From NCBI GenBank assembly GCA_026874595.1, contig CM049307.1, positions 97,524,330-97,588,329 of the forward strand: a stretch of 64,000 nt of DNA. The letters are read 5' to 3'. The stretch comes from Sipunculus nudus. Lineage: Eukaryota > Annelida > Sipuncula > Golfingiida > Sipunculidae. Both the position numbers and the translations under genes were made by a program. Each line of letters opens with the position of its first letter. The stretch's first letter is position 1. The notes beneath the pieces were generated by a model that saw only the letters and a list, made by a program, of their open reading frames with translations, had not been told where the DNA came from and did no database searches. Positions 1 through 64,000 of this stretch are shown piece by piece.

Positions 1-416
1 TAAATGAAATTTCCTGACTGATGGATTAATAGAGTAAAATATAGTGGTTTATTTTTCATTTATTTAGGAGGGGTTGAAAATTGTGAAATATTTGAGCAAA
101 TATGAGTCTGCAAGCTTTCAATTTGACAGATATGATGTTATGATTAACAATGCTGATGAAGTGATTTATGAATTTGTGACTGTATGACACAATATCTCTT
201 TAGTCTTGACAAGGTACATTATTGTGATGCCAACCATGTCTACATATTACACAATATTGACATAATTTCTGGCATGTACATAGGTACCTATGGACAAATA
301 GTTATACAAAATATTAAAGTATGAATATATCTGATTCATCTTGTTCTTGCTTACCAAGGCTGTCTTTGGGATGGGGTTTGGAGAATGGAAAAGTGAGGGC
401 AGCACGAAGGTGGATG
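1..416. other. 3' flank of PARN, nothing recognised
   Basis: AT-rich sequence with no ORF of note, no tandem repeat and no transposon end that I recognise. Confidence 0.6.
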
Positions 417-775
417 TAGAAATATTCTATTGTAATGTTTTTCATTTATATAAGAATATGAAAAGCTAAGAGGAAAGGGGCCCTCCTACTTGGTAATAGT
501 AAAGTTCTCAATATATGATTGCAAACTAATACTCTGACAAGAGTGTCATGAAGAAAAAAAGTAAAAGTTTTGAGATACTGTGATGCATATGAAAATTTAC
601 AGATGGACAGGCAAGCGGACAGAATGGACTAATACCTTTATTTCAATTTCAAGGGAATAATGCATTTAAGTTTATATATAAGACTATTTTTTTAGCATAT
701 CCACTTTTTTCCATTAAGAAGTTTAAATCTGAATCATTTTTTTTATTTTCAGGTTTTACAAATTTTTAATAAAAA

Positions 776-3097
776 ACAAGTGACCCATGGGTCATGACGC
801 TCAGCTGACAAGCATGACCTGTATTTAAAGCCTGATGGTATACCATATGGTATCTGACCATACTTGGAAGATGGAAGGTTTGGGATGAAAAGTCTGACTT
901 GAAATGCATCCACAACTATTTTCAAGAAGCATGTGACATTGAACTTTGACCCTAAGACCTAAATATGGAAAGGTTTGTTCCTTTATTGACATGTAAGGTT
1001 TGGGATGATTATTTTGGCAATAAGAAATAATTCTGGGAGGTGCAAACACACCCCGTAACTCAGAGAATATAGGTCACAGTGACCTAATTTCAGATCTGCA
1101 AGGAGTTCTTTTTAGAACCTCTTACACTGCATAGGGTTCATGTATCTAGCCCTTACAGTTACAATTTGTGCCCTGCTAACGGCCGGATGGCTGGCTGGAT
1201 GGACAGACAGAAGGATGACGGACAAAGACCCATCACTATAGCACAGCATGACTAAAAGTCACCTTAGCTAAAAATCTCTGAAACTGCACTGACAAAAGGA
1301 TTTCTAAGGTGGCTAACTGGCAGACATAATGGATTTCTGACAAGTCTGACATTTGATATCACACATCTTCCCATAAGAGACCAAATTTGTAGCAAATTCT
1401 CGAAAGGATGTTACAGTAATGAATGTCAAGAACAATTCAAAAGGCATTTTCAGGCCCTCATATTAGATTTATAGATATGCAAATGTAAAAAGTGTAAGTC
1501 CAAATTTTTTATTATCACTCTGCTTTTCAATGGGATCAGCAGGGTAATTAAACTGCAAAACCTGAAAGAAAAGAAATGCAGAAAGCATGACTAAAGGTCT
1601 TGTAATAAAAAAAAGCCATCCTAAATCCAGGTACACATCCACATATTATGAGAAAAAAACATTTGCTTTTATATCTGGTGATTTATATAAAAATATTCAG
1701 ATATCTAAGAAACTAAGTTTATTGCTATGATTCCATTAAATAAACTGCAAAATGTTCCCATCATCTTATAAATCAGTAGCTAAACCTTAATACTATACTC
1801 TCACAGTCTAAATGCCTGGCTGAAGCATTCCGGCAACAGTGTTTTTGTTATGCAGTAACAAGGTATTTATCACTCAGCCTTATCACTTAACAGGCTTATA
1901 CAAAAGAGAGTCATATGTCACCAGCATCACTCACAATTACAGCCACACAGTGAGATGTACCATAACCAATGGTTATATGTACAAGAAAAATAGAGATGGT
2001 CTACAAAATAAGTTATTGTGAACATCCCTGACCTATGACCTTGGCCTTTTGCCCACATATCAACTGGATTCTTTCTAAATGATGGGTACCCACTAACCAC
2101 TTACATCTGGCTGGGTGTAATTACTTGGCAACCAATGAGTGAATAACTTAGACCAGCAACCTTTAACCTCCTGACCAGCTGACCTCAAAATCAATAAGTT
2201 ATTTCTTCATGCAAAAAGACCTATAAATATGAAGTTTGAATCACATTCAGTGATGTATAGATGTGACATAAGACTGAAGGTTTGGGTTGAACAGTTTCAC
2301 TTGAAATATGTTCACAAGCATTTAGAAAAATATTGTGACCTTGACCTTTCACCTTTTGAACTCAACATCAATAGGCTTCTTCCCCTATTGGTAGGTAAGC
2401 CATATATGACAGATGGAAAGTACAGATGAAAAGTTTGCCTGAAAATGACTCCATGCAAGAAGAGGGTGCTGTGAACTTGACCTTTGACCTAAAAATCAAC
2501 AGGTTTTTTCCCCTGTTAGCAGAGAAGCGATATCAGTGCTGAAAGTTTGGAATGAAAGGTCTAGCTTGAAATGTGTCCACAACCTTTTCAAAGAAGTGGA
2601 TCCTGTGACCCTGACCTTTGACCTTGTGACCTCAACATCTATAGGATTCTTCTCCCACTTAGTAGGTGAGCTATATGTGAAAGATCAAAGAATTGGGATG
2701 AAAGGTTTGGCTTAAAATGCATCCACATTTTTTTCAAAGAAGTTGGTTCTGTGACCTTGACCTTTGACCTTGTGACCTCAAAATATAGGTGAGCTGTATG
2801 TAAAAGATGGAAGGTTTGGGATGAAAAGTTTGGCTAAAAGAATTATTTCTGGGGGGTGCAAACACACCCCATAACTTCGAGAATATAGGTCGCAGTTATC
2901 GAATTTTAGGTTTGCAAGGAGATTGTTTTAGAACCTCTAAGACTGCATAGGGTTCATGGCCCTAGCCCCGACGGTTACGATTTGTGCCCTGCTAACAGCC
3001 GGACGGCAGGCCAGATGGCCGGCCGGACGGACAGACGGAAGGACGACGGACAAAGACCCATCGCTATAGCCCAGCATGACTGAAAGTCAGCTGAGCT
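776..3097 (+). mobile_element. T-superfamily element, type B, copy 1 (rearranged)
   Basis: The left end acaagTGACCCATGGGTCA is followed by GCTCAGCTGA; the right end is a hairpin closing at 3097 with CAGCTGAGCT. The body from about 1270 aligns with copy 2 (44690-46522). A second, decayed right end occurs inside at 1256-1272, so the front part is rearranged. It contains repeated phrases TGACCTTTGACCT and ggggtgcaaacacacccc, and a GACGGACG-rich tract before the right hairpin. No ORF of coding type. Confidence 0.8.
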
Positions 3098-3250
3098 AAA
3101 AACTGAAAATATAAGTTAAAATATTAGAATTGTTGCAAAAGTTGCAATCATTATATATCCAGAGTGTAGCTCATATTGGGTCATATTATGCATACACATA
3201 TATTTTATTATTTTTAAATCATAAATGTTTAAACTGAATTTAAAAGAAAA

Positions 3251-4377
3251 CTAGAATATGTGTAGTTGACAAGCGACTACGTGTATCCGCCAAAATCAGA
3301 GAAGAATGGGTGAAGTGAGGCATGGATTGAGTGGCAAGGGGAAATAGAGTTACATGTGTTTCATATTAGAATGGATCTCTGCCACATAAACATGATTGTT
3401 GGTGGCGCCACCAGTTATTTGAACGAGAAACTATCCAAGATGTAAACACATGCAAAATTTCATGTGGAAAAGTCAAACCACTGCAGAGATATGAGTGATT
3501 TTATCCCATAGCATACAAACAGATGGACGCTGTGCAAAAATGGCTGAAGGTGGCGCCACCATTTTTGTGTATGTTATAAAGATATCCAAGGGCTACATTT
3601 GTGTGGAGCGTTAACGTGAATGTAGGTGGTGCCACCTGTCATAAAATCAAGAAAGCTATCTAGGATGTATATGCATGCTGATTTTTAGGTGAATTAGTCA
3701 AACCACTGCAGAGATATGAGTGATTTTAACCCCAGGCAGATGAACAAATGGACACCGTGCAAACATGGTTGCAGGTGGCGCCACCTTTTGTTGTGTATGT
3801 TATAAAGCTATCCCAGGGCTACATTTGTGTAAAATTTTTTTTCCTGATTTGTCAAACAAGTCTGGAGATATAAGCATTAATGTCTAGAGCGTGAACGTGA
3901 ATGTAGGTGGCGCCACCTGTCATAAAATCAAGAAAGCTATCCAGGATGTATACGCATGCCAAATTTCAGGTAATTTGGTAAAACCACTGCAGAGATATGA
4001 GTGATTTTAACCCAAGGCAGACAAACAGATGGACGCTGTGCGAAAATGGCTGCAGGTGGCGCCACCATTTTTGTGTATGTTATAAAGCTATCCAAGAGCT
4101 ACATTTGTGTACAATTTTTTTCCTGATCGGTCAAACTGTTCCCGAGATATGTGGGTTTATGTGTGGAAACAGACGCACAAACGGACGCTGGGCAGAGAGG
4201 AAAGGTCAGAGGTCAAGGTCACTTGGTTAGGCACCAGTTCACGTGACCCGATAATTTGTGTAAGTTTCGGAAAAATCGGTCCAGTAGTCTCAGAGGAGTT
4301 CTCCAAAAATGAACGCCGCGGCGGCGGAACCCGGTCAAAAACATAGTATCCGCAAAACTTTGTTTTGGCGGATACAC
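3251..4377 (-). mobile_element. Non-autonomous Helitron-like element H1, copy 1
   Basis: On the minus strand the 3' end has a hairpin (stem GTAGTCG with CAACTAC in this copy, one pair off the perfect CGACTAC of copy 2), a short spacer and CTAG, followed by host T, as Helitrons have. The empty site in the paralogous repeat at 55190-55210 reads aaaagaaaataatgcc, showing insertion between A and T without target duplication. The 5' end GTGTATCCGCC is not the canonical TC. The body carries regularly spaced GGTGGCGCCACC palindromes. No Rep or helicase coding sequence. Confidence 0.7.
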
Positions 4378-4663
4378 TAATGCCACAAGATGGCATCTAC
4401 AAGAATATTCCTTGAATCACTATTAAAAGTTTTGCGCATTGGAGTTTTTAGTACATGCTTAATTTTATTCACCAAAATAAAATAAAAGATTCAGTAAATT
4501 TGATAAAATAAAATATCTTTTCAAATAAGGTATACACACTGTTGGTTTAATGAGGGACAAACAATATCATTGTGCTAATTACTATCCCAGTTTTAATTCA
4601 TTACTGCAATTACAAGTCAATTTCACACTGGTGAAGTTTTTACTCTTCTGAAGTAAGGAATTA

Positions 4664-5617
4664 CCGTATTTATTCTAATTTGGCCACCACTTAAAAATAA
4701 TTAATTTTCTCAGAGGTCGAGACAATAGAGGATATTTGAAAATTATCTTCCTGCAGAATTTGCAGTGGTCGAGATTTTAGAGGCACATGGTTTAATAACC
4801 TTCCCTAGAGCCGCAGAGCCGCTCTGACACTCGAGCGGTCATATGAATTGAGTGATAATTTGGTCGTTTATAAGTTTGTTTTGTTAGCTATACAGTATTT
4901 CCTCCAAACAGGCTTCCAACCGTCACATGAATTACACGGTGTCCGCAAATGATTAATAAAACTGAGCTCAATCACTTTACAAAATGATCACTACTTCGCG
5001 TATAGGTACGATGACATAGACGGCAACTCATGCAACTACCAGTTGTTTCAAGTTAACCCACCAGGCGGCGATATAAGGGACAAGCAGCTCCACCAATTTG
5101 GAAGAAGACTTTATAATAGCTGGCGTGCCCTCGATCGGGCCCTGTTTTGTATACGCGGTCACCCATCCAAAAACTAACCGGGGTCGTTTAAACTTAACTA
5201 AGATGACCGGTCTTACTGTGTCACAGTTGTTCCACCACTTTGTAAATATTATTGCTAATTATCCCACGTGAATCGCACACGAGACACCTCGTACCAGGAA
5301 TAGTACACGAGTTTGCTTCGTCACGGACACCCATTTGGAACTTGAACGCTTTATCATGTTTATATATTATGAAAAACGCATTTTTGTATCTTCAAAAATT
5401 TTATTGCAAACAAGTTTGATGTGGATGCTCAGTGTAATAAGAATCTAGTCAGATACAAACTGCGGTGCCCGTGACAGACCGAGGCATTACACCTTAACAT
5501 CGTCGACAGAAAACATCGTCGGCAGTCGCGAAATTAAAGTCATTTTAGAAATTATGCTTTCAAAATATTTTTTTGGGTCGAGAAATAAGAGGGATCGCCA
5601 AATTAGAATAAATACGG
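4664..5617. mobile_element. MITE with TA target duplication
   Basis: The inverted ends CCGTATTTATTCTAATTTGG are perfect over 20 bp and are flanked by TA on both sides (4662-4663 and 5618-5619). The second R1 copy at about 55480-55495 has the empty site with a single TA. The interior is visibly more GC-rich than its surroundings and has no transposase. TA duplication suggests mobilisation by a Tc1/mariner-type transposase. Confidence 0.85.
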
Positions 5618-5800
5618 TACTTATCTGATGAACATCCACACTTTCATAGCAATACACCACTTTGTGGACACAATTAAATGTACACTTGAATCATTGTAAC
5701 CCTGGTGGTACAATACAAAATCTAAAATGTAGCATACCCTATAATAAGAATGAATCAAATAAGAAAATAAAAACATTCATCTAGTTTATGCACCATCTGG

Positions 5801-5811
5801 GGGGGGGGGGG
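5801..5811 (+). repeat. Poly-G tract in R1 copy 1
   Basis: At least eleven G at the same place as the longer tract in R1 copy 2, preceded by tgcaccatct and followed by agtgca. Confidence 0.9.
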
Positions 5812-6342
5812 AGTGCAGAGCAGAGGGGAAGCCTGCTGGTAGTGGCCAAGCTGACCAAAGTCAAGCTGCCTGGGGTGGGTTACATAATGCAATTGAAGGC
5901 TGTACTACTAGGTGGGCTAGATGTAAACAACACTTGACATGGTGTATGAAAACGTGAATAAAAGCTTTTCATTCCAATCAATTTCTTTGAAATTTCAGAT
6001 TTTAAAAGATTAAATCCTTATGTATATATGCTGTGAAAATTAAATCAACAGTGCCAAAGTTGGACAAAATTTAAGGTATTGATTTTTTATTTATGCTAAT
6101 AACTTGAAAAATTTGCAAAATTCAGATCTCATTTTGGGTAAACAATTGAATCTTGATTAAATAAAGTTATATTCCTGGAAAAAAGTCTCTAGGTTCAGCA
6201 ATTCTCATGTTATGTGAGTAAATATATTCCTGATTTTTTAAAAATTGCATTATATTTTTGCCCATAATTTCAAAATAATACCCAATACAGACCTAATTTT
6301 TGGTATGTTCATAGAAAATGTATGAAAGAATGTAAATACTAA

Positions 6343-7320
6343 ACAAGGGACCTATGGGTCAATGTGCTCAGCTGACGTTAACCTTGAAGGTAAAAATCTA
6401 AAATAATATCAAATGGAGATAAAGTGTAAGAGGAAGAGGTAATAAAGGCCATGGTTGGTTTATATGATTGGTTTGTATTGATTAGCAAGAAATTGTTGCA
6501 AATAATATTTTGTGACCTGACCATGTGTTTTCTTATGTTGAAACTGAAGCATGTGAGCAGTTTGTGAACAAATGATCTGTACAATTACCATGATCATTAG
6601 TTGGCTTTTCGATTAACTGTTGACATTACAGTAGTTTACACATTTGTTCAATCGAATCTTTTTTTTTGTCTAATATATATTATTAAATATATGTTTTATT
6701 TATGAAATGTATACAGTTGAAATATAACTAATTAACAACATAAAACATGGCAAACAAAGCCTGATCTCAAATTCTGCTGATGCAGGAAAATAATGAACAA
6801 ATGTTTGTAATAAATCCTCATTTTTTTATCACATCAATTTTTTTTTTTAATTTAAGTTTATATTTCTATACATTTTCAATATAACATATATATCTGAATT
6901 TAAAAGTTGATTCATAACTCTCAATTGCATCATCATAAATCTCAATCTTGTCAGATAACACCACATCATGCATACAAATGTTTATTTATTTTTTTTAAAT
7001 CTGCAAAACAATAAATACCAAAAAAAAATACTTGATTTAGATTTCACAATTTTTAATTGTGTCTTTATTTATCCATAATGTGCTTCATATTTTATCATAA
7101 TTTAAGCATACTGATGGGTTCCATTATGATTGGTAAAATCATTTAAAAAAAATGATTTCTTTAAAAATGCTACATTACACAACATTGCATCTTCTGGATT
7201 ACACCTTGAATTACTTTTTCAAGGAAAGTTTTTGCATATCAGAGTGTAAACAGCATTACAATTAAGGAGATACAGTGAAAACAATAACAATACTGCATAA
7301 CACTTGGTGGGTTGGGTTTG

Positions 7321-7353
<33 letters not shown>

Positions 7354-7858
7354 GATTGGGGGGGTGATATGAGAATAACTGTACACCTGTCACAGCAGGG
7401 GATCTCCCCCAGTGACTGTAACAAATCAGAAACCCTCTCATAGCTGACTTCCAGTGACCTGGAGTGGGACCCTGCATCTGTAACTGACTACAATAGAGCC
7501 TCAAGAAAAAAAATCAATAACTAGCTTAATTTTCAAGCTTTTACTTCCAAATTTCAGATTTTATCAAATTAAATATTTATGTTTACATGCTGTGAAAATT
7601 AAATCATAGTGAAAATAGGATTTTAATAAAAAATTGAGGTTTTTCCTTAATTTCTCAAAGGAACCAAGTCCCAAAGACCCAGTTTTCGGCTTGGTAGGAG
7701 ATCTTGGGGACATCTAACATTATGCTGAATTTTGGATTCCCAGGTTTAACGGTTTCAAAACGTGCCACATCTACGGACGGACGGACGGACAGACAGACGG
7801 ACGGACGACGGACAATGGACCACGACTATAGCTCAGATGACTTATAGTCAGCTGAGCT
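6343..7858 (+). mobile_element. T-superfamily element, type A, nested in R1
   Basis: The left end is acaagggacctatgggtcaa then GCTCAGCTGA; the right end is the hairpin AGCTCAG..CTGAGCT at 7830-7858. An uninterrupted host reading exists in R1 copy 2 (aatactaaatatgatcaaaa). It has a poly-G tract of about 32 at 7321-7352 and a (GGAC)n tract before the hairpin. Closely related copies start at 16655 and 23161. Confidence 0.85.
7321..7352 (+). repeat. Poly-G tract
   Basis: About 32 consecutive G inside a type A element. Similar tracts occur at the same relative place in related copies (17653-17684, 24161-24177) and in R1-type copies (5801-5811, 36628-36645, 55667-55686). Confidence 0.95.
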
Positions 7859-8983
7859 AAAAAGATCAAAAACAGATCAGTGGTTTTGATATTAGGCAGC
7901 CTTAAAGTGTAAGAATTGCTTTTTTATGGAAAACGGAGATTTTTCCTTAATATCTCGAAGGAACGAAGTCCTATTGACCCAATTTTCGGTATGGTAGGAG
8001 ATTTTGGGAACATCTAACATTATGCCAACAGCCTGGGGAGCATAGAGATGCGCACTGAATGACCTACAGTCATCAAAGTGGACTGCTTGCCAATGTAAGG
8101 GAATACAACAAGAGCCTCCAAAAAATTCAATAACTAGCCTAATTTTGCAGCTTTTATTTTCAAATTTCAGATTTTAACAGATTAAATCCTTATGTGTACA
8201 TGCTGTGAAAATTAAATCCACAGTACTTACAGGAAAAAGACGTGCCGTGGCCAAAGTTGGGCAAAATTTAAGGTACCAATTTTATATTTTTTGCCAATAT
8301 TTAAAAAAATTTAACAGATTTTGATCTAATTTTTGGTATACAATTAAATTTTGATTAATTAAAGTTGTATTACTGAAAAAGTCCCTACTTTTAACACTTT
8401 TGGTCTTAAGTGACCAAATATCTTTCCTGATTTTTTTACAAAGTCCATTATGTTAGGGCCCATAACTTTTTTAAATTAAATAATACTGACTTAATTTCTA
8501 GCATGTACATAGGAACTATATAGAGGAATATTTATGGTAAATATGAAGAAAACCAGATGAGTGGTTTTGATATTAGGCAGTCCTGAAGTGTAAAAATAGA
8601 TTTCTAATAAAAATTTGAGGTTTTTCCTTAATATCTCGAAGGAACGATGTCCTATTGACCCAATTTTCTGCATGGTAGGAGATTTTGGGGACAACTAACT
8701 GTATGCTGAATTTCAGATTCCTATGTCCAATGATGTCGAAACATGCCAGTCTTACTGACAGACATCCGGATGGACGGACAGACGGACAGACAAATGACGG
8801 ACAATGGACCACGACTATAGCTCAGATGACTTATAGTCAGCTGAGCTAGCAATTACTGTAGGTGGCACTACCATTCATGTATACAACAAAGCAATCCAAT
8901 ATGTATAAATATGCACAATTTCAGGCTGATACAGTGAAACCCCTCTGGGGTCGACAGTCACAAGACCAGTCACAGACTGCCCC

Positions 8984-9056
8984 AGGGGGGTCAGGCCCAG
9001 GAAGTAAGCTGCGGCCAAGTGTCAGAGACCCAACCATGAAAGATGGTATTTTTCAT
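8984..9056 (-). other. Possible alternative PARN 3' exon (unproven)
   Basis: After an acceptor-like tattag at 9057-9058 the minus strand reads a short frame ending IFHGWVSDTWPQLTSWA and stop at 8991-8993. Vertebrate PARN ends in ...LFEVPDTW, so VSDTW is suggestive. The frame does not join the donor at 9224, which would give an immediate stop, so another exon would be needed. Confidence 0.2.
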
Positions 9057-9096
9057 CTAATATTTTATCTTATATATATATTGTATGTAAATAAAA

Positions 9097-9102
9097 TTTA
9101 TT
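9097..9102 (-). terminator. PARN: Probable PARN polyadenylation signal
   Basis: The plus strand reads tttatt, i.e. AATAAA on the PARN strand, 67 nt after the TAG stop codon. No other AATAAA sits closer. Cleavage would fall near 9080. Confidence 0.6.
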
Positions 9103-9168
9103 GCTACCGGTTGTTATTTCTTTTAATATTGGAATGAGGTTTTAAATAATAACTTTGATGGATATTAA

Positions 9169-9392
9169 CTAATGTGCATTTGTAAATGTTAGAACATGGT
9201 TCTTTTCAAGACTTGACACTAACCTGTATTTTCGATGTTTTTTAGCCGACGCAGGGAGGTTGATATCTGAAGCTGGTAGAGGGCGCTTCCTGGGACTGAT
9301 GAAGCGTCGTGTCCTTGGTGTTAGGAATCTTTGCTTGTATTCAGAGTATGGGGTCACAGTGTACAGCTCACTCAGGCCGAGGGACTTGATGA
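9169..9392 (-). CDS. PARN: PARN terminal exon: end of RRM and basic tail
   Basis: The acceptor is gtttatag. The peptide opens [20 protein letters not shown] (compare human AESYRIQTYAEYMGRK), then a Lys/Arg-rich tail with SPRKRPLP and SAKKHRKYR that could act in nuclear localisation. Read straight on, it ends at TAG 9169-9171, 67 nt before an AATAAA. An alternative donor, TACAG|gttagt at 9224, is possible, so the last 18 residues are less certain than the rest. The tail is much shorter than in vertebrates. Confidence 0.8.
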
Positions 9393-12300
9393 CTATAAAC
9401 CAGAACGTCAAGGACATTGTGCTCATTTAGCCCCCACTACATAAATTATGCAATTTTCACTAGTTACAGAACATTTGTATCTCAGGAGGCCACTCCTGTT
9501 ATGTAAAAGTTTAGAAGGCAGCTAAAATCCCAATCAGTTGAAACAAGCAGACCCAGAGTCAGTCAAGAAATAAAAGAGGAAGAACTATTGATTTGTGATT
9601 TCAGAAAAAAAATTTGCATAAAATTACATAATTAATTAATTCAAAATTCTGTGTGTAAGTTTCAAAGTCCATAACAAACAGAATCAAAATCAGTCAAGAA
9701 ACAGGGGAGAAGAAGCATTTTATGTGAACTGTGAATGGACCCCTAATGGACCGACTGACAGACAGACAACCAATGGCCCGATGTGCTAAATATGCTTGTA
9801 ACAGTTAAGAACCCTGTTTTATAAGTCACTGTATTCTGAGCATTCTGTTTTATTATCATCTCAACATACAGTATGCAGTCATTATATCAGAGCGAATGGG
9901 AAAACTGAAAAATAATATCACCAATACACATAATCAGGAGTTTTTTTCCTTCCTTCTCATTCAATATTTCATTTCAATTATAGAAGTTCCAATCCTTTAC
10001 AAAAAATGTTTGTAACACTTAAGTCTCCAATTATATGTTAAAATATTAGCAAAAAATCCATGTCCTGAATAGCCCTGAAAGACAAAAAACATGTGCCTAT
10101 TCCATGAACATCACTTAATTAAACTTACCAAGGTCATGAAAATGTCCCACAGCCCTTCTTTGTGGAGGGTAGTATGTGTAAAGAGCTTTTTTTTATTTTA
10201 TTTTTTTTTTAATTTCATTTTTCTTTTGGTATAGGTAACAACCTCTGCTTTTAATGCTAGCTTTACTCTGTGCATCTGTAGAATTCTATTTTTGTTTTGG
10301 ACTTTGTGACTGGGCGAGAACACATGATTATAATGGGGTCAACCAAGCGAGGAGTGCCACTCCTGAAGATTCTGGATGTTTACCATCCCCACTGCTGGGT
10401 CATATTACCAAGGGACCCCTAAAGATGCACTCGTATGTACAAAATACATACCATGCTCTGCCTCATCCCTCTTGAACAGACCAACAAAGGCTGAGGTTTC
10501 ATCAAGCCATGCAATATACACATTTCCTGTAAAGATACAATCAAGTATTGGCAAGGAAATATAGACATAACAATATGGATTTACAACAATATAAGTCAGT
10601 AATATCAATACAAACTAGAATGGTGTAATTAAATTAAATTTTCACAAGGTCAGACTTCCCCATATTGAAGGATTTTCATGGTGGTGATTGCAGATATTAC
10701 TATTATAAAGAAATACTCACATTAAAACTGATTCACAACAATTATTCATACTAGTGGCAAAAATAATGCCACAAAAAGAACTTATGAGGGTGAATGTGTA
10801 TTGCTCTTTTTTATAAAGATTTTTCAATTTCACAGCTACACTACTTCACTCTGATTGGTCAGACTGTTATTGGCTTTGTGCCAGCACTTTGGCAGTCATA
10901 TAAGAAAAAGGCAGCCTTTGCAAGCAGTGGGAATGAATAATGAGTTGGAACAAATGTTACATGACCGCTACATAAGGAGTGTAGTGAATTCTGAAAATTC
11001 CAGATTACTAATTTTAATCTTATGTTATTTCTTACCAAATTGTTCAAATAACTGGTGTATGTCTGATGCTCTCCATTCAGCTGGAAACTGGATGTGGAAA
11101 ACATGGTCCCTCTGTGGATTGACTGTAACAGTGATTGAAAAATTACAGATAACATTTATCTGATATTTAATATGACAGGATTCATTATGAAATATAAAAT
11201 ACTTAACTAAAAGCTTTCTTCTAATATTCTAACTAGTCTTTCTTTATGTGTTGACACAGAGTTGGTATAAGTCAACACCAACACCTTTCATCACAATGAG
11301 CCCACCACAAGTTGAATTTTTTTTAAATATTTTTTTAACACAATCTTTATCTAAGTGATGTACATCTGCAGAATTCCATTTCAGTATGAAACTACCTGAC
11401 AGGGAAGTAGCACACTCTTCCTTTCATTAATAACGTGGTGTTAACCAGGCCCGTGACTACTGCACTTGTAGGTCCTGGATGTGAAATCAACCACACTGAG
11501 GAGTCATAGCATGCTAGCACCATACCAGCCCTCTGACATTAGAGAGTCTATGACCAGCTTACTGGCTGTCAGAGTGCCAGTACATCCTTCATCTAGGAAA
11601 GCACTACAAGGCTCTATGAGGGTGCAAATATATTTTTCATTTCTGACAACGCCTCACGGCCTACAAGTACAAAATCGAGATGAATAGCTAGCTTTTATAG
11701 TATCCTTTTTAACAACACCAAACATGAGCCAGAATAGTTCGGTTTCAACTCAGCATTTTGGTAAACCCCTCCACAGGTTTGTTGAATTTCTGACCGCATG
11801 AATACAGGCATGGCTAGCACAGGTTACTGATCACAGCCAACTTGAAAGGGATACAGGAAATGACTTGTTATCATAGAAACAGAGTTTCAGTTTGGCTTAT
11901 AGGTTCACATGTATTCTCTTGTGTTAATTCATCATTTGTACCCTAATATAAAGATTATGAGCTCTTTACCACAATATGAATCTGTGAAGTCATTTTCACC
12001 TGTGACGCAACGGATCAATCTCAAAAGACAGCCATATGGTCACATGCAACTAGTGCAACTGGTGAAATGTGCTATAAAAATCAATAAAAAAATCATTCTG
12101 GGGTTATATTAGCGACATGCTTGTCAACCCAAATGTCAATTTTTGATGAACTGCCCTATCATTTTATTTTCAAAGGCCTGAGTGTCATGTTGTCACGGCT
12201 AGGGTTAATTACACTGGAATTGACACCAAAACTGAACTTCTTGAACACTTTCACAATACAAACCAATATGATAAATTTCAATACCATCTGTAATACCAGA

Positions 12301-15300
12301 TTAATAGATAAATTTTGGTTTTGGCCCTATTACTCACAGAGCCACTGAATCCAGGGCCTGGTTGGGATCATGGAAAATACAGTTGGATTAATAATTGATA
12401 GTTGCATCACAGGTCTGCTAGCCTGCCAGAACAATACTGCCTCTACTATCAGTAACTGACTTTCATGTTAACTAGGATAACCAAATATCAATACTGTATT
12501 TTGCAGGAGTAAAGAATACTTTAAACAAAATCATATTAAAGTGATCCAGATTTCCTTCATAATTTAAAATATTGTTCCCAAATCCTCAACAAAATTTAAT
12601 CTAAATCTGTTTTTACTTTGTGAATGAATCTGTAACAGACAAACCAACAAAATAACCAACCAAGACAAAACAAGAATTCTTTTTTTTTGGGGGGGGGGGG
12701 GTGTAAGAATAACAGAAGTGGACAAAAGAATTAGTACTCCAGAAACAAGTTGGTAAAAAAAATTGAAAAGGATATACACTTGAAGTATTTCTTGGCAGAA
12801 ATGGGTAACATGAACTTTTTGGATTCCTAGAATTTCCTCAGTCATTAGTAACTGAACAATGTCTTTCTGAATTTTAAGCTGACATTTTCAGCATTATTTT
12901 ACCTGAGACAAACAGGAGGAAGGTTTCCTGTTTTGGAAACAAGAAGTGTTCCTGTGGTGTTGGAAGGTTTCCTGTTTTGGAAACAGGAAGTGTTCCTGTG
13001 GTGTTTGAAGGTTTCCTGTTTTGGAAATAGGAAGTGTTCCTGTGGTGTTGGAAGGTTTCCTGTTTTGAAAACAGGAAGTGTTCCTGTGGTGTTGGAAGGT
13101 TTCCTGTTTTGGAAACAGGAAGTGTTCCTGTGGTGTTGGAAGGTTTCCTGTTTTGGAAACAGGAAGTGTTCCTGTGGTGTTGGAAGGTTACCTGTTTTGG
13201 AAACAGGAAGTGTTCCTGTGGTGTTGGAAGGTTTCCTGTTTTGGAAACAGGAAGTGTTCCTGTGGTGTTGGAAGGTTTCCTGTTTTGGAAACAGGAAGTG
13301 TTCCTGTGGTGTTGGAAGGTTTCCTGTTTTGGAAACAGGAAGTGTTCATGTGGTGTTGGAAGGTTTCCTGTTTTGGAAACAGGAAGTGTTCCTGTGGTGT
13401 TTGAAGGTACAGGGCTGGGGGAATTCTTGGAATGGGCCATTGTTTTATTCACAAAGAAGGTATTAAAAAACATCTAAATTGTTCTTAAGTTATGAAAGAA
13501 AATTAAAGGTATTTTTCATCAAAAAGTCAAAAACATCTAGGAATAAAGTATGATTAAGTGACCAATGGGTCATGATGCTCAGCTGGTTTTCTTGACTTTA
13601 TAAATACAATATACACTTTTTAGTTATACATACACAAGACTTCACTATCCTGTGTGTATGTACTTGCACAGTAGCAATGACATTATATGTGGTAAAAGGA
13701 ATGCAATAAAGCCACAGGTCTGTGTACTATAACAACACTGATCTTGCCAATGCACAACAATTCCCAAACAAACATGGATGCCAAAATGTTGGCAAATACT
13801 CATAAGATCCCTTCCAGCAGTAAATGCCAGGAAAAGCCACTGTTTGAAACCAAAGAGAATAAACATGAAAGAAGAAGACATAGAAGAAGCTTGAAAAATA
13901 TGGATTTCTGAGGTACAGCAACCATGTGGCACATGCACCCTGAGTATGTTTTGCGCCACTAATAGCACCCAATGCAAGCTTATTTCTAAATGTGTACAGG
14001 TGTAACCATATTTTCAGGTTGAAATATAGGCAGATACAGTGATATTTTAAGAAGAGAATGCTATATTGAATGTATATGTAACATATTTGGTATGTGAATA
14101 GGCCACCTTTAAGGCCTGAGATCCCGTGATGAAATACCACACCTGACAAGCCGGGGCATGATGAAGCGTTGTTTCTCGGTGCTAGGTACAGCAGCCATGA
14201 TGACTCTCACGTGTTCCTTACTTGTATACAGATTTTAAAGGTGAAAACTGAAATTTTACCAGTGTCTCACAGGAATGAGGTCAGAGTGATCTAATTTAAG
14301 GATTGGTGGGAGATTTAGAGCACGGCGCAGAAATCAAGCAGAGCAGAGCTGTATTTATCAGGAAGGGCCGCCAATATTTCATTAAGCTGAAGTGAGCCGA
14401 TTTTGTGCAGCTCAGTTTGGCTTGAAAAAAAAATTAATACAAACAGATAAATCTTTTACAATGCCTGGAACAAATGTTCAGGTTTTGTTATTTTTTTTTT
14501 TCTCGTCGCTGAAAGGGTATGATTGTTTAAGTATGAAAGTGTTGGCTCATGAAACTACCATGTTAAATGATACTCGTTATTTAATCACAAAGTAGTTAAA
14601 TATAAATTGGATGCAATAAATCACACTTAATACAGATAACTTGTTTAAATAAAATGGGTACTTTGTAACATCTTCAAATGAAAAGGCTTTCAGGTCAGTT
14701 TGAGCCAGCCGAAATATTACAAGCTGGGTTGAGCCACAAAACTCAGCTTGTTGACTTCGCCAGCTGCATTTGTGTGGCTAACATGGCTCCGGGCTCTAAG
14801 GAGATTTCACAATGAACCAAGCATTTCAAATTGCTATAGTGTGACCAGATATGTTGTGCATCAGTGAAGCCATAATATTCCAACACCTCAGGTACCTTTA
14901 GACACCTAATGAAAAACCTAGTTTCTGTTTAAAATTACGGTTTAAACAAAGAAGAAATATGGTATACTCCATTTTTTAAATAGGTCCTATTCCTCTTGTG
15001 CATACCTTTTGGCATGCTGCATAGGTGGCACCACAAGTCTTATTAAACAGATGAAGGTAACAAAATGACAGTCTGACCTCTGACCAACAATCTAAACCCA
15101 TGCACAGTTTCAAAGAAATCATCCTGATATGCAGTTACCGTTCTGTCAAGATTTCACCTTTTTGGCCTCTGAGACACTGACAGGGTTTGAAATTTGCACT
15201 TTCCACTCCATATTCCAATATATTAACCACCGGGTAAAGTCCTACCCCTATCTATACCTTATCTTCATAAGGTATGGACAATTATTCCAGGAATGTTCTT

Positions 15301-17651
15301 AAAGTTTATATGTATAATAATTGTATTCAGACAGCAAGCTTCCTATCTTTGAAGAAAGACTTACCACAAATCAGTGATATGGATTTTTTTCAAACTTTCA
15401 TCAGTATTTTTAGTCATCAAATTTCATCAATCAAGTAAAATTAGTTTATACTTGGTGAATTTAGCATCCTTAAGTGGAATGTCTTGATCATGTTTTTTTT
15501 TTCAATGTGGCTGGCTATAACACACTTATCACAAAATCACAGACACCTGATAATGCAGATTTAATCTGGATCTTTCGTTGTGTCCACAGATGCTGATGAA
15601 ATGGCAAATAACCAAACAAACAGAAAACAAGGGAAAACAAGGGAAAACATGGGTCACGTGCTCAGCTGTTATATATGATAAAACATATGATTTGGGAATG
15701 AGGCACATGCTGGTTTTGTGTGGTAATAAATATAAGCTTTATTATGAGATGTTGGTGTTTAGCTTATGTATGATTTTGATAGTATCTTTGGAGACAGGGA
15801 AGAGGATTGATTTCATTTATTTTATTAACAAATGGAGTGCTATTGTCACACAGATTTTGACTTGGCCATATAACTTATAAGCAGCACATATAATAAAAGA
15901 GTTTAACTATTTCTTAAAATTTAATGACAAATATTGTGAATTTTTATTTAAAAAAAAATAATAAGAAAATCATATGATTTTTAAATAAAATAAAATATAA
16001 CTGGAATGATTATTAAAATATTATAGAATATATTCATGAATGCCCATGAAAACATTTTGAAAGAATTTGCACTGGTATTCAAATACTTTCATTTTTACCT
16101 GAATTCATATTCTTATGCAATAAAATTTTTTAATGCAGTACATATTCATGTTCATATTCAAATAAATTTGCAAAGCATTCGCACCATGTCTAGTAGTTTT
16201 AGCCAAACAATGATGTTGAGAATCCAGAATATACAAAATTCACAAATTTAAATAATGATCATAAGTACCTGGTTTTATGGCTTTTATTTATATTAAAAAA
16301 AATTAAATGTAATATATTCACTTTGGATTACTTTCACATCAATCTACACACTAGACACAGTAGGAATCTAGATTAATATTATCAACTGCATCTTTGTCTA
16401 TCATTAATTTTCTTCATATGATCCCTAATGATTAGTAATGAATAATATGATTTATTTTTTTATCATTAAAATCTAACTGAAAAATACCATAGGTGACTGC
16501 ATGGTGTTATTTGGAATAACAATGACACTGACATTCTATCCATCCATACAAGATTCTTACATCATCAGCAACTGCAAGTTAATTTTCTGTTACTCATCAA
16601 CTAACAAATTCCTTTTCTATTACTTTTTCTTTAATTTGTTATTAAAAACCAATAACAAGGGACCTATGGGTCACTGTGCTCAGCTGACGTTAACCTTGAA
16701 GGTAAAAATCTAAAATAATATCAAATGGAGATAAAGTGAAAGAGGAAGAGGTTATAAAAGCCATGGTTGGTTAATATGATTGGTTTGTATTGATGAGCAA
16801 GAAATTGTTGCAAATAATATTTTGTGACCTGACCATGTGTTTCCTAATGTTGAAACTGAAGCATGTGAGCAGTTTGTGAACAAATGATCTGTACAATTAC
16901 CATGATCATTAGTTGGCTTTTCGATTAACTGTTGACATTTCCGTAGTTTACACATTTGTTCAATCAAATCTTTTTTTTTGTATAATATAAATTATTAAAT
17001 ATATGTTTTTTTTATGAAATGTATACAGTTGAAATATAACTAATTAACAACATAAAACATGGCAAACAAAGCCTGATCTCAAATTCTGCTGATGCAGGAA
17101 AATAATGAACAAATGTTGGTAACAAATCCTCATTTTTTTTTCACATCAATTTTTTTTTTAATTTAAGTTTATATTTCTATACATTTTCAATATAACATAT
17201 ATATCTGAATATTAAAGTTGATTTATAATTCTCAATTGCATCATCATAAATCTCAATCTTGTCAGATAACACCACATCATGCATACAAATGTTTATTTAT
17301 TTTTTACCACAAAAATATATCTTTTAAATCTGCAAAACAATAAATATCTAAAAAAAATACTTGATTTAGATTTCACAATTTTTAATTGTGTCTTTATTTA
17401 TCCATAATGTGCTTCATATTTTATCATAATTTAAGCATACTGATGGGTTCCATTATGATTGGTAAAATCATTTAAAAGAAAAATGATTTCTTTAAAAATG
17501 CTACATTACACAACTTTGCATCTTCTGGATTACACCTTGAATTACTTTTTCAAGGAAAGTTTTCGCATATCAGAGTGGAAACAGCATTACAATTAAGGAG
17601 ATACAGTGAAAACAATAACAATACTGCATAACACTTGGTGAGTTGGGTTTG

Positions 17652-17685
<34 letters not shown>

Positions 17686-20600
17686 GTGTGTGTGATTGGG
17701 GTGGTGATATGAGAATAACTGTAACCTGTCACAGCAGGGGATCTCCCCCAGTGACTGTAACAAATCAGAAACCTTGGCATAGCTGACTTCCAGTGACCTG
17801 GAGTGGGACCCTGCATCTGTAATCTGTAATCAAAGCAAATGACTACAATAGAGCCTCAAGAAAAAAATCAATAACTAGCTTAATTTTCAAGCTTTTACTT
17901 CCAAATTTCAGATTTAGACAAATTGAATATTTAAGTTTACATGCTGTGAAAATTAAACAATGGTACTTACAGGAAAAAACGTGCCATGGTCAAAGTTGGG
18001 CAAAATTTAAGGTACTGATTTTATTTTTATGCTAATTACCTAAAAAATTTTACAAAATTCAGATCTAATTTTGGGTAAACAATTGAATCTTAATTAAACA
18101 TAGTTATATACTTGGGAAAATAGACTCTAGTTTCAAAATTTTTCATGTTAAGTGAGTAAATATTTTTCCTGATTTTTTACAAAGTCCATTATGTTTGGGC
18201 CCATAACTTAAAGAATTTACACTTAACAGACTTAATTTCTGGCATGTACATAGGAACTATATAGAAGAATATTTATGGTTAATATGAGGAAAAACAGATG
18301 AGTGGTTTTGATATTGGGCAGTCCTGAAGTGTATAAATAGGATTTTAATAAAAAATTGAGGTTTTTCCTTAATTTCTCAAAGGAACGAAGTCGCAAAGAC
18401 CCATTTTTGGCTTGGTAGGAGATCTTGGGGACATCTAACATTATGCTGAATTTCGGATTCCTAGGTCTTACGGTTTCAAAACGTGCCACATCTACGGACG
18501 GACAGACGGACGGACAGACGAAGGACAATGGACCACGACTATAGCTCAGATGACTTATAGTCCGCTGAGCTAAAAATTATTAATTTATTGTTTATTGTTA
18601 TGTTGTTTTCAAAACAACTACTAGATGAGTTGGGTTGGACACCTGGATCAACTGTGGCTGGGCATTAGCTGCCTGGCTGCCCCCAGTGTACGCCTCGCCT
18701 CAAGCGTGCATAATCTGATGAAAGGTCAACAAGGTCAACATACAGGTGACTGAAGAGGGGCTGGATTGACCCTGGGTCTGACATGGTCTCATAAAAAACA
18801 TTAATAAAAGCTACAATATTTGGCCAATTTCTTTCAGCTTTCTAAACTACAAAGTTGAAATCCTTATGTGTGCATGATATGAAAATTATATCAACAGTAT
18901 CTTTCAGGAAACAAACGTGCCATGGTCAAAGTTGGGCAAAATTTAAGGTACTAATTTTATATTTATACTAATAACTTATAAAATTTGAAAAATTCAGAAC
19001 TAATTTTTGGTATTCAATTGAATCTTGATTAAATAATGTTACATCCCTGACAAAAAATCTCTAGTTTCAGCAATCCTCTTGTTAAGGGAGTAAATATATT
19101 TCTTGTTTTTTTAAAAAGTGCATTATGTTTGGGCCCATAAATTAAAACAATTACGCAATACTGACATCATTTCTGGTATATGCATAGCGAATGTATAGAA
19201 AAATATGTATATTATATATGATCAAAGTCAGATCAGTGGTTTTGATATTAGGCAATCTTACAGTGTAACAACAGGTTTTTAATGGAAAAATGAAGTTTTT
19301 CATTAATATCTCGAAGGAATTAAGTCCTAGTGATCAAATTCTTGGCATGGTAGGGGATATTGGAGACATCTAACTGTATGCCAAATTTTTGGAACTGAGA
19401 GCTGAAGCTGGGGAGCTGAGCTCTAGCAAACTGCATAACACTAGCTTGATGTAAACAAAATGTGACATGGTGCTTAAAAACTTGAATAAAATCTACAGTT
19501 TTTGATCAAATGGTTTCAAATTTTTGGTGTTAACAGTTGAAATGGTAACAAAAACATGCTTCGAAAATTAAATCCTCAGCAGTTACAGGGAAAAACATGC
19601 CATGGTCAAACTTGGGCAAAATTTAAGGTACCAATTTTATATTTTTGCCAATATTTAAAAAAATTTATCAGATTTTGATCTAATTTATGGTATACAATTA
19701 AATTTTGATTAATTAAAGTTGTATTACTGAAAAAAAGTCCATAGCTTTAACATGTTTTGTGTTAAGTGATCAAATATCTTTCCTGATTTTTTTACAATGT
19801 CCATTATGTTTGGGCCCATAACTTTTTTAAATTAAATAATACTGACTCAATTTCCGGCATGTACATAGGAACTATATAGAGGAATATTTATGGTAAATAT
19901 GAAGAAAACCAGATGAGTGGTTTTGATATTAGTCAGTCCTGAAGTGTGAAAATAGATTTCTAATAAAAAATTGAGGTTTTTCCTTAATATCTCAAAGGAA
20001 CGAAGTCCTATTGACCCAATTTTTGGCATGGTAGGAGATTTTGGGGACATCTAACTGTATGCCGAATTTCAGATTCGTAGGTCCAATGGTGTCGAAACGT
20101 GCCAGTCTTATGGATGGACAGACGGACGGATGGACAGATGGATGATGGACAATGGACCACGACTATAGCTCAGATGACTTATAGTCAGCTGAGCTAAAAA
20201 CAAGAGCACCGCACATGGTGCAAAATATGCCCTTCATGTATCTGGTGACCTCTCACCTTATTAAGTATGCATGAATTTTGCTGAGATTGTAATTAAGGTG
20301 TGAAACTCTATTTGGTAAATATTTATAAAGAGTGTCATCAAAATCCATAAGATCTGACCTAATTAAATATATGTGGATTTTGCTGGAAATCGAACTAAGG
20401 CTAAATATTCTATTGATTAATATTTCTCTTGAGCTTTATCAAAATCCTTCCTTTTCCTTGTAAGTTATCTCGGCAAAACAACAAAGTAGCCTTGTAACCT
20501 CTGACCTTATTAAATATGCATGGATTTTGCCCATAATCAAACTTTGGTGAGATATTCTATTGGTAAGTATTTATGGTGAATATGGAAAATCAATCAATGC

Positions 20601-23600
20601 CCAGGTAAGTTATCACAGCGATAACTAATGTTAACAAACTAACAGACGGACGGACCATGGTTATACCATAATATGTCCCATAATTGACAACGTATAACAA
20701 GAAAAGACAGTCAATGTTAAGCAAGTTAAGCTGGTATTAACGGTGTTTTTTATTTTTTTTTATCCCTATACAAATAAATCAAAGTGACCTTTCGCTGAAT
20801 TCACAGACCTAGACTGCTACTTTAGTATCTCAGAAAAAGCCCTCTTAAGTCAAGACCAGACCTTGAACTCTTGACTTTTATAAAAGAGCATCACACTTTG
20901 CTCTGTTCGTTCTGTCATTAATTTAGTAAGTACTGAACATCTAAGCATGTACTCACGATCTTCCCCGGCCAGGTTGATGTACGGAACATCCTGGACTCTC
21001 ATTAGATTTAATCTGCAACAAAAACAAGCTGTGACAATCACGACATACTCATGTAAATTACTCTGTTCTGAAATGGCCTTGATTTTATAACCTTGTTCTC
21101 AATAAGCTTAGATTTCTAATTCTGGCTTTGAATGTTTAACTTTGGCCTTGGCGTTCAGATAAAGGCCTTGATATCTAGACACAAGTTTGATACTTTAGAC
21201 ATTGGTCTTAATGTTGAGATACTGTACCCAACTCTCAGTCTATTTTAATCTTGATATTCAGAGATAAGCCTTGATCTTTAGATACCAGTCTCTATATTCA
21301 GAGATTTGCCTTGATGATAAGATACTAGTCTCGATATTCAGACACTGGCCTTGATATTCAGACACTGGCCTTGATATTTATCCACTGGTCTTGATATTCA
21401 GAAACTAGCCTTGGTGTACATATATTGGTCTTGATGTTTAGATATTGAGACCGATGTTCAGATATTTACTTTGATATTCAGATATTTCTTTAATAATCAG
21501 ACACTGGTCTCGACATTCACACACTGGCCTTGACTTTCAGAGACATACAAACCTTTGCTTTTAGTGTTTAACATGACCTGGTATTTATCCTATATAACTT
21601 TATACTCAAACTAGCATCACACTTACTTATTGATAAACGGTTCCAGCAGCGGGGATCCTGGGGGCACCATATCTTTCTTTGGATTCTGGTACGACCCTGT
21701 AGAATATAAGCCAGAGTAAACATGGGACCCATGAGGCATCAAGCTTTAGTTATGAGTGCAAATTTGAAAGTTGTAACATACATAAATATGAAGAAATCTA
21801 TTTTCATCTTTGTCAACAATGTACAAAGACACTGGCAGACAGATGCAGAATGATTTATCAACTTGCCAGCAGGTGGCAGCACCTTGCAGACAATGCTAGC
21901 AAAATGATCTAATCACTCCACATTGGTGCCATGGAAATTTTATTTACTTTGCTGTACAAATTATAACTGGGGTTTCTATGTCTTGTTGGGTAAAGTAATC
22001 CAAGGTAAATAAGCTCATCAAATTTCAGGATATTCCATGCAGTTATTCTAAGAAAACTGGTTTACTATGGCTTTTTTTACTATAAATGTGCTGATAATAA
22101 GACATATTAGCAAATGTGAATGACATTTTTGTTTTGAAAAGCTTGGATTGATTTAATACAAAATTCACATGATGTTTAAGGAAAACAAATTATAGTGACT
22201 TGAGATGCAAATTCATAACGTTTATCCAGTAACTGTAGAGATTTAAAAGTTCTGACTTTCAGTTCCTTATTTAACATGGAATCCCACTATGATTGACAGG
22301 AGATAGGTCATCCTGGCCTGATGTTAGGTTTTCATCTTCATTGCATCAAGACTTAATTGTCTGAATATTAGAATACTTAAAATTAATGTCCACCTGCCAG
22401 ATTAAAGAACAAAAGATAAAGAACAACAACTACGGCTCAGCAAGACAGGTCATATTTAGTACTGATATTGATTATGAAATGATTAAGTAGCTCCTCCAGA
22501 ATCTGCAAAAGGCAGTTACATAATCGTTAAAAGCCAAGAAATTACTGCAAGATCCAGACTCACCGAGATGGTTCGCCATGGTGATGAAGCAGACGCCAGT
22601 GATGAATGCATCATAGCCAGCTTCATGGAGTTTTTCTGTGGTTGTGGCATACCCTGGGAATCCCTCAGGGAACACTGTAACAAACAATAAATATGATAAA
22701 CAAGTTTATATCTCTGATAAATGTGCCCATTAATGGTTCATCTGTTAATATTAACTTCTCACCAGTTCTGACTCACAGCTCCTCTGTTCATATTAGAATG
22801 CTATATCATTTTGTATTAACAGATCTTTGCTCCAGTCTTCACTCTGAATAATCTCATCCATTTTTATCTCGTAATGAGTGATGGTACTGTTCACTTTTAA
22901 CATTTAAATGTACGCAAATAATTATTAAAATTCAATATGAACGTTATGACAACAAACTTTACAATTAATACAAGAATTGTGTTCCCATGAAGAGTTTTTC
23001 CTCTGTTGTGTGCTTAATCTCCTATTTTTGCCCCTGGGTACCATGTTCCAGTGCTTTATCTCCTATTTTTGCCCCTGGGTACCATGTTCCAGCTTGAGAG
23101 GTCTTTACATAGTTCATCTAAGATAAACCTGTTATTTAAGGCCATGTAGCCAATTCTAAAACAAGGGACACATGGGTCACTGTGCTCAGCTGAAGTTAAC
23201 CTTGAAGGTAAAAATCTAAAATAATATCAAATGGAGATCAAGTGTAAGAGGAAGAGGTAATAAAGGCCATGGTTGGTTTATATGATTGGTTTGTATTGAT
23301 GAGCAAGAAATTGTTGCAAATAATATGTTGTGAACTGACCATGTGTTTCCTAATGTTGAAACTGAAGCATGTGAGCAGTTTGTGAACAAATGATCTGTAC
23401 TAATACCATGATCATCAGTTGGCTTTTTGATTAACTGTTGACATTTCAGTAGTTTACAAATTTGTTCAATTGAATCTATTTTTTCGTATAATATATATTA
23501 TTAAATATATATGTATTTTTTATGAAATGTTTACAGATGAAATATAACTAATTAACAACATAAAACAGGGCAAACAAAGCCTGATCTCAAATTCTGCTGT

Positions 23601-26600
23601 GGCAGGAAAATAATGAACAAATGTTTGTATTAAATCCTAATTTTTTTATCACATCAATTTTTTTTTAAAATTTAAGTTTATATTTCTATACATTTCCAAT
23701 AAAACAGATACATCTGAATATAAAAGTTGATTCATAATTCTCAATTGCATCATCATAAATCTCAATCTTGTCATATAACACCACACCATGCATACAAATG
23801 TTTATTTAGTTTTTACCACAAAAATATATCTTTTAAATCTGCAAAACAATAAATATCTAAAAATAACACTTGATTTAGATTTCATAATTTTTAATTGTGT
23901 CTTTATTTATCTATAATGTGCTTCATATTTTATAAATTTAAGCATACTGATGGGTTAAATTATATCTGTTAAATTCATTTAAAAGAAAATTAATTTCTTA
24001 AAAATGCTACATAAACACAACATGGCATCTTCTGGATTACACTTGAATTCCTTTTTTAAGGAAAGTTTTTGTATATTGGAGTGGAAACAGCGTTACAATT
24101 AAGGAAATACAGTGAAAACAATAACAATTACTGCATTACACTTAGTGGGTTCGGTTTGCTGGGGGGGGGGGGGGGGATTGGGGTGGTGATATTAGAATAA
24201 CTGTACACCTGTCACAGCAGGGGATCTCCCCCAGTGACTGTAACAAATCAGAAACCTTGGCATAGCCCGACTTCCAGTGACCTGGAGTGGGACTCTGCAT
24301 CTGTAATCTGTTATCAAAGCAAATGACTACAGTAGAGCCTCAAGAACAAAATCAATAACTAGCTTAATTTTCAAGCTTTTATTTTCAAATTTCAGATTTA
24401 AACAAATTAAATATTTATGTTTACATGCTGTGAAAATTAAATCAATCGTACATACAGAAGAAAAACGTGCCATGGTCAAAGTTGGGCTAAATTTAAGGTA
24501 CTGATTTTATTTTTATGCTAATAACTTAAAAAATTTACAAAATTCAGATCTAATTTTGGGTAAACAATTAAATCTAAATTAAACATGTTCGGGCCCATAA
24601 CTTACAGAATTTATAATTAACAGGCTTAATTTCTGGCATGTACATAGGAACTATATAGAAGAATATTTATGGTAAATATGAGGAAAAACAGATGAGTGGT
24701 TTTGATATTAGGCAGTCCTGATGAGTGAAAATGGGTTTTTAATCAAAATTTGAGGTTTTTCCTTAATTTTTCAAAGGAACGAAGTCGCAAAGACCCAGTT
24801 TTCGGCTAGGTAAGAGATCTTGGGGACATCTAACATTATGCTGAATTTTGGATTCCTAAGTCTAACAGTTTCAAAACGTGCCACATCTACGGACGGACAG
24901 ACGGCACGACAGACGGACGGACGACGGACAATGGACCACGACTTTAGCTCAGATGACTTATAGTCAGCTGAGCTAAAAAGTCCAGATTTTCAAATAATGT
25001 TTCATTTTATCACTGCTGCATTAAAAAAGGGAGATAATGTACTCAAATATTCTGCCATGGAATGTATCTGACTGATTTCCATGGGAACCATGTGACAATG
25101 TTGTATTGCTTACATTTGATCATAAACAGGAGCAAGGATCAAAAAGATATTGAAAGTTTTCCTGGACTCCACGAACAAAAATGCTGTCAGTATCAATATT
25201 TCAAAGTGAATAAATCGTGAATTTTATAAATTGTTCCCACCTTTATTATTAGGCTTTGGCCTCAGCTGGACATTTAACTGTGACATTCCAGTGGGTAAAA
25301 AATAGCAATTACACAAATAAAATAATTGACTACTTGTACATGAAACCTTTAAAAATATAAATTATGTTATAAAGTTCTTTTTACATTTAATAAATATTTC
25401 TCCATAAATGAATATCAAATGAGTATAACATCATTTCTCAGAAAAGGATACACTAGGAATACATATTTAAGATACTTACCTATTTTTGGTTTAGAAAAAG
25501 GTTTTGCTTCTAACGCTCTCTGTAGGTCACCAAGTGAAGTGTTCATGACCATCTCCTGTGAACAAGAACAAAAATACTGTTAATACTTGTGTATAAGTCA
25601 ACCTGACATTCAAGTTCAAATAATAATTATGCCTTATAAAAACTTTATAAACTTTTATTAACATAAATTACAATGGAAGCTAAAAAGTAACTGGAACACT
25701 GATATATCTGTTGACTGATACCCAGGAAGGCATTGGTCTGTTTTTCCTTTTATAAAATTTATTTCTTTGAAAAGTATATTAGATAATTGAACTGAACTGA
25801 TCTCTGACGAGTTATTTTTCTTAACCAAGGCTTTAGTAATCATGCTCAGTTTAAAATACATTACCAGTTGAGCAAACCTAATATATCAATATTAATAACT
25901 ATATTAATAAAATTAATATATCAATATATAATAACAGTTTACAAATGCAAATTTATATTATTCAGCCAAACAATTGAGGATGCAGCCAGTATGTATTAAG
26001 TATAAAAGCAATACATCAATTAAATTATTCTGAACCTTTTGACTTCAAAGCAGAACCAGGGATCCTCACCTTAAAGGGGTGTATGCTGGCCATAAGTTTG
26101 GTATCCAGGAGTCTACAAAATCAAATATGAAGGCAGTGATAATGACCATTCAGTTGACAATTACAACGTGAAATCACTAATGATGCAGTTGTGGAAAGAT
26201 CAGTGCTAATGTACATAGTAAACTATGTAACAGGTTTTGTATCTACTTTATTTTACATAAAGACTGAACACTTAACACAAAATGTTGTATTTATGGAGAT
26301 GGCTGCTCAAGTCTGTACCAAAGATATCATATCAAGAAATTAATGCAATCTGGTGATTAAAAATATGGTACATTCAATTTTTATTCAGACCTTGACTGTT
26401 TGGTTGGCTGATTGTGGTGACATCTGGGGACTGTATCACAAAATAAACTGCATAGGTTTTTTTTTCTTAATAAATATTTTTTCTTATAATGTATAAATAA
26501 ATACTTAATTTGGATTCTAAGAGATCAATAATGAGAACACTGACCTTGGAAATATGCATTTGGTCATACTTTTGAATTCTTCATAGTCCTGAAATAAAAA

Positions 26601-29600
26601 AAAAAAAACATATGTTACAACAGTAGACTGATCCCTGCTTGTGCATCCAAGGCAAACCAGTGAAATGTTGGAGAACTGCCCATCGTTACTGCCATGCATG
26701 ACTAAACTTACAGTAAACTGTTGCAAAATTTGATAAATCTAATAGTGAGATATTTAAATTCAACTAAAGCTGTCCAAAAGGTAACCATGGTAACCTAATT
26801 TTTCTAAAGACAGCATTTCTTTATGAGAACTTAGTCAAAGATGTCAGATGTCAAATAAGGATTTTCTAGCTTAAGCATTTTCAAGACATGTCTGTGTAAT
26901 GAATGCTGTACATTGGGAATGTCTTCTTACCTGAGGCAGAGGACCCACAAACTTGTGCAAGGCATGTAAAACATCTAGCAACATGTTATGTCCAACCATC
27001 AGTTTACCCTGAAAGAAATAATTATCATTATCATTATTATGAGATTTTCTGACAAAGAGGGTTAAAATGTCAGGTATGTTCATCTTATATTTTACAGTTC
27101 CTTTCGAAATTTTTGTAAGAAAACTTCAGATGTTCCAGAAATAATACAAATCTATAATTTAATACTCATGTACAGAACTCAAAATCTATTTGATTTAAAG
27201 AAAGAACATTAATATACTCTAAGCATAGGCTGCAAAAACTCTCTTTTTTAACAAACGAACAATAAAATACCAATAACATGTAAATATAGGCTGTGATACA
27301 TTGCATTGCTATATTGTTGGTACTTGTCTTAGTAAGTAATTGATTGTATTGATTGGTTGTTTTCTTTCAAAATCAATTAAACTGCTTGTATTTTTGCTTT
27401 ACTGATCACAAATGATCACAAAAAATAGGGAATAGCATCTTAACTTGAACCTTGTGCAGCGAAGAAGTGGCATCTTCTCAGCCTTTATCTTGACTTTTTA
27501 TAGTGGAGTAGAAGTTGGGCTTAATTTATGAGGTATAATTCCATACAGCAAATTTCACAATAATACAGAAGGTACATTAAATAATCAATTTATAAGGCCA
27601 AAAAAAAGGTTTAGTTCTCAGGCACTTTTTATCAGAAATCTTAGTGTGGGCTGCAGGATTTTTTATTGCCTTTTTTGTATGTTTTGATAAAAATTTCATA
27701 TATTAAAGGAAAGGCATTATAATAACATATTTTTTTCTACACATGTAGGAGTAATACATAAGAAAGGAAAACTTGATATATTTCATCTTCCTCAAAGATG
27801 AAAATCAAAATAAAAATTTTTGATGTGGGGAGTTAAAATTGATGTGGGCAGTGCCTTTTTTGAACCATACCTTTTATTTTTTTTTTTGCCCAACTGATCT
27901 TCAGTTGATCTATATCATTGAGTCACTGAATATGATTTGACAACCAGTTTCTACCACCAGCTGGTACTCACCGATGCTGTTATATGTTTTATCACTTTTG
28001 TGAAGCCTACAGCATCATCTATTTCTTGCTGAAAAAAAACAAGCATATTCAATTTATGTCCCCCGCTATCGACACAAATTTGGTGATTAGTGAAACTAAA
28101 TGTGCTGATTCTGTGCTGAGGTAGCAGGGAACAAAAATAAAGAATAACTAGGGACCAATGGGTCTCAACGCTCAGCTGTATTTGTCTCTAAGGATATTTA
28201 AAGAAATTTTTCAGAATGAGTCCTGTGACCTTCACCTTTGACCTCCAGACCTGGGTCATTAATAGATCAAGTTTGAAGCCAATCTGTCTAGCCAAAGCAG
28301 GATTATCATCCATAAACTAATTTGTGAATGGATTGGCCCTGTGACCTTGACCTTTGACCCTATCACCCCAAATCAAATAGAATCTTCCCCTATCGGCAGG
28401 TGAGTAATGCATACACATTCCTTATAAAGAAATGGGTCCTGTGACCTTGACCTTTGGACACCAAAATAGACAGGGTTCTTACTTTAGTTGTGAGCCATAT
28501 ATAAGTTAAGTTTGAAACCAAAATGTCAAACTAAATTGAGGTTATCATCTGGTAACCCTGTGGCCTTGACCTTTGACCTTATGACCCCCAATTAATTTAT
28601 GCTCTCCCCATGCTGGCAAGTCAGCTAAATGTGCAAGATGGAAAGATTGGCCTAAAATGCAGCTATAATCTTTTTAAAAATGTAAGTCTTGTGACCATGA
28701 CCTTTGATCTCATGACCCAAAAATCAAACAGGTCCTTTCTTTAGTGTTGGGCCATTTGTAAGTTGTGTTTGAAATCCAAATGTCAATCCAACCTGGAGTT
28801 ATCATTTCGAAACAAATTTGTGTGGATACAGGAATGGACAGACAAACAGACAGACAGACAGGGTGATTAGGCCAGATTTTTTAATTTTTCGGTTTACAAA
28901 CCCGCCAACCTCCGATATCCTCATTTCAGAAAAAAATAAAATTAGCATTTTTACTTTTTTCCCTTTTATATTGCGTCGTTGAATCCAACACGGTTGTTGA
29001 CAAATGAAATGTTCAGTGACCGTGTGTATTTGATCACCTCAAACGTTAGAACTCTTATGATTGGCTAATAAGGTCACTTTCGTAATGACAGATGGAGGGT
29101 TTAAGCCAATCACAATAGGGTATCCTTGGGCCATAAATGCAATTGATTGGCCATCAAGTAGTCAACAGATTCAGCAGGGAAATTGAGAATTCTTGGAGAG
29201 TTTTCAAAGTTTGTTTTCTGCACTACAGTACATTTTTAAACCAGCGTTTATGTCATATTCACCTCTTTAAACATATTTGTTTTAGATAGATGTGAATTAG
29301 AAAAGAAAATTAGTTTGGTTGCATAGCGGCTTTACCAGCTTGCCACTGTTAATAACTTGCTGGATATACAAACAAATTTACTTCTAAGACTAATTATTGC
29401 ATTCAAAGTCAGACGCTATTTATTACTGCAAATTGGCTTAGTTTCACAAGTTTACTCTTTAAATATTTTATTACTTGTCAAAAGTTAAAAACGTAGTCTT
29501 GTAACGCTTTAAAGAAAATTACCGAACAGATGAAATTATATACTGCATGAGGTCGTCATGTATTCTTTGAAAACTCCAGGAATTCTCAGGGTTTCTGCAG

Positions 29601-32600
29601 GATTTCCGACTATCTGTAGTGTTAGTGGCGCGGGTTTACGTGAAGCGTAGGCTTTGCGGGTATTTTTAAAGTCAATACAAAAGCCAGCTAAAATGAAAGC
29701 CATTTAAAATGCAGAAACTTTGAAAGGATTCATTTAATTGTTCCAAACGGATGTGATGGAAGCTTTGATGTGTATGGATGCCGCTAAAGCAATACCGGAC
29801 TGACAGTGGCCAAGTGATGGCATATTAATTTAAAATTGAGTACGGTACGTGCTGTCACGGCCGTGGTAAGAAATGCAGATCTTTATTAATAAATAAAGAT
29901 TATTAATACTTTTTAAACTTTTGAAATAGTTGAATTATTCAATGTGATCTCCAATGGAAACGTCACTTTATTAGCAGTTTTTGTATATTCAAATGTGATC
30001 TCCAATGGAAATGTCACTTTATTAGCAGTTGTATATTCAAAGGACTATCAAACATGCGCAACACAAAAAAAGGAAAGGTCATGGTCATGAATCAAGCCAC
30101 TCCGACTCCGAGTTCCATGTTGTTGACATTTGATAATATAATAGGCGAATAACTGCAAGTTGCATATTGTCATTGATATTGTCATTCATGACTGAAAAAT
30201 AAAAATTGCAGTCTTTCATGCTAGCAGTGAATATTTAGTTTTCTCCTTGCATATATGACAAAAATATATTATTTTGTATTTGTATAAGTATTTGACTGGT
30301 TTTTAATTTGTAAATCTTTATAAAATAGGCAAGTCACTTGGCAGGGACAGTGACTGAAGTTTTATTTCAGGTGTGTATGAAATCATATATAACTTAATAA
30401 GTTTTACTGTTTAAACTTTTTATTTGTCATTATTTTACCTTCGCTGACATTTGAATGGCTTGAAATAACATGGCACACGCATAATTCAAGTGGAAAACTC
30501 AAGAGGATGATAATATTTTAATTTTTATATATTATTTATATATTTTATATAGGTTTATATAGTGCCATTTAAAAATGAATTTTATAACCCAACTGTACAA
30601 TACAGGATTCACGAACACCAGTATCCAGGTTTGTTCCATTTTTTTTTTTTTTTTCCTACCTCCTACCTTTCACTTTTGTCAAACATGTTCGTAAACCAAA
30701 GAATTAAAAAAGTCTGGCCTTACTATAGGGCATCCACTTGTGATCAATACACACACCAGGTTTTCAGTCACTAGATGGTATTACAGCTGAGAAACTGACA
30801 TGGTTGTTGTCATTTTATAGTAAAAAAAATAGAAAAATATTTAAAAAAATACGAAAAAATACAGGTGGCGCCACCACTGTTTGGGGAACTGACAAAACTA
30901 GTCATAGTCAATATTCAAGGCAAGTTTTGTGATGATCCATGCATTAATTATCAAGATATTGGAGGTTTTGTATCAAATTTTTGATTATTCTTTGGGGTAT
31001 TTACAAACCCAATAGCTCGGAGGATATAGATCGCAGTTACTTTATTTCAGGTTTCCAAGGAGATTTTTATTGACTTCCTTGGATGTTTCTAGGACCAGCA
31101 GTCAGGATTTGTGCCCTAATAACGGATGACCGGACGGACGACGGACAAAGTGCCATTCCTTTACCTCAGTTCACTTACAGTCAGCTGAGCTAAAAAAACT
31201 TTTCTCTTCCTAACTAATAAAATATTTGTGTGCATTTGGGTAAAAAAGGAAGTATTTAAGCTAAAAAAATTTTACAAATATAAATTTCTTTAACAAAAAT
31301 ATTCAGGAAGAAGTGTGAGGATATACAGCTGTACAGCTACGTATGATAACCATCATTTTCTGGAGACTGTTAACAACCACTGTAAGAAATAGTGGAAATT
31401 TTCTATGGATTGTACAACTAGTTATAGAAACTAATGCGAGGTACTCTCTATGGCACAAATAATGGGGTTAAGTAGTAGGTAGGTCAGCTTACATATTCTG
31501 CAGCCTTCTTCATGTTTTCTTTTTCTCGGAGCTCTTTCTCCCCTGACACCTTGCTCACAACAATATGGCGGCCTTTGTTCTCATTGGTTTTGGTTTCAAG
31601 ATGGATCTGACCTAAATACCTGATAAAAAGTGAAATTAATGTCTCTTGTCTCTTTCTAAAAGATTAAACCATATCCGAGGACAAATAGGTTATAGAAATT
31701 ATAAATAAAACACAATGGCCAAAAAATATAGTTTACATGTAGTACTACAGTGTTATAAGGTGGTAAATCTTCTCATAAAAAAAAGATGTATCAACTGGAC
31801 TAAATAATATATATAATAAAAGTCTGTTAATATTGACTTCACAGAAGGAAAGTCAAAATTGGTACTGGGTGATGGACAGTTAGATTTCAGTAGAGTAATC
31901 TATTTTTTTACACATTTCTACATGTCGGCAAGAACTAGACTGCTGTGTAACTGAGCAGGTTACAAGTCAAATGATGCAGTCACTTTATTTGAGTGGGGTA
32001 CAAGTCAAAGGATAAAAGTGGCTCACTTGCTGGAGAGTGTCTGATAAATTAACATCCTCTGGAAACCGTTGCATGGATGGAGAGGAAGTGTATAGGAATC
32101 TTTGTCTTCCATAAACTCCTCAACTTTCTTGCTGCAATTTATAAAAAAAAAATTATTGTGACACAAAATATAAATAATTTTGATAAACTTTAAATTACAA
32201 GGTTACCTGGAAATCAGTTTATACAATCCCTGAATCTCACAAAAATCTTATGTATAAGCTATTCAAATTATTTGACCAGGAGTTCATTTTAAACCAGGTA
32301 AATTCTTTAATTGTAACATTGGGTTATTTCTTATTAATCGAACCTCGCCTTAAATAATAGAATAACTTGACAAATTCACAACTTTTGTAATTATCTAGTA
32401 GTAACATGGTCACCTCAGTGTTAAACAGTTATATGAAACAATTTTATAGCATTCATCAGCATTTACTGATTTAGTGATTACCTGACAGTTACCTGACAAC
32501 TTACTGTTACCAAACAATTTGAAGACAAACAGCTGATAGTTATGACTAGATGTGTCGGAACGACACGAATGCCCCCACCTGGGGCAAATTAGAAACATTT

Positions 32601-35600
32601 GTTAAATTTTGTAAAATTTTTTAAGTTCAGGAGGTGTTGTATGTAAACTTCTGAGTGTTTTTCTATAATCAGCTCTTAAATGTAGAAAAATGAGCCAAGG
32701 TCACCCATCTTCGAACTTGACCGAGATTTTATCGATATACATCTTCACTGATGAAATAAAATTCTAACGGTGAATCCTTTTAGAGATATCCCGCTCACAA
32801 GGTAAAAGTTAAAGGTAAAAGAATGGACGGATGGACAGACACCGGACAGACAGATGGACGGACGGACAGACGAACAGCTTTTGTGACGACAATAGCCCAT
32901 CAGCCTATGAGCTGAGGGCTAAAAAAACGGCTGTACATGTGTATTTGTCATGAAAATTTCTATTTTTCATGAATTTTTCTAAGTTTTGGAGCCGTAAAAC
33001 GGTCAAAAGTAGGTCAACCAGAACGAAACGCGAACTCGATCTGTAACTGGTCATTATCTGCCCACACACCAAAAATCAGGCCAATATCTGCAGGCACTGC
33101 AAAAAAAAGCCGTACATGTGTATTTGTCTTGAAAATTTCTATTTTTCATAAAATTTTCTAAGTTTAGGGGCTGTAAAACGGTCAAAAGCAGGTCAACTGG
33201 GACGAAATGCAAACTCAATCTGTAACTGGTCATTATCTGCCAACACACCAAAAATCAGGCCAATATCTGCAGGCATTGCAAAAAAAAGTCTGTACATGTG
33301 TATAAGTCATGAAAATTTCTATTTTTCATGAAATTTTCTAAGTTCAGGGGCCGTAAAACGGTCAAAAGTAGGTCAACTGGGACAAAATGCGAACTCGATC
33401 TGTAACTGGTCATTATCTGCCCACACACCAAAAATCAGGCCAATAACTGCAGGCATTGCGAAAAAAAGTCCGTACAACTGTTTGATTCCGGAATGACGGA
33501 CATGGGTAAAACTATATGCCCCGGCCACTTTGTGGCGGAGGCATAAAAAAGTGTATCTAAATATATCAGCTAACTGTTAACAGTTTTTTTTACTTTTACC
33601 CTGACAGTTTGACAGCTACTTGACAGATACTGTCCCTGGACTGTGGCAGGACACTTTTAACAGTTACCTGACAGTTTGAGAAATCTGACAGTTTAACAGT
33701 CATCTAACAGTCACTTGGCAGTTGAAGTTATCCAGCAGTTTATTTACTTAATAGTTTAAGTTACCTGACATTCCAACCATACACCTGGCAGTTACCTGAC
33801 AGTTTAAATTGCCTGACAGTTACTTGTTTACCTGACAGTTCAACATTTACCTGACAGTTACTTGTTTACCTGACAGTTCAACATTTACCTGACAGTTCAA
33901 CATTTACCTGACAGTTACTTGTTTACCTGACAGTTCAACATTTACCTGACAGTTCAACATTTACCTGACAGTTCAACATTTACCTGACAGTTCAACATTT
34001 ACCTGACAGTTCAACATTTACCTGACAGTTCAACATTTACCTGACAGTTCAACATTTACCTGACAGTTCAACATTTACCTGACAGTTACTTGTTTACCTG
34101 ACAGTTCAACATTTACCTGACAGTTCAACATTTACCTGACAGTTCAACATTTACCTGACAGTTACTTGTTTACCTGACAGTTCAACATTTACCTGACAGT
34201 TCAACATTTACCTGACAGTTCAACATTTACCTGACAGTTCAACATTTACCTGACAGTTACTTGTTTACCTGACAGTTCAACATTTACCTGACAGTTACTT
34301 GTTTACCTGACAGTTCAACATTTACCTGACAGTTACTTGTTTACCTGACAGTTCAACATTTACCTGACAGTTCAACATTTACCTGACAGTTCAACATTTA
34401 CCAGATAGTTCAACATTTACCTGACAGTATTAACAGCTAGCTGCAGTTACTTATCAGTTTACCATTAAACCTGACAGTTACCTGACATTCTTCAGGAAAT
34501 CTTGCTGGTCTTCAGGCACTATGGCTGGGCTTTTGACAACCATGCCTGCTCCATCTGGTGCTGGACTGCTGAATGCTGGTGACGTCATGCTGGCATCCTG
34601 CTGCCGATGTCGCTGTGCTAGTCGCTCGAGGAGTTTATTTTCTTCTGCTGGTGCTAAATATGGGATACCTGGACAAAAGAAACAATACATGAAGTTAAAG
34701 TTACTGTCAATCAATACTGATCAAATATAAATTAAACAAGCATCTTATGAATATTCATTATGCCTTGATGGATGTAGGTGAATTGTAAATTATGGTCATT
34801 TATAGAGATCTTCTAGATATTGATAACAATTTAATGAATTAAAGTCACTTCATTAATATTCAATATTATAACATTATTTCACAATATGGAATAGCTTCTT
34901 TACATATACAATCAAATTCAGATAATTACTGAATTGTTACCATATTAAAATATCTTGAAACATATGTGAACAAACAGCGTATATAGCTTACACAAATATG
35001 GTGTCACACAACTTGACTGCAAAGTTGTAAAAAGTACAATGCATACTGTTTCCAATTTAATTTCAAAATGGTTGTGAATATTATGGATGTAATCATGTTT
35101 AAAATGTCAATTTCTAATTACCCAAATATGTTTCCTTTTTTATTAAGTATAAATATAAACATTAATATTAAACCTACCATCTCTGAAAACTTTGTTGAAA
35201 TCAAAACCTTGAGACACTAAGAAATCTATACTTGAGCTCTGAAAACATAAACCATGATCAAATGATTTTTTTACTAAAATCAGACTGACAGTGCAACATT
35301 TCACCAGCATATAAATGAGATTCATTTGGTTTTGTCTATCTTGCTGGAAGAAAAAAGAACAAAAACTATATTTAAAGAACAACAGTTTTATGTTCATTAT
35401 TTGATATAATTCACAATGTGAACCTTGTCACTCTACGCTTTGTCATCTGGGCCATTTAGCCTGTTTGTTCTGGAGTCTGTATCTGGTCTCAGAAGTAAGT
35501 ACAACCAAAAATATGTTATAGCTGTGATAAAGCAAAACATTCTACCATTACAAACCAAACAACAAACAGTATCTGTTCATTTCTAAGTTAGGATTGTCAA

Positions 35601-38600
35601 TCATAATGGTATATTTTTGGAAAATGATCTTAATGTAAAACAGTTTTGTCAGGAGGAACATGACACAAAACAGGGATAAGCCTAAGACATAGGTACTTAC
35701 CATAAAAATGCAGAGAGAAGTATGTGCATTATATTGTTCCCATCAATTAAAACTTAAAGATGTATATATCTGATCTGAGGCATAAAAGCTAGTGGTGTGC
35801 CAGTTAATCTTGTATATCAACGATTAGTCATTTTCTTTCATAATACTGATTGCACTTTTGCATAATTTATCAAAAATGGTTATGCATGTACATTGAAAGA
35901 AGTCATATTATCCTGATAAAATATTCTAATTCTGTCACAGATATAAGAAAGACGGGGCACAATACAGCAAACATTATTAAAACTAAACAGTATGCAACAA
36001 AAATGTTTTAACAACCAGGCCATTATCTTTCATTCTCTCAAAGTGATGTACAAGTTAGACTGGATTTACTCCATCAATATTTTGTTATAATTCTGTATAT
36101 CATATTTCATGGTATTAAATATAGATGGTTCTTAAAATAATTGATTAACAAACAAATTCAAGAAATTTATGTTCCCTGCTTCCGCCTTCAAGTCCCGGAT
36201 TATTTTAAAGTCTTTAGTGACTAAGTACAAATAGTTGTAACAACACCAAAAGATGGCAGCTCCTAGCAGTAACCGCAAAAAGTTCAAGTATTTTATGTCC
36301 ACTGCTAGCAACACCTATCAGTGTTACTGAAACTAAATGTGTTGATTCATCATATAAAATATGAAATAGCATATTGTATTATTATCTTGTGAGACAGACA
36401 TTCCAAAACCAATCATCGCTGTCCCAAGTTGAAAGAAATTGGATAAAATTTAGAAAGTTAACGCACGGAAACCAAAACATGACAGACAGACAAACTTCCA
36501 AGGAAGCTGGGGACAATAATCAATCACCAGTCATTTCCTATCTTTCAATCATCAAATATTACTTAACAAAGGACCCATGGGTCACGGCACTCAGCTGAAG
36601 TTTGTAATTTTATGCACCAGCTGGGGGAGGGGGGGGGGGGGGGGGAAGGGGAGTGCAGGGCAGAGGGGAAGCCTGCTGGTAGTGGCCAAGCTGAGCCAAG
36701 GCAAGCTGCCTGGAGAGGGTTACATATAATACAAGTGAAGGCTGTACTACTGGGTGGGCCTGATGTAAACAACACTTGACATGGTGTATGAAAACATGAA
36801 TAAAAGCTTCTCTTTTCAATCAATTCCTTTGAAATTTCAAATCTTAAAAGATTAAATCCTTATGTATATATGCTCTGAAAATTATATCAACAGTGCTCAC
36901 AGGGAAAAAACTGCCATTGCCAAAGTTGGACAAAATTTAAGGTACTGATTTTTTATTTATGCTAATAACTAAATAAATTTGCAAAATTCAGATCTAATTT
37001 TGGGATAACAATTGAATCTTGATTTAATAAAGTTTTATCCCTGAAAAAAGTCTCCGGCTTCAGCAATTCTCATGTTAAGTGAGTGAATATATTTCCTAAT
37101 TTTTCAAAAATTGCATTATATTTGGTCCCATAACTTCAAAACAATACTCAATACTGACCTAAATTTTGGTATGTTAATAGAAAATGAATGGAAGAAAATG
37201 AATACTAAATATGATCAAAAACAGACAAGTGGTTTTGATATTAGGCAGCCTTGAAGTGTAACAAGGGCTTTTATATGGAAAATGGAGGGTTTTCCTTAAT
37301 ATTTCGAAGGAATGGAGTCCTAGTGACCTAATTGTAGCCGCCAAAACAGAGTTTTGCGGATACTATGTTTTCAGCTGCACGCCGCCACCGCCGCCGCCGC
37401 GCAGGTGTCCGGAGAACTCCTCTGTAACAGCTGGGCGGAATTTTACGAAACCCGGGATTATGTTCGGGTCACATGTGAACTGCTGCACCCAGTTTTGTTT
37501 TCACCTCTGACCTTTCTTCTGCGCTCTGCGTCCGTTTGTGCGTCTGTTTCCACACATAAACCCACATATCTTGGGAACCGTTTGATGGATCAGGAAATTT
37601 TTTTTGCACAAATGTAGCCCTTGGAGAGCTTTATAACATACACAAAAAATGGTGGCGCCACCTGCAACCATGTTTGCACATTGTCCATCTGTTTGTCTGC
37701 TTTGGGTTAAAATCACTCATATCTCTGCAGTGATTTGACTAATTCACCTGAAATTCGGCATGCATATACATCCTGGATAGCTTTTCTGATTTTATGACAG
37801 GTGGCGCCACCTACATTCACGTTTACGCTGCAGACATCCAAGCTCATATCTCGGGAACCGTTTGACCGATTGGGCCAAAATTTTGCATGTGTATAGATCT
37901 CACATAGCTCTTTATCGTAGGCAAAACTGGTGGCGCCACCTGCAGCCATTTTTGCACAGCTCCCGTCTGTTTGTTTGCCATGGGATAAAATCACTCATAT
38001 CTCTGCAGTGATTTGACTAATTCACCTGAAATTCGGCATGCGTATACATCCTGGACAGCTTTTCTGATTTTATGACAGGTGGCGCCACCTACATTCATGT
38101 TTACACTGCAGACATCCAAGCTCATATCTCCGGAACCGTATGACCGATTGGGCCAAAATTTTGCATGTGTATAGATCTCACATAGCTCTTTATCATACGC
38201 AAAACTGGTGGCACCACCTGCAGCCATTTTTGCACAGCTCCTGTCTGTTTGTCTGCCATGGGATAAAATCACTCATATCTCGGCAGTGGCTTGACATATC
38301 TGCCTAAAATTTTGCAGGTTTATACATCCCCGACAGCTCTCTTGATTTTATGACAGGTGGTGCCACCTGCATTCTAGTTTATGCAGCAGACATCCAAGCT
38401 CATATCTTGGGAACCGTTTGACCGATTGGGCCAAAGTTTTGCATGTGTATAGTTCTCACATAGCTCTTTATCATACGCAAAACTGGTGGCGCCACCTTCA
38501 ACCATTTTTGCACAGCGTCCATCTGTTTGTCTGCCACAGGCTAAAATCACTCATAAACATATAGTGGTTTGACTTATCTGCCTCAAATTTTGCATATGTA

Positions 38601-41600
38601 TACAACTTGGATGGCTTTCTGGATTTTGTGGTAGGTGGCGCAACCTACATACACCATTTGGCTGCAGACATCCATGCTAATATGCAACACTTCACTCTAT
38701 TTCCCCTTGCCACTCAATCCATGCCTCACTTCACCCATTCCACTCTGATTTAGGCGGATACACGTAGTCGCTTGTCGACTACCCGTATTCTAGTTTTCAG
38801 TATGGTAGGAGATTTTGTGGACCTCTAACTGTATGCTAAATTTTGGATTCATAGGTCCAACGGTTTCAAAATGTGCCCTGTTAACAGACGGCAGGCCGGC
38901 CAGAAGACGGACAAAGGACCACAACTATAGCTCAGATGACTTGTAGTCAGCTGAGCTAATAACTGGTTCCTTGGACTAATCAGAACATGGTTATCTCTCT
39001 CACCTGACAGAGGAACCTGGTGTCCGTGGCTTGTCTGCTGAATGGATGCGGAAATAAATAGAAGTTGAAGGCCCTTGCTGTGTATCTGTAATACAGTGTC
39101 AATGATAAAATATCCTGCAGTGACTTCACAAGTTTAAATACACTGCTGTCCATGTTACAGGAAGATGCCTTTTAACAAAACCATGCATACAGAATGTTAT
39201 TTACTTAATAACTGGCCAGACTGCTCCTGACTGCAGCCTTATTACAGTTACAGAGACACACACAGATATCACTAGCTGAATTTTTAGTTTAAGCAAGTGA
39301 TGAGGATGTGATGTAGACAAAATATTGTTTTAAATATATACTGTAAGTTTATCTGCATCAATAATATCATTATATGATACTCAATCCTGATACAAATCAA
39401 CTGTTGGTGCCTGGAGAGATGAGTGGTAAAACGCTCGGCTCTCCACTGGTGACCTAGGTTTGATCCCTGGCATGTCTAGGAGAGTGGTTTGCAGTTGCCT
39501 GTACAATGGCGGTGGTTTTCTCTGGGTCCTCCTGTTTCCTCCACCCCTGCAGACTACTGAACGACCATCTGAGCCTTGGAGAGTGCCTTGTGTGAAATTA
39601 TTACAATAAAAGTGGAACCTCTCCCAGTTGGCACTTCCCTAAAGTGGGCACCTCTATATTGTTGACAGTGTTTGACAGTGTCATTTTTCTCCACGTTATT
39701 TATGTAGTGGGAATTACCTCTGTATAGTGGGCACCTCTATATAGTTGACAGTGTTTGACAGTGTCATTTTTCTCCACGTTATTTATGTAGTGGGAATTAC
39801 CTCCGTATTGTGGGCACCTCTATATAGTTGACAGTGTTTGACAGTGTCATTTTTCTCCACGTTATTTATGTAGTGGGAATTACCTCCGTATAGTGGGCAC
39901 CTCTATATAGTTGACAGTGTGTGACAGTGTCATTTTTCTCCACGTTATTTATGTAGTGGGAATTACCTCCATATAGTGGGCACCTCTATAAAGTGAGCAG
40001 TTTGGCCAAGTCTTAAAGATGCCAACATTACAGAGGTTTCGTTGTAGTTTTACAATCCTTGTAAAATGAATAGGTTTATATAATAAATGGTGAGAGTCAT
40101 TTTGTTCTCTCATTCTACCTTCTCCTTTACAAAAAAAAGACCTTGTACTGATGAACTCTAAGTTCACTTACTGATCTGTTTCCTCTTCATACTGGAATGT
40201 ACAAAGCCCAAACTGGGCCAGGAGGAAGTCCATGGCTCCCTGAAAATAAAGTATAAAATTTAAAAAAACAGCAACAAAGATTCATGAATAAAGAGTAAAC
40301 TAGATGTGTCGGAACGACACGAATGCCCCCGCCTTGGGCAAATTAGAAACATTTGTAAAATTTGGAAAAAATTTTAAGTTCAGGAGGTGTCGTATGGTCA
40401 AAAGTAAGTCAACAAGGGCAAAATGCAAACTCGATCTGTAACGGGTCATTATCAAGCAACACACCAAAAATCATGCCAGTATATGCAGGCATTGTGAAAA
40501 AAAGTCAATACATGTGCATTTTCCATAAAAATTTCTGTCTTTCATGAAATTTTCTATGTTTAGGAGCCGTAAAACAATCAAAAGTAGGTCAACCGGGATG
40601 AAACGCAAACTCGATCTGTAACTGTCATTATCTGCCCCCACAAAAAAAATCAGGGTGGTATCTGCAGGCATTGAGGAAAAAAAGTCAGTACATTTGCATT
40701 TGTTATGAAAATTTATATTTTTCATGAAACTTTCTATGTTCAGGAGCAGTCAAATGGTCAAAAGTAGGTCAACTGAGACAAAACAAGAACTCGACTTGTA
40801 ACTGGTCATTATCTGCCTACACACCAAAAATCAGGCAAGTATCTGCAGGCACTGCGAAAAAAAGTCCATACATGTGCACCTTTTTATGAAATTTTCTATC
40901 TTAGAGCACCGTCAAACAGTCAAAAATAGGTCAACTGGGACAAAACGTGAACTTGATCTGTAACTGGTCATTATCTGCCCACACACCAAAAATCAGGCCA
41001 ATATCTGCAGGTATTGTGAAGAAAAGTCTGTACAAGTGTATTTGTCATGAAAATATATATTTTACATGAAATTTTCTATGTTCAGGAGCTGTAAAACAGT
41101 CAAAAGTAGGTCAACTGGGACGAAATGCGAACTCCATCTGTAACTGGTCAATATCTGCAGACACACCAAAAATCAGGCCAATATCTGCAGGCATTGCGAA
41201 AAAAAGTCCGTACATGTGTATTTGTCATGAAATTTCATATTTTCATGAAATTTTCTATGTTCAGGAGCCATAAAACAGTCAAAAGTAGGTCAACCAGGAC
41301 GAAACACGAAGTCGATCTGTAACTGGTCTATATCTGCCCACACACCAAAAATTAGGCCAATATCTGCAGCCATTGCGTAAAAAAGTCTGTACATGTGTAT
41401 CTGTCATGAATATTTCTATTTTTCATGAAAATTTCTAAGTTTAGGAGCCGTAAAACGGTCAAAAGTAGGTCAACCGGGACGAAAGGGGAAGTCGATCTGT
41501 AACTGGTCTATATCTGTCCACACACCAAAAATCAGGCCAATATCTGCAGGCATTGCGAAAAAAAGTCCGTACATGTGTATTTGTCATGAAATTTCATATT

Positions 41601-44600
41601 TTCATGAAATTTTCTATGTTCAGGAGCCATAAAACGGTCAAAAGTAGGTCAACCAGGACGAAACACGAAGTCGATCTGTAACTGGTCTATATCTGCCCAC
41701 ACACCAAAAATTAGGCCAATATCTGCAGCCATTGCGAAAAAAAGTCTGTACATGTGTATCTGTCATGAATATTTCTATTTTTCATGAAAATTTCTAAGTT
41801 TAGGAGCCGTAAAACGGTCAAAAGTGGGTCAACCGGGACGAAACGGGAAGTCGATCTGTAACTGGTCTATATCTGTCCACACACCAAAAATCAGGCCAAT
41901 ATCTGCAGGCACTGCGAAAAAAAGTCCGTACATGTGTATTTGTCATGAAATTTCATATTTTTCATGAAATTTTCTATGTTCAGGAGCCGTAAAACGGTCA
42001 AAAGTAGGTCAACCAGGACAAAACACGAACTCGATCTGTAACTGTTCTATATCTGCTCACACACCAAAAATCAGGCCAATATCTGCAGGCATTGCGAAAG
42101 AAAGTCCGTACAACTGTTTGATTTTGGAAGGACGGATGGACGGAATGACGGACATGGGTAAAACTATATGCCCCGGCCACTTTGTGGCGGGGGCATAAAA
42201 ATATTTTTTAAGACAGAGTGAACCACCTATGTATCTACTGTCATTACAAGTACAATAAAATCCTACCTATACATGACAAAAAGTTCAAAAAGTCCTTTCA
42301 GAAGTGTGGCTGTGTTAGACAATTAGTTAGACAACAAATCAAAAATGTTCAAGCACGACAAAAAACAGTGGTCATGGTTGAATGGGTGTCTCTTTACTGG
42401 CTTGTGGTGGTATGGACTGGTAACAAATTCATGTCTGATGACTGGAAGAAAATTATGATTGATGCTTAATTATTATATGTACCTTCCATTTTCTCCTAAA
42501 ATATACTAATATTAGTCAATATTCATGTTAAGACTTGATAAATCATGTTATCAATGTATTCATGCACACCTTGAGGTGTCAAATGGTTTGTATGGTATAC
42601 AACAGCAGACAGGTGGTCAAATATAAAACTGGAACAAATAACAAAATGCATGCTTACAGTCACCCTGAAAGGTCAAGCTGACTGCCCAGTTGTTGGCATT
42701 CGTCCTCTGCCTAAATTTCAGTTTTAATGTTGTTTAATTTATTTTTTTCTGGATTACTTGGCATCTTTGCAAGTGTATAAAGAATGATTTGTTATCAATT
42801 AAACAAAGAGGCAAACAATTTAACTGATTCTGAAATAAAAAGACCAATCATCAATGTATTTGATTCACTGGCACAACACTACTGCCTGGGTCATCAGACA
42901 TGAATTAATTAAGTATATTTTAAAATTTAGATAGTATAAATTTGCTCTCAATTTGCCTCTATATTTTCAGTTTTACATTAACGATACAGATATTCATCAA
43001 TTTGTAAAGTACTACTGTACCAGTCTGTTCTGCTTATTTTTGGAACCTGTTTTTAGTAGTTATTCCATTACAGCTCATACACTGCCAAAAATAATTTTCT
43101 TATCTAAGGAAATATTAGTTATTTTCACTTGAAACAAGTAAAATTTACCTAAAACAAGGAAGTACCTAGAAATTAATCCTTAAATCACAAGAATGAAGCC
43201 CATCTCTTTGGTAAATAAGTAAAAATACCTACAGTTTAGAAAAAGTTACTTGATATAAGTTAATTTACCTTCAGCTGTAGGCTTTACTCCCTGATTTTAG
43301 AAAATTTAACTTTAGAATGAGTGAGGTGCAAGTAAAGCTTACTAATATGAATGTAACCACATATTAAACATCATGCAAAATTCAATTTTTAATCACTGTA
43401 TATTGTAACATTGTCAGTAAGGTTTACAGTCCTACATCTAACAAATGTTAATTAAAAGGGGTGCATAAAAGGGGCTGTAAAGAATTATACTAAGTGAAAA
43501 ATATTGAGTAATTATAAACATTTATGCCCACTCATTGATACAGCAGTTGTTCTCATTTTGTTACCAAGTCACTGAGGTAAAGTTCAAGTTTTCAAACCTT
43601 CAGGGTTATAAGTGTGATAATTTTGAAAGCAGAAAGTATTAAAAAAATAGTAATGTTCACAAAATCCTGTATTTAAGCTGATTTTATCTTTAGGTGATGG
43701 TTAAGGGCACCAGTTTTCAAATTTATCTGTGAATTTACTTTATCCTGGTGTTTGTTCATACTGATTTTCAGAACAATTTAACCATCTCTACCACCCTTCT
43801 TGAAAAATCTAATTCATGCTCGGTGTTATTTTCACAATATGTGGATTAATACAAGATCAAGGTCTCTTTTAATAATATTAAATTATTAAAGTCATGACCC
43901 TACTTTAAGGAGTCTAGGCCTCTTAAATGAATTCACAGCAGTAAATTTTTAAAAATTAAAATTTATTTCCAGTTTTATTAAACATTTTATTTGACCTGAA
44001 TTAATAAACTTAATATATTTGAAGCATTATATTACAAAATATGTGAGAATTGCATGTATGTATTGTAAAATAGTATATTAGGAGATTTAACTGTTAAACA
44101 AGTGACCCATGGGTCATGACGCTCAGCTGCCAAGCATGACCTGTGACATCATGGACTGAGATTCACAACTTCCAGTCAAATTTTGAAGAACCAATTTGCC
44201 AATTTGTTGAAAATTTTCTATGACAACAGAAATATATATCACCTATGTCTGGTTAAAACACAGTGAATTGATGGTCTGAGGAAAATTGAATGATTGTTAA
44301 GCTATCATGAACTATTCCAACAGCTTGCTTGAAACCTGTCAGTCTCAAAAGGTACACCACAAAGGGCAAATATAAGATCAAAATATATAGCAAAAATCAA
44401 GGAAATACATGCAAGAATTATTGAGAAACAGGTGCTTCTGTATGAATTTTTATTCAATACAAGCCAACTGTACTGCACTTTTATAAATGATGGTAATATT
44501 TATTCAGAAATATTTGACCCAATCCTTTACAAGATTACATAAATATACATCCAACTGCATTCACTTTAACTGTTCTTGAGATAATATGATCAAAAGGAAT

Positions 44601-47600
44601 TAAAAGATGGTTGCCTGGTGGCCATATTGGACTTCTGACAAGTCTGAAATCAGACAACAAACATTCTCTAAATCGGACCAAACATTAAAGAAAAATTACT
44701 GAAACTGCACTGAAGAAAGAATTTCTAAGGTGGCTAACTGGCAGACATAATGGATTTCTGACAAGTATGACATTTGATATCCCACATTCTCCAATAAGAG
44801 ACCAAACTTGGGGCAAATTATCCAGTAATAAATGCCCAAAATAATTCAAAAGGCATGTCCAGGCCCTCATATCAGATTTATAGATATGCAATTGTAAAAA
44901 GTGTAAGTCCAATATTTTTTATTACCACTCTGCTTTTCAATGGGGTCAGCAGGGTAGGTAAACTGCCAAACCTGAAAGAAAAGAAATGCAGAAAGCATGA
45001 CTAAGAGTCTTGAAATAAAACAAAAAGCCATCCTAAATCAAGGTACACATCCACATATTATGAGAAGAAACACTTGCTATTATATGTGGTGATATATATT
45101 AAAATATTCAGATATCTAGGAAACAAAGTTTATTGCTAGGATTCCATAAAATAAACTGCAAAATGTTCCCATCATCTTATAAATCAGTAGCTAAACCTTA
45201 ATACTATACTCTCATAGTCTTAATGCCTGGCTGAAGCATTCTGACAACAGTGACAACCAGGTACTTATCACTGAGCCTTATCACTTAATAGGCTGATACA
45301 AAAGGGAGTCATATGTCACCAGTGTCACTCACAATTACAGCCACACAGGCAGATGTACCAGCTGGAGTGGGATGGTTATATATACAAGAAAAATAGAGAT
45401 GGTCTATAAAATAAGTAATTGTGAACATCCCTGACCTATGACCTTGGCCTTTTGCCCATATATCAACTGAATTCTTTCTAAATGATGGGTAACTACTAAC
45501 CACTTAAATCTGGTGTAATTACTTGGCAACCAATGGGTGAATAACTTTGACCTGCAACCTTTAACCTGCTGACCAGCTGACCCCAAAATCAATAAGTTAT
45601 TTATTCAAGCAAAAAGACCCATAAATATGAAGTTTGAGTCAAACTGAGTGATGCATAGATGTGGCATATGTGAAAGACTGAAGGTTTGGGTTGAACAGTT
45701 ACACTTGAAATATGCTCACAAGCATTTAGAACAATTAAATATTGTGACCTTGACCTCTGACTTTTTGACCTCAACATCAATAGGCTTCTTCCCTTATTGG
45801 TAGGTAAGCCATATATGACAGATGGAAGGTACAGATTGAAAAGTTTGCCTGAAAAAGACTCTACGCAAGAAGTGGGTGCTGTGAACTTGACCTTTAACCT
45901 CAAAATCAACAGGTCTTTTCCCCTGTTGGAAGAGAAGCGATATCAGTGCTGGAAGGTTTGGAATGAAAAGTCTAGCTTGAAATGTGTCCACAACCTTTTC
46001 AAAGAAGCGGATCCTGTGACCCTGACCTTTGACCTCAAAATCTATAGGATTCTTCTCCAACTTAGTAGGTGAGCTATATGTGAAAGATCAAAGAATTGGG
46101 ATGAAAGGGTTGGCTTAAAATACATCCACAGGCTTTTCAAAGAAGAGGCTCCTGTGACCTTGACCTTTGACCTTTTGACCTCAAAAAAATTATGGTTCTT
46201 CCCCTGTTGGTAGGTGAGCTGTATGTGAAAGATGGAAGGTTTGGGATGAAAATTTTGTCTCAAAGAGTTATTTCTGGGGGGTGCAAACACACCCCATAAC
46301 TTCGAGAATATAGGTCGCAGTGACCTAATTTCAGGTTTGCAAGGAGATCTTTTTATAACCTCTAAGACTGCATAGGGTTCATGGCCCTAGCCCCTACGGT
46401 TACGATTTGTGCCCTGCTAACGGCCGGACGGCTGGCCGGACGGCCGGCCGGACGGACAGACGGAAGGACGATGGACAAAGACCCATCGCTATAGCCCAGC
46501 ATGACTGAAAGTCAGCTGAGCTAATAAAACCAGTACCTTAAATTTTGGCCATGGAACTTTTTTTTCCTGTAATCTCTGTTGATTTTATTTTAATATCATG
46601 CACACTTAAAGATTTAAACTTCTAAATTTTGAAATTTAAAAGGGATTGACCAAAAACTGTAGCTCTAATTAAAGTTTTAATGAGAACATATCACACCTAG
46701 GCTATACTGAAGCCCCTCTATATGTCCCTATGTTGACCTTTCAGGCTTATTATGCATGCTTGAAGGGTGGCAAACTTTACAGTCCTCCAGCTCTTGAGTG
46801 GCCACACCTGGATCTAACTGTGTCAAACGCCACTCCTCTAGTAGTTGTTTTGGCCAAAAACAAAATATATAATAATTAAAAAAAATTTTGTTATATAATA
46901 ACAAATTTAAGAAAAATTAATGGTAAAGGAATTTTTTGTCAGTGAATAACAGCAACCTTTTTAATTTCTGATGTTGTATGGATCTTGTATGGATGGCCAA
47001 AAAAGTATTCCAAATGACACCATGCAGTCACCTTTGGGTATTTTTCATTTAAATCATAAAAATAAAAAGTAATTGAATACAGCTGTTGTATACTTTTGGT
47101 TTAAGGGATTATTTTAAGCAAATTAATGATAGACAAGGATGCAGTTGATTATATTAAGTCATCTGAGCTATAGCCATGGTCCATTGTCCATCATCCGTCT
47201 GTCCGTCCGTCTATCCGTTAGACTGGCATGTTTTGAAACCAATAGGCCTACAAACCCAAAATCCAGTATACTGTTAAGCCGGCCATACATGAGGCGACAT
47301 GTCGCGCGACAAGTTGCAGAACACTCTTGTTCCGCGACAAGTCGCACCGTGTATGGGGGTAAGTCGCACGTTTTCATGGGTTGTGCGACATGTCACAGAA
47401 GAAGGAACATGTTTCTTTTCCTGTGACTTGTCGCGCGACATCTGGCCAAGTGTTGGGAAAAGCCAACAAATAACAGTTATATATATAACGATTGATCATG
47501 TTATCCATTGATAATGTGACCGTCCATGGTTTCACTGTGTCTGATTAGGGTGCTATATACTGTGGTTGCCTTTTTGTTCGCATGGGTTTTAATTTCGCGA

Positions 47601-50600
47601 TATTCGCGAATGGGAAATAATCGCGAAAATGAAACCCTCGGGAATAATCCGCCAATTGAGAATGTCCTTCTTATTTAGTGTAATCAATACTTGTATGGAA
47701 TAGGTTAAAACAGAGAGAACTTTTTTATAAATTACATCCTTCCAGGTATAGGAAAATGTGAGCCTTAAATTTGAACTAAACCACCCATGCTGTGTGTGCG
47801 GGCCTATCATTATATAAGAAAATTGTAACAAACTCATGACTATTCTCATTTTATAATACACACAGGTATATGGCTTTGCCAAAGATTTGATATAGGTTCT
47901 TGTGAGATCGCGAAAATGAAACCCTCGCAAAACATTAAAAATGGAAAAATCGCGAAATTTCAGCCTCGCGAATATGAAGCTAAACACAGTATATATGTGT
48001 GTTTGACGGTAAACAGGAAACTTAGAAGAAATTGTGTAGCTTTCCCAGAATACCTATGCCTATTTTTCTTATATATCTATATTAATAAAGAGTACCAAGA
48101 CCAAATATGTCCTAGGCAGAATACATTTTTTTGTCACTCGCACTTATATTGATAAATTGTGTTATTTTGTTGAAACCTGGAAGTTATATTCGGTGCATGT
48201 AGTTTTAATAACAGTTTTGCAGGACATGTTGCAGAACATGTCGCTGTGTATATGGACTGTTCTTGTTGTGCAACATGTCGCAGAACTTCATGTTCTGCAA
48301 CATGTCGCGCGACATGTCGCCTCGTGTATTGCCGGCTTTAGATGTCCCCAAGATCTCCTACTAAACGAAAATTTGGTCATTGTAACTTTGTCCCTTTGAG
48401 AAATTAAGGAAAAACCTAAATTTTCCATTAAAAATCTCTTTTCACACTTCAGGACTGCATAATATCAAAACCACTCATCTGTATTTTTCGTCATATTAAC
48501 CACAAATATTCCCTCATATAGTTCCTATGTTCATGCCAGAAATAAGGTGTCAGTATTACTTAATTTATAAAAGTTATTGGCCCAAACATAATGTACTTTG
48601 AAAAAAAATCAGTAAAGATATTTACCACTTAACATGATAACTGTCGAAGCTAGAAACTTTTTTTCAGGTATATAACTGTATTTAATCAAGATTAAATTGT
48701 ATACCTGAAATTGGATCTGAAATTTGTAAATATTTCAAGTTATAAGCATTAATATAAAATCAGTACCTTAAATTTTGCTGAACTTTGACCATGTCACTTT
48801 TTTTTCCTCTAGGTATATTCATTTTAATTTTTATAGCAGGTACACATAATTAATAAAACTGTTAAATACTGAAATTTGAAAATAAATGCTAACAAATTAG
48901 GCTAGTCATTAAATTTTTTCAGGGGCTCTATTGTATTCATTTGCCATTTCATGCAAAGCTCAAGGCTGCCCACTTCTGGTCACAACAGCCCTGCCAGGGT
49001 AACCTTATAAGTGATGCCACAACATTCCAGCATCCCTGCTGTGACTGGTGTACAGTTATTCTTATGTCACCCCCCCCCCCTTCAATCATATCAACCATCC
49101 ATGATCTATATTACCTGTTGAACAGTTCCTCTCAGACTTTATCTCCATTTGATATTATTTTAGATTTTACCTTCAAGGTCAGCTTCAGCTGAGCACAGTA
49201 ACCCATAGGTCCCTTGTTGACTGTTGAATTTAATAGGGTAGCATGTATATCACAAGTACAAAGAAGTACAAGCATCAATGACACAAATATCACTCCTGAA
49301 ATACTGGCATGGATTGCAGTAAAATAATTTTAGGTGTTTGATATGAATTCAAACCCATCTTGAGCTGCACAGATGTATGAAACCCAAAACAATTGTAGTT
49401 TGTACCACAAGTCTTGTAAATGATTTAGCTATCTGAAATGTATAAATATGCCAATTTTCTATCTGATATGTCAAACCTCTCTTGAAAAATAATCAGGGAT
49501 ATACATGGTGCAAAAATTATTGTAGGTAGCCCCATTGGTCTTGTAATGGATGAAGCTATCCTAAATGTAGAATTAAATAAATTTTCAGAATTATATAGCG
49601 AATTCTGCCTGAGAAATCAGCAGGGATATACACTATGCAAAAATTAATATTTATTTATGTTCATATCGCTAGTCATTTCCTTTAATACAACACATAGCTC
49701 ACTTGAGAATTGAAGTTTTGCATATTGTATTTGTCACAGGTACTTATTTCATGATGAGTAATGTAAATAAATGTTATAGATTACTTGAAACTTTTTTTAA
49801 GCATGATAGATTGACAGTAATCTCATGTTATTACTTTAAAGTATTACTCATTGTAGGATCCATATATGGGATAACTGATATCATATGCATTGATCAATTA
49901 TATAATATGCTTTGATTTTTAGTTCACTGCATGCATTTGCATTGCTACAATGCATGCATATTGCATTAAGGGTGGTTTTAGGATTCCTTTCTTGCTTAAG
50001 GATATTTTCCTTGAGTAAGTAAATATTCCTTAAACATTTGGAATAATAGATAAATTTTTCTACCCCACTCCCAAATGACTTAAAACAAGAAAATATTTTT
50101 AAGAAACTATTCCTTATTTTAAGTCCAATTTTCTTATTTAAGATTAATTTCCTTGTTTGTTTCTTATTTTAGATAAATTTCCTTGTTTGTTTCCTAGGTC
50201 CTAGCAAGAAAATATTTCTAGTTTTTCAAGTAAAATTTTCTAGATTATATTTAAGGAAATATTTCTTGCCTCACTCCCAAGGATCTTTTACTTATATAAA
50301 GTTTTTTTTTCTCATTATAAGAAAGTGATTTTTGGCAGTGTACTTTTGTGTAATTTCTTAAAAACTTATATATGTAAGAAGATAAATAAAATAGCATTGA
50401 AGAATTGTTACTTAAATCCCAGACCTGACACACTGAATGTGTCCCTGTATGAGTAGCCATCTTTCTTGACGCTGAAAACATTTTATTTTAGAACATCACA
50501 AAACACTGACCTATCATCAAATGTCAGATGTATTGATATTGTGACTAATGATCTTGACATGCAGTCATTTGTGGGACTGAAGTTATCAAATAGACTTTCC

Positions 50601-53600
50601 TCATTTTTCTAAGGTATGGAATTAGTTGTATTTCTTAAATATTTGGAAGTTTATATTTTGTTCATTTTTTGTAGATTAGATTAATGCCTGAAATTTGCTT
50701 TGAAGCATCTTTTACAATTTTCTTTCCAGTTGTAAGAAATCTTCCACAGAACTAGGTAGGCAATGGGTAGTGCAACAAGGGCTAAAAAAATCCAGTAGTA
50801 CCAAATCTTCACCATGCAAAAAAATGAGTTCAACAAACTTCAGTACACATTTGTCCCCTTGTATGAGTGAAATTCACTGATTGTTAATGAAATTGAGGGA
50901 ATGAAACTTTTGTGGCCTGTCAATCTTGATTTTGATAAATGCTTCTCTAATTGTGAGGAGCAATGGCTTTTGACTATTCGTGTACTGAGGACCAGTGGGC
51001 CAAAAATATTTTTGAAGCCCTAAAAGTAGAGCAGGCTTATGAAAACATGTTAAACACATTGTTAGTTGAAACATTTGGGAGAAAGTCAAGGTAAGGACTC
51101 AATTCCACTGCATGTATCATGTGATATATATATGTGTGCATATTCAGTATCAATAAGATATCTCAAACAAGCATGTTACTCACATCCTTCAGTTTCTGAT
51201 ATCTCTAAATATCTCAAACGAACATGTTACTCACATCCTTCAGTTTCTGATATCTCTAAATATCTCAAACAAGCATGTTACTCACATCCTTCAGTTTCTG
51301 ATATCTCTAAATATCTCAAACAAACATGTTACTCACATCCTTTAGTTTCTGATATCTCTCTGCAGGTGTGTCATATGCATGAATGGTGAACTTCCCGGAC
51401 CCAAGACCTGTAACAAATACAAAACTTTAGCAGTTCCATTTACAAAACCCTGTACTTTGAAGGGAGAGGTCAGCCAAGGTCTGCTTAATCTGGGGCGTCA
51501 TTGTGAAGTGAACATATAAAGGACCAAAGAAAGAATTCTCCGAGTTAAACTGGGATTTTCATTTATGGGTTCTTTGTGATTTAAGGGTCAACCAGTGAAT
51601 GTAATTCAATGTAAAGTCTATTTATTACTTTTATAAGTGTCCTTCCTATAAGAAAATGGATGGTTGGAAACACAATGCTGGCCTTTTTATTCCAGGAAAG
51701 ATAAAATTCAAATAGTCAGGTTTTAAACAAACTTTTGATTATACCTTCATTTTGTTTTCCCCTTGGTCAGACATGGGGTCTATTACAGTTGTTCTATTAC
51801 TATTACTATTACTATTACTTTCAATTTCTGATATTACTATTACTATTACCACATTTTATCTTCTATTACTATTACTTGGGTATCTATTACTATTACTATT
51901 ACAATTACTTAAACTGATGGGAGGATTCTAGACCTTGCGCAGCCATGAGTGCTATAAACTAGCACCACAATCACATGGTTAAATAATATTACAAGCAACT
52001 ATATGATCCAGTTACCAACACAATCTTCTTATACTGTGTCTGTCATTTACAAGAAGCCTAATGATACTGGAGATCTTAATTATTTCAGCTTCTTTAATTC
52101 TGTTTTTTTTTATATTTTGAAACCTCAGTGGACGTTATTGGGGCTTTTCAAGTCGAAATTATAAGATAATTGTATGAACTCCTGAATACATGTAATTTAA
52201 AAGCAACCCACTGTAAAGCCCTTGGCTTATGTAAAATAGTGATTTATAATTATATGCATACTTGTACATTTTATATTATTTTCATATATATTTCACATAA
52301 ATTTATTTTACAGAACATACTTCATTTAGATTTAATCTTCTTTCTCAAAATTAATTAATAAAGATTTTCAATGTAACTAAAAATTCTCTCCAGAGGAATT
52401 ATTCATGATTATTGGATATTATTAATTAGTATCAAAGCTGACAATTCAGTCCTTTATGTATGTATCAGGAGAGGACGTTATGTAGGGCTGTGTCCTGTTT
52501 CCCAATCCTTATAAATATATCCAATAAAAAAAACATTGTTTACATCAAGATTCTAGACAGAACCAAACTGGAGACAAATGAATGTGATGCCATTTTTTAT
52601 TCCATCACATAGTACATCTTGAGTGTCTGAGAGGTGGTAAACTTTACAGTAATGGTAGCATGCATGGCTTTTATTCTTCAGGCATGCCCTTCTTCATTGC
52701 AGCAAAACAAGCATCTATAGGATAATTTATGAATATGGAGAGTTATTTAAACTTACATCAGTTTTACAAAACAAAATAAAATATCACTTTCACAATAAAT
52801 TTGGTATTAAACAATCTTGTACTTTAAATTTTGTACATAACAGGATCTAATTTTATTTGATATCAAAATTTCAGATATTAAATAATTAAATATTAACAGT
52901 TACTTATATTCTCATATTATACAATCAAATAAATTAATATTGTGATAAAAATGGTTCATTTAATTTTCAAAATATAAATTAACATAATTTTAAATACAAA
53001 TGCAGGGCTGCAAAATTGGCACTCACAATGAAATAACAGACAGGTATTAAAAGAATAATTTTAAAAGAATATGTATATATATCAACTAGATAATACATGT
53101 GCCTGCAAGTGACTGTAGTACTGGTATGAGTTCATAGCATTGTAGGCTTCAATACGTCATGGGTAGTAGGCTTATCATGAACATTTTGGGTCTGCACTGT
53201 ATCTGGTTCCATATTATATTTTTTTCTTGAATGTGTGTTATTGCAATCTGTATGATTAAAATGCAAACTGGCTTGTGAAAACAAATCGAGGTACATTTCA
53301 GAATATGCATATGGATTGATGGATGTGAGATAAGATGTACATGTCACAATAATTAATACTCTATTTATCTGTCTCTTAACATCAAATATGCCTCTGTTTA
53401 TCCATGGTTTACTAATCAAAGGTCAGATTATGCCAGGTAACTTATTTGGCTGTGACCTACTCTGTCCAGTACTCTTATGTATTAGCACCAGTGGTCACCA
53501 GCAATGTGGCAGCTGGCCCATGCGGGTCAGACTAATCACTCAATCAGACTCAATCATACCCCATTGGACCCGATTGTACCCCATCAGACCAAATCGGACC

Positions 53601-56600
53601 CAATCGGACCCAATCAGACCTTGTTAAATACAAATAAACCTTTATGAATCATATTTTCTCTTCAGAAAATAACAATAAGGGTGTTATTTAATGTTTCAAT
53701 TATGTTTTTTACAAAAAAAAATTCAATCTGTAACTTGTATTTTATATTGTGATAAGGTAGCCCCTATATATTTCTGTAAATGTGAAATAGGAAAATAATA
53801 TAAATTTTAATCCTGTTATATACATGCACAAATACCCACCAAAAGAGAATGAAAAACTTAACCAAGCAGACCCAATCGTACCATGGAATATAAAGATACC
53901 CCTAAAAAAATATTTCACAAGAGGAAAACTGAATTGAAATGTTCAACCTTTCTAACAAATCTATAAAATACAAATTTTAGTCTCATTACAAACTCAAAGA
54001 CATATAAGTATTGTACTAGTACACAATTGTATCTAGTAGAAACAAGGGACCCATGGGTCACAGCGCTCAGCTGTTATATATGATAAAAAATATGATTTGG
54101 GAAAGAGGCATATGCTGGTTTTGTGTGGTAATAAATATAAGCTTTATTATGAGTTGTTGGTGTTTAGCTTATTTATGATTTTGATAGTTTATTTGGAGAC
54201 AGGGAAGAGGATTGATTTCATTTATTTTATTAACAAATGGAGTGCTATTGTCACACAGATTTTGACTTGGCCATATAACTTATAAGCAGCACATATAATA
54301 AAAGAGTTTAACTATTTATTAAAATTTAATAACAAATATTGTGCCAATATAATTTTTATTAAAAATAATAAGAGAATCATATGATTTTTGAAATAAAACA
54401 TAACTGAAATAATTATTAAAATAATATTATAGAATATATGCATTCATGAATACATTTTGAAAGTATTTGCACTGGTATTCAAATACTTTCATTTTTACCT
54501 GAATTCCCATTCTTATGCAAGAAATTTTATAATGGAGTACATATTCATATTCATATTCATATACATTTGCAAAGTATTTGCACCATGTCTGGTATTTATT
54601 CAGTTTTAGCCAAACAATGATGTTGAGAATCCAGAATATAAACAAAGGACCCATGGGTCACGACAAAAGTTTGAAATTTTAGCAAATGCAAAATATGAAA
54701 AATATTTTATTGTAATGTTTTATATTTATATAAGCATATGAGAAGCTAAGAGGAAAGGGCCCTCCTACTTGGTTATGGTAAAGTTCTCAATATATGATTG
54801 CAAACTAATACTCTGACAAGACTGTCATAAAAAAAAAAAGTGAAAGTTTTGAGATACTGTGATGCATATGAAAAATTTACAGATAGACAGGCAAGTGGAC
54901 AGAATGGACTAATACCGTCATTTCACTTTCAAGGGAATAATGCATTTAAGTTAATATATAAGCCTATTTTTTTTAAGTATATCCACTTTTTTCAATAATA
55001 GTTTTTATCTGATTCATTTTTTTTATTTACAAGTGTTATAAATTTGTAATATAAAAGTGAAAATATAAGTTAAAATATTAGAATTCTAAGTTGCAATCGT
55101 TACATATCCAGATTGTAGCTCACATTGGGTCATATTATGCATACACATATATTTTATTATTTTTAAATCAAATGTTTAAACTGAATGTAAAAGAAAATAA
55201 TGCCACAACATGGCATCTACAAAATTATTCCTTGAATCCCTTTTAAAAAGTTTTGCACATTGGAGTTTTCAGGACATGCTTAATTTTATTCACCGAAATA
55301 AAATAAAAAATTCAGTAAATTTGATAAAATAAAAACATCTTTTCAAATAAAGTATACACACTGTTGGTTGAATGAGGGACAAACAATATCATAATGCTAA
55401 TTACAATCTTAGCTATAATTAATAACTGGAATTAATAGTCAATTTTACACCTGGTGAAGTTTTACTCTTCTGAAGTAAAGCATTACTTATCTGATGAACA
55501 TCCACACTTTCATAGCAATACATCACTTTGTGGACACAATTAAATGTGCACTTTAATCATTGTAACCCTGGTGGTACAATACAAAATCTAAAATGTAGCA
55601 TAGCCTAGAATAAGAATGAATCAAATACAGAAAATAATAACATTCATCTAGTTTATGCACCATCTGGGGGGGGGGGGGGGGGGGGGAGTGCATGGCTGAG
55701 GAGAAGCATGCTGGCCAAGCTGAGCCACAGCAAGCTGCCTGGGGTGGGTTACATAATGCAAGTGAAGGTTGTACTACTACTAGTACTAGGTGGGCTAGAT
55801 GTAAACAACACTTGACATGGTGTATGAAAACTTGAATAAAAGCTACTCTTTTCAATCAATTCCTTTGAAATTTCAGATTTTAAAAGATTAAATCCTTCTG
55901 TATATATGCTGTGAAAATTAAATCAACAGTGCTTACAGGAAAAAAACGTGCCATTGCCAAAGTTGGACAAAATTTAAGATATTGATTTTTTATTTATGCT
56001 AATAACTTGAAAAATTTGCAAAATTCAGATCTATTTTTGGGTATAAACAATTGAATCTTGATTAAATAAAGTTATATTCCTGAAAAAAAAGTCTTTAGCT
56101 TCAGCAATTCTCATGTTAGGTGAGTAAATATATTTCCTGATATTTTTAAATTGCATTATATTTTGGCCCATAACTTCAAAATAATACCCAACACTGACCT
56201 AATTTTTTGTATGTTCCTAGAAAATGTATGAAAGAATGTGAATACTAAATATGATCAAAAACAGATTAGTGGTTTTGATATTAGCAGGCCTTGAAGTGTA
56301 ACAATGGCTTTTTTTTATGGAAAACTGAGATTTTTCCTTAATATCTCGAAGGAACAAAGTCCTAATGACCCGATTTTCGGTATGACTTATAGTCAGCTGA
56401 GCTAAAAAAATCTTAATTTTCAGCCCTTTTACAAATTTTGAAGGCGCAGGAAAGGCAGCTTTAATCTGTACAATGGGTTTGTTCAAGTTGGACAAAATGG
56501 TTTTAGAGATGCCTTCTTTAATCTTTTAGAACACCAGCTACTACCACCAGAAGGCATGAGTTACACATATTGGTTGGGTACTGATATACATTATGTAAGA

Positions 56601-57378
56601 AAACCCCACTAAATGCTTACTTCTATAGTATATTTCAGATCCTGCATGCTTAATAAGTCTCCCTTCATAAACTGATGACACAATTTTGATAAAATGCTGG
56701 GTCCAACACAGATTCTTTTAGTGATGACGATGGCCAGATGATATCACTGCCAGCTCTGCCACATGGCGTTTTAACACTCATTTTTTTTTTTTTTAGAATT
56801 TTCCCTCTGTGTTCAAAATGCCCCCCATTATAGAGGCAATAGTAGGGACATCGTTTCTTTATTTTCAACAATAAATGTGTGTTTTGAGGTTATTTACTCT
56901 AAATGTCCAGCAATGATTATTGGTGTCCTATTACTATTTTAGATGCCAGGCAGATTTTCAGATCTAGCATGTGTCCTGCTAAAAGTTATGCACAGTAAGT
57001 TATGTACATGGATTTTGTGGACCTTTTGTTGAGGGTTAGTATAAATTTAATTTTGGATATTTTCTGGATGACCATAATATATTCTTAAATTAAAGGATCA
57101 TCTACCAATGTGATGCAAGACAATTCTTTATCCCCACAACAGACTGCCCTAGTCATTGGTATAAGCATCAGTATTTGTTCAGGAGCTGACAAGGTTAAAA
57201 TGTATCACTGAAAAGTGAGACACTGCAACACATGAGAGCCCGGTTAGTGGGTCCTGGAGGGGTATATATATGTATTCATTAACTACGAAGTCTAGTTTAC
57301 CTGTAAATTCTCCGTCCACAGCCAGGAAAGTTGCATTGTCAATGGCATCCTGAACAGTTCCCAAAACTTCCTTAAAAT
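9169..57378 (-). CDS. PARN: PARN, poly(A)-specific ribonuclease (19 exons, first coding exon missing)
   Basis: PARN is a Mg-dependent 3'-5' exoribonuclease that removes poly(A) from mRNA and matures small RNAs, binding both the cap and the tail. Nineteen minus-strand exons with GT-AG borders and compatible phases were joined by eye: 57301-57378, 51337-51407, 40172-40239, 39004-39085, 35178-35238, 34482-34668, 32027-32131, 31493-31619, 27972-28028, 26931-27008, 26545-26588, 26070-26112, 25480-25555, 22564-22674, 21627-21696, 20957-21012, 11036-11122, 10452-10526, 9169-9392. The product is about 565 residues plus a missing short N-terminus; the human protein has 639. Catalytic acidic residues of the DEDD fold are present in VDGEF, GHNMLLD and HEAGYDA. 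R3H and RRM regions follow the usual order. Exons here are numbered 2 to 20 because the ATG exon was not found. Introns range from 92 nt to about 11 kb and hold most of the transposons. Confidence 0.97.
9393..10451 (-). other. PARN intron 19
   Basis: Non-repetitive AT-rich intron. It holds a homopolymer-rich stretch near 10190-10220 and no recognised element. Confidence 0.7.
10452..10526 (-). CDS. PARN: PARN exon 19, RRM with cap-binding Trp
   Basis: The acceptor tttacag and donor AGCATG|gtatgt bound 75 nt. The peptide [20 protein letters not shown] aligns with human [20 protein letters not shown]; the Trp corresponds to W475, which stacks on the mRNA cap in the human protein. Confidence 0.96.
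11036..11122 (-). CDS. PARN: PARN exon 18, start of RRM
   Basis: The acceptor gttacag and donor TTTG|gtaaga bound 87 nt. It encodes [20 protein letters not shown] and then IHQLFEQFG, the first strand and helix of the RRM, matching human [27 protein letters not shown]. Confidence 0.96.
11123..12921 (-). other. PARN intron 17, 3' part, without recognised features
   Basis: Apparently single-copy intron sequence with a poly-T/G tract at about 12680-12701. The open frames here are short and show no coding pattern. Confidence 0.6.
12922..13405. repeat. 44-bp minisatellite, 11 copies
   Basis: Eleven head-to-tail units of 44 bp, nearly identical. Each unit holds a perfect 9-bp hairpin (TTCCTGTTT, loop TGG, AAACAGGAA) and the word ACAGGAAGTG. 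Because 44 is not a multiple of 3 and the unit lacks stops, long open frames of 108-199 codons appear on both strands. These are artefacts of the repeat. It lies within the 9.8-kb PARN intron. Confidence 0.97.
13555..15626 (+). other. Isolated T-superfamily left end and unassigned intron
   Basis: At 13555-13590 there is gtgaccaatgggtcatgatgctcagctgg, split here only for description: an imperfect palindrome followed by GCTCAGCTG. No matching right hairpin was seen downstream. The rest of the interval is AT-rich intron without a recognised element. Confidence 0.4.
15627..16255 (+). mobile_element. Type C repeat, copy 1
   Basis: It begins with a degraded left end (acaaggg repeated, then catgggtcacgtgctcagctg) and continues in a body that matches 54042-54641 over about 600 bp. 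A shared open frame ends in [15 protein letters not shown] in both copies. No hairpin right end was found, so the element is partial or of another type. Confidence 0.65.
16655..18571 (+). mobile_element. T-superfamily element, type A, copy 2
   Basis: The left end is acaagggacctatgggtcac with GCTCAGCTGA, and the right hairpin is at 18543-18571. It aligns along its whole length with the copy at 6343-7858, including a poly-G tract at about 17653-17684 and a (GGAC)n tract near 18495. Confidence 0.88.
18572..20195 (+). mobile_element. Type A modules with their own right hairpin
   Basis: Two tandem versions of the type A body (phrases gtgccatggtcaaa, ggcccataac and aggtttttcc) end at a second hairpin, 20167-20195. 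This looks like a longer version of the same element, or an element adjoining the first. The same arrangement appears inverted at 46523-47150. Confidence 0.6.
20196..20690 (+). repeat. Repeat E with GCACATGGTGC start
   Basis: It starts caagagcaccGCACATGGTGC and ends near a GACGGACGGACC tract and tataccataatatgtcc. It contains phrases like tgaccttattaaatatgcatg in imperfect tandem. No coding sequence. Element type unknown. Confidence 0.45.
20957..21012 (-). CDS. PARN: PARN exon 17
   Basis: The acceptor tttgcag or ttgcag and donor GATC|gtgagt bound 56 nt. The peptide [18 protein letters not shown] matches human LFLMRVMDIPYLNLEGPD. The following intron, about 9.8 kb, contains the 44-bp minisatellite and several transposons. 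Confidence 0.94.
21013..21626 (-). repeat. Degenerate about 22-bp tandem repeat in PARN intron 16
   Basis: Between roughly 21170 and 21540 the phrase ttgatattcagacactggcc recurs many times with substitutions and small length changes. It is an old minisatellite. The flanks of the intron are plain. Confidence 0.75.
21627..21696 (-). CDS. PARN: PARN exon 16
   Basis: The acceptor tctacag and donor AATAA|gtaagt bound 70 nt. The peptide has a short polar-to-Pro run ([19 protein letters not shown]) aligning with human PKIHVSARSKLIEPFFNKL. Confidence 0.92.
22564..22674 (-). CDS. PARN: PARN exon 15: catalytic His and third DEDD Asp
   Basis: The acceptor gttacag and donor CATCTCG|gtgagt bound 111 nt. 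It encodes [20 protein letters not shown] and then [15 protein letters not shown]. His and Asp of HEAGYDA correspond to human H377 and D382, the last catalytic residues, so the nuclease site appears intact. Confidence 0.97.
22992..23092. repeat. Two-copy direct repeat
   Basis: The phrase tctcctatttttgcccctgg and its continuation to gttccag occur twice, 46 bp apart, within PARN intron 14. Confidence 0.85.
23161..24974 (+). mobile_element. T-superfamily element, type A, copy 3
   Basis: The left end is acaagggacacatgggtcac with GCTCAGCTGA; the right hairpin is at 24946-24974. It aligns with the copies at 6343 and 16655. The poly-G tract is shorter (about 17). Lies in PARN intron 14. Confidence 0.88.
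25480..25555 (-). CDS. PARN: PARN exon 14
   Basis: The acceptor ttcacag and donor AAATAG|gtaagt bound 76 nt. The peptide begins [20 protein letters not shown] and ends SKPKI, corresponding to human [20 protein letters not shown] and the residues after it. Confidence 0.94.
26070..26112 (-). CDS. PARN: PARN exon 13
   Basis: The acceptor ttttgtag and donor TTTAAG|gtgagg bound a 43-nt exon. The peptide [14 protein letters not shown] matches human [14 protein letters not shown]. Confidence 0.96.
26545..26588 (-). CDS. PARN: PARN exon 12
   Basis: The acceptor tttcag and donor CCAAG|gtcagt bound a 44-nt exon. The peptide [15 protein letters not shown] matches human DLSEFKEMTTCVFPR. The donor is weaker than its neighbours (gtcagt). 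Confidence 0.95.
26931..27008 (-). CDS. PARN: PARN exon 11: second DEDD Asp
   Basis: The acceptor tttcag and donor CTCAG|gtaaga bound 78 nt in phase 0. The peptide [20 protein letters not shown] matches human [20 protein letters not shown]; the Asp of MLLD corresponds to catalytic D292. Confidence 0.97.
27972..28028 (-). CDS. PARN: PARN exon 10
   Basis: The acceptor ttttcag and donor CATCG|gtgagt bound a 57-nt phase-0 exon of 19 codons. The peptide [19 protein letters not shown] matches human [20 protein letters not shown]. A transposon left end lies about 120 nt upstream of it in transcription order, at 28147. Confidence 0.95.
28147..31191 (+). mobile_element. T-superfamily element, type B-like, carrying a nested transposon
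   Basis: The left end is gggaccaatgggtctcaac with GCTCAGCTG; the right end is a decayed hairpin ending AGTCAGCTGAGCT at 31191. The body has TGACCTTTGACCY repeats (28348-28360, 28567-28579), and after the nested insert resumes with one GGTGGCGCCACC (30866) and phrases of type B (ggatatagatcgcagttac). The insert at 28870-30719 splits it. Confidence 0.7.
28870..30719. mobile_element. 1.85-kb DNA transposon with TTA target duplication
   Basis: The ends are inverted: GGCCAGATTTTTTAATT at the left and AATTAAAAAAGTCTGGCC at the right, with similarity extending about 33 bp to GGTTTAC. TTA flanks both sides (28867-28869 and 30720-30722). There is no transposase frame, so it is non-autonomous. Three-base TTA duplications are typical of PIF/Harbinger-type elements; that assignment is an inference. 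A 60-bp direct duplication lies at 29940-30045. Confidence 0.75.
31493..31619 (-). CDS. PARN: PARN exon 9, end of R3H region
   Basis: The acceptor ttatcag and donor GAATAT|gtaagc bound 127 nt. The peptide begins [19 protein letters not shown] and continues IVVSKV, followed by a charged helix ([16 protein letters not shown]). It parallels human [24 protein letters not shown] and its following helix. Confidence 0.95.
32027..32131 (-). CDS. PARN: PARN exon 8, R3H region
   Basis: The acceptor attgcag and donor AGCAA|gtgagc bound 105 nt. The peptide contains [12 protein letters not shown] and [19 protein letters not shown], matching the human EPCTGFQRKLIYQTLSWK block of the R3H nucleic-acid-binding domain. 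Confidence 0.96.
32546..33546 (-). mobile_element. Helitron-like element H2, copy 1, with 180-bp repeats
   Basis: On the minus strand it ends in the hairpin GTGTCGTTCCGACAC, two bases and CTAG, followed by host T. The core has three 180-bp units (landmark gtcaaaagcaggtcaac near 33183). The other end carries the hairpin GCCCCGGCCACTTTGTGGC. The part at 32820-32925 holds GACGGACG tracts and ends gagctgagggct. Tandem-cored, CTAG-ended elements resemble the pearl/HINE type of non-autonomous Helitrons described in molluscs. Confidence 0.65.
33600..34480. repeat. 19-bp tandem array made of 5' splice-site sequence
   Basis: From about 33830 to 34430 the sequence is units of 19 bp of two kinds, ttacctgacagttcaacat and ttacctgacagttacttgt; decayed units continue to 33600. 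On the PARN strand each unit reads CTGTCAG|GTAA, the same as the real exon 7 donor at 34482 (AATGTCAG|GTAACTG). I count about 35 copies of the core. The array touches the exon. Confidence 0.95.
34482..34668 (-). CDS. PARN: PARN exon 7, linker before R3H
   Basis: The acceptor tgtccag and donor AATGTCAG|gtaactg bound 187 nt, the longest internal exon. It encodes [17 protein letters not shown], a Ser/Pro/Ala-rich linker, then [12 protein letters not shown], matching the human GIPYLNQEEE...IPEDQKKFIDQV region. The middle is low-complexity and is expected to vary between species. The donor motif is amplified about 35-fold in the following intron (33660-34480). Confidence 0.95.
35178..35238 (-). 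CDS. PARN: PARN exon 6
   Basis: The acceptor ttttcag and donor GAGATG|gtaggt bound 61 nt. The peptide [20 protein letters not shown] is almost identical to human PARN ([20 protein letters not shown]), the best-conserved stretch in this gene model. Confidence 0.97.
35239..36565 (-). other. PARN intron 5, upstream part
   Basis: AT-rich intron with no recognised element or tandem repeat before the transposon starting at 36566. Confidence 0.6.
36566..38957 (+). mobile_element. T-superfamily element, R1-type, interrupted by H1 copy 2
   Basis: The left end is acaaaggacccatgggtcac with cactcagctga; the poly-G tract is at 36628-36645; the right hairpin is at 38929-38957. The body up to 37331 and from 38794 is continuous with related copies (reading gacctaatt then ttcagtatggtagg). 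Confidence 0.85.
37332..38793 (+). mobile_element. Non-autonomous Helitron-like element H1, copy 2
   Basis: The 3' end has the perfect hairpin GTAGTCGcttgtCGACTAC, an 8-nt spacer and CTAG, followed by host T. The 5' end gtagccgccaaaacagagtt matches copy 1 in the other orientation. The core has tandem units of about 278 bp, each with GGTGGCGCCACC or a close variant (37652, 37800, 37930, 38078, 38207, 38356, 38488). Two successive units even give matching open frames of 93 codons, which I regard as repeat artefacts. Confidence 0.75.
39004..39085 (-). CDS. PARN: PARN exon 5
   Basis: The acceptor attacag and donor TGTCAG|gtgaga bound 82 nt that enter with 1 nt and leave in phase 0. The peptide includes [16 protein letters not shown] and ends RFLCQ, corresponding to the human KSFNFYVFPKPFNRS...KFVCQ segment. 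Confidence 0.96.
39644..40008. repeat. 83-bp tandem repeat, four and a half copies
   Basis: Units start at 39644, 39727, 39810, 39893 and 39976, with the landmark gtgggcacctctatatagtt. They differ by only a few substitutions, so the array is recent. It sits about 165 nt inside PARN intron 4 from the exon 4 donor. Confidence 0.95.
40172..40239 (-). CDS. PARN: PARN exon 4
   Basis: The acceptor tttcag and donor GATCA|gtaagt bound 68 nt starting in phase 0 and leaving 2 nt over. The peptide [18 protein letters not shown] is the signature SMDFLLFQFGLCTFKYD strand of the nuclease fold. The upstream intron is about 11 kb and contains a 2.4 kb element, the nested 47-49 kb element and an array of 180-bp units. 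Confidence 0.96.
40300..42198 (-). mobile_element. Helitron-like element H2, copy 2, with ten 180-bp units
   Basis: On the minus strand it ends in the hairpin GTGTCGTTCCGACAC then ATCTAG and host T. About ten tandem units of 180 bp follow, with the landmark gtcaaaagtaggtcaac recurring every 179-181 bp from about 40395 to 41998. The far end has a (GGAC)n tract and the hairpin GCCACtttGTGGC. No coding capacity. Confidence 0.7.
42201..44097 (-). other. PARN intron 3 segment with a CACTGCCAAAAA repeat
   Basis: Mostly AT-rich intron. From 43079 a repeat begins acactgccaaaaataatttt and goes on with many degenerate words like aaggaaatatt to about 43330. The same start occurs inverted at 50342. Confidence 0.5.
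44098..46522 (+). mobile_element. T-superfamily element, type B, copy 2 (most complete)
   Basis: The left end has the perfect palindrome TGACCCATGGGTCA (44103-44116) then GCTCAGCTG; the right hairpin is at 46493-46522. At 2.4 kb it is the longest uninterrupted type B copy and aligns with 1270-3097 along its right part. It carries TGACCTTTGACCT at 46023 and 46161, and the hairpin-forming phrase ggggtgcaaacacacccc. No protein-coding frame. Confidence 0.88.
47277..48337. mobile_element. 1.06-kb element with TTA duplication and GC-rich inverted ends
   Basis: The ends AGCCGGCcatac...GAGGCGACATGTCGC are inverted at the right (GCGACATGTCGCCTCG...GCCGGCT). TTA flanks both sides (47274-47276 and 48338-48340), and removing the insert restores the type A reading gttagatgtccccaag. 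The sub-terminal GCGACATGTCGC-like palindromes recur several times. No transposase frame. PIF/Harbinger-like by duplication size, as an inference. Confidence 0.85.
47557..47994. mobile_element. MITE nested inside the 47.3-48.3 kb element
   Basis: The ends are inverted: TACTGTGgttgcc at the left and aaaCACAGTA at the right, with similarity running about 40 bp through ttcgc and aatttcgcga. TA-rich flanks fit a TA duplication. The interior repeats tcgcgaaaatgaaaccctcg twice. This is the third level of nesting here. Confidence 0.65.
49985..50342 (-). repeat. CACTGCCAAAAA repeat, second copy
   Basis: On the minus strand it starts tacactgccaaaaatcactt and continues with degenerate aagaaaatatttcctt words, like the copy at 43079. 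No second terminus found. Confidence 0.45.
50412..50471 (-). other. Exon-like 60-nt segment ending in TAA
   Basis: Between acceptor gttttcag and donor TTTAA|gtaaca lie 60 nt in PARN intron 3. Spliced in phase 0 after exon 3, it is open for 19 codons and ends with TAA. It could be a poison exon or a chance pair of splice sites. No PARN homology was recognised in it. Confidence 0.2.
51160..51360. repeat. 51-bp tandem repeat containing the exon 3/intron 3 junction
   Basis: Units start at 51160, 51211, 51262 and 51313. On the PARN strand each contains AGATATCAGAAACTRAAGGA followed by T|gtgagtaacatg. The last unit (51313-51360) includes the real end of exon 3; the other three are copies of that junction inside the intron. 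Confidence 0.95.
51337..51407 (-). CDS. PARN: PARN exon 3
   Basis: The acceptor gttacag and donor GGAT|gtgagt bound 71 nt that enter with 2 nt and leave in phase 0. The peptide ends [14 protein letters not shown], matching the FDTPEERYQKLKK segment of vertebrate PARN. The last 21 nt and the donor are repeated three more times immediately downstream in the intron (51160-51312). Confidence 0.94.
51408..54041 (-). other. PARN intron 2 segment with microsatellites
   Basis: AT-rich intron. It holds a TTACTA-type hexamer microsatellite (about 51794-51910) and a degenerate 11-bp tandem array of the type gacccaatcgg (about 53535-53620). No transposon ends or coding sequence recognised. Confidence 0.65.
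51794..51910. repeat. TTACTA hexamer microsatellite
   Basis: Three runs of ctattactattactatt-type hexamers interrupted by short unique stretches, inside PARN intron 2. Confidence 0.92.
54042..54641 (+). mobile_element. Type C repeat, copy 2
   Basis: It has a clean left end, acaagggacccatgggtcac then agcgctcagctg, and matches 15627-16255. Its right part is directly abutted by the left end of R1 copy 2 at 54642, within the phrase gagaatccagaatata, which continues in copy 1. Confidence 0.7.
54642..56403 (+). mobile_element. Repeat R1 copy 2, uninterrupted
   Basis: The left end is acaaaggacccatgggtcac; the right end is gacttatagtcagctgagct at 56384-56403, joined to the body by an internal deletion. 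A poly-G tract is at 55667-55686. This copy preserves the empty sites for four insertions found in copy 1. Confidence 0.85.
56404..57300 (-). other. PARN intron 2, start
   Basis: Single-copy-looking intron sequence next to exon 2. No element recognised. Confidence 0.6.
57301..57378 (-). CDS. PARN: PARN exon 2: first DEDD motif
   Basis: The acceptor is ...tgcag and the donor TTTACAG|gtaaac. The exon enters with 2 nt and leaves with 1 nt of a codon. The peptide starts [15 protein letters not shown] and ends [10 protein letters not shown]. The Asp and Glu of VDGEF match human catalytic D28 and E30. The 2-nt AT start fits the human Asn-Phe-Lys junction, so the missing upstream exon should encode only about 6-8 residues beginning with Met. 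Confidence 0.95.
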
Positions 57379-57486
57379 CTGCAAAAGAAAAGATTTGTTA
57401 TATATATGAGGAAAAGGGAGACATTGTCTAAATCAAGGTTGGGTTTCAGCTGGAAGAAATGGCAATTCAGGGTATCAGGTCTATTA

Positions 57487-59773
57487 ACAAGGGACCCATG
57501 GGTCACATCGCTCATCTGAATTTTGGAAAATATTAGTAACTGCAAAATATTTTTATTTCTTTTGGTTTTTCATGTATATTATCATTAGAAAAGCTATGAG
57601 AAAATGGCCCTGCTAAAATGAAACTCTGTAAATTATAGAATAATGGACATGAGCTAAACCATTTAGTGATGCACCAAGGGAACGAATAGGCCTACAGTAA
57701 GTGTCATATAAAAGTAACATTTCATAAACAAATAATGTGTGAAGGTAATTTATTTTTCAAAAGTTAAATATATGGCCATATGAGTTAAAAATTAATCCAA
57801 CAAAGTTAGACCAATATTCTTAATTTTAATTCTAAGTTAACAGTGTTATTCACACCTAGGCTCTGCCAACTTTAAGAGATATGAATGAAATGCTACAAAG
57901 TATTTATATCTTCTTAAATCTTGTCAGTTAGCACTTACATCAGATCCTAATATTTATATTACTTTTGAATATTAGGATTAAATTCCTGAATTTTTTTTCT
58001 TTAAAACAATCAAAGTTGTCCAAGTCTCATCAAAAAGAATTTATTTAACATTAAAATTATAAGATTCATCTTGTTTATTAGCCCTGTGTATTGAAGGGGT
58101 GGGTGGGAGGAGGGGTCTCCGTTGTTACTGCTCGTTGCTGAAAAAACGTTAATTTTAAGATTCATCTAGTTCATAGTACAGGTCTGTCAACAGAATGGGG
58201 GTGAGGTGGGGGGGGGGGGGGGGGAGCGGGGGTTGCCAGGTAAAAAAGGCTCCCTGTGGTATGGTATTAACTGCAGACAGCCTGATCAAGCTCAACTCAG
58301 TGGAGAGAGATATGCACTGAATGACCTACAGTCACCAAAGTGGACTGCTTGACAATGTAAGGGAATAAAACAAGAGCCTCCAAAATAAATTCAATTACTA
58401 GCCTAATTTTGCAGCTTTTATTTTCAAATTTCAGATTTTAACAGATTAAATCCTTATGTGCACATGCTGTGAAAATTAAATCCACAGTACTTACAGGAAT
58501 AAAACGTGCCGTGGCCAAAGTTGGGCAAAATTTAAGGTACCAATTTTTATTTTTGCTAATATTTTAAAAAATTTAAAAGATTTTCATCTAATTTTGGGTT
58601 TACAATTTAATTTTGATTAATTAAAGTTATATTACTGGAAAAAGTCCTTGGCTTGAACATGTTTTGTGTTGAGCGATCAAATATCTTTTCTGATTTTTTA
58701 CAAAATGCATTATGTTTGAGCCCATTACTTTTTTAAATAATATAATACAGACCTTATTTCTGGCATGTATATAGGAACTATAAAGAGGAATATTTATGGT
58801 AAATATGAGGAAAAACAGATGAGTGGTTTTGATATTAGGCAGTCCTGAAGTGTGAAAATATGTTTTTAATAAAAAATTGAGGTTTTTCCTTAATTTCTCA
58901 AAGGAACAAAGTTACAAAGACCCAGTTTTCAGCTTGGTAGGAGATCTTTGGGACATCTAACATTATGCCAACAGCCTGGGGAGTATAGAGATATGCACTG
59001 AATGACCTACAGTCACCAAAGTGGACTGCTTGACAATGTAAGGGAATACAACAAGAGCCTCCAAAAAAATTCAATAACTAGCCTAATTTTGCAGCTTTTA
59101 TTTTCAAATTTCAGATTTTAACAGATTAAATCCTTATGTGTACATGCTGTGAAAATTAAATCCACAGTACTTACAGGAAAAAAACGTGCCATGGCCAAAG
59201 TTGGGCAAAATTTAAGGTACCATTTTTATATTTTTGCCAATATTTAAAAAAAATTAATGGATTTTTATCTAATTTTTGGTATACAATTAAACTTTGATTA
59301 ATTAAAGTTGTATTACTGAAAAAAGTCCCTACCTTTAACACTTTTGGTCTTAAGTGACCAAATAACTTTCCTGATTTTTTTACAAAGTTCATTATGTTTG
59401 GGCCCATAACTTTTTAAAATCAAATAATACTGACTTATTTTCTGGCATGTTCATAGGAACTATATAGAGGAATATTTATGGTAAATATGAAGAAAACCAG
59501 ATGAGTGGTTTTGATATTAGGCAGTCCTGAAGTGTGAAAATAGATTTCTAATAAAAAATTGAGGTTTTTCCTTAATATCTCAAAGGAACGAAGTACTATT
59601 GACCCAATTTTCGGCATGGTAGGAGATTTTGGGGACATCTAACTGTATGCTGAATTTCAGATTCGTAGGTCCAATGGTGTTGAAACGTGCCAGTCTTACG
59701 GATGGACATCCGACACAGACGGACGGACAATGGACCACGACTATAGCTCAGATGACTTATAGTCAGCTGAGCT
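57487..59773 (+). mobile_element. T-superfamily element, type A-like, upstream of PARN exon 2
   Basis: The left end is acaagggacccatgggtcac followed by the variant gctcatctga; the right hairpin is at 59745-59773. It contains a poly-G tract (58206-58224) and two tandem type A modules, each with the phrase aacagcctggggag or close to it. Confidence 0.8.
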
Positions 59774-62090
59774 ATAAATGGTGAGGTCTCTGGCTGGGCA
59801 TTTAAAATTCTATTTTTTACAGTAAAATTAAGGATGGATGAGAATTTATCAAGGCAGAAAGAACAGAAATTCGCAGAAACAAATGATTTGAATAACACAG
59901 ATTTATCCCAGATTAATATTTCCATCATTATCTACCTGTCAGGTGTTAGGTCCCAGGGGGGGGGGGGGGGTCCCTACTCCTTGTTTTTGGTAACAGCTGC
60001 TTAATGGATGCAGATAACAGGTGGTACACTGGGTGAATTGGTATAGTTGATGCTTTAATAGAAAAAGAACTGACTATTAAATGACTGTAAGTTTCTTCCC
60101 TCGGAAATACCTGAAAATTGTAGGAATTTTAAATGATTTCTTGTATTATCGCCCATCGATCACCAAGGACTTTATATAAACAACTACAGGTATGCGTTAT
60201 ATCCAAGTTTAATGTTAAGTACAGGGTAGGGGATTGTTTATAACAACTTTCTAACATTATTTAAGCCAATTTCCAAATGAATAGGGATTCAAGCACCTGT
60301 GGCAAGAACAAGGTCTATTTCCAGCTAAATGTAAAACTGGAATAACCTGACAAATGTGAACAGATATAATTTAGGTGCTGTCATAGGCTGTCGCTAGGTA
60401 ATGTAAGTTGTCGTAGAATGTTCCTAGGTGACTTAAGGTCCTCTCTTGTGTCAAGCTCCTGGATCAGCACAGGACAGAGTCTCATGTCATGATGTGGTTT
60501 GTGAAGGCAGCCACGTCTTCTTCCTGGAACTCAGCCATGCCTATCAAGTTCTCTTACTGGCCAAACATGGGTCTCATCAGGTACAAGGGCTTCAGCTACA
60601 CAGACCTGATCTTGGCTTCTTCTTCCCCAGTCTTCTTGCCTTCCTATCTTGCTGATCTTTAAGCATGAGGGCAGCTGCTAGCAGGATAGTTCGATTTAAT
60701 CAGCCTTAATATTATTTAGCCCTGCTAAATAATAGTGTATTGATTTTTACTGCTAAAATGCTTAAAATGAAACATGATTCCATGTACCGATAGACATTTA
60801 TAACACGGTTCTAGCTCTTTTCTTTAAAACCCTGTTAAGTCCAGAGGGTGAATCCCTGATATTTGCATATTAGGGCGTCACAAGGCTCCTGACATTTCCC
60901 TCCCATTTGCATATCAGGCTGTCTGGCCTCCTGTGAATGGCATCATTGCTATGAGGACCCATTGGCAAACAGACAGCTTACCCGCTTGCAACTGGTAACA
61001 TTCGCACTGAAATCATGCGTGTTATCAGAAAGTCCATACATGGACCTTCATGTCCTATGATAAATCTGTGCTGTTCGAACATATGGTCAATGGGCCAAAT
61101 TTAAGTGCACTGTAGACAATGTCGCATCGATTTTGTTCTGTGTATTTGTTAGTGTTCAAATTATACATGAAAGTCTTGCCACTGTTAAGCCAACACGCTG
61201 AACGTCGTGATCGTTTCAGTCAGCCGGTACATGAATTACAGTTTGACTGCGTTCGTCATGTGTGGACCTAAATATCTCACACTGATTGGCTGAGCTAGAG
61301 ACACATTTAAACCGGCCTGCTTCGATAAGCGATGGTCTGATAAACGGTGACTCACTGACTAACTGAGGCTGAGGGTTATATATAGTGTTTAAAATCTCAA
61401 ATAGCCGAGGACCTAAAAATATTAAGACTAATTAAATGGGAATATATATATATATATATATCAAACTGGAAGCCCACAATAGGCGGTTACTGAATTAACC
61501 ATATTGGTTTTGAAAAAGATTGTGGGCAAGACCACTATAATTACTCCTTACTTCACTGGGAAAGACCTTTGTTCAGCGAGGCGGTGATGTGTGGTCCGGA
61601 CTGTCCGGAATTGCCCAAGTTTACCAGTGGATGAAATAAGAGGGTCAGAGAGTAGTAATTAGTTATAGTTATATAAGTTGCCGCGAGGTGGCATTACCGA
61701 CACTATGTGCGACACAGTGGGAGAATGTTTGATTTCTCTGTCAGAGCCATTTCTTTGACTTGGACAGTCTAAATATTATTAGGTCATATCATATATTGAG
61801 TCTAAGAGCCATACAGTGAGAGTTTCTACAATCTAAGCCTCAGATTGCACACTACCCAATGCCCTTGTAAGGAGTGTCACAGGTGTTACTATTACCCTGT
61901 GCAAGCACATCACTCTTCAAAGTGGGCCCGTTTAAACAAAATGTAACAAAGTTCTGGCTCTCACTAGTCTCAGTCCCTTGAGTCAGCAAGGCTCAAAGTG
62001 AGGTATTAAAGTGCCCATGGATACGACTGTTCGCCACTCTCCCAACTATACTTGTGGCCCAATTGATCAAACTCTAAGATAAAAACTCAG
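59774..62090 (-). other. Upstream region of PARN exon 2; first exon and promoter not identified
   Basis: This is the longest non-repetitive, relatively GC-rich part outside exons. It could hold the PARN promoter and ATG exon. A good donor, GCGG|gtaagc at about 60977, has ATGs upstream, but its phase would give a stop in exon 2. A (TA)n tract lies at 61447-61461 and a poly-G tract at 59954-59968. Confidence 0.4.
60424..60660 (+). other. Unrecognised open stretch
   Basis: One plus frame is open for about 76 codons to a TAA at 60659 and contains the run FSYWPNMGLIRYKGFSYTDL; another plus frame and the minus frames are also partly open. Local composition looks more codon-like than the surroundings. 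I do not recognise a family, and it may be a degraded exon or pseudogene. Confidence 0.2.
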
Positions 62091-62091
62091 T

Positions 62092-64000
62092 ATCTTATTA
62101 TAATAATAATAATAATATATTTAATTTATATAGCGCCAATTCAACAAAATAGTTATCAAAAGCGCTTTACAAGACACAAAGCACAGTTTTACTAAAACAT
62201 AAAATGTAGATTCCTACTAAAGCAAAGATTCCTAAAAGAAAACCCTAATTTCTAAGAACTACCAAAAGCTTATATAAAAAGGTAAGTTTTAAGATTTCTT
62301 TTAAAAGAAGCTAAAGATGGTGAAGCTCTGATTGAGTGCGGAAGTTCATTCCACAACCTTGGTGCCACAACTGAGAAAGCTCTTGAACGACACATCTCAC
62401 TTTGTGCTTTAGGGATCACTAAGAGCCCTTGGTCAAATGACCTAAGCTGCCTGACTGGAACATAAAAAGTTAAGAGGTTCCTAATGTAAATAGGTGATTG
62501 ACCATTTACGGCTTTGTATACTAATAATAAAATTTTAAAATCACTGGGCTGTCACACCAGGTGCCAATGGAGTTCTTTAAGTATTGGTGTAATGTGGTTG
62601 TGCTTCTTGGCACCAGTTACAAGCCTAGCAGCTGCATTCTGCACTCTCTGTAGCCGGTCCAGTAACTTGCTAGGAAGACAACATAGCAAAGAGTTGGAAC
62701 AGTCAATCCTTGAACTGATGAACGCATGAATTAATGTTATTAATGAATCTTGAGTTAGGAAACCCTTTATCCTAACTATATTATGCAGGTGGTAAAAAGC
62801 CAAACTACAAATATTATTTAAATGCTTGTCAAGGCAAAGTCCTTGGTCAAACACTACCCCTAGGCTTCTAGCACTGTTTGTTGGCACAACTACAGAGTCA
62901 AATATGTTAAGAGTTTTCAACTGAATTTTTTACCTCTGCTGGTTTGTACCAATAATCAGAACCTCAGTTTTATCATCATTGAGTTTAAGCAGGTTCTAAC
63001 ACATCCAAACACCTATGTCATGCAAGCATGTTTCAATGGTAGAAATAGGAACCTTTCATTCTGGTTTAAATGATACATAAATTTGACTGTCATCAGCATA
63101 AAAATGATAATCCATTCCATGCTGTCGTACTTATTCACCAAGTGGTAATGTGTAAAATGAAAAAGCAGAGGCCCCAGCGCAGAACCTTGTGGAACACTGT
63201 AGGTAATCTCAGTTGGAGAAGTCTTATGACCTACAACACTAATACACTGACTTTGATTGCACAGGTATGACCTGATCCATTGCAAGGCATCTCCAGTTAT
63301 TCCAAGCCTGGTGGACAACCGTTGTAACAGGAGCTGATGATCTACTGCATTAAAGGCAGCAGATAAATCCAATAGTATGAGAATGGATACTTGTTGAGAG
63401 TCCAATAATTAGCCCAGAGGAGATCATTATATACTTTAAGCAGGCATGTTTCAGTGCAATGAAAAGGTCTATATGCAGACTGTTGGTCTTCATACAAATG
63501 GTTTTTATTCATATATGAAGCGATACAAGTGGCAACAATCTTTTCTAACACTTTAGTAAGGAACGAAAGGTTAGATATTGGCCAATAGTGCTTTAAAACG
63601 TGTGCATCAAGACTGCTTTTCTTCAATATAGGGGTTACAATAGCTGATTTCAAAGATGCTGGAACTTCACAATTTTAAAAAGACATATGACACAATTGAC
63701 AGAAAATTGGAATAAAAACATCCAGGGTCCAGTTGATAATGCTTAGCTGGTGAGTGCTGTAAGATTTGAGAGATCTCCTCTTCAGATGGGGGTATGAAAG
63801 TATCTAATGTGCAATCTGCACTAGTGGCTTTAGCCGTTTCTACAGGGAAAGCACAGCGCTGTTGTAGCATCTTATTGCGAATTGAAGCAACTTTATTTGT
63901 AAAGGAATGGCTAAAAGCTTCGGCTGTCACTGAGGAACTTGACTTCTCTGATTGTGAACGTTTGCCAAGAAGGATATTCACTATTGAAAAAAGAGCCTTT
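62092..64000 (-). mobile_element. Non-LTR retrotransposon, 3' part (CR1/L2/Jockey-like)
   Basis: It carries a reverse-transcriptase region on the minus strand and a 3' end near 62095-62117 made of an ATT/TAA microsatellite, as CR1/L2-type elements have. The 3' tail includes gcgctttacaag-type words seen in many such elements. The 5' part runs off the window. Fragment lengths and frameshifts show that it is inactive. Confidence 0.85.
62552..63981 (-). pseudogene. Reverse transcriptase, decayed
   Basis: Four frame-shifted pieces read in order on the minus strand: 63667-63981, 63342-63653, 63013-63405 and 62552-62920. Visible RT features are ILKKSSLD...YWPISNLSF, the motif A-like LLDLSAAFNAVDH, VPQGSALGPLLF, YADD (in a frame shifted from its neighbours near 63105) and the C-terminal LLDRLQRVQNAAARLVTG. 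At least three frame breaks separate them, so no functional enzyme can be made. The C-terminal motif is common to CR1/L2/Jockey-group elements; finer placement is not possible by eye. Confidence 0.88.

Follow-up and report, generated by a model that had tools for sequence, protein, structure and literature searches.

What does a splice donor mean when dozens of equally good copies of it follow in the intron? This question is raised by a tandem repeat that adjoins a coding exon of PARN in the Sipunculus nudus genome. Most work on how one of several equal 5' splice sites is chosen has used designed transcripts in which sites were duplicated, and this genome supplies natural junctions with equal donors, with 34 copies behind one PARN exon and at least one copy at 9 of 185 sampled donors. 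If the exon-proximal site is nearly always used at such junctions, donor choice would be set by position and exon context; if it is not, PARN transcripts would be lost to decay. A repeat at a splice site, taken alone, is no evidence of function. Throughout, the window is the whole 64,000-nucleotide stretch of DNA that was analysed, PARN lies on its minus strand, and a slash marks an exon-intron junction.

The PARN exon and the anatomy of its donor array

The exon next to the array was mapped by tblastn with human PARN as the query, and by itself it is a weak PARN match (3d45, E = 0.51). Joined with the window exons at 35241-35176 and from 32131, exon 34668-34482 matches PARN chain 2a1r with E = 1.7e-27, in an alignment that is gap-free at the 3' junction of the exon, and the joined trio matches chain 3d45 with E = 6.5e-27. 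The CAF1 nuclease model (PF04857) additionally accepts another PARN exon, at 26931-27104, with E = 6.7e-4. The 3' end of the exon adjoining the array reads AATGTCAG/GTAACTGT. This exon is the sixth in the exon map, whose first mapped exon lies at 57382; because an acceptor precedes that first mapped exon, at least one further PARN exon must lie upstream, so that the earlier label of "exon 7" is plausible although the map itself counts six.

Table 1. Features of the PARN locus on the minus strand, in window positions.
Feature	Positions	Strand	Basis
PARN coding exon upstream of the array, approximately residues 131-184 of human PARN	34482..34668	-	tblastn; joined-exon match to 2a1r and 3d45
Real donor GT, CAG/GTAACTGT, score 9.01, 59th percentile of 185 donors	34480..34481	-	
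Decayed proximal repeat, with GT at 34475, 34470, 34462, 34450, 34434 and 34425, all at the 0th-11th percentile	34428..34479	-	
Array core, 32 in-register 19-nt units of CTGTCAG/GTAA plus spacer	33820..34427	-	
Distal edge, decayed and irregularly spaced, with strong copies at 33795, 33764 and 33667	33600..33819	-	
Next PARN exon, CAG/CAAGAAAG, completing codon AG/C	32027..32131	-	frame runs on from donor 34481
Earlier PARN exon (ERYQKLKD), donor GGAT/GTGAGTAAC at 51336	51337..51407	-	
Second array over a PARN donor, with 4.0 copies (original counted) of a 51-bp unit	51158..51359	-	

Within 34481-33590 on the minus strand there are 35 CAG/GTAA sites, namely the real donor and 34 intronic copies spanning 34420 to 33667, in line with the earlier estimate of about 35. 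Elsewhere on the minus strand of the window, CAG/GTAA occurs at 21 of 3437 GT dinucleotides (0.33 per kb), as compared with 34 in the approximately 0.89 kb of the array. The repeat 3' of the exon totals approximately 0.88 kb and is composed of a proximal decayed edge, a core and a distal decayed edge; the decayed units start at the donor, and the uniform core starts 54 nt further on. The core is indeed the string of 19-bp CTGTCAG/GTAA units that had been described, with ATGTTGAA as the spacer in 24 units and ACAAGTAA in 8. CAG/GTAA is intact in 31 of the 32 core units, and variation besides the two spacer types amounts to 2 substitutions in 608 positions. The GTAACT of the real donor is kept in the three strong copies of the distal edge (33795, 33764 and 33667), with GTAAAT in 23 copies and GTAAAC in 8. 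Two details of the sequence-only reading have to be corrected: the copies had been placed directly after the real donor, whereas the first equal copy (34420) lies 61 nt off with six weaker GT sites between, and copy spacing had been given as multiples of about 19 nt, whereas it is mostly 61 + 19k and not 19k.

The unit appears to be specific to this locus. A 30-nt double unit has 22 exact matches in the 1.43-Gb assembly, all within the focal array, and an 87-nt similarity search of the assembly returned 10 places, again all within it; no second locus with the focal unit was found in the 1.43-Gb assembly by these exact and similarity searches, the DNA search being of a kind that may skip common words. 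A dispersed repeat or satellite has its unit at many loci, and the focal unit, with all its matches in these searches inside one array, is not of this kind. The core units hold TGTCAG, beyond the usual CAG, which at the real junction belongs to the coding sequence, so that exonic letters are present in the copies; moreover, 14 nt of the decayed unit at 33667, in the distal edge, are identical to the real junction (TGTCAGGTAACTGT). Together with the uniqueness of the unit, these features uphold the earlier suggestion that the array grew out of the donor itself, which is the most likely origin, and the simplest order of events would be that the end of the exon was copied into the intron. Because its 32 units show two substitutions, the core is young or lately homogenised, and it is probably variable in length. 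A uniform core between decayed edges is the usual minisatellite profile.

Other repeats were seen in the PARN introns. In the second donor-spanning array (Table 1), each 51-bp unit comprises 23 nt of exon tail followed by GAT/GTGAGTAAC, copying donor 51336, and the array adds 3 further copies of GAT/GTGAGT. No donor copies were visible by eye in a 20-bp array at 21250-21543, which lies in the intron after the PARN exon with donor 21626. Tandem arrays at 32921-33476 and 40396-42112, also in PARN introns, have a period of approximately 180 bp and similar units (GGTCAAAAGTAGGTCAAC...), and the former stops approximately 120 nt past the distal end of the donor array.

Strength of the copies and consequences of their use

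Donor strength was scored with a model built from 185 donors of the same genome (167 from the gene sample described below and the 18 of PARN), which is partly circular because 167 of the 185 were chosen with preset donor weights. Of the 126 other GT dinucleotides in 34481-33590, exactly 34, the copies, equal or exceed the real donor in score: they occupy the 78th percentile (23 copies), the 63rd (8) and the 59th (3), the last being that of the real donor itself. The predicted duplex with the U1 5' end reaches -8.0 kcal/mol for the real donor and -8.0 or -8.3 kcal/mol for the copies. The units had been proposed to be able to bind U1, a proposal against which low donor scores would speak; their predicted pairing is as good as that of the real donor, and none of the 34 copies has a lower score than the real site. 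As judged by these two models, sequence by itself fails to distinguish the real donor from the copies. Additionally, the RNA of 34520-33990 (exon end plus part of the array) is predicted to fold better than its shuffles, with -152 kcal/mol and z = -5.8, a z of a size that tends to come from repeats alone; such a fold might conceal or expose splice sites.

Use of a copy had been expected to shift the reading frame, which is beside the point, as a stop comes at once from the TAA of the donor. The exon frame at the real junction reads AAT GTC AG/G TAA, the donor itself forms the stop UAA, and therefore every lengthened PARN exon has a stop. At the second PARN array a stop likewise precedes the first copy (GTG AGT AAC ATG TTT GTT TGA), and it does so in 7 of nine further donor cases. 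The first donor copy is in frame and stop-free in L033 (+30) and L069 (+51); in the latter, use of the copy would therefore insert 17 codons. L069 is an SNF2-family donor at 3116 with its first tandem copy 51 nt downstream.

Frequency of arrays at donors, acceptors, introns and exons

The frequency of donor-spanning arrays was assessed on exons of the families PF00063, PF12774 and PF00176, which were fetched regardless of repeats. From the 257 family matches listed (75, 93 and 89, respectively), 174 were used, chosen by E-value, clustering and location on large contigs with the repeats unseen. Exon ends were set with preset donor and acceptor weights, which left 7 of the 174 exons lacking an accepted donor and 10 lacking an accepted acceptor, and the 18 exons of PARN were added. 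A tandem copy was defined as an ungapped match of at least 18 of 24 nt within 220 nt. Low-complexity windows were excluded from the final counts (2 of 486 and 6 of 476 intron windows had previously been low-complexity matches), and the intron controls are purely automatic calls. Copies rich in indels escape this ungapped 24-nt test: L033 and the focal PARN donor fall below 18 with arrays that are plain by eye, and neither is among the nine donor matches. In L013 an acceptor that has an array was placed wrongly by the automatic calls.

Of the 185 donors, 9 have a tandem copy, as do 6 of the 182 acceptors; among interior windows, the corresponding figures are 68 of 1038 for introns and 1 of 165 for exons (taken at exon midpoints). 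Because PARN entered the sample through the finding itself, the rates without it are also given: donors then stand at 8 of 167 and acceptors at 6 of 164. At a threshold of 17, the corresponding counts for the full sample were 11 of 185, 7 of 182, 85 of 1038 and 1 of 165. No excess at donors over intron positions near the same exons was detected (4.9% vs. 6.6%, Fisher p = 0.51), and the odds ratio of 0.73 has wide margins, with which a twofold excess or deficit at donors is compatible. The comparison of acceptors with introns gave p = 0.09 and that of donors with acceptors p = 0.60, as against p = 0.02 for donors with exon midpoints and p = 0.0005 for exon midpoints with introns. According to these sample counts, therefore, arrays are frequent in introns and scarce in exons, and donors have approximately the intron rate.

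Two myosin-family genes carry long donor arrays, with a 36-bp unit in 22.9 copies at L028 (CTGACAG/GTCAGT) and a 31-bp unit in 23.5 copies at L033 (ACAGCAG/GTAAAT). Across ten cases, with the focal array excluded, GT was retained in 58 of 73 copies, compared with a mean of 52.5 of 73 for other dinucleotides. Selection against decoys was considered and rejected, as no purging of GT from the copies was seen, in what is a weak test; with its 2 substitutions in 608 positions, the core of the focal array is too young for it.

Several observations on other loci were made along the way. The six automatic acceptor matches are L066, L068, L080, L082, L044 and L077; in gene orientation, acceptor-spanning arrays lie near 3623 in L066, near 515 in L068, near 503 in L080 and near 1690 in L082, and by eye L013 has at 868-1399 a unit of approximately 82 bp that contains the acceptor and approximately 30 nt of exon start. 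A dispersed unit of approximately 30 bp, CAGGTGAGTGATCATCTCTGATTATGCTTA, occurs with variants and intron-like ends (GTGAGT...TTACAG) at several loci (G000:C4:62536186, 62539539 and 62671514; C5:16203769; C6:21869540 and 21882728), unlike the locus-specific PARN unit. At G000:C4:88723147-88724890 there are 37-bp units, most of the listed ones with two donor-like words, CAGGTAAGT and CAGGTATGT. The SNF2 model also matched long open frames (625 to 5066 aa), several of them alike, on high-numbered and apparently small contigs, including C61, C62, C66, C69, C72, C74, C77, C83, C89, C90, C101, C108, C130 and C138; these matches could represent mobile elements, or else DNA of foreign origin that entered the assembly. 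At G000:C2:44848559-44854198, consecutive myosin exons match overlapping stretches of the model, which suggests mutually exclusive exons of a muscle myosin gene.

Explanations of the focal array

We consider it highly probable that the focal array is a neutral minisatellite of the mirage type, which grew over a splice junction and is tolerated there, and not a switch. The first step would have been a short tandem duplication of exon tail and donor, which then expanded by slippage or unequal exchange to an array of approximately 0.9 kb, and the core would have been homogenised lately while the edges decayed. The splicing machinery would normally keep the exon-proximal donor, a choice to which exon definition and the 61 nt that precede the first equal copy may contribute, and any transcript that now and then arose from a copy would bear the junction stop and be removed by nonsense-mediated decay. 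Tolerance of the array because the splicing machinery prefers the exon-proximal site is the most likely account. The sequence-only reading had instead seen a possible decoy or redundancy zone, in which the copies would bind U1 and tune PARN by poison splicing or donor backup, and this we regard as unlikely. The 34 copies that at least equal the real donor in strength and the immediate stop upon any copy use would suit such a zone, as would the similar array of human ABCA7, where one unit is retained in approximately 2% of transcripts (PMC5954066). However, arrays over donors have about the same frequency as arrays elsewhere in introns, the searches of the assembly gave no second locus for the unit, and donor backup by the copies would be useless because of the stop; as a function, the zone thus finds no support in the comparison of donors (9/185) with introns (68/1038, p = 0.51). 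A bolder version, to which little probability can be given, makes the array a U1 landing platform whose length sets the PARN level: longer alleles would shift the balance between correct and stop-bearing splicing, perhaps shielding an AATAAA (33744) from use, and in its wider form approximately one in 20 donors would carry copies, with donors chosen by position next to the exon and not by donor sequence.

The presence of two arrays in PARN could also mean that donors are hotspots at which arrays arise, with RNA-DNA hybrids or a break specific to donors as conceivable causes, and closely spaced triples of CAGGTRAGT do occur genome-wide at 701 places, whereas the backward control has 190. This 3.7-fold excess is misleading because places within one array are not independent, and the word counts were rejected in favour of the gene sample, as the places cluster in few loci (29 donor-word loci among the places listed). 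On C1 up to 76.5 Mb, 2 donor-word loci stand against 4 control loci among the places listed, and sampled donors did not exceed introns (4.9% vs. 6.6%, p = 0.51), so that a hotspot seems improbable. An assembly artefact, with a wrong unit number or a false array, is very improbable: long uniform arrays are often mis-sized, but two interspersed unit types, one variant unit and the decayed edges make a pure artefact unlikely, and similar arrays lie at several other donors. Scarcely credible, finally, is an action of the array as DNA, as an intronic enhancer through the plus-strand TGACAG in each unit, the core of TALE homeodomain sites. Of the 69 TGACAG on the plus strand of the whole window, 39 lie in 33600-34492; against the enhancer, the number is explained by the motif being part of the copied exon tail.

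Comparison with known systems

The closest analogue of the PARN array is the VNTR in intron 18 of human ABCA7, in which the array flanks an exon, the first GT is the donor and retention of a unit leads to a stop. Its 25-bp unit is present in 23.7 copies in the reference and begins with the exon 18 donor (PMC5954066); retention of one unit is independent of array length, whereas skipping of exon 19 rises with it, and the VNTR ranges from approximately 12 to 427 units, its length going with exon 19 skipping and Alzheimer risk. In PARN, by comparison, the first equal copy is 61 nt from the donor, and the array is known from one assembly. GYNGYN tandem donors, competing sites a few nucleotides apart (PMC1779574), also place more than one usable donor, as predicted for PARN, at an exon end. 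At PARN, however, the nearest equal site is at +61 nt, followed by dozens of sites mostly spaced by 19 nt, and the nearest other GT dinucleotides, at +6 and +11, are at the 0th-1st percentile. Tandem copies of a splice boundary would also be raw material for the Rogers model of intron gain by duplication across AG/GT (described in PMC3087553), but no new intron is evident at PARN, where the array lies inside an existing intron.

Donor-copying tandem repeats are a known kind, the mirage minisatellites, and the PARN array is most likely an extreme case of it. Mirages have been described in the amphioxus genes Adh3, BflGb6 and BflGb9 (globins), TnC and PGBD5, where they span exon-intron boundaries; the Adh3 units are 10-72 bp long, many with AG/GT, at both exon boundaries, and the Adh3, globin and TnC mirages are said not to disturb splicing, with the same suggested for PGBD5 (PMC3087553, PMC3902484). 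Boundary-spanning is shared by the 51-bp PARN array with its 23 nt of exon tail and by the focal array with TGTCAG, although in the latter the first unit has drifted from the core and 61 nt separate the donor from the first equal copy. A further shared feature is a unit tens of base pairs long whose AG/GT signals recur in many copies (19 and 51 bp, 34 CAG/GTAA copies). The present case differs from the amphioxus mirages in offering 34 strong donor copies at a single junction, a genome of 1.43 Gb and a comparison of array rates among donors, acceptors, introns and exons.
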